Counted from the first letter of the stretch, positions 1 to 64,000 are shown. The stretch is DNA of 64,000 bases from an uncultured Methanobrevibacter sp. (GCF_947166415.1 NZ_CAMVEE010000001.1:1-64000); one strand, 5' to 3'. Numbers and translations: made by a program. The notes: generated by a model not told the origin, from the sequence alone.

Positions 1-958
<958 letters not shown>

Positions 959-1172
959 TTACTAAATGTTATTTTAATTCCTTATAGTATATAAATTTAG
1001 TTATTATAGCAATTTTAATTTTTAAATTAATATCTTTTTGAGTCATTGAAATTGAATTATATCACCATACAATAAGGAATTCTTTTTCATTATTTTAGCA
1101 TGATTCCGTGAAATAACATTGAGATAATGTAAAAAATATATTATAATAAATAAACAAGAATGGGTTTGAAAA

Positions 1173-1877
1173 ATGAAAACATTGATAAAAGTTAATAGTG
1201 TTTCAAAAGAATATAAAATGGGAAATCAGATAGTTAAAGCAGCAAACAATCTTAATTTAACAATTGACCAAGGAGAACTTGTTGTGATACTTGGTCCATC
1301 CGGAAGCGGTAAATCAACACTTCTTAACCTTTTAGGAGGCCTGGACAAGCCCACAAGCGGCGAAATAATTATTGATGATGAAAACATCAGCGCTTTTTCA
1401 GATAAAGAACTTACACGTTATCGTGCCAAAGAAATAGGTTTCATCTTTCAATTTTATAATCTAATCCCAAATTTAACTGCATGTGAAAATATTGAGATTT
1501 TAAATGATGTTGTTGATGAAAATATAGATGGAAAAGAGATTTTAAATCAGGTGGGGCTGTCACAGCACGTGAATAAATTTCCTTCAGAACTATCCGGAGG
1601 AGAACAGCAAAGAGTATCCATTGCAAGAGCAATAGCAAAAAAACCAAAAATGCTTTTGTGTGATGAGCCCACAGGCGCATTGGATTCCCACACCGGAAAA
1701 ATCATTGTTGAATTGCTAGTTAACCTATGTGAAAGTGAAAATACGACAGTCATTATAGTAACACACAACAGTGAATTTGCAAAAGTTGCAAACAAAGTTA
1801 TTCACATCAAAAATGGTGAAGTTGAATTCATTGAAACAAATGAAAATCCCGAACCTGTGGATGCTATAAATTGGTGA
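1173..1877 (+). CDS. ABC transporter ATP-binding protein (LolD/MacB type)
   Basis: Walker A GPSGSGKST, signature LSGGEQQRVSIARA, Walker B MLLCDEPTGALD. Confidence 0.93.
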   Translation: MKTLIKVNSVSKEYKMGNQIVKAANNLNLTIDQGELVVILGPSGSGKSTLLNLLGGLDKPTSGEIIIDDENISAFSDKELTRYRAKEIGFIFQFYNLIPNLTACENIEILNDVVDENIDGKEILNQVGLSQHVNKFPSELSGGEQQRVSIARAIAKKPKMLLCDEPTGALDSHTGKIIVELLVNLCESENTTVIIVTHNSEFAKVANKVIHIKNGEVEFIETNENPEPVDAINW

Positions 1878-1881
1878 TTTA

Positions 1882-2471
1882 ATGTTATTCAAGAAGATGT
1901 TACGTGATATTAAGGAAAATAAAATGCAATTCATTGCTATTTTTTTAATGTCCTTTATTACATTGCTTGCCTTTGCAGGAATCGGATCTGAAGTTCAAGG
2001 CCTTCAAGACAACCTCAATAATTATTACAATGAAACAAACATGGCCGATGCATATGCGCTTGGAACTGATTTCAATGAAGTGTTGTTAATGATTTTAAGA
2101 ATATGAATTCGACAACCGGCATTGAAAGCCAATTCGTTGTAAAGTCAACGGCCGATTTGGATGACGAACCGGTAGTAACGCTGCATTTCTTAGAGAAAAA
2201 CAACATCTCCAAATATTATCCTGTTAAAGGAGGAAATATAAATTTCAGTGATGAAGACGGAATTTGGTTAGATGCAAGATTTGCTGAAGCGAAAAATGTG
2301 ACAGTTGGAGACAATATCTCCTTAACCTTTAATGGAATTACAATGAACAAAACAATCCGCGGACTGGGATATTCACCGGATTACGTCTATGAAGAACCGG
2401 AAAACGGTTTGATATCAGATTTCAAATATCAGGGATTCGGATATTTGTCCGATAAGGCATACCCACTTTGA
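1882..2471 (+). pseudogene. FtsX/MacB-type ABC permease fragment, frameshifted near 2088 and truncated at 3' end
   Basis: ORFs 1882-2106 and 2103-2471 read as one protein after a 1-nt frame change (..GTDFNEV / NDFKNMNSTTGIESQF..); it stops at ~2470 where DUF389 sequence begins on the other strand. Confidence 0.8.
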
Positions 2472-3129
2472 TTTTTAAAACGGTTAATATGGCGCTGGCA
2501 GCCAGGAAAATAAAGTATGCGTTGATTATGAACAGATAACCTGCTCCAAGGAGCATATCCAATCTTCCGTTTGCAATGGAATATCCACAGGTACATAACG
2601 GAGGCATTAGTGCGGTTGCAATTGCAACACCCGGAATAACCGTGTTTGTTTTGTCCAGTCTGGTCTGTCCTATGATTCCAGCAAGCCCGCCGAAGAATGC
2701 GATGAGAACATCGTAAAAAGTAGGCGCTGTTCTTGCCATCAATTCCGCAGTTGGCTCCTTAACCGGAGAAAGAAGGAAATAAATACTGGCTGCAGCAACA
2801 CTGATTGCAATCTGCAAACCGAAACCGATCATATGATTTCGAAGCAATGGATAATCTGCAGACACACTTCCATATGCGGAAGCAAGAATGCTCCCCATTA
2901 TTGGTGAAATCAGCATTGCACCGATAATCACTGCTGTTGAACTCATGTTTAGGCCGACAGATGCGATTACCATTGCACATACCAGAACACATATATTTGT
3001 TCCGGTTACCTGGCCTCCATCCAAAAGACGTGTTCGAATCTAGTCATGTGATGCAGAATCCTCTGATAATGAAAATGCCTTTTTTATTTTTTCCTTTACC
3101 GTTTCTTTTTGATGTTTGTTCCCACTCAT
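2422..3129 (-). pseudogene. DUF389 family membrane protein, in-frame TAG stop near the N-terminus and truncated C-terminus
   Basis: MSGNKHQKETVKEKIKKAFSLSEDSASHD*IRTRLLDGGQVTGTNICVLVCAMVIASVGLNMSSTAVIIGAMLISPIMGSILA; frame continues through TAG between 3129 and 3024. Confidence 0.75.
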
Positions 3130-3407
3130 ATTGTCATTCCCTTAAAACTAATATCCCTACTAATCTATACATTTCAATAAGGATTATTTCTTACAAAATA
3201 ATGTGATGTTGATATTTAATAAAGTAATTGATATTATGTAATTGAACAAACTGAACAATTGTTAAACAAATTAGACAAATAATAATTAAAATTATTAGTA
3301 CTGACTACAAATATTTTATATGCATATATTTGTTATGAGAGTAGGTAGTTTAGCTTTACAGACTCAAACATAACAATATTTTTATAAAAAATCAAAGGAG
3401 AATAAAT

Positions 3408-3905
3408 ATGGATTTTAGGAAAATACTTGGAATTTTGTTTATAATATTAGGCTTAATTTTTGTAATTTACCCAGTATACAGTACAGAAGCAGTATCTTGG
3501 ATTGCAGGAATATGTTTAATAGCATTCGGATTTGCTTCCATCATTGACGGATTTTCTGTATGGAGCATGCTGACTCATGTTTCACTTCTGGACATACTAC
3601 TCGGAATTTGTGCAATAATACTAGGATTATTATTTATTTATAAAATAGACGCATTATCCTTCATAGTTGCATACCAATTTTATTTAATTGCATTTGTAAT
3701 GATATTCGTTGGTATTGTCGGCATTGCTTTTGGATTCGGCACCATATCAAGACTCGCATCAGTATTGATTTTGATTTTAGGTATAATAGCAGTATTCTGC
3801 GCATTCTATTCAATCGCACAACCATTATATACTGCGATTCTCGTTGGAATATGTCTAATTTTAGAAGGTGTGACCTTTTTAGTATCTGGCATTGTTGATA
3901 GCTAA
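3408..3905 (+). CDS. DUF308/HdeD-like multi-pass membrane protein
   Basis: 165 aa, several TM segments, HdeD-like pattern; ggag RBS upstream. Confidence 0.65.
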   Translation: MDFRKILGILFIILGLIFVIYPVYSTEAVSWIAGICLIAFGFASIIDGFSVWSMLTHVSLLDILLGICAIILGLLFIYKIDALSFIVAYQFYLIAFVMIFVGIVGIAFGFGTISRLASVLILILGIIAVFCAFYSIAQPLYTAILVGICLILEGVTFLVSGIVDS

Positions 3906-3921
3906 TAACAAAGGCGATATA

Positions 3922-5520
3922 ATGGATAAAGAAACAAAAGAACGTTTAAAGGAAATTAGAGAAGTCATAAAAAAATATGGCTTCGATAAAGTTTTAGGCC
4001 AAACCGCAAAAAGCAAAATACGCAAAAGCGAAGATGAAGATGATGCAGAGAATGTCCTATTGGATGAGGATATTCCTATCAAATTAAGGCTAATGCTTCA
4101 GGAATTAGGAACTACTTTCATCAAATTAGGTCAGCTATTAAGTACAAGGCAGGATATTGTCGGTGAAAAAATTGCAACTGAATTGACTAACCTGCAAGAT
4201 GACAATCCCGCCATATCTTACGAGCAAGTCAAGGCAATAGTTGAAAGGGAACTCGAAGGAAATATTGACGATCTGTTCTCTGAGTTCAAACATGACCACT
4301 TGGCAACCGCATCAATCGGCCAGGTTCATGAAGCCACCTTAAATACCGGTGAGAGAGTTGCAGTTAAAATCCAAAAAGAGGGCATCACAGACAAGATTGA
4401 CCTTGATATAAAAATAATGAAATATATCGCTACTCGTGCAGACAAATGGAACGCCAACCTTAGAAAATTGAACCTGCCCGGAATCATGGACGAATTCGAC
4501 CGTTCAATCCACAAGGAAATAGATTATTATAACGAATTTATGAATATGCAACGCATTGAAATGAATTTCGTTGAAAATCCACATATACACATTCCTGCCA
4601 CTTACACCAAATATTGTACCTCAAAAGTTTTAACAATGGAATTCATTGATGGTACCAAATTGAATGACGTGTATGAAAGCGACAGCGAAGAATTCGATAA
4701 AAAACTTTTAGCGAAATACGTTCTTGATTCATATCTCCAACAACTGTTCATTGATGGATTCTTCCATGGGGATCCTCATCCTGGAAACGTGATGATTTTA
4801 GAGGACAATGTCGTGTGTTACCTTGATTTAGGTATGATGGGCTTCTTTGACGATGAATTCAAACGAAACCTTTCCGAAGCGATGGTATTGCTTGTAGACC
4901 AAGACGTTGACGGATTGATAAATCAATTAATGTACATGGACATCCTTGATTACGACACCGACACAAAAACGTTAAGAAGGGACTTGAATGATTTGTTCGC
5001 AAGGTATTTCGGTGTTGAACTTAACCGTTTCGATGGCGTCTTAGAGGCATTGCTCAGCCTTATGCAGGAATATGGGGTTATTCTTCCAAATGAGATTGTT
5101 ACAATGGCAAGAGGTCTAACTCTGATTGAATCCATTGCACACAACTTAGACCCCGAAATCGATGTTTTCGCATCAGTTAAACCTATTGCTGCACAAATAG
5201 CCAGAGAAAGAGTCAGTCCTAAACAGTTTTTAAAAGGCAAGAAAAGCAACATAATCCTGTATGAACACATGCTCAGGAACATGCCAAAACTCCTCACAAG
5301 GACAATTCACAAAATCGATAATGAAGAATTGAAATTTAAGCTTGAAGTAGACATTACCGACAAGGTTTCAATAATCGCACTAGTCTCAGCACTTATAATC
5401 GGTTCTTCAGTAGTGTCATTTGGACCTGTGGTATTTGACATGCCATTGATCTCTTTAATTGGTTATATACTAGCCATAATCTTAAGCATAATCGGCATTA
5501 AAAATTTCGTTTTAAAATGA
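3922..5520 (+). CDS. ABC1/UbiB (AarF) family atypical kinase
   Basis: KLGQLLSTRQDI, ATASIGQVHEATL, FFHGDPHPGNVMI, YLDLGMMG motifs; likely start at internal ATG (MDKETKERLKE) rather than the ORF start 3892. Confidence 0.92.
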   Translation: MDKETKERLKEIREVIKKYGFDKVLGQTAKSKIRKSEDEDDAENVLLDEDIPIKLRLMLQELGTTFIKLGQLLSTRQDIVGEKIATELTNLQDDNPAISYEQVKAIVERELEGNIDDLFSEFKHDHLATASIGQVHEATLNTGERVAVKIQKEGITDKIDLDIKIMKYIATRADKWNANLRKLNLPGIMDEFDRSIHKEIDYYNEFMNMQRIEMNFVENPHIHIPATYTKYCTSKVLTMEFIDGTKLNDVYESDSEEFDKKLLAKYVLDSYLQQLFIDGFFHGDPHPGNVMILEDNVVCYLDLGMMGFFDDEFKRNLSEAMVLLVDQDVDGLINQLMYMDILDYDTDTKTLRRDLNDLFARYFGVELNRFDGVLEALLSLMQEYGVILPNEIVTMARGLTLIESIAHNLDPEIDVFASVKPIAAQIARERVSPKQFLKGKKSNIILYEHMLRNMPKLLTRTIHKIDNEELKFKLEVDITDKVSIIALVSALIIGSSVVSFGPVVFDMPLISLIGYILAIILSIIGIKNFVLK

Positions 5521-5765
5521 ACATGAAATTATGAGGAATTAATTTCCTCCATTATTCTTTTTTTTATAATTCAATGCTTTGAAAAGGCATTATTTTCAGT
5601 TAGTGGACTCGATTTTCCATCACATTGCATCTAGTTTTTATACAATATAATCTGCATGAAACTGACAAATCTTTAACTAAACATTCGAGAATTCACATTT
5701 GCATACAATATATAAGTTAATAATTACATACTATATGATGTATAAATGATGAAGTTGGTGAAAAC

Positions 5766-6548
5766 ATTAGTGAAATTCCAAAAATTGATTTTGAAAAAAC
5801 AAAACAGACAATTGTTGATTTCATTAAATCCAAAGTCAATGAATCCAAAACTGATGGTGTTGTTGTCGGTTTAAGTGGGGGAATTGACTCTACTCTGGTA
5901 GCGCATCTTTCCTGTGAAGCATTAGGAAAAGAAAACGTTTTTGGAATTGTAATGCCATCTGCAACTACACCGGCAGAAGACAGTATTCATGGAATTGATA
6001 TAGCTCAAAAGTTAGGCATAGACTACAAAGAAATACCTATCGACAGCATATTGAATGAATTCTTATCTGTTAGCCAACTTGAAGACAATGATTTGGCTAT
6101 CGGCAATCTTAAAGCCAGAATTAGAATGTCACTCATTTATTATTATGCAAATCAAAAGAATTACCTTGTTACCGGAACAGGCAACAAAAGCGAAATCCTT
6201 ATCGGTTACTTTACAAAACATGGTGATGGCGCATGCGACTTTGAACCGATAGGAGACTTATATAAAACAGAAGTATTCGAGTTAAGCAGACTCCTGGATG
6301 TTCCAACAGAAATTATCGACAAACCTCCGCGTGCCGGTTTATGGGACAATCAAACTGACGAAGCGGAAATTGGAATGAATTATGACTTGCTCGACCAGAT
6401 TCTTTATCTTTATTGTGAAGATGTAAAAAATACTGAAATAGCTGATAGATTAGATATTTCAGTTGATGATGTTAATATGATTATTACAAAGATTGTTAGG
6501 AGTGAACATAAATTTAAAGTTCCCGAGATTCCTAAAAAAATTTTTTAA
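5766..6548 (+). CDS. nadE: NH3-dependent NAD+ synthetase (start apparently ATT)
   Basis: [16 protein letters not shown]-loop, [42 protein letters not shown]; frame is open to 5739 with no ATG/GTG/TTG before the SGGIDS region except internal ones. Confidence 0.9.
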
Positions 6549-6558
6549 TGGTGATTTA

Positions 6559-9414
6559 GTGAGCGAAAATATAGAAAAGAAATGGCAGAAAAAATGGGCT
6601 GATGCAAAGTTATTTGAATCAAACCCTGATGAAAGAGAAAAATTATACATTACCGTTGCTTTTCCATACCCTAGTGGTGCAATGCACATAGGACACGGCC
6701 GTACTTACACCGTGCCTGATGTATATGCTAGATTTAAAAGAATGGAAGGATACAACGTACTGTTCCCTATGGCATGGCACGTTACCGGTGCTCCTGTTAT
6801 TGGAATAGCTGACAGGATTAAAAGGAAAGACCCATGGACACTTGACCTGTATCACAGAGTGCATGGAGTTCCAAAAGAAACCTTGCCAAAATTGGAAGAC
6901 CCTGAATTCATTGTAAAATACTTCTCAACCGAATACCATGAAGTTATGGACGAAATGGGATATTCAATAGACTGGAGAAGAGAATTCAGAACAATCGATC
7001 CGACTTACAGAAAATTCATCGAATGGCAAATTACAACATTGCATGACAAAGGATTGGTTGCAAAAGGAGAACACCCTGTCAAATACTGTCCAAACTGTGA
7101 CAATCCTGTTGGAGACCACGATTTGCTTGAAGGTGAAGGCGTTGGCGTAAATGAACTAACCCTTTTAAAATTCAAAATCGATGATAATGTTTTAGTAACC
7201 GCAACACTCAGGCCCGAAACCATTGTCGGTGCAACAAACATCTGGTTAAACCCTGATGTCGAATATGTCCTAGTTAATGCTGAAGGAGAAAACTGGGTAA
7301 TTACAAAAGAAGCTCACTACAATTTAAAACACCAAATTAAAGATTTAGAAATTATTTCAGAAATTGATCCTAATGATTTGATTGGAAAAATGGCTACAAA
7401 TCCATTTTTAGGAAATGAAATCCCAATTTTCCCAGCTAGCTTCGTTAGTGCATCCTACGGAAGTGGAGTCGTATTTTCCGAACCTGCTGATGCTCCAGCG
7501 GACTACATTGCACTTCAGGACTTGAAGAAAAATGATGAAATGATAGCCAAATATAATCTGGAAGGAATCATTGAAAATGTCCATCCTATTCCTGTATGTG
7601 CACTTAAGGGATATGGTGAAATCCCTGCAGCAGACATCATTGAACGATTAGGAATTACCGATCAAAACGATGAAAAACTGCATGAAGCTACAAACGAATT
7701 GTACAAACAGCAACACAGCAAAGGTACAATTCTTGAATCAATACCTGATTTTGGTGGAATGAAAGTCAGATTTGCCCGTGAAGAGCTAAAGGAAAAACTA
7801 ATAGCTGACAACATGGCTACAATAATGTATGACTTTGCAGAAAGGCCTGTAGTATGCAGATGCGGAAACAATTGTGTCGTTAAAATCATGGACAACCAAT
7901 GGTTCATGAAATATGGAAATGAAGAATGGACTGAAAAAACCTTGAAAGTTCTTGAAGGCGAAACAATCATTCCAAAAGAACTCAAAAGCAACTTTGAATA
8001 TTACATCAACTGGCTAGATGATTGGGCATGCTCTAGAAAAGTGGGTCTTGGAACAAGGCTCCCCTGGGACAACCAATGGTTAATTGAACCTTTAACAGAC
8101 TCTACAATTTACATGTCATACTATGCAATAGCCAAATACTTAAGGGATATGAACCCTGATGATTTGAACCTTGCATTCTTCGATAAGGTTCTTTTGAACA
8201 AAGATTCAGGAGAAATAAATGTTCCTGCAGAAAAAGTTCAAGAAATCCAAGATGAATTCAACTACTGGTATCCTCTTGACTGGAGATTATCTGCAAAGGA
8301 CTTAGTTGGAAACCACTTGAGCTTTTTAATGTTTGCCCACAGTGCCATTTATCCTGAAGAAAAATGGCCAAAAGGAACTGTCGTGTTCGGAATGGGTCTT
8401 TTAGAAGGAAACAAGATGTCATCCTCAAAAGGAAATGTTATTCTTTTAAAAGATGCGATTCGCGATTACACCGCAGATGTCGTAAGGCTCTTCCTGATGG
8501 CATCCGCCGAACCATGGCAAGATTTCGATTGGAGAGAAAAAGAAGTTCTTGGAACTAAAAGAAGACTTGAATGGTTTAGGGAATTCGCAGCAAAAGTTGA
8601 AGAAATCAAAGGTTCCCCATTGAACTTAAGCAACATCGAAAAAGTTGAATTGAGCCGTACCATTGACTTGTGGATGATCAGCCAGCTCAACCAACACATC
8701 AAAAAATCAACTGAAGCACTCGAAGTCTTCCAAACAAGACAAGCATTGCAAAATGCATTATTCTTACTTAAAAAAGATGTGGACCACTACCTGTACAGAG
8801 TTAAACATCTGCTTGACTCACAAGACCCGGCAGTAATCTATGTTTTATCTACCGTACTGGAAAACTGGATTAGGCTCTTGGCACCATTTACTCCACATAC
8901 TTCAGAAGAATTATGGAGCACATATGGTGGAAAAGGCTTTGTAAGTGAAGCTGATTGGCCGAAATACGACCCAGAATCAGTAAGTCCTGAAATAGAAAAA
9001 TCAGAAGAACTTGTGGAAAACATCATCAAAGACATTGCACACATCAAGCAAATGGTCGGAGATGAAGTTGAAAAAATCCACATTTATCTTGCTCCTGACT
9101 GGAAATGGGAGTTATATAAAATAGCTGATGAGGTCGGAAAACCTGATATCGGTCAAATTATGGGAAGAGCTATCGGAGCTAACATCTATGACGATAAAAA
9201 AGAAATAGCTATGGTGGCCAAAAAAATAGGTAAGGAAATTACCAAAACAAAATACATCGGTAAAATCAACGAAGAAGAAATTCTAACCGATGCCCTTGAC
9301 TACATTAAACAAGAATGTGGTAATGAGGTTATTATTCATACCGATGACTCATACGACCCACAAAACAAGGCCAAAAATGCAATGCCTTACAAACCTGCAT
9401 TATTTATGGAATAA
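6559..9414 (+). CDS. leuS: leucyl-tRNA synthetase (archaeal type)
   Basis: [42 protein letters not shown] (HIGH) and [11 protein letters not shown] start with ggtga RBS. Confidence 0.95.
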
Positions 9415-9621
9415 TCTAATTATTCCAACTTTTTTTTATTTGAATTTAAAAAAACATGCCTCAATAGAAATAATGTAAATTAAATGATACATTATTGGTT
9501 ATTTTTTTCCTATAAATTTACAAAGATTTGAAAAATTCATAAAATATTGAAAAATTTTAACAATAAGTTAAAAAAAAAGTATAAAACAAAAATTATGATA
9601 AAATCTAAAAAGAGGAAGAAA

Positions 9622-10449
9622 ATGAATAAAAAAATAGTTTTTATTTTAACATTGACCCTGACAATATTCCTGATGATTAGTGCGGTAAGTGCAGGAAATA
9701 TGTTTGATTTTTTCAATAGCGATGAAGCAAACTCCGAAAACGCCGATGACAACTTTATAGTTGGGTTTAATGGGCAATTCCCACCATTTGGCTATAAAAA
9801 TGAAAGCGGAGAATTCACAGGTTTTGATCTTGAACTAGCTAAAGAGGTATGTAAAAGAAACAACTGGACATTTAGGGCTCAACCAATTATAGACTGGAAT
9901 ACAAAACAGCTGGAACTAAACAGCAATGAAATCGATTGTATCTGGAGTGAATTCAGTATTGACGGAAGAGAAAATGACTATACCTGGTCTGAACCATACT
10001 TCAACAATACTCCTGTCGTTATAGTCAAATCTAATTCCAATATAACTAATTTTAATGATTTAAAAGGAAAATCACTGGAAATCCAGCAAGGAACTTCAGC
10101 TTTGCAAAGCATCAGAAACAACACCACTCTAAATGACACCCTCGGTAAAATAACTGAAGTGGACATATATGATACTGCGATGATGGATTTGGAATCAGGA
10201 GTTTGTGACGGAGTAATTGCAGACAGCGGAATGGCACAATATATTGTAGTCGAAAAATACCCTGACTGCAAAGTCCTAAACGAAAGCATTACACATGAGA
10301 AATATGGTGTTGGATTTAAAAAAGGAAACACTGAACTAAGAGATCAAGTTCAAAAAACATTAGATGAAATGTTTAAAGATGGAACAGTCGATAAGATTGC
10401 TAAAAATTACAGCAAATATGACATTCCAAATGGTGTAATCCACCCATAA
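9622..10449 (+). CDS. ABC transporter substrate-binding protein, polar amino-acid type
   Basis: Signal peptide MNKKIVFILTLTLTIFLMISAVSAG then NFIVGFNGQFPPFGYKNESGEFTGFDLELAKEVCKRNNW. Confidence 0.9.
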   Translation: MNKKIVFILTLTLTIFLMISAVSAGNMFDFFNSDEANSENADDNFIVGFNGQFPPFGYKNESGEFTGFDLELAKEVCKRNNWTFRAQPIIDWNTKQLELNSNEIDCIWSEFSIDGRENDYTWSEPYFNNTPVVIVKSNSNITNFNDLKGKSLEIQQGTSALQSIRNNTTLNDTLGKITEVDIYDTAMMDLESGVCDGVIADSGMAQYIVVEKYPDCKVLNESITHEKYGVGFKKGNTELRDQVQKTLDEMFKDGTVDKIAKNYSKYDIPNGVIHP

Positions 10450-10512
10450 CCGGAGAAACACTTTTTCTCCACATTTTCATTTTTAAAAAAAAAAGAATAG
10501 TGAAAGTTAAAA

Positions 10513-13500
10513 TTATGCAGTAACTTTCACGCTTTGTTTAACGGTATTCTTGATGTAAGTAGCTTGGTATGTTACTACTTTACCGACCTTGAGCTTATTC
10601 AGTAGAGCTTTTGTAACGGTTATTTTTGCAACACCATATTTATCTGATTTAACTGAATACGCCTTGCCGTTAAAGTTGAATCTTACAACTTTGTTTTTGA
10701 TAGGGGTTTTTCCATTTTTCAAAGTAGCCTTAATAACCAATTGCTTAGCAGATTTCTTAACGTTCACTTTTTGAAGAGTTAAAACCTGTTTTATGTTTAT
10801 TGTGTTTTTAATTGTTTGGCCATAGGTCGCAAATAATGTATAAATACCTGGTTTGGCAGTATATGGTATTTTGAAAATTGCATAACCCTTGCTGTTTGTT
10901 TTAACCTTATAGGTTACTTTATTGAATTTAATGGTTACAATTTTATTTGCACCTACAGGAGCTCCATTGTTACCGTACACCCTCACTTTATAGGTAGATC
11001 CATCACCATAATACATTTTTACGTTTGAATTACCGCTGAATCTTGAAACAACTTTGATTGTTGTAACACTTTGCTCTAAAGTTTCGGGATTCTTTAAAAT
11101 CAATGTATGTGTTCCAATAGCTAAATTAGAAAGGGACAAAGAAAGTACTCCTTCATTATTTTCTATAGTGAAATTGTAGGCTTTACCATCTAATTCGACA
11201 GGTATGTCCCTGAAGAATAATTCGATACCTTCTCCATCATAAAAGGTAGAATCAAGGATTAATTTGTATTTATATCCTATTTTGACGCTTTTTGGAATAT
11301 CAATACTCTTCATTATCTCAAACCCATTTAAGACTTCTTCATCACCATATGGAGTGACAATAACATAGGTTCCAGAATCTAAAGTGAGATCAAATGTTGC
11401 TTTACCATCATTAACAATTGCACTGCCCAATATATCGTTATCCTTCATGATGAGGATTGTTTTACCATTGGCAGTTGAATAAATTGTTAAATTGCTGTCT
11501 TTTGTATAGTACCTTGAATTGCTTTTTTCTGGATTAGGATTTGGAACAGCATATGCTTTAATACATGCGGTTTTTCCAAAATTTCCTAAATCATCTGTTT
11601 CATCATCGAAGTACACGATGGATTTTCCGCTATTAAAATGAAGTCTTGTGTCTTCGAGTATTGGTATTCTTTTTGCTTGTATTTCAATGGAAAACTGATG
11701 GCCAGCATTGACTGCAATTTTCTTATTTAATTTGATTGTTTCAAATCCGCCATGAGTGGATTTTCCGGTTTGTGTGTAAACTTCATTGCCGTCAACGTAT
11801 ACTTTTATTGTGTATGCGTCATTCGCTTTTTCAAAGTAAGTTCCAACAGCACTTATCAAATCATTACCAGTAGCATCGTAAGTATTGACGCATGTGATAA
11901 TTTTACCTTCGTCATACAAATATCTGCCATATGCTCCAATATCATACTGGTACAGTTTAGTGTAGTTTTCTACACTGTTTATAACATATCCATAAGATTG
12001 AGCGGACATTGCCATGGTGGTGTCGTAGTAAGATACATAGAAGAATCCATTTTCACCCCAGTCAGTTCCCCAACTGTTTTTACAAATCCAAGCACCATCA
12101 CCTTTTGGTTTTATTTTAAAATTATCCTTTGAGTAATTGTCATCCCATCCAACTAATGTCACAAAGTGATTTCCAAATCCAAGTCCATTATAATATTGTG
12201 CATGTGTTACTGGATTATAATATTTATTGTTTGCTGATGCACCATAAAGATGAACTGTTAATCCTCCGTAATTAATTAAAGCTTCTTTTAATTTGGAATT
12301 ATCCAATGGGGATTCACGAGGTGGTATTATGACTGAATTTTGAATGTGATATGAATCATCAGAAAATGTTGCAATGCCTATTTTACCGAGTTCATCATAA
12401 CTGTCAAGGTCTTTTGAGAGGATTCCTATCCAAGATAAGAAGAGGCCCATTCCAGAATAACCATATCCTGCTTCTGATATGCTCACTGTACCATATTCAT
12501 TATATCGTGTTGCGACATCTTGAATGTTATTTTCAGACAAGTCGAGCAATATTCCAGTTGCTTTTAAAAATGCAGATTCAAATGCACCGGTAGCACCGAA
12601 CGCCCAACATGCCCCATTGTTTCCTTGGTCTTTAACAACCCCTGCCAAACAATATCCGTTATTGTAATAATCACGTAAATCAAATCTGGCGCTGCTTGCA
12701 GTTGCATTTGTGATAATGAGTGGATTTAAAGTGAATTGTTTGCCTTCGTATTCCACGATTGTACTGGAAAATGACTGATTCAACAATACTCTTCCGCCGT
12801 TAAATTCATTATCTTTTAAAGTTGAAGCACCCGCATCGAAAAAGCTTACAATAGCTTCATTATTGCCTTTTGAAAAATATGAATTTCGGATATTGTATTT
12901 ACTATCATATAAATAAATTGAATTGCCAGTTGTAGCATTATTGTTTGTGAATTCACATGAGGCTATTATATTACTGCTGTTGTCCAGGTATAATGCTCCG
13001 CCAAAAGAATAAACTAAATCTTTAGCAGCATTTCCATTAAATTTGCTATGGGACATCAAAACAGAGGCAGATGATACATATACTGCCCCTCCCATATAAG
13101 TAGCGGCATTATTAATAAAGTTAGTTTTGACAATACTAAGAGCACCTCCCAATTGCAGAACCGCTCCACCAAAGTCTGAAGAACAGTTTTCAAAAAGAGA
13201 GTTTGACACAGTTACAGGATTCCCTGAATATTTATTGTCACTAATCATATCTAAATAAATTGCCCCTGCATTTTTACTTGATGTGACATTAATAAAACTG
13301 CATCCATCAATAACTATTGAATCGGCTTCTTTACCCCCAATGGCTCCTGCAGTAGCATTTGCAAATAAATTAATGAATTTGGAATTTAAAACTGTGAGCC
13401 TGGATTTATCAGAGTAAATTGCAGTGGCATATCTTGAACTCATATTGGTGAAAATAGTATTTTTAACTGTAATATCGGACTCTTCACCATAAATTAAGCC

Positions 13501-14121
13501 CCAAACGAGTGTCTTATTGCAACTAAAAGTTGAATTATCTATTTCGATTTTTGGGCTTGAACTGGAAAAAATTGCCGCACCTCTATTTCCATAATTATTT
13601 ATGAATTTATCATGACTGCTGTAATATTCACTTCCATAGGCAAATATTGCGCCGCCCTCAGAAGAATCATGATTGTTTTCAAAGGTAACATTATAGGTAT
13701 GCAGTTTACAATTACCTAATACTATAGCACTCATATTTCCATTAACTAATTTAAGATTATTGATGTATACTGTACCATTAATAAAATTAAAGATGCCTGC
13801 TTGATTTTTGGCATCTATTACATGGTTATTTCCATTAATGGTATACTGACCATCCGGTTGAGATATTACCTTTACGCCTTTAGTGAAATTTTTATCTGTC
13901 TGATTATTGAATGCATAATCTGAGTTGACATCAAAAACAAAAGGGTTATCGGAAATATCATTTGATAAATCAGTGAAAGATATAGGTTCATCAACAGACA
14001 TTACGTCAGAATCGGTTATTTCCAAATTAACATCTGTTTGATTAATATCTTCAGCACTAACTGCACTGATACCCATTATTAAAAATACCAATGCAGTTAT
14101 TAGAAATATTTTCTTATTCAA
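10513..14121 (-). CDS. secreted adhesin-like protein: beta-helix repeats + C1A papain-like peptidase + Ig-like/Big repeats
   Basis: Signal peptide; repeated right-handed beta-helix motifs; VVKDQGNNGACWAFGATGAFESAF, GNHFVTLVGWDDNY, ICKNSWGTDWGENGFFYVSYYD; C-terminal Ig-like repeats. Confidence 0.9.
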   Translation of the reverse strand: MNKKIFLITALVFLIMGISAVSAEDINQTDVNLEITDSDVMSVDEPISFTDLSNDISDNPFVFDVNSDYAFNNQTDKNFTKGVKVISQPDGQYTINGNNHVIDAKNQAGIFNFINGTVYINNLKLVNGNMSAIVLGNCKLHTYNVTFENNHDSSEGGAIFAYGSEYYSSHDKFINNYGNRGAAIFSSSSPKIEIDNSTFSCNKTLVWGLIYGEESDITVKNTIFTNMSSRYATAIYSDKSRLTVLNSKFINLFANATAGAIGGKEADSIVIDGCSFINVTSSKNAGAIYLDMISDNKYSGNPVTVSNSLFENCSSDFGGAVLQLGGALSIVKTNFINNAATYMGGAVYVSSASVLMSHSKFNGNAAKDLVYSFGGALYLDNSSNIIASCEFTNNNATTGNSIYLYDSKYNIRNSYFSKGNNEAIVSFFDAGASTLKDNEFNGGRVLLNQSFSSTIVEYEGKQFTLNPLIITNATASSARFDLRDYYNNGYCLAGVVKDQGNNGACWAFGATGAFESAFLKATGILLDLSENNIQDVATRYNEYGTVSISEAGYGYSGMGLFLSWIGILSKDLDSYDELGKIGIATFSDDSYHIQNSVIIPPRESPLDNSKLKEALINYGGLTVHLYGASANNKYYNPVTHAQYYNGLGFGNHFVTLVGWDDNYSKDNFKIKPKGDGAWICKNSWGTDWGENGFFYVSYYDTTMAMSAQSYGYVINSVENYTKLYQYDIGAYGRYLYDEGKIITCVNTYDATGNDLISAVGTYFEKANDAYTIKVYVDGNEVYTQTGKSTHGGFETIKLNKKIAVNAGHQFSIEIQAKRIPILEDTRLHFNSGKSIVYFDDETDDLGNFGKTACIKAYAVPNPNPEKSNSRYYTKDSNLTIYSTANGKTILIMKDNDILGSAIVNDGKATFDLTLDSGTYVIVTPYGDEEVLNGFEIMKSIDIPKSVKIGYKYKLILDSTFYDGEGIELFFRDIPVELDGKAYNFTIENNEGVLSLSLSNLAIGTHTLILKNPETLEQSVTTIKVVSRFSGNSNVKMYYGDGSTYKVRVYGNNGAPVGANKIVTIKFNKVTYKVKTNSKGYAIFKIPYTAKPGIYTLFATYGQTIKNTINIKQVLTLQKVNVKKSAKQLVIKATLKNGKTPIKNKVVRFNFNGKAYSVKSDKYGVAKITVTKALLNKLKVGKVVTYQATYIKNTVKQSVKVTA

Positions 14122-14558
14122 AATTTTTCCTCCCTTATCTATTTAACAGGAAAATAATCCGTTGATTATTCTTAAAGTATGAAATTCTTTTGTAAATCTG
14201 TATTTAATCACTTGGAAAAAACAACAAATGCATAGAATTAGTGATTTTTAATACCTCTAACTTGTTTAAAAATATTTTCAGCAGAGATTGTCGGATAATT
14301 TTGCGAACATGCAGGCCAACAATAAATTATTCTCGCAGACCTTCAAACTAAACAATTACGGTGATAAAAATCGTTATCAATGCATTCATTGAATTTTTCT
14401 GCTCCATTTCATTAAATAATTCATTATCTAAAGTGGAATAAATACTATTTATTTATGATAATATATATCATTTTTTACATTAAAGATAAAATGTTACAGC
14501 CTAATCTTTAAGATTAAAAAAAAACATGCATAAATCTATGCAAATTAAAAGGGGTATT

Positions 14559-15044
14559 ATGAAAGTAAAACATTTTTTAATAATTTTTTTAGCTATTGCA
14601 ATTATCGCAACAAGCCCGTTGTATGCTGCAGATGATGATGACGTGAGCATGTTGAGTGCATTGGACATTACCCCATTTAATGAAGATACACATGTAAACA
14701 TTGATGGAGTAAACTTTAATGTGCCTAAAGGTTATGGGGAACAGAAGGATATTAGAAAAGATAATGAAACCTATAATTTAGGAATCAATAAGGTTACTTT
14801 AAGTAATTATCAGTACCTGAACGAAAAGGGAGACATGCTTAATCTCCAGGTGATTTTCATTAACGGCAAAAACTACACTATGAACAGTTTAAAACCTGAG
14901 GGTGGAGAAGTTAAAAAAACCATTAACGGAACAGAAGGATTCTATTCCGAAACTGATGGTATCGCAACATTCAGGTATGTTCAGGATGGAAAAAGTGTTC
15001 AGATTACAGGAAATAAAGACATTGTCCCCAAAGTGATTGCATAA
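14559..15044 (+). CDS. small secreted protein of unknown function
   Basis: MKVKHFLIIFLAIAIIATSPLYAADDDD signal peptide; RBS ggggt. Confidence 0.65.
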   Translation: MKVKHFLIIFLAIAIIATSPLYAADDDDVSMLSALDITPFNEDTHVNIDGVNFNVPKGYGEQKDIRKDNETYNLGINKVTLSNYQYLNEKGDMLNLQVIFINGKNYTMNSLKPEGGEVKKTINGTEGFYSETDGIATFRYVQDGKSVQITGNKDIVPKVIA

Positions 15045-15168
15045 AAATTAATGTTGCTCTTTTCATATGATTACTTTAATTGGACAGTTGGATATTTAGC
15101 ATTGCCCCTCTGTGAAAAATATATAACATGTTCTTAACATAAGTAGTATTATAAATTTGAAGAAAAAA

Positions 15169-15243
15169 ATGGCAAATCCAATTGTTGCTGTGGACATAAT
15201 TTGTCTAGTTGCAGCATATGATGCATATAAACTGGCCAAATAA
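15169..15243 (+). CDS. possible 24-aa microprotein MANPIVAVDIICLVAAYDAYKLAK
   Basis: Small ORF in an intergenic region with hydrophobic core; no strong RBS. Confidence 0.25.
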   Translation: MANPIVAVDIICLVAAYDAYKLAK

Positions 15244-15277
15244 CTTCTTTAAATATCGTGAATTAGCAGGTGAAAAT

Positions 15278-15709
15278 ATGAGTAAACTTAAAATAATCAT
15301 GATATCTTTGATATTGTTGGCCTTTTCAATTTGTGTTGTTTCAGCAGCCAGCATAACTGACTATAATGCCCCTGTAGGCTTTGAAAGACAAGCAGTAACT
15401 TTTATCCATGGTGACTTCGAAATGGATTTGAACTCATATAGTGCATTTGTAGATTATGAGGACAATTTCAACAATAGCGACACTCGAAATGTTACAATAA
15501 TCAATGACACTTATGCAGAATACACAGATTCAACTAAGGAAAAAGTGGGTGCATTGGAACTCCTTAAAATTGATGGGGATCAATATATTGTTGATTGTTC
15601 TTTTGATGATTTGGATAAAAGCAAAACCAAAGATTGCCTCAAGTACCTAAAAGAATTCAACGACGTAAACAAATTTAAACCAATAAAGATAGATAAATCT
15701 TCAGAATAG
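15278..15709 (+). CDS. small secreted protein of unknown function
   Basis: aggtga RBS, MSKLKIIMISLILLAFSICVVSAAS signal peptide. Confidence 0.65.
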   Translation: MSKLKIIMISLILLAFSICVVSAASITDYNAPVGFERQAVTFIHGDFEMDLNSYSAFVDYEDNFNNSDTRNVTIINDTYAEYTDSTKEKVGALELLKIDGDQYIVDCSFDDLDKSKTKDCLKYLKEFNDVNKFKPIKIDKSSE

Positions 15710-15831
15710 CATTTAATATGCTATAAACTAGTTATCAAAGCAATTAATTCAATGAATAAAGGAGAAAATACTTCTCCTGATTTTTTCTTTTTATTTTTCA
15801 ATGAATCCTATTTAAAAAAAAAAGTTAATAT

Positions 15832-16563
15832 CTACAATTTTCTTGCAAATACCAAATATCCACTATGGCCAACCATTCGTGTTTTTGGCCTGACACCCTG
15901 AGTTCTAACTTCCAAACCACGCTCTAGAATTTCAATTATTTCTATATCGTAAAATCCTAATTTCTTAGCAATGCGATAGGAAATTTCGGCCTGATCAATG
16001 TATGGTGCATAAACGGCAAGCCATCCTCCAACATTTAAGGATTCCTGCACCTCTTCAAATATTTCAAATGGCTTTGGCAGGTCCAAAAAGATTAAATCAA
16101 GGTTGTCCTCATCGATTCCATCCTTGATGTTCTGATTTTTGACATGGATATTTTCAATTCCAAATTTCTCGATGTTTTTTTGGGCAACTTCAGCAAAGTC
16201 TTCACGGATTTCATAGGTAAACACTTCACCTTCAGATCCGACGACATTTCCGAAATTAAGCGCAATGGCTCCCGCACCGGTTCCCGCATCAACTACTCGT
16301 GAACCTGCTCCCAAACCTGTATGAGCCAATACTAAACCTATGTCCTTTTTAAGAAGTATTGAACATCTCCTGTCCATTACATCTATGAAATCATTGATGT
16401 TAGGTTTGACAATCTTAAATGTGTGGTCCAAGTGGCTTTTAACCTCATCGCCAATATCTGCATTGTCCAAGACTTCAGCAGAAACGATTCCCAAATCGCT
16501 TTGAAATTCAGCTCCTGGTTTCAAAACATACTTCTTGCCGCGTTCATCTAAAATCATCTTCAT
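15832..16563 (-). CDS. trmI: tRNA (adenine-N1)-methyltransferase TrmI family
   Basis: GLGAGSRVVDAGTGAGAIALNFGNVVGSEGEVFTYEIREDFAEVAQKN; SAM-binding Rossmann fold, LIFLDLPKP. Confidence 0.88.
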   Translation of the reverse strand: MKMILDERGKKYVLKPGAEFQSDLGIVSAEVLDNADIGDEVKSHLDHTFKIVKPNINDFIDVMDRRCSILLKKDIGLVLAHTGLGAGSRVVDAGTGAGAIALNFGNVVGSEGEVFTYEIREDFAEVAQKNIEKFGIENIHVKNQNIKDGIDEDNLDLIFLDLPKPFEIFEEVQESLNVGGWLAVYAPYIDQAEISYRIAKKLGFYDIEIIEILERGLEVRTQGVRPKTRMVGHSGYLVFARKL

Positions 16564-16572
16564 AGTCTACAC

Positions 16573-17571
16573 CTAATTTTCCAATTCTGCTAATCTTTTT
16601 ACTCTTTTAAGGGAATCCGGGTGAGTGGATAACAATTCCATGATTCCATTCTTTTTTGAAATTTTAACTTCTGAATTTACAAGTCTTCTTAGCTCTTCAT
16701 CTGAAATTTTTCCGTCACCATCAAAATCTATTTGCTGGAAGTCTGTGACGTCATGTTCTGCATTATTTACATCATTGACAAAAAATGCCCTGTTTGTATT
16801 TAGTTCATCGATTGTTTCCTTGCTGCACCTTGCAGCACCATATGACAACTTATAAAGGGCGGATACCAATGCTGCAGGCTTGTTTCCAAACTCTACACTA
16901 GCCTGGTCTGCATAGTATTCACGAGTTCTTGAGATGAATAAAACCAATAACTGGCCGATTAAGTAAAATACATAACCTAAAATTCCAATTATGAGACCTC
17001 CTCCGTTTCTGCTGTCGCCTGAAAACATGAAGGACAGGGCAATGTAATAACAAATCATCGGAACGACACTTACAGCAGCAGTTACAGCCATGTCATTATG
17101 TTTGATATGGCCCATTTCGTGACCTATTACTGCTTTTAGCTCATCCCTATCAAGCAAACCCAATATTGGACGGGTAATAGCAATGTGTCCACTTTTACTT
17201 GATCTTCCATATGCAAATGCATTTGGAATGTTAATTTCAGACAAACCAATTTCAGGTTTTGGAATTTCTGCTGCATCAGCGAGTTCCTGAACCATTTGAT
17301 GGATATGAGGTGCTTCCGCTTCGGATAAGGGCCTTACCTTCATTGAACTTTTTACTAAGGATGGTCCATACCAATACTGTAAAAATACAATTGCTATACT
17401 TATAACCGCATAGAATCTCCAGCGGGTAATTCCAAAATGCCAGCCTACAAGCATTATAAGGAAATAAACAATTGAAAACATCAAAACAGTTGTCATTAAC
17501 ATTCTTAATTTAAGTCTCCATGTCTTTCTCATCATAATAAACACCATATCCATGTAAATATTACTAATCAA
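16573..17571 (-). CDS. htpX: HtpX-type M48 zinc metalloprotease with EF-hand insertion
   Basis: VIGHEMGHIKHND (HExxH), TM segments, DFDGDGKISDEEL EF-hand loop; exact start uncertain. Confidence 0.9.
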   Translation of the reverse strand: MISNIYMDMVFIMMRKTWRLKLRMLMTTVLMFSIVYFLIMLVGWHFGITRWRFYAVISIAIVFLQYWYGPSLVKSSMKVRPLSEAEAPHIHQMVQELADAAEIPKPEIGLSEINIPNAFAYGRSSKSGHIAITRPILGLLDRDELKAVIGHEMGHIKHNDMAVTAAVSVVPMICYYIALSFMFSGDSRNGGGLIIGILGYVFYLIGQLLVLFISRTREYYADQASVEFGNKPAALVSALYKLSYGAARCSKETIDELNTNRAFFVNDVNNAEHDVTDFQQIDFDGDGKISDEELRRLVNSEVKISKKNGIMELLSTHPDSLKRVKRLAELEN

Positions 17572-17682
17572 ATACTCGCTTTAATTATATATTAATTGGA
17601 TTTCATATATTAAAAAAGTTAATCCAAAAAATAATTTAATTACATCATACATAAATGTTACTAGTGAAAAAATGGTGATTTA

Positions 17683-18630
17683 ATGACCGGACCATGGGTA
17701 GAAAAATATAGACCACAAAAGTTAGAAGATATTGTAGGACAAAAACAAATCATTACCAGACTTGAAAAATATGTAGGCGAAGGCAGCATGCCTAACTTAA
17801 TGTTTACAGGACCTGCAGGTGTTGGAAAGACAACTACTGCACTTGCACTTGTTAAATCAATTCTTGGGGAATACTGGAGGCAAAATTTTTTAGAATTAAA
17901 CGCTTCCGATGCCAGAGGAATTGACACAGTAAGGAATGACATTAAGAATTTCTGTAGATTAAAACCTGTCGGAGCCCCATTTAGAATAATATTCCTAGAT
18001 GAAGTGGACAACATGACAAAAGACGCTCAACACGCTCTCCGTCGTGAAATGGAAATGTATACAAAAACCGCTTCATTCATACTTTCATGTAATTATTCAT
18101 CAAAAATCATAGATCCAATCCAATCAAGATGTGCAATTTTCAGATTTGCTCCGATTAAAGGAGAGGAAATAGCTGAAAGACTAAAATTCATCTGTGAAAA
18201 CGAAGGATTTGAAGCGGATGAAAAAGGTCTTGAGACAATAGTTTACTTTGCTGAAGGAGATATGCGTAAAGCTGTTAATGTCCTACAGGCAGCTGCAAGT
18301 GAAGGAGAAGTTATCAACGAAGATGCCGTGTATGAAGTAATTTCAAAAGCTAAACCTCAAGACATTGGAAACATGATCAATAAAGCATTGATGGGTGACT
18401 TTTTAGGCGCTAGAAATATTTTAAGAGAAACCATGGTTTTACAGGGAACTAGCGGAGAAGACATGGTTGGCCAAATTTATGCAGAGGTTTCCAAAAGAGT
18501 TGTCGAAGGAAAAATGGAAGCTGACTTTTATATTGATTTGATTGAAGCGATAGCTGATTGTGATTTTAGAATAAGAGAAGGAGCAAACCCAAGAATACAA
18601 CTTGAAGCTCTCCTGACCAAATTCATTTAA
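17683..18630 (+). CDS. rfcS: replication factor C small subunit
   Basis: [57 protein letters not shown]. Confidence 0.96.
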
Positions 18631-18639
18631 GGTATAGAA

Positions 18640-20148
18640 ATGTTATGGACTGATAAATACCGACCGCAAAGCTTCGCTCAAGTAGTTGGTTATAACAAAG
18701 AAAAGCAGATAATCCAAAAATGGATTGCAGATTGGAAAGCAGGTAATCCTCAAAAGCCATTGCTTTTAATCGGACCTCCAGGAATTGGAAAAACAACATT
18801 CGCATTGATAATCGCAAAGGAATTTTCCGAATATATTGAGCTCAATGCAAGTGACAAGCGTTCCCAGGATGCAATCAAAAGCACAGTTGGCGAATCATCC
18901 TCATCCAGGTCTCTTTTTGGCGAAGAATACAAACTAATCATTATGGATGAAGTGGATGGAATCCACGGAACTAACGACCGTGGTGGAGTGAGAGCCATAG
19001 GAGAAATTATCAAAAACTCCAAGCATCCAATGATTCTAATGGCCAATGACTTTTATTCAAAACGTTTACAATCCATAAAGCCAAAGTGCATTGTAATCAA
19101 AATGCAAAAAACAAAATGGAACAGTATCAATGCTCTTCTTAAGAAGATTGCCAAAGAAGAGGATATTAAGGCAAATCCCGCAGCGATTAAGGAAATTGCA
19201 GTTAAGTCAAAAGGTGATGTGAGGTCTGCAATAAATACGCTTCAGGCGCTGTCTGACAAGGATTCCGTTTTAGAAGTGTCCGACGTTAAAGATATCATTA
19301 CCAAGGATGACCGTTCAACCATTATAGATGGAGTTACAATAGTTTTAAAAAGCCAAACTCCTGCAAAAGTTAAAAGGGGACTGATGGTTGAAGAGGACCC
19401 TACATTGGTTATGGAATACATTGCCGAGAATATTCCAAGAGAGTACACAAAAAAAGATGAAATCAAAAAAGCTTATGAAAACATAGCAAAGGCAGATTTA
19501 TACTTTGGAAGGGCGCAAAGCAGCAGATATTACGGTTACTGGAAATATGCCACAGACTTCATGGGTATTGGAGTGAGTGCTTCAAAGCATGAAAAATATA
19601 GGAAATTCACAAAAATCCAAAGCCCGACCATATTTACAACAATGGGAAAAAATAGGGGAAAAAGAAACTTGAGAGACGGAATTGCAGAAAAGATGTCCAA
19701 GAAAATGCACATTTCCAATTCCATTGCAATATCAATGTTTCCTTACCTTGAAATAATGTTCAAAGACCCTGAGCTTGCTTGGAAAATTTCCGACTTTTTA
19801 GAACTCGAAGAATCTGAAATCAAGCGTTTCAGGTCAAGAGGAATACCTAAAAAGACCGTTGAAAAAATGGAAAAGAGAAAAGCTCAAATGAGGGTTGAGG
19901 AACGTGACAGGAGATTTGAAGAACTTCAAAATCAAATGATGGATATTCCTCAAGATATTGAAATAACAGAAGAGGAAATTCCCGTTGAAGACCCCCTTCC
20001 ATTTGAAATTCCGGGCATTGAAAATGAAGAACCCAAAGTTGAAGAAATAGTTGAAGAACCAATAGAAGAGCCTGTAGCTGAAGAACCTGAAAAAGAAGAA
20101 AAGCCTAAAAAGAAAACAGATAAACAGGTGTCACTTTTCAACTTCTAA
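18640..20148 (+). CDS. rfcL: replication factor C large subunit
   Basis: [37 protein letters not shown]; acidic tail ending in QVSLFNF (PIP-box like). Confidence 0.96.
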
Positions 20149-20820
20149 TTTTTTTTCAATAAAATCTGATGCCTTCAAAACGTTCTCCCTATATTGGGGA
20201 GCCACATCCTCTAAAAATTCTGCAAATGAAGTGGCTAGCTCATCATCGTTTTCGTTTTCAATGATTTTTTTTCCATCCATTTCCAAAAATGAATTGATCC
20301 AGTTGATTGGAACATTGATTAGCGGATAGATTTCATTGGATTTTTTGCTGAAAGTCAAACCCTCGCCGTTGAATATTTCTGAAAAGATCTGATTTACCTT
20401 CTCATCAAGGATGACCGGATTGACTATCAAGTCATAATCTCCATCATAAACCAATTTCACACCATATTTTCTAGTGTAAGGCTCCATCAACACTTCAACG
20501 ATGAAATTATCCTCAGGCATTAGAATACGTGAATTCGGTTCGATTTCCAAAGCCAGCACCTTTGATGATTTTGAGCAAATCTTTTGAAAAAGCGAACTCC
20601 TTACGACACTGATTTCCGGATACTGATTTTCAAATGTTGCCTGCCTTTTTCTTGAGAATTTTGAAAACCTTAAATTGTTGATATAAATCTTTTGAGGAGT
20701 GTATGAAATAAAACGAGTGTCCACTCCGATTATCTTTAGGAATTTCAAAACATCCTTCTTGGAATCGGAAAATTTCTCTTCTTTTGAGGCCAGGCCTGCA
20801 ATATCAAACATCAAATCCAT
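20131..20820 (-). CDS. conserved protein of unknown function
   Basis: 229-aa ORF filling the gap between rfcL and aroE, convergent overlap of 18 bp with rfcL. Confidence 0.6.
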
Positions 20821-20824
20821 ATTA

Positions 20825-21676
20825 TCATTCTATATTCAGTGTTTCCCTAAGGGCTTTTTCCATCACGTCAATTGGGGCTTTTTTGCCTGTCCATATCTCA
20901 AAACTTTCGGCACCCTGATAAAGCAGCATTTTTATTCCATAAACAGGTTTGGCACCTGCCTTAATGGCTTCTTTTATCAGTACTGTTTCATTTGGATTAT
21001 AGACAGCATCAAAGACAACCAAATCTTCATGCATCGCATCTGCTTTGGCGATTGGCTCATCGTCAATGTGGGGGTCCATTCCCAAAGGAGTAGTATCAAC
21101 CAAAATGTCGGCATCTGACAAATGACTGGTGATTTGAGAAATTGAATCTGATTTAACCTCATCTATTAAATCTGATGCTGAAACGTCTCCAGCTAACATT
21201 TGAGCCTTTTCGACATTTCTATTAAGTATTGTTATTGAAGCTGCACCAAATTTTGCAAGGTAAAAGGATATTGCCCTTGAAGCACCTCCCGCTCCTGCAA
21301 CAACAACATTCTTATCTTTGACTTTGGTAACCTCTTCAATGGCTTTGATAGCGCCGATTCCATCAGTGTTATATCCCTTAAGATTTTTAAAGTCTATTGT
21401 ATTTACGGCACCAATTAATCCCGCAACCTCATCCAGCTCATCCAAATGCCTGATTACTTCAATCTTATGAGGAATGGTAACATTAAATCCCTTAATGTTC
21501 AATGATGCGGCACCTTCAATGGCTGATTGCAAATCATTGGGATTGACATCAAAAGCGACATAAGCATAATTTAAACCCAATGCATCAAATGCGGCATTGT
21601 GCATTGGCGGTGAAAAACTGTGTTCCACAGGATGGCCTATTAAGCCAACAATATTTGTACTACCTTTAATATTCAT
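20825..21676 (-). CDS. aroE: shikimate dehydrogenase
   Basis: GLIGHPVEHSFSPPMHNAAF, GFNVTIPHK, GYNTDGIGA, GAGGASRAISF. Confidence 0.96.
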   Translation of the reverse strand: MNIKGSTNIVGLIGHPVEHSFSPPMHNAAFDALGLNYAYVAFDVNPNDLQSAIEGAASLNIKGFNVTIPHKIEVIRHLDELDEVAGLIGAVNTIDFKNLKGYNTDGIGAIKAIEEVTKVKDKNVVVAGAGGASRAISFYLAKFGAASITILNRNVEKAQMLAGDVSASDLIDEVKSDSISQITSHLSDADILVDTTPLGMDPHIDDEPIAKADAMHEDLVVFDAVYNPNETVLIKEAIKAGAKPVYGIKMLLYQGAESFEIWTGKKAPIDVMEKALRETLNIE

Positions 21677-21761
21677 ATAATATTTAATTAATTAACAAAG
21701 ATTATATAACTTTGTATAAACATATTCTAATTATAATAAATTTAATCATAGGAGAGCTAAA

Positions 21762-23057
21762 ATGGAATTTGCAAGACCTAGAGGTACAAGAGATTTCTTA
21801 TTTGACGAAATGAGACAAAGAAAAAAAGCGGAAAGTACCTTAAGAAAAATATTTGAAAGTTATGGTTATCAAGAAATAAAAACTCCATTATTTGAAGAAT
21901 TAAAGCTATTTACTACAAAATCTGGAGAGGAAATTGTAGATCAATTATACAACTTTAAAGATAAATCTGACCGTGAATTGACCTTAAGACCAGAGATTAC
22001 TGCACCCGTTGCAAGATTATACTTGAATGAACTTGAAAAGACAGCAGTAAAGCCAATCAAACTCTATTACTACGGAAGCTGTTTCAGATATGAAAGGCCA
22101 CAAAAAGGAAGATTCAGACAATTCTGGCAATTCGGATGCGAATTAATCGGTGCCAAAACTCCTCAAGGGGAAGCTGAAGTCATTGCACTATGTACAGATT
22201 CAATCAATGCATTGGGAATCACAACCGCTGATGTCAACATCAACCACTTGGGAATAATCAGAGGACTGTTCAGTCACTTCAACATTTCAGATGAAACCCA
22301 AAGGGAGATTATGGTTGTCATTGACAAGGGAGACAAGGATTTGCTCATCGAATCCTTAAGCGGAGACAACCCTGTTATTGACAATGATGAACTGAACCAA
22401 ATTCTTTTAAAATTGATTGACTTAGTAGGAGACAAATCAATCTTAAATGATGTCGAAGAGTTAATTGCACCATATGACGAATCAAAAGCTGCTTTAGAAG
22501 AGCTGAAAGAATTGATTGACCTTCTGGAAGATTTCGATGTTGAAAACTATACCTTGAACCTGGGTGTTGCAAGAGGACTTGACTACTATACAGGAATCGT
22601 ATTTGAAATTTATGTACCTGAACTCGGCGCTCAAAAGCAAATCTGCGGTGGAGGGTCCTACAGCCTCGTTAAAGTGTTCGGTGGTCAAGAAGTTGAATCA
22701 ACCGGTTTTGCACTTGGATTCGACAGGCTGATGAATGCAATCGAAGAATTGACTGAAGTGGAAGAGCTCGGTTCCCACTTGGACATTTATGTTATTCCTA
22801 TTACTGAAGATGTAAGAAGTGAAGCTTACAAAATTACACAGCTTTTAAGAAGAAACGGAATCAAAGCCGATGTTGATTTGAACAATAAAAAGTTCAGGAA
22901 ACTGATGAATTACGCTGATAAAATCAAAGTGGAAAAAATAGCCCTTATGGGCCCTAAGGAGTTGGAAGATGGAAAAATCACCATTAAGGATATGGTCAGC
23001 GGCAATCAGGAATTAATTGATATTGAAAATATCGTAGAGTATGTTAAAGGGGAATGA
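21762..23057 (+). CDS. hisS: histidyl-tRNA synthetase
   Basis: [62 protein letters not shown]. Confidence 0.97.
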
Positions 23058-23059
23058 AT

Positions 23060-23464
23060 ATGGAAATTAACTTCAGACATGAAATCAATGGCCAAAAGGT
23101 TATTACAGCAGTTGCTCAGGATGCGGATACCAATCAAATATTGATGTTGGCAAATATGAACAAGGAAGCTCTCCAAAAAACAATTGAAACCGGTAAAGCG
23201 CATTATTGGAGCACATCAAGGAATAAGATTTGGCTGAAAGGAGAAAGTTCAGGCCATTTCCAAGAAGTTAAGGAAATTCTCGTTGACTGCGATATGGATG
23301 CAATCGTTTTAAAAATTAAACAACAGGGAGCCGCATGCCATGAGGGCTACCTTTCATGCTTTTTCAGAAAATTAAACACAGAAAATGTGGATATTGAAGA
23401 TTTGAAAGATGAAGATTTGGAAATTATCCTAGAAAGACTTGTAAACCCAGAAGATGTGTATTAA
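23060..23464 (+). CDS. hisI: phosphoribosyl-AMP cyclohydrolase
   Basis: [57 protein letters not shown]. Confidence 0.96.
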
Positions 23465-23465
23465 A

Positions 23466-25307
23466 ATGAAACGTATAATTCCCGACACAAGCGCTGTTAT
23501 AATAGGTGCGATTTCAGACATTATTGAAAAGGAAGACTTGGATTATCCTGAAATAATAGTGCCAGAGGCAGTAGTTTGTGAACTTGAACATCAAGCCAAT
23601 GCCAATAGATCTGAAGGACATAAAGGATTGAAAGAACTTCAGAAATTACAGAAACTGCAATATGAAGGAGAATTGGCAGTTAGCTTTAAAGGAAGACGCC
23701 CAACCAACTATGATATCAAATATGCAAAAAGTGGCGAAATAGATGGCATTATCAGGGATTTGGCTAGAAGTGAAATGGGAACATTGCTTACAAACGACAA
23801 GGTTCAGGCCGAAACCGCCAAGGCACAAGGAATTCCTGTCTATTATTATGAGCAAAGATATGTCGAAAAGGCACTCTCAATTGAAAGGTTCTTTGATGAA
23901 AATACAATGTCTCTGCATTTGAAGGAAAACGTGTGCCCCATGGCTAAAAAAGGAACTCCTGGACACATTGATTTTGTAAAACTTGAAAATAAGCCTTATA
24001 CTTACGCTCAGCTTCATGAAATCGTTGATGAAATCCTTGACAAGGCCCATAGCGATTCAAAGACATATCTGGAATCTGCCAAAGAAGGGTCATTCGTTGT
24101 TCAGTCAAGGGAATACAGGATTTCAATAGCTTATCCTCCATTTTCAGAAGGTCTTGAAATAACTATCGTAAGGCCTGTTGCAAACATTAGTTTGGATGAA
24201 TATCACCTATCAGATAAGCTTTTAAACAGAATCAGAACCAATGCAGAAGGAATCCTGATTTCAGGGTCACCAGGTGCTGGAAAAAGTACATTTGTACAGG
24301 CCATAGCAAAATACTACTCATCAAAATTAAACAAGATTGTAAAGACAATGGAATCTCCAAGAGATTTGCAATTGCCTGATGAAATCACACAATACAGTCC
24401 ATTGGAAGGGAGTATGGAAAATACCGCCGATGTGCTGTTGCTTGTAAGGCCAGATTATACAATCTATGACGAACTCAGAAAAAATACAGACTTCAGCATA
24501 TTTGCAGACATGAGGCTTGCAGGCGTTGGAATGATTGGGGTTGTGCATGCAACAAGACCAATTGATGCAATCCAGAGAATAGCTTCAAGAGTGGAGCTTG
24601 GAGTAATCCCTTCAATTGTCGATACAAGCATTTACATCGAAGATGGAAAGGTTACAAGTGTATACGAAACAAAAATGACCGTTAAAGTTCCAACAGGCAT
24701 GAAGGAAGCGGACCTTGCAAGACCGGTCATTGAAGTTCGTGATTTTGAAACCGGCGAGCTGAAAAATGAAATCTACACCTACGGTGAACAGACAATAGTA
24801 ATGGATATGGATTTGGTGAACGGAACCAATTCCGATTCCAGCTACAAATCATCAGTTGACAAGATTGCAGAAGCAGAAATCTTAAGAAAAATCAAAAAAA
24901 TTCTTCCTAAAAAGGCCAAGGTTGATGTTGAAGTGATTTCACCTGAAAGGGCAAACATATACCTTCCAGAAGAATATGTGCCAAAAATCATTGGAAAAAA
25001 CGGCAAAAGAATAGCTGAAATTGAAGAAAAAGTAGGAATAAGTCTTGGAGTGGAAATAATAGAACAAAAACCAGTCGATAGAACTCCATTTGAAATTGAT
25101 ATAATCCACACCAATAAACAGCTTATTTTAGACCTTGGAAGAGATAACGGAAGACAAAACTTTGACGTTTATATAAGCGGCGAGTATTTGCTTACCGCAA
25201 CCACATCCAAAAAAGGAGAAATAAAAATTAAAAAAGGAATTGAACTGTCCGATCTCATACTGGAAGCCATTGAGATGGGATTGGAAATTACCGCAATAAG
25301 AAAGTGA
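23466..25307 (+). CDS. PIN-domain / PilT-VirB11-like ATPase / KH-domain fusion protein
   Basis: N-terminal PIN (IIPDTSAVIIGAIS..DGIIRDLARSE..LLTNDKVQAETAKAQG), ISGSPGAGKSTFVQAIAKYY Walker A, C-terminal KH GKNGKRIAEIEEKVG. Confidence 0.9.
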   Translation: MKRIIPDTSAVIIGAISDIIEKEDLDYPEIIVPEAVVCELEHQANANRSEGHKGLKELQKLQKLQYEGELAVSFKGRRPTNYDIKYAKSGEIDGIIRDLARSEMGTLLTNDKVQAETAKAQGIPVYYYEQRYVEKALSIERFFDENTMSLHLKENVCPMAKKGTPGHIDFVKLENKPYTYAQLHEIVDEILDKAHSDSKTYLESAKEGSFVVQSREYRISIAYPPFSEGLEITIVRPVANISLDEYHLSDKLLNRIRTNAEGILISGSPGAGKSTFVQAIAKYYSSKLNKIVKTMESPRDLQLPDEITQYSPLEGSMENTADVLLLVRPDYTIYDELRKNTDFSIFADMRLAGVGMIGVVHATRPIDAIQRIASRVELGVIPSIVDTSIYIEDGKVTSVYETKMTVKVPTGMKEADLARPVIEVRDFETGELKNEIYTYGEQTIVMDMDLVNGTNSDSSYKSSVDKIAEAEILRKIKKILPKKAKVDVEVISPERANIYLPEEYVPKIIGKNGKRIAEIEEKVGISLGVEIIEQKPVDRTPFEIDIIHTNKQLILDLGRDNGRQNFDVYISGEYLLTATTSKKGEIKIKKGIELSDLILEAIEMGLEITAIRK

Positions 25308-25311
25308 TTAT

Positions 25312-26058
25312 ATGAAAATTGGCGCATCCACACTAGCAGGATTACATGACACATTAGAAAACTGTTTGGAATTTATTGAAGGCCTTGGAATTGAATATGC
25401 TGAACTTGTTCATCAGTTTCCAAGCGAATTTATAGAAATAGAACTTTTGGAAAGTTTCAATTTGAAATATTCCATCCATTCACCGTTCATGGACGTGAAC
25501 ATTGCATCCCTACAGGAAAGAAGCAGGCTTAATTCAATAGAGCAAATCAAATCCTCAATTGACCTTGCAAGTGAAATCGATGCTGAAACCGTTGTTGTCC
25601 ATCCCGGATTCATGCCGTTTTTGGCAAGACCCTTTGAAGATAAGGTATATGAAACCGCAAACAAATCAATTCTGGAACTGGGAAATTATGCAAAAGATTT
25701 AGGCGTCAATGCTGCCATCGAAAATATGCCGACCTTTGAAGGCATGATTTACAAAGATTTGAAAAAATTAGACCAATTCCTCACAGAAAATGAAATGTCA
25801 ATGACCCTGGACATCGGCCATGCAAATCATGTCGGATATTCCGCAGATGAAATGTATTTTGATTCAATTAAACACATACATGCGCATGATAATTTTGGTG
25901 ATGATGACTCACACCTTGCTTTAGGTGAAGGCTCTATTGATTTAAAACATATCATCAAAAAATTCGAGTCAAAAAATTATGATGGCATCTACATCATTGA
26001 AGTAAATGACAATGATTCTATCAAAAAAAGTTTTGAATATATGAAGGAAAACTTCTAG
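25312..26058 (+). CDS. sugar phosphate isomerase/epimerase-like (AP endonuclease 2 TIM-barrel) protein
   Basis: YSIHSPFMDVNIAS, VVVHPGFMP, AAIENMPTFEG, LDIGHANHVG, IKHIHAHDNFGDDDSHLALGEGSID. Confidence 0.82.
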   Translation: MKIGASTLAGLHDTLENCLEFIEGLGIEYAELVHQFPSEFIEIELLESFNLKYSIHSPFMDVNIASLQERSRLNSIEQIKSSIDLASEIDAETVVVHPGFMPFLARPFEDKVYETANKSILELGNYAKDLGVNAAIENMPTFEGMIYKDLKKLDQFLTENEMSMTLDIGHANHVGYSADEMYFDSIKHIHAHDNFGDDDSHLALGEGSIDLKHIIKKFESKNYDGIYIIEVNDNDSIKKSFEYMKENF

Positions 26059-28376
26059 AGAAGTCTTTTCTCCTTAATTTCTTTTTGGAAATATAGGTAT
26101 TTGGAATCTATTACTTTCCTAATGTTTTCTGCTGTTTTTTTACCTATCCCCTCTACTTCCTGAAGCTCTTTTTCAGATGCATTTATGATGTTGCCGACTG
26201 TTCCGAAATGCTCCAATAAATTTTTTGCATTTACCGGACCTATATTCGGCAAAGATTCTACGATAAACAGTTGCTGTTCAAGCAAGCTAACTGGTTTTTT
26301 ATCGGTTCTAACCTGAACTGGAGTTCTTTCACCATTTTGTTCTCTAACAGCAATTCTTTTTATCATTGCAGCAGTATCCTGTGCATTCCTAGTAGGAATA
26401 ATGCTTATTCCAAAATCAATTGCTATTGAAGCGATAGATCCTCTGATTGCATTTGCATTAACCATTCCCGCGTATAGGTCATCGCCTTCAAGAATAAGCA
26501 GCGGCTTTTTAAATTCCTCTGATAATTCACGAGCCTGTTTAAACAGTCTTTTATCTATTATTGAATCAACGAAATCCTTGGCTGTTTTTCTCTCAATGGC
26601 AACTTCATCACTGACCTGATAATCTGCAACCGCCATTGGCTGAACTTTAACATCAATTTCCATTTCGGTCAGATGCCTGATTACCTTAGAGTTGCCTTCG
26701 CGGGAATCAGCATAAACAACCGGGAAATCGTTTTCCTTTTTAGGTCTTTCTATGATTTTAACTTTCTTCTGATTTTCCATTCTCTGAACTGCTGAAATGT
26801 TTAGCTCCTCCAAGACTTCAGGGTCAATCAACTGGTTTTTCATTCTGTTTTCCTTATTGATGCTTGACCAATAGTAACCTTCATCACGGGTTCCATTAGT
26901 TATCAGAACCTTTACGCGACCGGTTCTTTTACGGCCTGTCCTACCCCTTCTCTGAATCATCCTTACTTCAGAAGGAACAGGCTCATACAGGATAACCAAA
27001 TCCACTGCTGGAATGTCAATGCCCTCTTCCGCAACGCTTGTGGATAAAAGCACATCATATTCACCCATCCTAAACGATTTGATAATTGCCTTCTGTTCTT
27101 TTTGAGTCAAACCCTTTTCACCATCTTTAGTTGCCTGTCCAAAGAACTTGACAGATTTGATTCCTTCCTTTTCAAGCTTTTGATGAATCATTTCAAGGGT
27201 ATCACGGTACTGTGTGAAAACAATAATCTTGGATGAACTTTCATCTTCCCTGTCTGCAAATCTTGTTGATTGGAGCTTGGTCTGACCGTCTCCGGAACCA
27301 AGTTCCTTCTTAAGGATTTTAGTGAGTTCCCTTAATTTAGGATGTTCCCATCCATGCTTTTCAGCGTCTTTTGCAAGCTTTACAGCACGGGAAAAATTGT
27401 CATCCCACATCAAAGACTTGGCAGCCTTGGTCTGTTTTTTACGTAACCTGGCAACATATCTATTGAATGTGGAAACGCCTTGGGTTTCAATCAGTTCCTG
27501 TGCATGCTGAACATTAATGACAGCACTCAATATGGAAATCGCTTGGAACAGGTCCTTATCCGGATTGGCGGACCTTGCAATTTCACCTTGGATTCTTGAC
27601 CTTGCCTTCAATATATCTACCTTATTGACTGCAACGGTTTTGATAACTCCCATATTTTTTAGGGCTTTCAATCTTACTTTAAGTGCTTTATCAACATATC
27701 CCTTAATTTTTTCAAGCTCTTCACTCATTTTAATCCGAACCCAATCGATTTCAACAGGATTAAAATAAGGCTTTACATCGGCATCGTCTTCAGTTTTGAC
27801 AACGATGTTTTGGATATATAAATTTTCACAAACTTCCTTGATTTTGAATTTGTCTGAACCCGGAGATGCAGTCAAACCCAATATTAGATTAAATTTGGAT
27901 TCCTGAACATATCTGGATGCCAGATATACATAAGAATAAGATCCAACACCATGATGGCATTCATCAAAAACAATTAAAGACACGTTGCTTAAATCGTAAC
28001 GGCCATTTAACAAGTCTGATTCTACTGTTTGCGGTGTTGCACAAACAATTCTTGATTCCTCCCACCTTTTGACACGCTCATCAGTTTTGACTGCGCCGGT
28101 AATGGATGTGCATGGAAGGTTTATGAATTCCTTAAAGCTAGATTCATGCTGGATTGCCAATGGTTTGCTCGGAGCTAAAACAAGTACTTTAGAGTTTTTA
28201 ACTTTATATAATCTGTCGGCAGCTACCAATATGGCTACGATTGTCTTACCTAATGCAGTAGGTGCGACAACCATCGTATTTCCTTTCTTTAAAACATCCC
28301 CTGCCAGAACTTGTTGATAAAGTCTGGATTCAATTGCATCTTTTTTAAGCAACGGATGATTTACATAACTAGCCAT
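26055..28376 (-). CDS. hef: Hef: SF2 DEAH helicase fused to XPF/ERCC4 nuclease and HhH
   Basis: VVAPTALGKTIVAI, VFDECHHGVG, LTASPGS, QRRGRTGRKRTG; ERCC4 nuclease VAIERKTAKDFVDSIIDKRLF; C-terminal HhH LPNIGPVNAKNLLEHFG. Confidence 0.95.
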   Translation of the reverse strand: MASYVNHPLLKKDAIESRLYQQVLAGDVLKKGNTMVVAPTALGKTIVAILVAADRLYKVKNSKVLVLAPSKPLAIQHESSFKEFINLPCTSITGAVKTDERVKRWEESRIVCATPQTVESDLLNGRYDLSNVSLIVFDECHHGVGSYSYVYLASRYVQESKFNLILGLTASPGSDKFKIKEVCENLYIQNIVVKTEDDADVKPYFNPVEIDWVRIKMSEELEKIKGYVDKALKVRLKALKNMGVIKTVAVNKVDILKARSRIQGEIARSANPDKDLFQAISILSAVINVQHAQELIETQGVSTFNRYVARLRKKQTKAAKSLMWDDNFSRAVKLAKDAEKHGWEHPKLRELTKILKKELGSGDGQTKLQSTRFADREDESSSKIIVFTQYRDTLEMIHQKLEKEGIKSVKFFGQATKDGEKGLTQKEQKAIIKSFRMGEYDVLLSTSVAEEGIDIPAVDLVILYEPVPSEVRMIQRRGRTGRKRTGRVKVLITNGTRDEGYYWSSINKENRMKNQLIDPEVLEELNISAVQRMENQKKVKIIERPKKENDFPVVYADSREGNSKVIRHLTEMEIDVKVQPMAVADYQVSDEVAIERKTAKDFVDSIIDKRLFKQARELSEEFKKPLLILEGDDLYAGMVNANAIRGSIASIAIDFGISIIPTRNAQDTAAMIKRIAVREQNGERTPVQVRTDKKPVSLLEQQLFIVESLPNIGPVNAKNLLEHFGTVGNIINASEKELQEVEGIGKKTAENIRKVIDSKYLYFQKEIKEKRLL

Positions 28377-28448
28377 AATCAAAATTTTGTTTTTATGTAT
28401 TAATAAATGTTTGACGAGAGCGTATGAAAAGTAATGCCATCATATAAA

Positions 28449-29972
28449 TTATAAATCGTGGATAATATCCTTAAATTTAGTAGCGGCCTCGCCAATAGCT
28501 ACAATCATTTCACAATCCAAGTTCAAAGCCTTTTTAATTCCCTCTTTTACTTCTTCCTCAGATGCTCCCAATGTGGAAGTCTTTTCAAAGTTGCCCACAT
28601 AATTGAAGAATATCCTATCATTCAATTTTGGATTATCCCTCAGCTTTTCTGTGGCTATTTTCTGTGAAGCTGTTGATGCGGGAACAACGAATTTGGAAAA
28701 TTTAAGTACACTGTTGAAAATTCCCAAATCCCCAACATAACCTGATTCAGAGGAAACGGTTATCACTGTTGTAAAGTCTCCAAATAGCTTTTGGAATTCT
28801 TTTAGAACAGTTTGAACACCGGCGGGATTATGTGCATAGTCTACAAAAATAGTTTTTCCGTTTATTGTATCAACCTGTTCCATTCTTCCCCCAACACCAG
28901 TGAAAGTGGCAATGGACTTTAAAATCTTGTCATACGGCAAATTCAGGAATTCATGAGCTGCAATTATGACGCCTGTGACATTGTAAACATTATGAATTCC
29001 ATCAATTCCCATTTTAACGGATATTTTTCCATCAGGAGTAAACAAATCAAATGTCCTGTTTTTCAAATCAACATTCGCTGCGACATAATCTACTTGTGGA
29101 GTGGTGATTCCGCATTTACAGAAGTAGTATCCGCATCCGGAAATGATTTCCTTAACTGTAATCTCATTTCCGCAAACGCATTCCTTAATTCCTATTGAAT
29201 CAGGTGTTTCGTCAACACCAAAAGTAATCACTTCCCCCTCATACTTTAAATCCCTCAAAAGCCCTATGATTGTAGGGTCATGGGCATTGACGATTAATTT
29301 TTTACCGTCTAATCCCTTTATGAATTCTGATTTGACCTTAGCGTAATCCATAAAGCTTCCCAAATCATTGAGGTGATCAGGGGTGATGTTTGTGATTAGG
29401 CCTGCAGACATTCCAGTATTTTCAACAATTCTTCCGATAGTCCCCGGAACTCCGAAGGTACCTACCTCTAAAATTCCAACGTCCCCATTCAGTCTTGACT
29501 GCAAAATAGGAATGAATTCGGCATTCCCCTGCATCCCTTCCAGATTATGCTCACATGGATTGATTCCATTGTCCTTGGCTACTTTCTTGAGCAGGGTTGT
29601 TGTTGTGGTCTTGCCGTTTGTACCAGTTATTCCAAATACAGGCTTATCAGCCTTGAAAATATCAATTACATCATTCAATTCCAAAATAGGCTTGTTGATT
29701 CTTTTATACATTTCTGAATCCTTTGATAAACTGGCAGGAGGTATAATATAATCTGACCTATTGAAAAATGCGTCTGGTGTTCTTCCATAGAAAACATCAA
29801 TGTCATAGTCTTCCAAAGCGTTTGCAAATCTACAGTCGCGTTTTTGTGATATGTCGGTCCCTATAACATTAAATCCTCTATATTTAAGTAATCTGGCTAT
29901 CAAATTACCATTAGCTCCGCAAACACCAATTACACCAAATGTGGTGTCTTTTTTAAAGTCAGATTCATTCAT
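28449..29972 (-). CDS. Mur ligase family protein (pseudomurein-type, with Cys4 ribbon-like insert)
   Basis: FGITGTNGKTTTTTLLKKV, ITPDHLNDLGSF, VDYAHNPAGVQTVL; insert CVCGNEITVKEIISGCGYYFCKCG. Confidence 0.85.
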   Translation of the reverse strand: MNESDFKKDTTFGVIGVCGANGNLIARLLKYRGFNVIGTDISQKRDCRFANALEDYDIDVFYGRTPDAFFNRSDYIIPPASLSKDSEMYKRINKPILELNDVIDIFKADKPVFGITGTNGKTTTTTLLKKVAKDNGINPCEHNLEGMQGNAEFIPILQSRLNGDVGILEVGTFGVPGTIGRIVENTGMSAGLITNITPDHLNDLGSFMDYAKVKSEFIKGLDGKKLIVNAHDPTIIGLLRDLKYEGEVITFGVDETPDSIGIKECVCGNEITVKEIISGCGYYFCKCGITTPQVDYVAANVDLKNRTFDLFTPDGKISVKMGIDGIHNVYNVTGVIIAAHEFLNLPYDKILKSIATFTGVGGRMEQVDTINGKTIFVDYAHNPAGVQTVLKEFQKLFGDFTTVITVSSESGYVGDLGIFNSVLKFSKFVVPASTASQKIATEKLRDNPKLNDRIFFNYVGNFEKTSTLGASEEEVKEGIKKALNLDCEMIVAIGEAATKFKDIIHDL

Positions 29973-31350
29973 ACTTTTTACTTCCTTTTTCCAGTCCTTT
30001 CATAATCTTATCAACTGTGGTCAACCTGTCATAAGCTATAAGCGGCCCCATGTGCAGGATTATGTCTCCCGGCTCGGAATATTTGAATGTGAGCTCTGCT
30101 GCTATTTCTATTGTTTCAACAGCCACCTTTTCGATATTAGGATTAGTAATGGCATCCAAAATCTCCTGAGCAGCTTCCATTTCAACTGCCTGTGTAACCT
30201 CATTGAATCCGCTTGCTATTACAACCTTAATATCATACTGGCTTACCAGCTGACCAACTTCTGCCTTGTCCCTTACAGACAGGGTATCAAAATGATCCAA
30301 GAATAATACAACGCTTTCATCCTTAAAGTAGTCGAGGGTGATTTTCATACCATCATATAAGAATGCAGAATCTAAAATTACTTTTCTGCCGTTATAATCG
30401 CCAACATCCTCCATATGTGCCGGCAAACCCTTGAATACTGTTAAAGCATCTATGATATCATCTTCACTTACCCCATATGTCAGGGCAACTGAAGAAGCTG
30501 CAACTGAGTTTTCAAAGAAATAGCTCATCATGTTAAATGGGGTTGTAAACTCACCCTTATCATATTTTATTGTTAATGATTTGTCCCCAACGGTTCCCTT
30601 GAAGTCCACATCTTCATCAAGCGCATAGTAGATGCAGTCATCCCTTACAGTTTCAATAATGTCCCTGCAGGAATTGTTTGCAATGAAAGTTTCGCTCATA
30701 GCCTGCAACACCAATTTGCGTTGCTGATACTTTTCAAGTGATCCTCCAAACTCAGACAAATGGTCTTCGGCAATATTTGTCAAAAGGCCTATTTTAACAT
30801 CCAATTTGTTTAAAAGACCAATTGTACCATGAGGAAGTTCAAAAATAGCTATATCACATTCTTTGGCTTTGCCTTTGACAATACCGTCAATGATGGCTTC
30901 TGAAACTAGATTATTAACCAAAGATGAGCAGGACCATACCTTATATCCGGCCTGTTTAAACAGGCTTGTTGTGATGAAGGTTGTGGTGGTTTTTCCCATT
31001 GTACCGGTAATTCCAATAATGTCAACAGGAATCAAATCATTTACAATCTTTGAAAACTCTTCATTAGTCAATACTTTTAAATCTGAATCGGCGACTTTTT
31101 TAGCTATTGGAGCAGTGTCCGGCAAAGTAGGTGGCATATACACGGCATCGAAACCTTCAACGGAAGGATCCTTATTAGCCAGGTCTAACTTTACACCTTC
31201 TTTTTCCATTTCTATTAAACTTCTTTGAAATTCTATTTTAAACTCAGAAATGTCCTTTAAATCAGTTATGACAACATCATGATTTAAATAATTAAGCAGT
31301 CTTGCAACAGGTCTACTAGCATTTCCGGCACCAACAACTAAATAATTCAT
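29965..31350 (-). CDS. Mur ligase family protein (pseudomurein-type)
   Basis: IIGITGTMGKTTTTFITTSLF, LTNIAEDHLSEFGG; overlaps the downstream Mur ligase by 8 bp. Confidence 0.85.
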   Translation of the reverse strand: MNYLVVGAGNASRPVARLLNYLNHDVVITDLKDISEFKIEFQRSLIEMEKEGVKLDLANKDPSVEGFDAVYMPPTLPDTAPIAKKVADSDLKVLTNEEFSKIVNDLIPVDIIGITGTMGKTTTTFITTSLFKQAGYKVWSCSSLVNNLVSEAIIDGIVKGKAKECDIAIFELPHGTIGLLNKLDVKIGLLTNIAEDHLSEFGGSLEKYQQRKLVLQAMSETFIANNSCRDIIETVRDDCIYYALDEDVDFKGTVGDKSLTIKYDKGEFTTPFNMMSYFFENSVAASSVALTYGVSEDDIIDALTVFKGLPAHMEDVGDYNGRKVILDSAFLYDGMKITLDYFKDESVVLFLDHFDTLSVRDKAEVGQLVSQYDIKVVIASGFNEVTQAVEMEAAQEILDAITNPNIEKVAVETIEIAAELTFKYSEPGDIILHMGPLIAYDRLTTVDKIMKGLEKGSKKYE

Positions 31351-31444
31351 AAAAAGTCTTCCTCATTATTTCATTAGAAATATATTTGGACTTTATTTAA
31401 TTTAAAGTTTTAAAAATTTTAAAAAAAAAGAATTAGAAGAAAAA

Positions 31445-32644
31445 CTATTCAAATTGAATAAGATTTTCTACATCATTATAGACAACATCAAGCCCACACA
31501 TTGATGGAACATAATTTGCCGCTTTTGCTGAATTTACACCAATAACTTCAAAGCCCATATCTTCAATAGGAGCTACAACCATACAGGTGTCACATACCAC
31601 ATTTCCACCTGCACGTTCAATAGCTTCAGTATAGCCCATTCTATCAGCAGTCGCTTTTACGCTCACTGATGTGCAAATCCATAATTTATTTTTGATAGTT
31701 TTACCTTGAACGATATTAGCAACTTTCTTAATCTCTTCCAAAGATGCATGAGGGCATCCTAAACAAATTAAATCAGGCTGCCTGTCAGTGGTGGTTAATT
31801 TTTCACGGGTTTCTAAAATTTCCTTTTGGGAAATGAACATGTGGTCTTCAACTTCCTCAACACCGGCCTGCTTATATTCCGGAGTGACGTTTTCCATATG
31901 GTAAAGGGCCACTGAACCGGATGAAGCGAGTGCTGCACCCAAAGTCTTCAAGTCATTGTTGTCAGGAGTGTTTTGAAGTTTAAAATAAGGAACTCCACTA
32001 CCAACGACCTTACCGATGATATAACCTAATGCACCGAAATCGGCTCCACTGAGTTCATCGCTGACGTTTACAACAAGATTGGCTTTTCTTTTGTGGTCCA
32101 AGTGAAATCCATATAATGGAGTTTTACCCACAATAGCTGCCGCAAGAGCAGCTGGTCCGCCTTCACGATTGGTTCTAGCACCAATTACAGAATTGACATA
32201 AGCCACAGCAGATGATTCGGACCAGGAAACATGGTCGCCAAATCTTGGAACGTTCCCTACCAGATAAGGAGTACAGGTACAAGTTTTAGAAATGCCGAGA
32301 TTGGCATAGGCATCTACGATTTGATTTTGCTTGATTGCAAACTCTTCGGGAAAACCTAATTCCTTCCAGTTATCCAAATCAGTTCCAGGAGGATTTAATG
32401 AAGCATTGATAGTTGCCTTGCCTGAACCGTCCTTTGCCAAATCCTCAAGATATTCCAAACCTGCTTCCCCAATAGTCTTATAGGAAACACCGGATACCTG
32501 TGCGGAAGTGATGTCAACTAATTCAGGAGCCCCATAGATATCTCCTAAAGCAACAAGGATATCCATACTTTTTCTGATGGTCTCTCCAAATTCACCGTCA
32601 CACATTTGTTCTTCTTTTTTAGTTAAAAACATATTAATCAGCAT
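31445..32644 (-). CDS. aconitase X (AcnX), likely phosphomevalonate dehydratase large subunit
   Basis: [76 protein letters not shown]; first methionine of the real start uncertain (MFLTKKEE). Confidence 0.88.
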
Positions 32645-33968
32645 TTAATTGATATTCAACCATTTCATTGACAAGGTGCAGGAAATTGTCTTTACTTTCA
32701 AAAGGTATCATTGCACCGGCCGCAATATCATGTCCTCCGCCGGTACCTCCAAAATTATTTGAAGAATCCTGTAAAGCCTTGCCCAAATTAACACCTCGAG
32801 CAACCATTTCTCTAGTTGTTCTACCAGAAATTTTAATATCATTATGTAATCTAGATAAACCAATGACTGGTTTTGAATCGTCCAATAACTCCACAGATAA
32901 TGCGATACTTGCTATTGTTCCCATTACAGATTTCAATACCTTATCTTCACTGTAGAGATATTGAATATCTGAAAGCTGAACAGCACCTTCACGTTTAATC
33001 CATTCAAGGCCTTTGACGATTTGGTCACGGTATTGCCTTTGCAATCTTAAAGCCGCATCAAGCGCCTTATCCTTTTCACCTAAAGCTATGCTTAAACCCA
33101 AACCATGCTTTTTGTTTTTGCCGCAAGCGTCAAGAATATATGAATATTCCTCCAAGTCGCGAAGCAACGGCACTTCTTTTTGAACTGTGTAGCAGTCGCC
33201 AAAAATATCCGGATTAACATTAATAAGAGCATCCTTCAAGAGATCTTTTTCTTCATCTTCCAAATCTGTGAACTTGATTCCATAAGACAAATTCATTCTC
33301 TCTAAAAACTCCTGCGCACCTTCAAAATCTCCGCTGATACCTGGAAGCGGCGGTGAAAATGTATAAGCAAGGGATTTGTAAATAGGTTCGGAAGATTTGG
33401 AAACAATCTTCAAATCTTCATGAATCTCAAGAGTTCCGCTTTCAATTGCATCATTAAGTATTAACTCATTGACACCTGTAAATCCGCTTTGACCTTGCAT
33501 ATCACCAAATGCACCAATTAAAGCATAATAAGCCAAATGTTCCTTTCCAAGCTCACGAACAACCAAATAACTGGAACCCGCACCGCTTAAGTCTTTGCTT
33601 CCATCGATTCCAAACAGATGGGGATTAATGTGGACAACATTGCTTTCCGCTTCGGTGTCATTGACTTGGTGGTGATCTGCAATAATCACATCATGCTTGT
33701 AAGTATTGAACTCGTCAACAAAAGCACTGCCCATGTCTGAAAATATGAAAAGGTCATATTTTTCATGTCTTAGTTGGTTTACAACATCCTCTTTTAGGCG
33801 AGGGATTATGGTAGTGTGGAATTGAACGTTTTCTTCAGCGAGAGCATTCGCTATCACTGCCGCTGATGAGATTCCATCAGCATCGTTATGAGAAATTATT
33901 CTTATAACACTATCCTTTTCAATGTGCTCCTTAAGCACATCAGTAGCTTCCTTAGCCCTATTTAACAA
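32634..33968 (-). CDS. DHH-family RecJ-like single-strand exonuclease (archaeal GAN/RecJ type)
   Basis: [50 protein letters not shown] start overlapping the rpsO stop. Confidence 0.87.
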
Positions 33969-34356
33969 GGAGTGCTGCTTCTTTTGGATTGTATCTCCAA
34001 CCTTCTGGTAATTCTCCTTCACTTACATAGTAAGAAGCTAATTTTCTGATTCTTGATTCAATGATAGTTAAACCTCTTCTGGAATGTAAGTCTTTAGGAT
34101 TTTCTTCTAAGTGGTCTCTGATGTTAACTGCTCTTTTGATTAAGTTTAATAAGTCTTCTGGGTAGTCTCCAGCTTGACCGTTTCTTTTTAAGATTTCGGT
34201 GATTCTTTCACCGGTAACATCTTTTACAGATGGAATTCCGTATTGGTCTCTTAAGATAATACCGATTACGGAAGTACTTTTACCTTCTTTGTTTAATTTT
34301 AAAATCATTTCTTCAATTTCTTCATCAGTGTAAGTTACCCATTCTGGTCTTGCCAT
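33958..34356 (-). CDS. rpsO: 30S ribosomal protein S15
   Basis: [49 protein letters not shown]... [21 protein letters not shown]. Confidence 0.96.
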
Positions 34357-34427
34357 AATATAACCTCTTTTAAATTTTTTAATAAGCCCAATAAGTATAA
34401 AATTATAAAATTTTCAGAAAAACAAAT

Positions 34428-34979
34428 CTACTCTTGGCTAGAATACCATTTGATAAATTTTTCTAAAGAATTTTTTCTATGTGAAAATTGGTTTTTTTCT
34501 TCAGTTGTCAGTTCTCCAAATGTCTTACCTTCACTAGGAATATAAAAAATTGGATCGAAAGCAAATCCTAAATCTCCTTTCTCTTCAACTGCGATTTCAC
34601 CTGACACCTTGCCTAAAAAGATCTTGGGCTCAGAATTGGGGGCACAGTACCCAATAACTGACCTGAATTCGGCATATCGGTCATCAGCATCATCTAGTAA
34701 CTTCAAAATTCCCTGATTCCCTATTGTATCTTGTACAAAGTGTGAATAGGTTCCTGGAAAATCATTCAAAGCTCTAATGAATAAACCAGCATCTTCAACA
34801 ATCACAGGTCTTTCAAGTTTACGACAAGCATATTTTGCGCCTGATATGGCCACTTCCTCAAGAGTTCCCTGAGGTTCTGTGTAACCCAAATCAATATGCT
34901 CTAATTTAATGTCATAATTTTTGAAAATATTCTCTGCTTCTATAACTTTATGTTCGTTACCAGTTATAAATGTTATCAT
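34428..34979 (-). CDS. XTP/dITP diphosphatase (RdgB/HAM1)
   Basis: [66 protein letters not shown]. Confidence 0.95.
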
Positions 34980-35014
34980 AAAAATAGTATATTTTAGATT
35001 TTTTATATAGTTAA

Positions 35015-36625
<1,611 letters not shown>

Positions 36626-36696
36626 TTAATTAATTAGTATATTACTATTTAAAAATATAAAAATATTTTTTAATTTCAAAAGACATAAGTGAGAGT

Positions 36697-37182
36697 ATGG
36701 GATTTTATAGTGCTAACACTCCAGAACAGAAAAGGGTAAAAAAATTGACTGGAGACATAAATATAAGTGAAATGTTCAAAAACGAATGTGAAACAAGGGG
36801 AATTGCAATTTACAATGCTTATAATATTCAAAAACGTTTATTGCATGAAGTGGAACAGGAAGAACTCCGCGGCGTTAAGGAAGTTGATGACAGGCTGATG
36901 GAATTGCTTGAGGAAAGAAGCAAAAACAAGGTAACACACAGGTACGTTGATTTCGTTTCAAATGAGGACAGCGCTTCAAGAGGAGTTGTGCCTCCAAGGC
37001 CAGATGAAAAAACAACACTCCCCCCAAAAGACCAAATCAAGATTCCACCAAGAGCCAGAGACGGAAAGGAATTTTTCAGAGACGATGAACTCCCAGAAAT
37101 AGAAATGCTCAAGAAAATCATGCTTCAAAATAAAAAGATTATTAATCAGAACAAGATTATCATAGAACAATTGAAAAAATAG
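36697..37182 (+). CDS. conserved protein of unknown function
   Basis: 161 aa ORF, charged, C-terminal coiled-coil-like KKIMLQNKKIINQNKIIIEQLKK; runs directly into the next gene. Confidence 0.65.
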   Translation: MGFYSANTPEQKRVKKLTGDINISEMFKNECETRGIAIYNAYNIQKRLLHEVEQEELRGVKEVDDRLMELLEERSKNKVTHRYVDFVSNEDSASRGVVPPRPDEKTTLPPKDQIKIPPRARDGKEFFRDDELPEIEMLKKIMLQNKKIINQNKIIIEQLKK

Positions 37183-38259
37183 GTGAAAAAGATGATTGAT
37201 GGAATTACAACATACGGATCAAACGACTTGATAGAAACATTGCAGGAATGTGATGATCCCGTATTCTTGATTACAATCGGAACAACTGAAACCTCATTGA
37301 TTGATGGAATTTCAGGTGCTGGACCTTCAGCGGACTTGACAGAATATACTCCCGCTTCAGATGTTGAATTCATGGTTTTGGGTGAAGTAAGATGCTGTGA
37401 AGCTCCAGCTGAAACTGTAGTGGGCAATGCAGCTGCACCGACACCTGCCAGGCTTACCAAAGCATCACTACAACTTGCAGAAATACCATTTGTCGTTGTT
37501 GATGCAGGATCTAAAATCAAACCTGACATAGAGTATGTGAGTTTAGGCAAGGATTATGGAAGAGACATCAGAACCGGAAAAGGAGTTTTAAATCCGCTTG
37601 AAATATTTGAAAATGCTAAGGATTTAGGTGCTGAACTGTCAAGAAGACACGAAATGCTCATTATCGGTGAAAGCATAGCAGCAGGAACCACAACCGCTTT
37701 AGGAGTGTTGAGGGCGCTTGGATATGATGCAAATGAAAAGGTAAGCGGAAGCATGCCCCACAATCCTCATGACATGAAGACAAAAGTGGTGGATGAAGGA
37801 CTGAAAAATGCGGGTCTTGACCCTGAAAAGGACGACATTGATGCAATGCAAGCCATTGGTGCAGTAGGAGATCCTACATTGCCTGCAATTGCTGGAATTG
37901 TTTTAGGTTCAGACATTCCAATCATCCTGGCTGGAGGAACACAAATGGCAGCGGCTTGCGCCATCATCAAATCCGTGCAGCCTAACTTTGATTTTTCAAG
38001 AATCAACCTGGCCACAACAGTTTATGTGGCGGGCGATGAAACTGCAGATTTGTTCGGTATACTAAAACAGATTGACGACAACATAACAGTGAACATTGTT
38101 GACCCTAAATTCGAAGAATCAGAACATGAAGGATTGAAAAATTACCTGAAAGGATTCGTAAAAGAGGGTGCCGGAGCAGGTGGAGCAATGTTTACAGCAC
38201 TTGTTTTAGGAAAATCTGTAGAAAAACTTAGAAAAAAAATAGAAAAAGTATGTGAATAG
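37183..38259 (+). CDS. CobT-like nicotinate-nucleotide phosphoribosyltransferase homologue (TIGR00303-type)
   Basis: GEVRCCEAPAETVVGNAAAPTPARLTKASLQLAEIPFVVVDAGSKIKPD, GESIAAGTTTALGVLRALGYDA, GDPTLPAIAGIVLGS; start may be the second Met. Confidence 0.85.
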   Translation: MKKMIDGITTYGSNDLIETLQECDDPVFLITIGTTETSLIDGISGAGPSADLTEYTPASDVEFMVLGEVRCCEAPAETVVGNAAAPTPARLTKASLQLAEIPFVVVDAGSKIKPDIEYVSLGKDYGRDIRTGKGVLNPLEIFENAKDLGAELSRRHEMLIIGESIAAGTTTALGVLRALGYDANEKVSGSMPHNPHDMKTKVVDEGLKNAGLDPEKDDIDAMQAIGAVGDPTLPAIAGIVLGSDIPIILAGGTQMAAACAIIKSVQPNFDFSRINLATTVYVAGDETADLFGILKQIDDNITVNIVDPKFEESEHEGLKNYLKGFVKEGAGAGGAMFTALVLGKSVEKLRKKIEKVCE

Positions 38260-38287
38260 AGATTTAGTAATCTCTATCATCTCATTT

Positions 38288-39121
38288 TTAGAATATGTGG
38301 GCTATTGAACCCATAAATACAATTATGCCTACTGCCCAACAGTAGTAAGCAAAAATATCCAAATTCTTTTTTTGAATTAATTCCAGCATCCAGCGAATTG
38401 CTATATAACCTGAAACAAATGCTGCTAGAAAACCCAAAATTACCGGCAAGAAATTAGCGTCAAGTGAAGAGCCAATGTCTTTAAGTTGCAATAAAAATGC
38501 TCCTAAAATAGCTGGAATGGACAATATAAAACTGAATTTAGCAGCAAATTCCTTATCAAGGCCTATCACAAGACCTGATGCGATTGTGGTACCTGAACGT
38601 GAAAGACCCGGCAATATTGCACATGCTTGACCTAATCCCATGAACAAGGCTTCTTTTTTTGTAATGGTTCTGAAATTAACTTCACCACTGGCCATTCTTT
38701 GAGATAAATAAAGAATTGTACCGGTTACAAACAGGAAAAATGCAGGAACATAAAGCGCTCCGGCAAACAATGCATCTACTGAATCTTCAAATAGCACGCC
38801 TACAATAGCTACAGGAACAGTGCCCAAAATAACATACCATGCAAGCCTCTTATAAGGATCTTCATCAAATCCTTCCTTGAATCTGCCTTGAAGAATATCG
38901 CCAATGCTCAACCACCAGGATCTAAGCATTTGTATAATGTCCGCGCGGAAAAACCATAAAACTGCAAGCAGGGAGCCCAAATGGAGAAAGGTGTCAAAAG
39001 CAAGAGAGCCTTTAACCCCTAAAATATTTTGGATAAAAACTAAATGAGCTGAACTACTTACTGGCAAAAATTCAGTTAATCCCTGAACAATACCAATAAT
39101 AATTCCCTGAATTATATCCAT
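38288..39121 (-). CDS. uppP: undecaprenyl-diphosphatase-type phosphatase (UppP/BacA)
   Basis: GIVQGLTEFLPVSSSAHLV, LPGLSRSGTTIASGLVIGLDKEFAAKFSFILSIPAILGA. Confidence 0.96.
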   Translation of the reverse strand: MDIIQGIIIGIVQGLTEFLPVSSSAHLVFIQNILGVKGSLAFDTFLHLGSLLAVLWFFRADIIQMLRSWWLSIGDILQGRFKEGFDEDPYKRLAWYVILGTVPVAIVGVLFEDSVDALFAGALYVPAFFLFVTGTILYLSQRMASGEVNFRTITKKEALFMGLGQACAILPGLSRSGTTIASGLVIGLDKEFAAKFSFILSIPAILGAFLLQLKDIGSSLDANFLPVILGFLAAFVSGYIAIRWMLELIQKKNLDIFAYYCWAVGIIVFMGSIAHIF

Positions 39122-39132
39122 AAGTCCACCAT

Positions 39133-40056
39133 CTAAATGTAAGACATCCAGTTGTACTTGTCTTCGACTTTGGCTTCAACTATGTCAAAGAAAGCACTTT
39201 GTATTTTTTCGGAAATTGGTCCTCTTTTACCAATTCCTATTTGCCTGTGGTCGATTGAACGGATTGGAGTAACTTCAGCTGCAGTTCCGGTGAAGAACAC
39301 TTCATTTGCGGAATATAATCTTTCCCTTGAAATAACTTCTTCTACCACTTCATAGCCTAAATCACGAGCAATGGTCATGACTGAGTCTCTTGTAATACCT
39401 TTGAGGTTGGAGGAAGACATTGCAGGAGTGAACAATTTTTCGCCTTCAACAAGGAAAATGTTCTCTCCACTACCTTCGGAAACGTGTCCTTCGTAATCGA
39501 GCATGATTGCTTCATCAAATCCATTGTCGATAGCTTCAAGTTTAGCCAATTGTGAGTTCATGTAATTTGCACCACATTTAGCGAGAGCAGGGAAAGTGTC
39601 AGGTGCTGGTTTTCTCCATGAAGATACACCAATATCTACACCGTTAGCCATTCCTTCCTCTCCTAAATAAGATCCCCATTCCCAAGCTGCGATAACTACA
39701 TTTACAGGACAGTTTAAAGGGTTAACTCCGAGTTCGCCGTATCCTCTAAATACGATAGGGCGTATGTAGCAACCGTCCAAATCATTTACACGGACAGTTT
39801 CTAAAATCGCTTCTTCAATTTCCTCTTGTGTGTATGGAATATCAATCTTATAAATTTTTGCGGAATCGAATAAACGTTGTACATGCTCTTTTAAACGAAA
39901 TACGGCTACACCGTTGTCGTTTTTATATGCACGAATTCCTTCAAAAACACTTGTACCATAATGGACAACATGAGAAAGTACATGAATACTTGCATCTTTC
40001 CATTCAACCATGTTTCCATCAAACCATATTTTACTAGCTGTGTCATCCCAAGCCAT
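39133..40056 (-). CDS. ilvE: branched-chain amino acid aminotransferase
   Basis: [74 protein letters not shown]. Confidence 0.97.
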
Positions 40057-40143
40057 TTTATCACTTCTAAATTTTTTATGATATTTGTTTTATATTTATT
40101 AAGTAATAAAATTTACTTAACTAAATTATGTTTAATAGAAAGA

Positions 40144-40152
40144 TTTATATAT
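40144..40152 (+). promoter_or_regulatory. TATA-box-like element for tRNA-Val
   Basis: TTTATATAT centred about 28 bp upstream of the mature tRNA 5' end. Confidence 0.5.
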
Positions 40153-40177
40153 AAATAAAATCATAACAATACTTGTT

Positions 40178-40249
40178 GGTTCCGTGGTCTAGTGGTATGA
40201 TACCTCCCTTACAAGGAGGGGATCACGAGTTCGAATCTCGTCGGAACCA
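40178..40249 (+). tRNA. tRNA-Val (anticodon TAC)
   Basis: GGTTCCG...CGGAACC acceptor pairing, anticodon stem CCTCC-CTTACAA-GGAGG, T-arm with TTCGAAT; CCA not encoded. Confidence 0.95.
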
Positions 40250-40517
40250 CTCCTATCTTTTTTTAAAATTTTTATCAAAATTTGACAATTTGCTCCGTTT
40301 CGAAATGGCAATTTTTATGTAAAATCCAACATTTTATACCATTTACTTTATCATTGAAATTTCAAAAAATTAGAACATCGTATATCTTTTATAAAAGTTA
40401 TTAATGTAATGAATACTATTCATAGAAAGAATTAAAACAATGATTAAAATTATTAAATAATAAAATTTAAATAGTTTTTGAATTAAATCTATAACTATCG
40501 AAAAAGGAGACTTAATT

Positions 40518-41348
40518 ATGGTAGTTAAAATTGCTATTATTAAAAGTGGTAATATTGGTACTTCACCAGTAATTGACCTATTGTTAGACGAAAGAGCAGA
40601 CAGACCAAACATCGATGTAAGAACCTTTGGATCTGGAGCTAAAATGAACCCAGAACAAGTAGAAGACGTTGTACCTAAAATAGACGCTTTCGAACCTGAC
40701 TTCGCAATCTTCATTAGCCCAAACCCAGGAGCACCTGGACCAGCTAAAGCAAGAGAATTATTATCCGAAAAGGACGTTCCTGCTATTATCATTGGTGACG
40801 CACCTGGTAAAGGTAAAAAAGATGAAATGGATGAACAAGGTCTCGGTTACATCATCGTTATGTCTGACCCAATGATTGGTGCAAAAAGAGAATGGTTAGA
40901 CCCAACTGAAATGGCTATCTTCAACTCCGACATCTTAAAAGTATTAGCTGAAACCGGAGCATTAAGATTAGTTCAAAAAACCATTGATGCTGTAATTGCA
41001 CAAGCAGACGCAGGTGAAGAAATCGAATTACCAAAACTCATCATTACTGCTGAAAAAGCTGCAGAAGCTGGTGGATTCGCAAACCCATACGCAAAAGCAA
41101 AAGCTATTGCTGCATACGAAATGGCTGGATCAGTCGCAAACTTAGACATGAAAGGTTGTTTCATGACCAAAGGTTTCGAAAACTTCATCCCATTAGTAGC
41201 TGCTGCTCACGAAATTGCTGCATGTGCTGCTAAATTAGCACAAGAAGCAAGAGAAATCGAAAAAGCAAATGATACTGTTTTAAGAACCCCTCACATGAAA
41301 GAAGGAAACCCAGGTTGTAAAACAGAATTAATCTCAAAACCACAATAA
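40518..41348 (+). CDS. mtd: F420-dependent methylenetetrahydromethanopterin dehydrogenase
   Basis: MVVKIAIIKSGNIGTSPVIDLLLDERADRPNIDVRTFGSGAKMNPEQVE; FISPNPGAPGPAKARELL. Confidence 0.97.
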   Translation: MVVKIAIIKSGNIGTSPVIDLLLDERADRPNIDVRTFGSGAKMNPEQVEDVVPKIDAFEPDFAIFISPNPGAPGPAKARELLSEKDVPAIIIGDAPGKGKKDEMDEQGLGYIIVMSDPMIGAKREWLDPTEMAIFNSDILKVLAETGALRLVQKTIDAVIAQADAGEEIELPKLIITAEKAAEAGGFANPYAKAKAIAAYEMAGSVANLDMKGCFMTKGFENFIPLVAAAHEIAACAAKLAQEAREIEKANDTVLRTPHMKEGNPGCKTELISKPQ

Positions 41349-41466
41349 GTAGTTTAATTACTACTTTTCTTTTTTTTCTTTTTTTAACAAAAATTTTCAA
41401 AAAACAGTCTACTTTTTATTAAAAATACTAATTTTAAATTAAAATAAAAAAGATAGGTGAATTTAT

Positions 41467-42045
41467 CTACAATACACCTTTTGTAGAAGGAATCTGATCA
41501 TGTTCCACTTTAATAGCTTCTTTTAAGGATTTGGCAAATGCCTTGAATACGGCTTCAGCCTTATGGTGGTCATTTACTCCTTCAACGGTTCCGTAAATAT
41601 TCAATTTAGCAGAACTAGAGAATGATTCGAAGAAATGGATTACGACATCTGATGACATGTCCCCAATTTTTTCATTTCTGAAATCAAGCTTCATATTACA
41701 GTAGCTGCGGCCACTGATATCGATTGCGACAGTTGCAACTGAATCGTCCATAGGAACAATAGCATGGGCCATTCTCTTAATTCCTTTTTTGTCACCGATA
41801 GCCTGCAAGAAAGCCTCGCCTAACAGAATTCCCACATCTTCGATGGTATGGTGATCATCGATTTCCAAATCTCCAGATGCTCTAAGCTCCAAATCAATCA
41901 TACTGTGTTTTGAAAATGATTCCAACATGTGATTGAAGAAATTTACGCCTGTATCGATTTCGTATACACCTGTACCGTCAAGGTCCATATTTATAGTAAT
42001 ATCTGTTTCTGAAGTTTTTCTTGAAACATTCGCATTTCTACTCAT
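41467..42045 (-). CDS. hisB: imidazoleglycerol-phosphate dehydratase
   Basis: [61 protein letters not shown]. Confidence 0.97.
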
Positions 42046-42084
42046 AATCTAACCTACAAAATAATCAATTTTAGCTTTAATTAT

Positions 42085-42285
42085 TCACTCATCTTCGCCG
42101 GGACGTATAATTTTAATGCAGTCTGCGGGGCATTCCATTGCACATAATGTGCAAACATGACAATATCTTAAATCCAATATATGTGCAACGGTATCAATCT
42201 TCCAAATTTTAGCTGCTTTAGGACAAATATCATAACAATTTCCACAACCAATGCATTCATCTTCATCAACTAAAATTCTTAACAT
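42085..42285 (-). CDS. 2x[4Fe-4S] ferredoxin-type protein
   Basis: CIGCGNCYDICP and CHVCTLCAMECP. Confidence 0.93.
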   Translation of the reverse strand: MLRILVDEDECIGCGNCYDICPKAAKIWKIDTVAHILDLRYCHVCTLCAMECPADCIKIIRPGEDE

Positions 42286-42300
42286 AAAATCACCATAAAC

Positions 42301-42993
42301 TTACAATTTCAAAGTAGCTACAGACATTGCCTTGAATCCTACATAGACTTCCTTGCCAATGTTAAGATTCAATTCTTTTTCAGCGGAGAGAGTGATATCG
42401 CAACATAAATTAACGCCACCCACATCGATTTTAACACGAATAACTTCGTTTTTAAGTTTCATCTCGACAATTTGGCCTTTTAAAATGTTACGAATGCTAG
42501 AAGTTTGGGGTTCCAACATTAGGAAGATATTATCATAACTAATTAACGCCAATAGTTTATCTCCAACTTCATAGTTTCTGTTTAATGGTGCATTAATCTC
42601 AAATTCTTGCATCTTAATAGTCATGACACCTTTAGCATCATCGATATTGATGATTTCGGATTCTATTTCATTAACATCCTTATGAAGTTCCATAATGGCG
42701 TTGATTTTTTTACATTCTTTTAAAATGGAGTATCCCTCTTCAGTAAGGGTTGTTCCTCCTCCACCACCTTTTCCACCTTTGGTGGTGTTTACAATCTTAA
42801 CATTTAAGGATGATTCAATTTTTTCAATATAGTTCAATGCTGTCCTATAAGAAACCTTTACAGATTTTGCAGCATCAGTAAGAGATCCTGTGTCTAAAAT
42901 AGACTCCAACAGTTGAAACTTCTTACTGTCCAATAAGAAAGAATTGCCATCAACATTAATTTTGTATTCAACTCCCGCTTTTACATCAGTCAT
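42301..42993 (-). CDS. ModE-like LysR-type HTH regulator with TOBE/molybdate-binding domain
   Basis: N-terminal wHTH (LLESILDTGSLTDAAKSVKVSYRTALNYIEKIESSLNVKIVNTTKGGKGGGGGTTLTEEG), C-terminal MOP-like repeats. Confidence 0.85.
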   Translation of the reverse strand: MTDVKAGVEYKINVDGNSFLLDSKKFQLLESILDTGSLTDAAKSVKVSYRTALNYIEKIESSLNVKIVNTTKGGKGGGGGTTLTEEGYSILKECKKINAIMELHKDVNEIESEIINIDDAKGVMTIKMQEFEINAPLNRNYEVGDKLLALISYDNIFLMLEPQTSSIRNILKGQIVEMKLKNEVIRVKIDVGGVNLCCDITLSAEKELNLNIGKEVYVGFKAMSVATLKL

Positions 42994-43055
42994 ATTATAA
43001 TCCCCCAATTATAATGATTAGTTTTATATCAATCATATATTAAATAAGTTTCTCA

Positions 43056-44618
43056 TTATTTATTTCTAAATTCTATTCTTTCAACGAAATTTAATACCTT
43101 ATTTATTATGGAAGATAAAGGACCTAATTTAGATGAATAATTCCTTAAGGTTTCTATATCCTCTTGTGTGAAAAATCTAACTAAGATTAATGCAAAGAAA
43201 TAAACAACCATACAAATGAAAATTCCCGGGAATAACCACCAGGTTGTTTTAGGGATTAAAAGTCCTGCAATACCCATGATTAGGGTTGCAGACAATATTT
43301 TAAAAACAGATTTGGTCGGCGCTTTTGTTTTAGTGAGTTTGAATACAAAGTAAATGCAAGGAATCATCATTAAGAAACAGGCGATAGTTGTAGCAGCTGC
43401 ACCACCTGCAATTCCCAAAATCGGAGCAAATACCCAGCAGAGAGCTGCAGTAGTAATAGAACCAAATATTAAAATGTACATAGGAATTCTAGGATTTCCA
43501 ATACCTTGAATAATACTGGTTGATATTGCAAAAATGGAATAAAATGTCATTCCAACAGACAATATTGCCAAAGCAGGAGCACCAGCTGCATAAGCAGGAA
43601 TTTGGAAATAAAGCAATCTTAAAATTGGTACTGAGAATAAAGCAAGACCAATGCACATTGGAACCACAAACAATAATGAAAGTTTGTAAGATTCACTGAC
43701 ATATTTTTGAAGTGCTGAAATATCCTTAAGTTTGAATGCCTCAGAGGAAGCCGGTAAAATTGTAGTTGCTACAGAAATAGAAATCATTAAAGGCAATCTG
43801 GCGATAGGGTCTGCCGCTGTGAAAAAACCGATGCTTTCCAATGTCAAAAACCTACCCATAATAAGAGTGCAGATATTATAAATAAGCATTTCTGCAATTG
43901 CTGTAATGATAACCGGAATAGAGAATTTCACTAACATTATACCCAATTTGAGTTCTTCACGGAATGGAAATACAAAACCTTCACTAGGTTGGGGAATATA
44001 TTTCGGCATGAAAAATTTAAATATCAGGACTGAAGAGGCTGCAGCAAGGGCATAACCAATAACTGTACCCCATAAGGCACCAATAACAGAAAATCCTATT
44101 AAAACAAATGCGGTTGCACATAAAATCATTGACAACTGCTCAATTGCACGGGTATAGACAATATATTCCATCTTATATACTCCTTGAAATGCACCTCTAA
44201 ATGCGCCTAAAACAACACTGAATGGAGTAATAAGACCTATAATTTGTAAAGGAACCATAACTTCAGGTTTGCCCATGAAATTGTTAGCCAATAGTGGAGC
44301 AATGACAAAAATCATTAAAAATCCCAAAGCCAAACCCAAGAAAACCATGATTTTTAATGCCGTATAAATTGTCTGCCTGGCCATATTATGGTCTTCAACT
44401 GCCTCATATTCAGCAATATATTTTGATATAGCTGGAGGAAGACCTCCGGAGGCCAAAGTTTGAAAAATACCTTGAACGGACATTGTGGTCCCTAAAATAC
44501 CATTATTAACAGGACCCAGTAATGTAGCCATTAAAAAACGGTACACATAACCTCCAATACGGAAAATTATGTTACCGATAAAAATAATCAAACTGCCCCG
44601 TACTAACTTATTTGCCAT
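43056..44618 (-). CDS. polysaccharide/lipid flippase (MATE/Wzx/MurJ superfamily)
   Basis: ~14 TM segments; GSLIIFIGNIIFRIGGYVYRFLMATLLGPVNNGILGT, ASGGLPPAISKYIAEYEA. Confidence 0.88.
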   Translation of the reverse strand: MANKLVRGSLIIFIGNIIFRIGGYVYRFLMATLLGPVNNGILGTTMSVQGIFQTLASGGLPPAISKYIAEYEAVEDHNMARQTIYTALKIMVFLGLALGFLMIFVIAPLLANNFMGKPEVMVPLQIIGLITPFSVVLGAFRGAFQGVYKMEYIVYTRAIEQLSMILCATAFVLIGFSVIGALWGTVIGYALAAASSVLIFKFFMPKYIPQPSEGFVFPFREELKLGIMLVKFSIPVIITAIAEMLIYNICTLIMGRFLTLESIGFFTAADPIARLPLMISISVATTILPASSEAFKLKDISALQKYVSESYKLSLLFVVPMCIGLALFSVPILRLLYFQIPAYAAGAPALAILSVGMTFYSIFAISTSIIQGIGNPRIPMYILIFGSITTAALCWVFAPILGIAGGAAATTIACFLMMIPCIYFVFKLTKTKAPTKSVFKILSATLIMGIAGLLIPKTTWWLFPGIFICMVVYFFALILVRFFTQEDIETLRNYSSKLGPLSSIINKVLNFVERIEFRNK

Positions 44619-44667
44619 AATATACCTTTAAAAATTAATTATTAATAATATAACTTGATTTTAATAT

Positions 44668-45252
44668 TTAAATATATTTATTTAAAAAATTTTCAAATTC
44701 ATTTAAAGTCCTATCCAATGATTCCATTCCATAATCATCCTCTTTAATCTTATCTAAAGAATCATCAGACCAGAAAGAAGCTCCCAAATTGGAACCGAAA
44801 GGACCTCCACTTACAGGAATTATACCATGTATCATGAAATATGTTACATTTTTCAAATGAGCAAAATCCTGACCACCTGTTCTGTCGCCGCCCACAGCAA
44901 TGCTCATCCCTATTTTTCCCCTTAAAAGGTTATAATCAATGGCTTCCAGGGCACGTGTACGATCCATAATGGCAGACAAGTTGCTGCTGATTCCACCACT
45001 TTGAACGGGTGTTGCTAAAATAATCCCGTCAGCGCTTTGAAGGCCTTCATAAACCTGCCTCATGTCATCATCGATGATGCATGTCTTGTTTTCCAAGCAA
45101 TAGTCGCAATGCATGCAGGGTTTGATTTCCTTGCCTCGGCAAGTAAACATTTCAGTTTCAAAATCATGATTGGAAAGCTTGTCCAAAGCATTTTTCAAAG
45201 CATATTCAGTCGTACTATTTCTAGGACTTGCACAAATTCCAAAAACTTTCAT
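44668..45252 (-). CDS. NADPH-dependent FMN reductase / iron-sulfur flavoprotein family
   Basis: GICASPRNSTTEYALKNAL, CMHCDYCLENKTCIIDDDM, ATPVQSGGISSNLSAIMDRT. Confidence 0.9.
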   Translation of the reverse strand: MKVFGICASPRNSTTEYALKNALDKLSNHDFETEMFTCRGKEIKPCMHCDYCLENKTCIIDDDMRQVYEGLQSADGIILATPVQSGGISSNLSAIMDRTRALEAIDYNLLRGKIGMSIAVGGDRTGGQDFAHLKNVTYFMIHGIIPVSGGPFGSNLGASFWSDDSLDKIKEDDYGMESLDRTLNEFENFLNKYI

Positions 45253-45332
45253 GGATTTATTTTTAGAAAACGAAACTAATAAGATTATTCATGAACTGTA
45301 AAAAAAAGAAAAATAATAAGTGAGTAAATCAC

Positions 45333-48300
45333 TTATTTTACAATTACTTTTATTGTTTTGCTTATTGGCTTATAGTAAGTATTTCCAGCATATTTGACAA
45401 TTGCACTGTAAGTTCGTTTTTTGGACAAATTGGTAAATTTAAATATTGCTTGGCCTTTTGAATTGGTTTTGACTATATAATTCTTACAGTTAACCCTAAT
45501 TGTGACTTTAGCATTTTTCATTATTTGACCTTTATTTGTTTTTAAAACGACTGTGTATTTTTTAACTGCCTTTAAAGTGTATGCAACACTATTTTTAGCT
45601 GTGAATCTTGGAGTTGCTTTAGATACAACAACCTTATTGCTTGCAGATGATTTAAGATAAGTGCCATTGCCATCATAAGTAACCTTCACAGTATAAGTTT
45701 TAGGAACCAAATTGGCTAAAATAGCAAAAGTGGCTTTTCCGTTGGAATTTGTAGTCACTTTTTTTGATTTGCCATTTAAAACCATAGTAAGTTTTGCATT
45801 TGCAATTACATTTCCATCAATATCTTTTAATGTGACAACTAAATTTTTACTGTTGCTATAAACCACTGCTACAGATGGAACTGTGATTTTAGTGGAAATA
45901 GGTGGAGCATTCTTAGTTGTAACAATGATTTGCTGCAATACAGTTAAACCTCCAGAGTTCAACATTATTGAAATGGAATTATTATCCCTAATACTGCTTG
46001 TAATATCTTTTGTATACAAATCAGTTGATTGTGAGCTTCCATTCCATGGATGAGTTTCGCTCTCGCCATTGATCACAACAATTGCTTCACCATCCTGAGC
46101 ACTGTTAGCAAAAATATAAGCAGTAGCATCAATAATATCTGAAGCATCTACATTGATGGCGGAATCTGCGCGAATTGTATTCCTGGTTCCTCCAGAATCG
46201 CCCAATAAATCCGCTCCATTGGAAATGTAAATGTTTTTAATGATATTGCTTCCTGTGGTATTGTACATGTAAATCAGGGTTGTCGGATAAACCGCTACCG
46301 CATCCTTATTCAAATCAAAGACATTATCACCATTTACAATGAAATCTGTGACATCATAAACAACTACTCCATAGCCAGAGTTGGAATTCAGATTGCTTTG
46401 ATCACGAGCAAAGAAAACAGGAGTCAACGCATTATCGTTCAAAGTAACATTGAACATGTCAATATTGTCCTTGCCTCCGCTAGCCCAACAGTAAGATACA
46501 TATATGAACGCCTTAACGAAACTGGAGCTATCAGGTAAAACAACGGAATAATTGATTGAATCATACGAATCTGATGAGCCTGCATAGGTGCCGTTGGTTA
46601 AAATCACAATGTCACCATTGACAGTGATATTGCAAAATGATTCCAAGCTAGTTTCATTATAGGTATCCTTGCCCAAATAACCATTGTACAAAACAGTTGC
46701 TTCACAAGAACTTTCATCAACAAGCTCGTTGGCAAAACTTATTTGAACTTGATAATTAACCTTGTTATAACTGCCTGAACTTCCAAAATATTTAGAAGAA
46801 TCATTAAATTCCCTAATTGTCGAATCAACAATAGTTAAAGTATTTTCTCCATTGCCTAAGTTGATTTCAGTGCAGTTGACACTGATGCCATCAGCCAATA
46901 AATTAATAGAGTATTTGCCTGCGCGATTAGTATTAACGGTAACAGTTAAAGCGTTTGCGAAAGTAGGATAAACAATATTTTTAGTATAGTCTGCGACTTT
47001 AACAGACGAATTCACATTGACAACTTCTTTAGAAACAACAATGATTTGGTGTAATGCTAAAAACATGTTATTGTTGAGAATCAAAGAAATGGAGTTGCTA
47101 TCTCCAACTGTATCCTTAATGTTTTTAGTGTAAACATTGATTTGATTGTCTAAATTTGTATTCCATGCATTATAATCGCTTTCGCCATTAATAACAATAG
47201 TTGCCCTGCCTTCTTTAGCTCCAGCTCCAAAAATATAAGCTGTGGCATCAATACTATCTGATGAATCAACATTTATTATGGAATCCACATGCATAGGATG
47301 GCTAATACCGCCAAAAACTCCTAACAAATCGGCTCCATTGGAAATGTAAATGTCCTTAAGGATGTTGCTGCCGGTAGTATTGTACATGTAAATCAAGGTT
47401 GTCGGATAAACCGCCACCGCATCCTTATTCAAACTAAAGACATTATTTCCATCGATGAGATAATTTCCAGCATCATAAACAACTACTCCATAGCCTGAGT
47501 TGGAATTCAGATTGCTTTGGTCACGAGCAAAGAAAACAGGAGTCAACGCATTATCGTTCAAAGTAACATTGAACATGTCAATATTGTCCTTGCCTCCGCT
47601 AGCCCAACAGTAAGGCACATATATGAACGCTTTAACAATGTTAGAATTGACTGGTATACAAACATCAAAATTAACAGAACCATATGAAGCTGAAGAACCT
47701 GCATAAGTACCATCAGTTAAAACAACAATGTCACCGCTAACTGTAGTATTATAGAATGATTCCAAACTATTTTCATTGTAAGTGTCCTTGCCCAAATAAC
47801 CATTATACAAAACAGTGGCATCGTAAGAAGTTGTATTTATTACTTCATTTGCATATTTCACTTGGACTTGGTAACTAACCTTATCATAAACACCTGAACT
47901 TCCAATATATTTAGCAGATTCATTTAATGGCCTAATGGTTGGGTCAATCAAACTTAAAGAATTAAGACCATTATTCAAAGTTACAACAGTTGAATTGACA
48001 ATGCGCCCATCAGCTAATAAATTAACAACATATCTGCCAGCCGTATTAGTATTAATATCGACATTTAATGTGTTATTTAAATTAGGATAAATAATATTTT
48101 TATTATTATCTGCCATACAAATAGATACATTAGCTTTAGGTTCATAAACTGTTAAAATAGAAACTATTGTCTTAAAAGAAGGACCATAAGCTCCCCCAAC
48201 TGCTTTAAATGTGAAATTCAACTCGTCACCACTAACATAATTTGTTACATCCCATAAGTGATACTGATAATAAGCACCACTAATATAAACATCGTCTTCA

Positions 48301-49190
48301 CTTTCAGAAAAGAGAGGAGCATTGTTAACTTTATACACCGCATCGGCACTTGATAGTGCAACATTAATTAAAGAACTCTTTTTATTAGAAAGATCAATAT
48401 TGCTTAAATTAAAGGAATGAGTTAATCCGTTGACAGTATCGTCTGTCCATGCCTGACCTGCATTAAACCAGTAATTAATCACATCATCGTCACCGTCATC
48501 CCAAGCAACAAACAATGAAACTAACTTAATTCTTCCATCAAAATTTTTTCCGACAATAGGATATGAAAGAACATCTATTGATACGGAAGTTCCATTTAAT
48601 CCCTGAAGAATATCTGTGACATTATAAAAAATCATATAATCAGAATAACATCTGGTAGTGTGGTCATTTACAATATAGTTAACCCCATCAGTTGAAGATG
48701 TGGAAGTCCATAAATATTCGCTGCCAAGTAGCTGTATTCCATTTGCGGTCATTATACTTGTATTTGCATATGATCCATAGTTAGTTCCACCACTTCCTGA
48801 GTAAATATTTACATAAACATAAGCGGATTTGATATTTGCAGTAGATGGAATGTCATAACTGATATTCCCCTTATTACCATTTACAGAATCGCTTTTTCCC
48901 CATGGATGAACACTAGTAAAATCAACACCACCGGAAACTGAACCTGTCTCAATATTTGGCAGCGGGTCACTATTTGTTGCAGAAAAAACTTCCTGATTTA
49001 CACATGAAGATAAATCTTCGGCATCGTCAGCTGTTTCCAATTCCATGTCAAAATCATCTGAACTAGAATTGATTTCCATTAACTCATTATTAAAGGAATC
49101 ATCAGTAATGTTTTCAGCAGAAATTGAACCAATTGTCAGACAAATTAATAAAACTAAAAATAATGTCAAAAAAATGTTTTTATATTTCAT
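45333..49190 (-). CDS. adhesin-like secreted protein with duplicated DUF3344-like modules and C-terminal Ig-like repeats
   Basis: Signal peptide MKYKNIFLTLFLVLLICLTIGSISAE; repeated YNGYLGKDTYNE..SLESF modules; Ig-like C-terminus. Confidence 0.88.
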   Translation of the reverse strand: MKYKNIFLTLFLVLLICLTIGSISAENITDDSFNNELMEINSSSDDFDMELETADDAEDLSSCVNQEVFSATNSDPLPNIETGSVSGGVDFTSVHPWGKSDSVNGNKGNISYDIPSTANIKSAYVYVNIYSGSGGTNYGSYANTSIMTANGIQLLGSEYLWTSTSSTDGVNYIVNDHTTRCYSDYMIFYNVTDILQGLNGTSVSIDVLSYPIVGKNFDGRIKLVSLFVAWDDGDDDVINYWFNAGQAWTDDTVNGLTHSFNLSNIDLSNKKSSLINVALSSADAVYKVNNAPLFSESEDDVYISGAYYQYHLWDVTNYVSGDELNFTFKAVGGAYGPSFKTIVSILTVYEPKANVSICMADNNKNIIYPNLNNTLNVDINTNTAGRYVVNLLADGRIVNSTVVTLNNGLNSLSLIDPTIRPLNESAKYIGSSGVYDKVSYQVQVKYANEVINTTSYDATVLYNGYLGKDTYNENSLESFYNTTVSGDIVVLTDGTYAGSSASYGSVNFDVCIPVNSNIVKAFIYVPYCWASGGKDNIDMFNVTLNDNALTPVFFARDQSNLNSNSGYGVVVYDAGNYLIDGNNVFSLNKDAVAVYPTTLIYMYNTTGSNILKDIYISNGADLLGVFGGISHPMHVDSIINVDSSDSIDATAYIFGAGAKEGRATIVINGESDYNAWNTNLDNQINVYTKNIKDTVGDSNSISLILNNNMFLALHQIIVVSKEVVNVNSSVKVADYTKNIVYPTFANALTVTVNTNRAGKYSINLLADGISVNCTEINLGNGENTLTIVDSTIREFNDSSKYFGSSGSYNKVNYQVQISFANELVDESSCEATVLYNGYLGKDTYNETSLESFCNITVNGDIVILTNGTYAGSSDSYDSINYSVVLPDSSSFVKAFIYVSYCWASGGKDNIDMFNVTLNDNALTPVFFARDQSNLNSNSGYGVVVYDVTDFIVNGDNVFDLNKDAVAVYPTTLIYMYNTTGSNIIKNIYISNGADLLGDSGGTRNTIRADSAINVDASDIIDATAYIFANSAQDGEAIVVINGESETHPWNGSSQSTDLYTKDITSSIRDNNSISIMLNSGGLTVLQQIIVTTKNAPPISTKITVPSVAVVYSNSKNLVVTLKDIDGNVIANAKLTMVLNGKSKKVTTNSNGKATFAILANLVPKTYTVKVTYDGNGTYLKSSASNKVVVSKATPRFTAKNSVAYTLKAVKKYTVVLKTNKGQIMKNAKVTIRVNCKNYIVKTNSKGQAIFKFTNLSKKRTYSAIVKYAGNTYYKPISKTIKVIVK
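46371..46500 (-). repeat. intragenic direct repeat copy A of adhesin 45333-49190 (core of a larger diverged repeat)
   Basis: Nearly identical to 47490-47619, offset 1119 bp (373 codons). Confidence 0.8.
47490..47619 (-). repeat. intragenic direct repeat copy B of adhesin 45333-49190
   Basis: Nearly identical to 46371-46500. Confidence 0.8.
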
Positions 49191-49284
49191 AATTCATCTC
49201 CCAATTTAAAAATAAAAAAGTAATGGAGTGTTTAAAATGAAAAAATGATTTGACTCATTTAATCATTTTTCTCCATCATATTGT

Positions 49285-52200
49285 TTATTTTGCTATTTTA
49301 ACGCTTTGTGCTACACTGTCCATCCTGTAGGTTACTCTGACTTTGTAGGTTTTTCCTACACCAAGTTTTGCAACCATGTCTGGAGTGAATTTGAATAAAG
49401 CAACACCATTGCTGTTGGTTGTGACCCTGTAGTTTTTCTTCATGAAGTTAACGACTACAGTTTTTCCTTTGATTGGTCCAGTACCTTTCAATGTGATTTT
49501 AAGGGTAGTGGATTTAGCGGATTTTTTGACTGTAGTGACTTTAGGGACATTGACAACACTCTTAAGCACTAAGTTGCCAAGTTTGGTTACTTTATTGTCG
49601 TGTGTAGCAGTTACAGTGTATGTTCCTGGTTTGTATGCTTTTGTAAATTTAGCAATACCATTAGCATCGGTTTTAACTTTCAATTTGTACCTGTCCATGA
49701 TAGTGATGGTTACAGTAGCTTTCTTGATTGGGTTACCATCAGTATCAACAACTTTGATTAGGGATATTCCTTTTTCGGAATCAGATCCCATATCATTGTT
49801 GTAGTAGTAGAAATTAAAGTCATTGACTCTGCTTACTTTGCTAGCTTTAACTACAGCATTAATAGTGGTTGAACTGTTTTTATAGATTTCAGAACCTGCG
49901 TATATGATATCTGTTGTGTAGTTATTGGAGTATACTTTCATGGATGTGAAGTTAGCAGTACCATTTACTACTTCAACAGGATATTCATTACCATTGAATT
50001 TAACAGTTAAATTACCAGTAATCGCTGGGTCTGTATTAATAATAATATGAACAGCAAAACCATCATCTAAAGCACAGACAGTATAATTAGCACCAATTAC
50101 TACTTCTGCAGATTCTGCAATGCTTACTGTTGTAATATTATCGATAGAAGCATATTTTTCATCACCTGTGTAAGTAACGGTGAAAGTGTAATTGCCACTA
50201 GCTAAATTGTCTGGACCAACAATGACCGCACTACCGTCAACAACAGTTGCAGTGTAATTAACACCATCAATACTTACAAATACAATACCCCCATTGGCAT
50301 CGGTAGGTAAAGTTACTGTGATATTAACCGCACTGCCTAATGGTGTGGAATTTCCTGCATCAAGCAACATTTCATAGTTGGTTACTTTGGATACAGTGAT
50401 TGCATAAGTTGCATTTTCTGATGCTTTATAATATCCATTACCATCAAATTGAACAGTAATATTATGGTCTCCGATAGTTAAATCCTCAGCAAGGATAATG
50501 AAACTACCTTCACCATCAACAACAGTTAAAACACCATAATCGGTTATTAAAACACCATCAATCCAAAGACTGTAAGTACCATTAACATCAGGATCAACAC
50601 TGACAGCAACATCCAAATTATCTCCAACAAAGATTTCACTGCCATTAACAATATCGGTTGAAATAGCTGTAGGTGTTAATTTTTTACTTACAACTAAAAC
50701 TTGTTGATATGCAACAACAGTTGATGAACTTGGACTAGTTATAAACATTGCAACATTGTTTTGTGAAATTCCGCTAGTTACATTGAAGATGTATGGACAG
50801 CATTCCTTATCTGAAGAAGATGGGTATGCATCTGAAACATACAAATCGTTGAAGCTTAAATCAGCATCATTATAACCACCCGATCCACCGAATGCGTATA
50901 ATGTTGCACTATCTAAATTAGTTAAGTCAATGTCGTTGAAGTTGATAACTGTTTTGAGCAATTCGTCATATCCTAGCTTATTATAATATGGATAGAATAC
51001 ATCACATACGTCACTGAAGTATACATCTGTAATTGAATCGCTATCAGTCATATTATATAATACAAATAATGTGGAAGGATATAATGCGCAATTGCCTGTT
51101 TTGTTTATAACAAAAGAGTTAACATCATTGACATTGTAAAGTTCAGTTACATCAAACACTACAAGACCGTAATTATATGGGCCGTAGTATCCTAAATTAC
51201 CCCTGTCCATTTCATAGCTGATATTTTGATTTAAAATGTCACGATCATTAAATGTTAAGTTCCAACCATTTGGATAATAAGAAGTATCCCAATTATATGC
51301 GAAATATAATAAGACTTTTACAATTTCAGCACCTTCCGGTGTTTCAATGTTCCAAGTCTCGTTTCTAAATCTTATGAATTGGTCTGCATAGTAACTTGCA
51401 TCGTGAGTAGCGACAATAATATCACCATTAATAGTGTAATTTCTATTAATAATATTATCATGACCACCGTAAGCATAGCTTTTGTTGAAATAACCGTCAT
51501 ATGCAAGTATTTTATCAGCAGATACTGTTGAAATTATTTCGCCAGCGTATTTTAAATTGAAGGTGAATTTAATCTTGTGGTTTTGAGCCTCAGGCCATAC
51601 GGTTTCTTCAGTTATTGGACGTACAGTAGGATCAGTCAATGCAATTGAAGTGGCGCCTGTGGCTAATGAATCAATAGTGTAATTTGCTAACAATTCACCA
51701 GTTTCATTAGAATACACTTCTAAAACTAAATCTTCAACATCACTTCCACCGTTGTTTGTTAATTTAACAGTGAATGTATTATTAACTCCAGCAAAAATAC
51801 CATTAGACCATTGTGTTGTAACACTACTAATTACCACATCAGGACGTGGGGCTGTGAAGTTCACTGTTTCAGCTACTGAATATAAGTTAACGGTAACTGA
51901 ACCGTCACCAAAGCTTTCTGGAGCGTATGTTGTTGAAGCAATTCCTTTTACGAGCACAGTACTTTCCGGAGTGACATTACCGTTGATTACGGTGAATGTT
52001 AAAGGAACATTTGCCGGAAGTGAATCGACATCAACTTGTGCACCATTCTGATTTTTGGTTATGTCAATTGTGATTACTGCTGAATCCCCTAATGGAACCT
52101 CTTCCTTATCGGCGCTGACATCTAATACAAGATAAGCATTATGATAAAATGCCTTGTTATAAATAGTATTGAAATCAGGAGTGTTTGTTCCCCAATAACA

Positions 52201-55200
52201 GTTTTCCAGTGTGAATACATTTGCCTTATTACCGTACTGGCGTAAAGCATATCCGTTGGCATCAGTATTGTTTATGAAGAAACAGTAGCTGCCTGTTGCA
52301 GATCCGCTGTTTAAATTGCCGAACAATGCTCCACCTTGGGTTGCATAGTTATTTATAAATACATTTCCTGTTCCGAGAGTGATCTTATTACTTCCAACAG
52401 TACCTCTACCATTGGATGTGAGTCCTCTATTGGAATCAAATAGATTATTCTTACCAATGACTATAGGAGGGTTTGATGAACCTATTGCAGAACCTACATG
52501 GGATGCGCTGTTATTGATGAATTTATTGTTGTTTCCAATGGTTATTCCTGAGTTGGCAGCTGTACCGGAACTTAATCCGATAGCTCCACCCATATTGCCT
52601 GCGTAGTTATTGATGAAGGTAACATTATTGATGTTGTTAATGTAACCTTGAGTTGAACCTATCGCTCCGCCGGCGCTGTTGGCGCGGGAGTTTGAAATTA
52701 CAGAATCGGAAATGTTAACAGCTCCGCCGTTGGCTACGAAAATAGCTCCACCCTGAGCTGTGCTGTAACCTTCAGTTAATGTTAAATTGCAAATGGTTAA
52801 AGTGAATCCGTTATTTACATTGAATATTCTTTTTGCATTGTTACCTGAAATAACAGCCTCTATGCTTTGACCAATGATTTTGATGTTTTTAGTGACGGCA
52901 ATACCTGTTGCAGGTGTTGAATCATCCAAATAAACTACTCCATTGGCTACATAGATAATACCATTATTGTCAACAATTTTAACTGCTTTTTCAATAGTTT
53001 TAACAGCACTGTCCCAGCTAGTACCGGAATTACTGTTTGAACCGTGTTCATAATCTACATAAACGACTTCGGTTGAAATCACGCTTTCAGGAGTTAGGGA
53101 AATTGTTTCTTTAATTCCTAAAATGTCAACTGTAACGGAATTGTTGCCAACACCTGTGATTGTATATTCGACTTCACCGTCACGGCCGTTTACAAGGGTT
53201 ATGGAATCTTTATTTAATGTTCCGTTTACTGGAACAAAAGTCACTGGAAGGTCTATTACATTTGTATTTCCGCCTTCATTAGTGAATAAGTTAATATTAA
53301 CTGTAGCGACATCTCCTACTTCAAGACCTTTGGCATACATTGTCAGGTTGAGGTATAGATATGAACCTGCTTGTTCTGCGTTTGTTAAGTTTAATTCTGT
53401 AGGAGTTAGGTCTTTTGTTGTGTCGTTTTGACCCCACCAGTTGTTTTCTAAGGTAGCGTTTGCCGGTGCTTTAATGTTGACCGCTCCGAGACCGTCTAGA
53501 ATGATGGAATTGGTTAAGGTCAGATAGCCGTCGTATTGTTTGATGGATCTGCCGTTGTTGTCTTTGGTTACTTTGTTGCCGTAGAATTTTGAACGGTCGA
53601 CTATTGTTTGGCCGTATGCGCAGATTCCTCCGCCGACAGCATAGTTACCGGTGTTGTAAACTTGGTTGTTTGTGAATACTGAATTTGAAACGTTTAATAA
53701 GATGTTTCCTTTTTCAGCATTGACAGCGCCGCTGTATACTGCGGAATTTCCTTCGAAATATGAATTTTTAATTGTTGTGGTTGTTGCTTTCAAGTTGACA
53801 GCCGCTCCATATGTACTGCCGGTTGAACCTGCAGTGTTGTTGATGAATTGGCAGTTGTCAATTGTTAAAGTAGTTTTGTTAGCCCATATGGCTGCGCCAC
53901 GTTTATCGGAAGCGTTTGATACGTCACCATTTATGAATATCAAATTGGACAATAATACATTTTCTGCTTGGATTTTGAATATTCTTCCAGCGTTTCTGGC
54001 ATCGATTACAACATTGTTACCCATACCCATGATAGTGACGTTTTTAAGAACGTTTAAACCGTCAACATCAACATTATCCAAATAATTGACACCGTCAGCA
54101 ATGTGAATAATGGCATTATCATCAACTACACTTAATGCATGAGCAATGGTTTTGAAAGGAGCGGATGCGGTAGTACCAAGGTAATCGTCTGAACCTTTGG
54201 CATAATCAACATAAACTTCAGTTAAAACAGGCTCATTGGCAAGCTCGGTTGCAACCAATAAAACCACATTGGCTTTATATGACGGAGTATATAATCCTAC
54301 ATCGGAACATGTGAAGAAGAAACTGGTATCCTGTCCTTTATTGAATAAAGGAGCAATATTATCCCAGTTCATAAATAAATAGTAATCCCCGCCAACAACA
54401 GAAGTAGGTTGGGCATTTACATTGTTAATCTTGAATGCACCGATTTGTGAAGACAGACCAACGCTTGTTATGGTAATATTGTTATCTTTACCTGAATAGC
54501 CGCTGGTATCTATGTTGAAACTTTCGCTGCCTTGTGTCCACAACTGACCTGCATTCAACCAGTAGGTGTAATTATCATCATCACCGTCATCATATGCAAA
54601 TAATAAACTGATTAATTTAATTCTTCCGTCAAATTGTAAATCTGAAATTTTTGTATTTTTAACTCCAATATTTATTGTATCTCCAGGGTTTAGGTTACTG
54701 ACTTTATCGGTAATGTCAAACACCATCTGGTAATCTGAATATTGTCTGGTTGTGTGGCGATTGAAACCATATACATTAGGGTCGTTAGTGAAGGATGGGA
54801 AACCGTCCATTCTCAAGGTATCGAATGCCAGTACTTCAAAACCATTTGTAGTATTAAGGGTTACATTGGAGTAAAGACCATATGTCTGAGCGCCGCTTCC
54901 GGAATAATCATTAATGATGACTATTACAGATTTGATGTTTGTAACATTTTCAGGAATAACATAAACAAGCTGGCTGGTAGCGGCCCATGGATTGACGGCA
55001 ACATATTCCACATTACCTGAAACAACACCGCTGTCGATTTCAACCATCTTATCTACAAGTTGGCCTACAGGGTAAGCCTCTTCAAATGTTAATTCGAGTT
55101 TATCTGTAATGCCTAAAACATTTACGGATATTGAATTTAAACCTTCTTTTGTGCTTGTGAATGCAACATCACCTTTACCGTTTACAAGTGTTAAAGTATA

Positions 55201-56898
55201 TTCATCAAAGGTTCCGTCATCTGATGAAACTGTTGCAGGAACATCAATTAAACAAGCAGCATCCTGAGAAACCAATTTAACATCAATAGTAATAGGTTTG
55301 CCTGTTTCAAAGGTTGTAGCTGCAGTTGATAAGCTAAGGTATGCGTATGAACCTGCTTGTTCTGCGTTTGTTAAGTTTAATTCTGTAGGAGTTAGGTCTT
55401 TTGTTGTGTCGTTTTGACCCCACCAGTTGTTTTCTAAGGTAGCGTTTGCCGGTGCTTTAATGTTGACCGCTCCGAGACCGTCTAGAATGATGGAATTGGT
55501 TAAGGTCAGATAGCCGTCGTATTGTTTGATGGATCTGCCGTTGTTGTCTTTGGTTACTTTGTTGCCGTAGAATTTTGAACGGTCGACTATTGTTTGGCCG
55601 TATGCGCAGATTCCTCCGCCGACAGCATAGTTACCGGTGTTGTAAACTTGGTTGTTTGTGAATACTGAATTTGAAACGTTTAATAAGATGTTTCCTTTTT
55701 CAGCATTGACAGCGCCGCTGTATACTGCGGAATTTCCTTCGAAATATGAATTTTTAATTGTTGTGGTTGTTGCTTTCAAGTTGACAGCCGCTCCATATGT
55801 ACTGCCGGTTGAACCTGCAGTGTTGTTGATGAATTGGCAGTTGTCAATTGTTAAAGTAGTTTTGTTAGCCCATATGGCTGCGCCACGTTTATCGGAAGCG
55901 TTTGATACGTCACCATTTATGAATATCAAATTGGACAATAATACATTTTCTGCTTGGATTTTGAATATTCTTCCGGCATTTCTGGCATCGATTACAACAT
56001 TGTTACCCATACCTATAATGGTAACGTTTTTAAGAACTTCTAATCCATTAACATCAGCATCATCCAAGTAATTTACACCATCAGCAATGTAAATAATAGC
56101 ATTGTCTTCAACAGCTGTTAACGCATGACCAATAGTTTTGAATGCTGTTTCTGCAGTGACACCATCATTAGCATCGTCCCCGTTAGCATAATCAACGTAT
56201 GCTTCAGTTAAGGTTTGAGGTTCCGGTGTGTTGGAATTGACGGTGATGAAAACCCATGAATCAACAACTTCAGGGCCACCATACCCATCAAGATATTCAC
56301 CTGAATATTCCGGACCTTCTTCAGCCCTGAATAAAATCTTATAAGGTGTATCGCTAGCAGATAATTTTGAAGAATCAACAGTATAGGTTAATCTATGGTT
56401 ATTTAAATCTTTATATGCAGTAAAACCCCCATTTATATAGACAGTTAAAGGAAAATCCGGTCCCCCAGGATCGCTGCCGCTGCTGTCTACTAAAAAACCG
56501 GTGATTGTTACACTTTCTCCCTCATTAATAGTAAAATCATCTTGATCAAAGTCTATATAAGCTGAAGAAGTAGAGGTCTCATATCCCAACGTATCATCGT
56601 TACTTTCAGCAGCTATACCCCTATTAGCATAACTGCTTTCATTCTCATCACTTATAACGGATACATCGCCGTATCCGTCATCTTGATTTTCAATTGAAAT
56701 AGAATCATCATCATTATAAACAGCCAAATCATTAGTCGAATTATCCAGATCTTCAGCATAAATCGAAGAAACAGATATTACTAACACAAAGATTAAGGTC
56801 AATAATAATAACGAATCTTTAATCTTTTTTTGCAAAAAATTCCTCCTTTCAATTAATAAACAAAGTGAATTAATAAATATTAATAAAAAATTATTCAC
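49285..56898 (-). CDS. giant adhesin-like protein (~2500 aa): parallel beta-helix repeats and Ig-like repeats
   Basis: Signal peptide (KKIKDSLLLLTLIFVLVISVSSIYAE), YVDYANGDDANDGVTAETAFKTIGHAL right-handed beta-helix entry motif three times, Ig-like domains; actual start likely nearer 56835. Confidence 0.9.
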   Translation of the reverse strand: MNNFLLIFINSLCLLIERRNFLQKKIKDSLLLLTLIFVLVISVSSIYAEDLDNSTNDLAVYNDDDSISIENQDDGYGDVSVISDENESSYANRGIAAESNDDTLGYETSTSSAYIDFDQDDFTINEGESVTITGFLVDSSGSDPGGPDFPLTVYINGGFTAYKDLNNHRLTYTVDSSKLSASDTPYKILFRAEEGPEYSGEYLDGYGGPEVVDSWVFITVNSNTPEPQTLTEAYVDYANGDDANDGVTAETAFKTIGHALTAVEDNAIIYIADGVNYLDDADVNGLEVLKNVTIIGMGNNVVIDARNAGRIFKIQAENVLLSNLIFINGDVSNASDKRGAAIWANKTTLTIDNCQFINNTAGSTGSTYGAAVNLKATTTTIKNSYFEGNSAVYSGAVNAEKGNILLNVSNSVFTNNQVYNTGNYAVGGGICAYGQTIVDRSKFYGNKVTKDNNGRSIKQYDGYLTLTNSIILDGLGAVNIKAPANATLENNWWGQNDTTKDLTPTELNLTNAEQAGSYAYLSLSTAATTFETGKPITIDVKLVSQDAACLIDVPATVSSDDGTFDEYTLTLVNGKGDVAFTSTKEGLNSISVNVLGITDKLELTFEEAYPVGQLVDKMVEIDSGVVSGNVEYVAVNPWAATSQLVYVIPENVTNIKSVIVIINDYSGSGAQTYGLYSNVTLNTTNGFEVLAFDTLRMDGFPSFTNDPNVYGFNRHTTRQYSDYQMVFDITDKVSNLNPGDTINIGVKNTKISDLQFDGRIKLISLLFAYDDGDDDNYTYWLNAGQLWTQGSESFNIDTSGYSGKDNNITITSVGLSSQIGAFKINNVNAQPTSVVGGDYYLFMNWDNIAPLFNKGQDTSFFFTCSDVGLYTPSYKANVVLLVATELANEPVLTEVYVDYAKGSDDYLGTTASAPFKTIAHALSVVDDNAIIHIADGVNYLDNVDVDGLNVLKNVTIMGMGNNVVIDARNAGRIFKIQAENVLLSNLIFINGDVSNASDKRGAAIWANKTTLTIDNCQFINNTAGSTGSTYGAAVNLKATTTTIKNSYFEGNSAVYSGAVNAEKGNILLNVSNSVFTNNQVYNTGNYAVGGGICAYGQTIVDRSKFYGNKVTKDNNGRSIKQYDGYLTLTNSIILDGLGAVNIKAPANATLENNWWGQNDTTKDLTPTELNLTNAEQAGSYLYLNLTMYAKGLEVGDVATVNINLFTNEGGNTNVIDLPVTFVPVNGTLNKDSITLVNGRDGEVEYTITGVGNNSVTVDILGIKETISLTPESVISTEVVYVDYEHGSNSNSGTSWDSAVKTIEKAVKIVDNNGIIYVANGVVYLDDSTPATGIAVTKNIKIIGQSIEAVISGNNAKRIFNVNNGFTLTICNLTLTEGYSTAQGGAIFVANGGAVNISDSVISNSRANSAGGAIGSTQGYINNINNVTFINNYAGNMGGAIGLSSGTAANSGITIGNNNKFINNSASHVGSAIGSSNPPIVIGKNNLFDSNRGLTSNGRGTVGSNKITLGTGNVFINNYATQGGALFGNLNSGSATGSYCFFINNTDANGYALRQYGNKANVFTLENCYWGTNTPDFNTIYNKAFYHNAYLVLDVSADKEEVPLGDSAVITIDITKNQNGAQVDVDSLPANVPLTFTVINGNVTPESTVLVKGIASTTYAPESFGDGSVTVNLYSVAETVNFTAPRPDVVISSVTTQWSNGIFAGVNNTFTVKLTNNGGSDVEDLVLEVYSNETGELLANYTIDSLATGATSIALTDPTVRPITEETVWPEAQNHKIKFTFNLKYAGEIISTVSADKILAYDGYFNKSYAYGGHDNIINRNYTINGDIIVATHDASYYADQFIRFRNETWNIETPEGAEIVKVLLYFAYNWDTSYYPNGWNLTFNDRDILNQNISYEMDRGNLGYYGPYNYGLVVFDVTELYNVNDVNSFVINKTGNCALYPSTLFVLYNMTDSDSITDVYFSDVCDVFYPYYNKLGYDELLKTVINFNDIDLTNLDSATLYAFGGSGGYNDADLSFNDLYVSDAYPSSSDKECCPYIFNVTSGISQNNVAMFITSPSSSTVVAYQQVLVVSKKLTPTAISTDIVNGSEIFVGDNLDVAVSVDPDVNGTYSLWIDGVLITDYGVLTVVDGEGSFIILAEDLTIGDHNITVQFDGNGYYKASENATYAITVSKVTNYEMLLDAGNSTPLGSAVNITVTLPTDANGGIVFVSIDGVNYTATVVDGSAVIVGPDNLASGNYTFTVTYTGDEKYASIDNITTVSIAESAEVVIGANYTVCALDDGFAVHIIINTDPAITGNLTVKFNGNEYPVEVVNGTANFTSMKVYSNNYTTDIIYAGSEIYKNSSTTINAVVKASKVSRVNDFNFYYYNNDMGSDSEKGISLIKVVDTDGNPIKKATVTITIMDRYKLKVKTDANGIAKFTKAYKPGTYTVTATHDNKVTKLGNLVLKSVVNVPKVTTVKKSAKSTTLKITLKGTGPIKGKTVVVNFMKKNYRVTTNSNGVALFKFTPDMVAKLGVGKTYKVRVTYRMDSVAQSVKIAK
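53360..53988 (-). repeat. 629-bp direct repeat, copy A
   Basis: Base-by-base reading appears identical to 55346-55974. Confidence 0.93.
55346..55974 (-). repeat. 629-bp direct repeat, copy B
   Basis: Apparently identical to 53360-53988, spacing 1986 bp (662 codons). Confidence 0.93.
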
Positions 56899-57073
56899 TA
56901 ATAATACATATGTTAATAAAAATATGCATATAATTATTATTTACGTTAATACAATATTTATAATTAATCATATTATTACTAAATGGAGAAATTTAAGGAA
57001 ATAATAATACTCAAATAATGTAAAAAAAATAAGATATTTAAAAAAAAGAAAATAAAAGGGTTTTAAAGCAAAA

Positions 57074-57406
57074 TCATCCTTCAACCATGATTAATTTTCC
57101 CGTGGAAGGATCTTTATAGACTTTTCCCATTTCCATATATCCCTGTCCAGAACTGTCAGTTGTATCAGGTGTTTCGTTTAAGACTTGCCCTTCACTAACT
57201 TCAGTGACTTGCTGTGAGTCTTGAATGGCCTGGTTTTGGCTTTGGGAATTATCCTGGAACACTACACTTTGCATATTCCAACTGATTACAACAAAAATCA
57301 ACAGCCCTACTGCAATAACAAGCATTGCATCAACAAGATTTGTTGTTCCAGCCATCGGGTCTTCTTCCCCTTCTGCAAATCTCTTCTTATTTTTCTCTCT
57401 AACCAT
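57074..57406 (-). CDS. DUF2149 family, ExbD-like small membrane protein
   Basis: EEDPMAGTTNLVDAMLVIAVGLLIFVVISW; one TM with embedded Asp, followed by extracytoplasmic tail. Confidence 0.82.
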   Translation of the reverse strand: MVREKNKKRFAEGEEDPMAGTTNLVDAMLVIAVGLLIFVVISWNMQSVVFQDNSQSQNQAIQDSQQVTEVSEGQVLNETPDTTDSSGQGYMEMGKVYKDPSTGKLIMVEG

Positions 57407-57415
57407 TTAAACACC

Positions 57416-58060
57416 CTAATTTTTCAATTTATCCAATATGACATCAGTCAATGCGTCCAAATCAGACAAATATTCTTCATACCATCTGCGTCTTACTTTA
57501 GATACAAAGTATGCGACTGCACCAGAACCGATACCAACAACAGTGGTGTCAAATGCCACTATAATTGCATTTGCCAATGTATTGACATCACCTGCGCCCA
57601 ATGCCGCAAGACCAGGACCCATCGGTATTAAAGTTCCCATCAACCCTAATGTCGGACCGATACGGGTTACGATATCTGTTTTCTCGATTTTTTTTGCAAA
57701 TTTGTTTTCTTCTGCTTCAATCAATTTTCTGGCTAAAGTATGCCTGGCATCTTCAGACAATGTGTTTGCACGCAAAACCTTGATTAAAATCACTTTTTGA
57801 GACTCGTATATTCTAGAATTTTTAACAATATTTAAAATTTCGTCATAAGATGAGGCATTTGATATGGAATAAATAATCTTTTCAAGTGAATCTACTGAAA
57901 TCTTCTTTCTAGAGGTATATTCAGATACCAACCCTCCCAATGTGATTACTGCAAAAATTGCAAAAATGACCAAAAATATTATAACTGGAATTTGTAAGCT
58001 CTGGGAAATCATATTCAACCCAGAAGTAATAATTTCACTGCCCGGAACTGTTGTAACCAT
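57416..58060 (-). CDS. MotA/TolQ/ExbB proton channel family protein
   Basis: VTRIGPTLGLMGTLIPMGPGLAALGAGDVNTLANAIIVAFDTTVVGIGSGAVAYFVSKVRRRWYEEYLSDLD. Confidence 0.93.
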   Translation of the reverse strand: MVTTVPGSEIITSGLNMISQSLQIPVIIFLVIFAIFAVITLGGLVSEYTSRKKISVDSLEKIIYSISNASSYDEILNIVKNSRIYESQKVILIKVLRANTLSEDARHTLARKLIEAEENKFAKKIEKTDIVTRIGPTLGLMGTLIPMGPGLAALGAGDVNTLANAIIVAFDTTVVGIGSGAVAYFVSKVRRRWYEEYLSDLDALTDVILDKLKN

Positions 58061-58066
58061 AAATAA

Positions 58067-58774
58067 TCACCTGAAATTAGTATTTTTCTTTGAAATTATT
58101 CCACCGATTGCCATGAAAGCCAATATAACGATTATTGCAATGCTCACATAATCAACAGAAGCTATTGATATGGCATCCATAGGATTTTGGATCATGGCTG
58201 TGATGTTTGGAAGGAATAATGCTGACAATAAGAAGTAAATTCCTAAAAAGAACATGAAATTACCTAAAACTATTGGATAAGGCTTATTTATAAATTTTAT
58301 TAGGAAATTTGATGCGAAATAGGTTGCCACAATAGTTAAAACCAATGCCAAAGCCACTATGATACTTAAATTCATCAGCCCCAATCCAATTGTAGGAGCT
58401 ACCAACAAAATACTAACAAGAATTGACCCAAAACAACATGGACATGGTGCAATAACCGCCATGCATGTTGCTGCAGTTGTATTTCTTTCAAATACCTTAT
58501 ATTCCCTAATTGTAAATATACCTGCCAATATCATAATGACTGCCATGATTAAAAAGAATTCAAAATTATAGGAATAAATCAAATCAGTAATTTGAGTAGT
58601 GTAAAATGAAGCAATTTCAGTTAAAATTAAAACACCTCCACCATATCCTATTGAAACCAGGAAAAGATATCTTTTAGACATGTTTGCTAATCCAGTAGCT
58701 AAACCCAATTTAATTCCAAAGATTAAAACCGCCGATAAAATACCTAATTGCCATAATAAACTAATTGCATCCAT
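58067..58774 (-). CDS. DUF2162-type multi-pass membrane protein (putative metal transporter)
   Basis: ~6-7 TM segments, intramembrane CMAVIAPCPCCFGSILVSILL motif. Confidence 0.75.
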   Translation of the reverse strand: MDAISLLWQLGILSAVLIFGIKLGLATGLANMSKRYLFLVSIGYGGGVLILTEIASFYTTQITDLIYSYNFEFFLIMAVIMILAGIFTIREYKVFERNTTAATCMAVIAPCPCCFGSILVSILLVAPTIGLGLMNLSIIVALALVLTIVATYFASNFLIKFINKPYPIVLGNFMFFLGIYFLLSALFLPNITAMIQNPMDAISIASVDYVSIAIIVILAFMAIGGIISKKNTNFR

Positions 58775-58782
58775 TTAAACAC

Positions 58783-61700
58783 CTAAATAACTTTATCATT
58801 ATATAATTTATCCAAATCTTTAATTTTCTCTTCCTCATCCTTATTTCTAAAGTAACCTAAAGCAATGACGCCTATTAAACATAAAATTCCAAGCACTGCA
58901 ATTATTGACAGACCCACTTCGCTTGCAGATTGAGATGTGAGTGGATTTATTTCTACCGCTTTTTTAACATCTGCGCCTTCTGAACTGGTGCCACCTATTT
59001 CACATGTTTGACCGTCGACACCAACTGATTGTCCTTCGGAAACTCCTGTTTGACCTTCAGCACCTACACTTGAAGCCACTTGACCTTGTGAGTTGCCATC
59101 AGTTATTGAATTTCCATTGCTTTGTGAGTTGCTTGAACTTTTTGAATTGCTTTGTGAATTTTTTGTTGTTGAATTTGAAGTTATTGTATTTGAAGACTGT
59201 GATCCTTCAACCGGATCTTGAGTAGACGCCTCGCTATTGGAAGGGTCTTCCGTATTTTCAGGAGGGACGTTTTGAGTATTGTTTAAAAATACTGGATTTT
59301 GAGTCGCCTCATACAATTTTGGCAATAGTTGAGCTAAAATATCTGGATTTACATATTGCATAGCCCATTGCATCATTGCAATATTACCGCAACTACAATC
59401 ACAGCAAGCAACACCATTCTGAACAGTGGCCTGAGCCCAGGTGTTTGCGAGATTTCTTATAGTTGCATCATTCGCATTCCAGTACCCATCTTTAATGGAA
59501 GTTAACATTGTTCCACTCATTGAAATAAGTGAATATGCATTGTTTCCACTTTTCAACCAGTCTGTAACGCCTAAATTATATTTATCATTATAATAGGTAT
59601 CATAAACTCTCTCCCATAACTGATTAGTTACGGATGTAGGCCTTGTAACTTGCCAACCGAATAAATCGTTGACAAATTTATTTGAGATATAACGGGCCCC
59701 GCTGTAACCTTCTTCCATCATTCCTTTAATCCATTCTGGATTATCATATCTTGCAGCAAATTCCTGATACATTACTTCTTCCAATGGAGCAATATATGGA
59801 TTGTTCCTATTTGCATACATCAATACGTTAAATTTAGGGGTTTTACCAGAGATTTTCTCAACAGCCATTGATAAACCTCCCCAATAATCAAAGAAGTCAT
59901 CATTATCCAGCACACCATATTGATTTGTATTACGGCTAGCCACAATGGTATCTGAATTGGACAGAGCTCTTAAGAATACTAAAGGATTGGTATCTCCCCA
60001 ATAATTTTTAGAGTACATGTTACCCATTCTTCCCAAATAGAAATCTGCCAATTCATCAGTATCGTTCCAAGTCCAAGACATTGATACCAATTTGGATATT
60101 CCTGCACCATAATCACCATTAGGCGGTGCAAATACTCTTGTAATTGCGCATTCTCCTGCATAAGTCGCATTATAACCAATGCTCAAATAGTACAAGCAAT
60201 CCTCGAGCCAATGTTTAGCAACATAATTGTCTTCCAAAGACTCCCTATAATCACCGCTTACACCGTAATATCCAATTCCTTCCATTATATAGTCAATAGC
60301 TTCCCTTACTTGAGGACCATACTCGCTATTCATTAAAGAATTGTTATTGATGATTGTTAAGTAGGACCTTGCAAGTGCAACTCTAAATGCATTGTCCAAT
60401 ATGATTGTTTGAGAAGAGTATAAATCTCTGAAAAGACCGCTTGTAATTACTGTCACATCAATTCTTTTTTTAGCCCAACCTTCCGGACGGACTAAATCAA
60501 CCAATTTTACAAATTCTGGTATAGGTTTTATCTTTTTACCAGATGTGGATTCATCATCATGATCATGATTATTATCAATTCCTGCACTTGGAGAATCTGT
60601 CCAAACAGGTTTCATACCCAACAAATAAAGAACTGAGGCAACTAAAGCACCATTATCCCTTGCAGTTTCAACACACCATATTCCCATAATGATTTTTTCG
60701 GTTGTGTCATTCAAATCTGATAAAGTTAAAAGCGCTAAAGTCTTAGCATATTCATATGCTTCCTGAGAAGGAAGCTCACAGGATTGGTCCTGGAACATGT
60801 TCCTACCAGTCGGCATGATACTAGGGTTTGCTATAATTTCCCCGCCTTCACTGATTGGGATATATTTACCATTCAAACCATCAAGCATTGCATTTAACTC
60901 TGCGTCGATACTTTCATTGATTAAATTTAAATAACTTTTAGCTAAATTTAAACAGGCGAGTAAGTTGAAAGTATTGAAATTTGAGTTTGAATTTATCAGT
61001 AAATTGTATACTGTTTCAACATCCCAATAAATTAGAGCCTTACATATATCATAACTCTTATTCAATACAAATTCTCTATCGATAGCTGATAAGCCATCAT
61101 AATTTGAAGAGAAGTAACATTTTGAAATTTCATCAAATAAGTTGGTTTCACCCTTGTTATTGTCCATGGTAAAGTCAAATGACATCATGACTGAAACTGT
61201 CGATGCCAAATCCTTTTCGTTCCAATATTTACCAATTGCATGAAGACCTAATGGATATATTGTAGACTGAAGCGATTTTAAAAACTTATTGACTTTATTT
61301 ACCAAATCGTCTGAAGTCAAGTTTAGAACTTCATCCTTGGACAAGCCAAGATTCATTGAATAGTCATTATCAACAATCAAATTGCGCAATTCATTGCTTA
61401 TCCTGTCTTTGGAATTTTGATTGTTTGAATCTAAATATTGGTCGACTAATCTTGCGGCAAGTGTTAAATTGCCATATAACTGAGTATAAGCTAGTGGAGA
61501 GGTTAAGTGAGAAATCAATACGGCGAACCCTCTTCTTTTAGCTTGAATAGCTTCTCCTAAACCATCTGTGATATAGAAATATAATTGAGGAACCTCACCT
61601 ACAACAACAGATCCGTAATCTGTTGAAGACAAAAGAATTTCCTTGCCTGGCAGCCACTCATGAGTTGCGTGCCTTCCAGTAAATACCATTGCATCAGAGT

Positions 61701-63984
61701 AGTAGGTTTGCATATAATAATATGCCGCCAAATATTGGTGTGTAGGGGCAACGGCAGTACAATGATAGAGATTCTCAACATCTGACTCCCATCCCCTTTG
61801 AGGTTCCGGAGCAATGAAAACATTGCCGAATTTCAAACCAGGAATTACAAAGTAGCCAATATCGTTTCTAGTGACTACCATGACATTGCCTGGAGATTCT
61901 CCCCAACCGGTTAATCCGTCTATATTCAAATTCTTGAATTCTTCATAATACTGTAAAAATAACTGATAATAAGTATCATTGGAAGTTTCAGTGAATCTTT
62001 TTAATGATTGGACTATATTCTTTAATATTTGAGTTGCTTCAGACGCCTTTTCTTCAGGAAGCAAAGCAACGATTTGGTTGTACCAATCATCAATTGTATC
62101 TCCAATTGTCACGGTATAGTTCAATTCAACAGCCCGTTTTGCTAACTCACCAATATATGGGATAGGTCCTTCTCTTACTTGGATTTTAACGATTTCAGGT
62201 AATGAATTAAACCAATTGATGTATTCATCAACAGGCAAAAGAACAACATCGGACTGATTTGCCAATTTTTCAAGCTCACCAGGAGCCCAAGTGGCTACAT
62301 TTATTCCGCATTTCAACATTAAGTTTTCAAGTTCTGTGACATTTGAAGGTAAGTTTTGAACATTATATCCAGCATATTTCAATGCATAAAGCATGTTATA
62401 AATACTTGTGATAGTATCCAAATAACTTGAACCGATATTTTGTTTTCCTGGAGGATAGTTATAGTAGATTAATGAAATGAGTTTTTCACTATTTGCCTTG
62501 TACTGCAAATCAACCCATGAATCAATCCTTTCACATAACAATTCAATGTTTCCTGTGTGAGGAACATAAGTTGCTATTCTGGCACCGGTGACATTTGAGA
62601 TATAGCTCGCAGATCCTCCAATGAATGTTGCATCAATGATTCCTTGAGCCTCGGCAATAGCTACATGCCACCATTTGTCACTTTTGCTAGAAGTTAAACC
62701 AGTAGTTCCCAATTCCCATTCTTCATTAGAAACGTAATCGGAATGAACAGCTCTGAATACCGGAACGCCAAGCTCTTCGAAGAATCTGGTGGTTGTAGTG
62801 AAATTTTCTCCCCCAACCCCATAAGCTACAACGGAAATGATGGCGTCAACATAAATATTATAATTGGATGAATTGGCTATGAAACCTGAAACATCGGTTC
62901 CTGCACTGGTAAATGATTCAACCATGACTTTCAACTGTTCTGTAGTAGCTCCAGCTGCAAAAACTGGAATGACATTGTATCCTTTATATTCTAGATAATT
63001 TATGATTTCTATGCATGGATGCAACTGTGATGGAACATACATTGTACTTTCCAAAATACCGATTGTGCGGGCATTTGGATTATAAAATTCGGCCATATAC
63101 TCATCTAATGAATACCATTTATCTCTAAATATACCATATGGTCGGGAATCCGTATATGATGGGTCTTTAGCAATTACATCCAATCCAAAATAATTCAATA
63201 CATACAATATCTGATTTTTCAGATTTTCCTTATCATGAATGTCCTTATAGATAACCATCTTATTAAACATTGGATTGAAATCAAAACCATACTCATTAAT
63301 GGTCGCTAAAACATTATCATATGCAGTTCCTCTTTTTGTGCCTTCCAAATATGAAATCAAACGTTCATTAGGACATGAATCAAATATTTTATTATAGTTT
63401 AGAGTGGAATGCCTAACCAATCCGATTGAAGAAGAACCAGAATTTAAATTCCCAACAGGAGCTTCCAAAATTAAAAATAACTTTTTATCAGACAAACTAG
63501 GATTCTTATTCAAAACACTTGTTAAAACAGCATCAACATCTGTACTTACCCATTCTCCAATGAATCCATCGCAATTTGCCAATAAATCAGTGAATTCACT
63601 TTCATCCATTTCCTTAACTTGAATACCACTTCTTACAACCAGATTAACATTACTTAAGTCATACTCATCAAATAATTCCCTACAAGAGGAGTCTAAAATA
63701 TTTGTACCGGGGTTATCACTTACAATAAGAATAGTTATATTCTGTGATGATGAGATTTCTTCATTATTCTGTGATGAATTTACATCACTAATTTGAATAT
63801 CATTTAGCTCATTAGTGACTTCCAAAGCTTCATCCGATTGGAAATTATTGCCTATTTCTTCATCAATTACATTTACAATGCTTGATTTGTCATCTATCTC
63901 GATGCCAGTTTCATTATTTGACTGGGCAAAAGCAACTTGAGATGCGAGCAATAGAATAAATACAAGCAATATCAGTGAAGTCAT
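58783..63984 (-). CDS. CobN/HmuS-like (magnesium/cobalt chelatase large-subunit superfamily) secreted membrane-anchored protein; true 5' end probably outside window
   Basis: N-terminal signal sequence; AMVFTGRHATHEWLPGKEILLSSTDYGSVVVGEVPQLYFYITDGLGEAIQAKRRGFAVLISHLTSPL; SWTWNDTDELADFYLGRMGNMYSKNYWGDTNP; C-terminal Ser/Asn-rich linker and TM anchor. Confidence 0.9.
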   Translation of the reverse strand: MTSLILLVFILLLASQVAFAQSNNETGIEIDDKSSIVNVIDEEIGNNFQSDEALEVTNELNDIQISDVNSSQNNEEISSSQNITILIVSDNPGTNILDSSCRELFDEYDLSNVNLVVRSGIQVKEMDESEFTDLLANCDGFIGEWVSTDVDAVLTSVLNKNPSLSDKKLFLILEAPVGNLNSGSSSIGLVRHSTLNYNKIFDSCPNERLISYLEGTKRGTAYDNVLATINEYGFDFNPMFNKMVIYKDIHDKENLKNQILYVLNYFGLDVIAKDPSYTDSRPYGIFRDKWYSLDEYMAEFYNPNARTIGILESTMYVPSQLHPCIEIINYLEYKGYNVIPVFAAGATTEQLKVMVESFTSAGTDVSGFIANSSNYNIYVDAIISVVAYGVGGENFTTTTRFFEELGVPVFRAVHSDYVSNEEWELGTTGLTSSKSDKWWHVAIAEAQGIIDATFIGGSASYISNVTGARIATYVPHTGNIELLCERIDSWVDLQYKANSEKLISLIYYNYPPGKQNIGSSYLDTITSIYNMLYALKYAGYNVQNLPSNVTELENLMLKCGINVATWAPGELEKLANQSDVVLLPVDEYINWFNSLPEIVKIQVREGPIPYIGELAKRAVELNYTVTIGDTIDDWYNQIVALLPEEKASEATQILKNIVQSLKRFTETSNDTYYQLFLQYYEEFKNLNIDGLTGWGESPGNVMVVTRNDIGYFVIPGLKFGNVFIAPEPQRGWESDVENLYHCTAVAPTHQYLAAYYYMQTYYSDAMVFTGRHATHEWLPGKEILLSSTDYGSVVVGEVPQLYFYITDGLGEAIQAKRRGFAVLISHLTSPLAYTQLYGNLTLAARLVDQYLDSNNQNSKDRISNELRNLIVDNDYSMNLGLSKDEVLNLTSDDLVNKVNKFLKSLQSTIYPLGLHAIGKYWNEKDLASTVSVMMSFDFTMDNNKGETNLFDEISKCYFSSNYDGLSAIDREFVLNKSYDICKALIYWDVETVYNLLINSNSNFNTFNLLACLNLAKSYLNLINESIDAELNAMLDGLNGKYIPISEGGEIIANPSIMPTGRNMFQDQSCELPSQEAYEYAKTLALLTLSDLNDTTEKIIMGIWCVETARDNGALVASVLYLLGMKPVWTDSPSAGIDNNHDHDDESTSGKKIKPIPEFVKLVDLVRPEGWAKKRIDVTVITSGLFRDLYSSQTIILDNAFRVALARSYLTIINNNSLMNSEYGPQVREAIDYIMEGIGYYGVSGDYRESLEDNYVAKHWLEDCLYYLSIGYNATYAGECAITRVFAPPNGDYGAGISKLVSMSWTWNDTDELADFYLGRMGNMYSKNYWGDTNPLVFLRALSNSDTIVASRNTNQYGVLDNDDFFDYWGGLSMAVEKISGKTPKFNVLMYANRNNPYIAPLEEVMYQEFAARYDNPEWIKGMMEEGYSGARYISNKFVNDLFGWQVTRPTSVTNQLWERVYDTYYNDKYNLGVTDWLKSGNNAYSLISMSGTMLTSIKDGYWNANDATIRNLANTWAQATVQNGVACCDCSCGNIAMMQWAMQYVNPDILAQLLPKLYEATQNPVFLNNTQNVPPENTEDPSNSEASTQDPVEGSQSSNTITSNSTTKNSQSNSKSSSNSQSNGNSITDGNSQGQVASSVGAEGQTGVSEGQSVGVDGQTCEIGGTSSEGADVKKAVEINPLTSQSASEVGLSIIAVLGILCLIGVIALGYFRNKDEEEKIKDLDKLYNDKVI

Positions 63985-64000
63985 CTTTTTTTGATATTTA

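Follow-up and report, generated by a model that had tools for sequence, protein, structure and literature searches.

In the class I Mg chelatase, AAA+ partners spend about 15 ATP per round of chelation (PMC7689651). For the CobN-like HmuS of the Bacteroidota hmu operon, the purified protein lacking its transmembrane segments and HmuTUV was found not to need ATP and to stall at 1-2 turnovers, and HmuUV was depicted as the power source of HmuR; the text of the same paper is silent on the C-x4-C motif considered below (PMC12583661). Related gene sets are PA1922-PA1925 of Pseudomonas aeruginosa, which belong to the Zur regulon (PMC4542158, PMC9431628), and the TBDT-DUF2162-ExbB-DUF2149-CobN cobamide locus of Geobacter lovleyi, the role of which is unknown (PMC3403914). 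Among archaea, no role is known for HmuS/CobN homologues and complete hmu operons are absent (PMC12583661, PMC10846266), DUF2149 has already been noted as TolQ-linked in methanogens (PMC9425974), and a survey of adhesins goes no further than to list DUF3344 as a domain with ambiguous function (PMC9210967).

The window analysed here (the whole stretch of 64,000 nucleotides from an uncultured Methanobrevibacter sp.) carries four minus-strand genes, designated S, T, U and V in the order of transcription (Table 1). A first-pass annotation had described them as lying nearly end to end and as members of the CobN-like, DUF2162, MotA/TolQ/ExbB and DUF2149 families; the gaps were confirmed to be 8 bp (S/T), 6 bp (T/U) and 9 bp (U/V), and Pfam agrees for all four families. 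The host assembly is a draft of 1.72 Mb in 62 contigs, and the contig with the cluster (105 kb) extends past the window. Since a better in-frame ATG, preceded within a few bases by AAGGGG, is present at contig position 64005, S is probably cut by the edge of the window; its true start is probably at this position, 21 bp past 63984 and outside the window, giving a protein of 1740 aa. The upstream neighbour of S is an unrelated coiled-coil gene transcribed divergently, and below 57074 the same-strand run continues with two DUF3344 genes, the gaps being 175 and 94 bp. The inverted repeats detected upstream of S were AT-rich and of no note, and promoter and terminator scans gave nothing beyond shuffled sequence.

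Table 1. Features of the cluster and of its same-strand neighbours (positions counted from the first nucleotide of the window)
Feature	Position	Strand	Evidence
Whole S-T-U-V cluster	57074-63984	-	4 genes, spacing 6-9 bp
S, predicted envelope-anchored CobN/ChlH-type chelatase homologue	58783..63984	-	PF02514 4.1e-222; 1733 aa as read
Signal sequence of S (MTSLILLVFILLLASQVAFAQ)	63922..63984	-	hydrophobicity and pattern
Superfamily-wide catalytic His of S, His772 in GRHAT, equivalent to HmuS His538	61669..61671	-	alignment
Asp of S where HmuS has its specific His1209; LDNDDFFDYWGG against LSLDHxxEFMGG	59896..59898	-	alignment
CCDCSC Cys cluster (C-x4-C) of S, ahead of the C-terminal linker	59389..59406	-	
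C-terminal transmembrane anchor of S	58849..58926	-	
T, DUF2162 multi-spanning membrane protein	58067..58774	-	PF09930 8.5e-62
CPCC motif of T	58433..58444	-	
U, MotA/TolQ/ExbB-family channel subunit	57416..58060	-	PF01618 1.4e-10
V, DUF2149, single transmembrane segment, very short outer domain	57074..57406	-	PF09919 3.3e-22
DUF3344 giant surface protein, 2537 aa, probable partner	49285-56898	-	PF11824 8.1e-42; linkage
Second DUF3344 surface protein, 1285 aa, three DUF3344 stretches, probable partner	45333-49190	-	PF11824 1.1e-87; linkage

DUF2162, CobN, DUF2149 and ExbB were each detected in at least 36 of 41 related genomes. For 53 of the 54 strong DUF2162 genes in this set, ExbB and then DUF2149 follow on the same strand (the remaining one is at a contig end), and ExbB precedes DUF2149 in all 76 cases of the latter. 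A CobN-like gene lies directly upstream of DUF2162 for at least 32 of the 54 genes and in at least 31 of 36 genomes, these counts of pairing being lower bounds. In a sample of the phylum, DUF2149 was found in 136 of 152 genomes (19 of 20 genera) and a CobN-like protein in 119. Families across the order share the S-T-U-V gene arrangement, which is not due to chance; the gene-order comparison proposed with the first-pass annotation has in this respect found conserved co-occurrence in archaeal relatives, the four genes being a conserved unit. T-U-V is also found without CobN, and the host genome itself carries a second T-U-V without CobN on contig C8 and a second anchored CobN-like gene at the end of contig C45, not adjacent to each other. 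One f2 genome (G031:C1:985055-987406) has next to T-U-V an S with nine in-frame stops, which has either decayed or been misassembled; at L151 (G354:C4) three tandem anchored CobN-likes precede T and U, and two of the three are separated by a short His-rich exported protein; and the CobN family has multiplied in the f2/f3 genomes (G025-G037), each with many copies (as many as 20 match pieces), both cytoplasmic and anchored.

S is composed of an N-terminal signal, the chelatase body, a low-complexity linker and a C-terminal transmembrane helix; because of the signal, the linker and the helix, it is predicted to be anchored in the envelope with its body outside. Its closest PDB match is HmuS (9d26, 2.6e-96), and in the alignment the equivalent of HmuS His538 (HFG(T/A)HG) is kept. 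The residues specific to HmuS are different: His1209 and Glu1212 are both Asp in S, the haem-site Met79 and His254 are replaced by Ser and Ala in an N-terminal part where the alignment is less sure, and the Met-rich insertion (domain IV) is absent, with 0 Met in 55 residues against 15-30 in HmuS of Bacteroides and Prevotella. Given the lack of Met79, His254, His1209 and the Met-rich insertion, S is a chelatase homologue but not HmuS.

In a tree of 55 CobN-like sequences (742 columns, LG+G4, SH-aLRT), all extracytoplasmic members including HmuS form one group (SH-aLRT 98) that excludes cytoplasmic CobN, archaeal cytoplasmic CobN-likes and BchH, and S clusters with other archaeal S-T-U-V proteins plus a Marinobacter protein (98), with the reservation that composition varies between rows, the search was quick and the deep branches are tentative. 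Common ancestry of S with HmuS and the other envelope-anchored CobN-likes is shown at the level of sequence comparison. The CobN-likes linked to U-V have both a signal and a C-terminal transmembrane segment and cytoplasmic CobN has neither; some of the cytoplasmic CobN adjoin ChlI/D-like or AAA/VWA genes, and the flanks of S contain no adjoining gene for an AAA+/VWA partner of the CobS/CobT type. The Marinobacter relative has a signal, no C-terminal transmembrane segment and no U-V alongside. By hand count, C-x4-C is present in 47 of 58 extracytoplasmic CobN-likes versus 0 of 16 cytoplasmic ones (Fisher 1.9e-9, a value inflated by relatedness).

The CPCC motif was kept in all 25 T proteins whose locus includes a CobN-like gene, and is absent only from 5, none with CobN beside them. 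T is a putative permease or redox/metal relay; the AlphaFold model of T alone was unusable (pLDDT 49), and T has no recognised fold. A strict relay pair of CPCC in T and C-x4-C in S, for redox or metal, was rejected, because HmuS has C-x4-C but its T is without CPCC. No homology was detectable between T and Bacteroides HmuT (hhalign probability 0.3%), the Pfam DUF2162 profile gave no match to HmuT, and a fold search of the HmuT model against PDB gave nothing below E 0.2. The resemblance to the hmu operon drawn in the first-pass annotation thus stands for S, U, V and the gene order, and not for T; the core that is near-universal in an order of methanogens is S-T-U-V in which T is of another kind. 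In Bacteroidota at large, DUF2149 was detected in only 1 of 198 sampled genomes, hmu-type V being sparse there. A NicO/DsbD_2-like gene occupies the place of T in a hydrogenase-maturation (nickel) cluster of Runella. DUF2162 gave no mention in the open-access PMC literature, an earlier account of the archaeal cluster being possible elsewhere, and a scan of viral contigs gave no relatives of T.

U passes the PF01618 cut-off (41.5 vs 22.9 bits), matches MotA/ExbB structures by profile, carries the conserved motifs GLMGT and TT with an invariant Thr143, and by itself retrieves HmuU proteins of Bacteroidota (about 1e-22 to 1e-31). V, initially called ExbD-like, keeps in support of that name Asp26 (NLVD) in its single transmembrane segment, which is near-invariant in the alignment (Glu in Runella), and its constant place beside ExbB; its profile similarity to ExbD/TolR is marginal (TolR E 0.6; hhalign to one ExbD 0.8%). 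By the NLVD motif and the position, V is a candidate ExbD/TolR-like partner of U. The juxtaposition of a motor of the proton-motive-force type and an extracytoplasmic chelatase homologue, which had been pointed out at the start, is real and recurrent.

Of the 98 DUF3344 stretches in the 41 relatives, 84 have a CobN-like or T-U-V gene no more than 15 kb away, in every case with matching strand, against a chance expectation of about 3% (roughly estimated, assuming two anchors per 2 Mb); the others, all but one, are on contigs without a listed anchor, mostly small. In family f3, DUF3344 is even fused N-terminally to S (L045, DUF3344 at 32-306 and CobN to 1949). Because some f2 genomes such as G025 keep S-T-U-V without a DUF3344 match, DUF3344 is a frequent but not an obligate partner of S-T-U-V. 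This tie between DUF3344 and the CobN-like/T-U-V system is new here. The larger of the two DUF3344 proteins in the window contains a long near-identical internal duplication (e.g. the 139-aa antisense frames at 53666-54085 and 55652-56071), which suggests a recent event.

The metal context was searched for in 20 V-centred regions, taken mostly without regard to neighbours. L154 carries on one strand genes for an FmdE-domain protein, a His-rich protein, CbiM (Co/Ni transporter subunit), a small exported protein, S, T, U and V; L162 and L163 have this set minus S (FmdE/CbiM/T/U/V), L152 and L155 are similar, and in L043, picked earlier than the 20 regions, CbiM adjoins T-U-V. Since CbiM occurs in only about 2-3 copies per genome, its repeated adjacency is unlikely to be fortuitous; these runs sit in other genera or other T-U-V copies. 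On C20 of the host genome (L037 4593-9915), a solute-binding protein and ABC transporter of the BtuF/FecCD type with ATPase, FmdE with a zinc finger and a very divergent T-like gene form a single run with U and V. The bacterial contexts are cobamide (Geobacter, Marinobacter) and nickel (Runella), together with, by other work, zinc (P. aeruginosa, PMC4542158) and haem iron (Bacteroidota). The theme common to the loci is acquisition of a metal or metallo-tetrapyrrole, the metal varying; bacterial contexts that span Fe, Zn, Ni and Co do not fix the metal in this organism. The DUF3344 partners, the CbiM link and the single clade of anchored CobN apart from AAA+-driven CobN had been missed in the first-pass annotation.

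From the observed anatomy, gene order, ancestry with HmuS, DUF3344 linkage and, in other genera, CbiM linkage, we infer the substrate, the direction of the reaction and the coupling of the motor. Our preferred reading, held with confidence somewhat short of even, is that S-T-U-V serves the surface acquisition of cobalt or nickel, most likely in tetrapyrroles, with the U-V motor driving S and/or T. The DUF3344 surface proteins would present or capture the Co/Ni compound (cobamides, F430 debris or other complexes), and S would bind it in the chelatase cavity outside the cell and either strip the metal or hand the complex on. A gradient of H+ or Na+ would power U-V to cycle S and/or T, and T would carry electrons or the freed product through the membrane. 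Outside the membrane ATP is lacking, and U-V would substitute for the AAA+ partners (ChlI/D, CobS/T), which an enzyme outside the cell could not use. HmuS would be expected to stall if the parts it lacks serve to reset it, although the authors of that work list other possible causes (PMC12583661). U-V as a general TonB energiser was rejected, because on the Geobacter lovleyi plasmid, where T-U-V adjoins CobN, a complete ExbB-ExbD-TonB is present separately, and because archaea have U-V without an outer membrane. Taken together, these points lead us to propose U-V as the driver of S and/or T. Against this speaks that truncated HmuS turns over, if slowly, without the motor, so that U-V is not strictly required for dechelation.

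Import of the intact corrinoid or F430, with S as a non-catalytic binding protein and U-V powering T in TonB fashion across the cytoplasmic membrane, would agree with the context of the Marinobacter protein (GRH(A/S)T), which among non-archaeal sequences is closest to S in the tree and lies between BtuFCD and late cobamide genes, and with the link of U-V to the BtuC-like permease locus in the host genome. We consider it unlikely on balance, in view of the catalytic His of the superfamily retained in S, the small size of DUF2162 for a carrier of such large substrates, and the fact that HmuS does take metal out of haem (PMC12583661). A true haem-iron system as in Bacteroides, in which S would dechelate host or dietary haem and the iron would go to Feo, is improbable: HmuS is the closest structure, the gene order is identical and the CobN-like (BtuS) proteins of M. 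barkeri respond to the iron source (PMC10846266), but S lacks the four HmuS features, T differs from HmuT, HmuY/HmuR are not there, and the linked runs carry CbiM rather than iron genes. Haem, one of the candidate substrates named in the first-pass annotation, is accordingly not favoured and was rejected as first choice on the HmuS-defining residues missing from S; Co/Ni is more likely than haem.

The locking of DUF3344 genes to the cluster and the occurrence of T-U-V without CobN could also mean that the U-V(-T) motor serves the DUF3344 proteins (assembly, tension or secretion) and that S is an accessory, but the bacterial U-V-CobN loci show no DUF3344 gene and f2 genomes such as G025 have lost no part of S-T-U-V where DUF3344 is without a match, making this quite improbable. 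A reading of S as an ordinary cobaltochelatase that serves cobamide synthesis and was wrongly predicted to be exported is hardly credible: its NCBIfam matches are to CobN models, yet it falls far under their equivalog cut-offs (744 vs 1619 bits; 436 vs 822 bits), has signal and transmembrane helix and no adjoining CobS/CobT gene, and Methanobacteriales own the early cobalt chelatase CbiX (PMC3087415). The ordinary CobN assignment was rejected on the topology and the cut-offs.

The association of the genes is strong, and the mechanism is what sequence comparison leads us to propose. If acquisition of cobalt or nickel by S-T-U-V is true, it accounts for surface uptake of their compounds by these methanogens, DUF2162, DUF2149 and DUF3344 gain one common role, and the service of HmuTUV to HmuS, as well as the substitute for ATP partners outside the cytoplasm, becomes testable via motor mutants. 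A wider generalisation, possible though doubtful at present, is that class I chelatase chemistry can be powered in a third manner: envelope CobN-type (de)chelatases driven by an ion-gradient motor of ExbB-like U and DUF2149 V rather than ATP-dependent AAA+ rings would make up an ancient archaeal-bacterial clade for various metals, with DUF3344 as the archaeal receptor.

Among the known systems, CobNST and ChlHID have the chelatase family and the conserved His in common with S, but are cytoplasmic and driven by ATP through AAA+ partners, without signal, anchor or U-V. ExbB-ExbD, TolQ-TolR and MotA-MotB are comparable in that U belongs to the MotA/TolQ/ExbB family and V has the transmembrane Asp at the matching place, but V is very short and without TonB, a peptidoglycan-binding domain or a long outer domain, and the host is an archaeon that lacks an outer membrane. 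P. aeruginosa PA1922-PA1925 combine a CobN-like gene, an 'ExbD / proton channel family' gene and DUF2149 in one operon, but with an outer-membrane receptor, zinc control and no T reported. The pGLOV01 locus of Geobacter (Trichlorobacter) lovleyi has all four families, including T with CPVC and an anchored CobN with C-x4-C, but in the order T-U-V-S and together with TonB-dependent receptors, separate ExbBD-TonB and cobamide genes. Compared with Bacteroidota hmuSTUV, the archaeal T is DUF2162 with CPCC and not HmuT, S is without the haem-site residues, His1209 and the Met-rich insertion of HmuS, and the flanks contain neither HmuY nor the TonB-dependent HmuR, DUF3344 genes being present instead of a receptor. 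Both systems nevertheless share a CobN-like S with hydrophobic anchors at both ends, an ExbB-family U and a DUF2149 V in the identical order S-T-U-V, and HmuS belongs to the same envelope-anchored clade as S.
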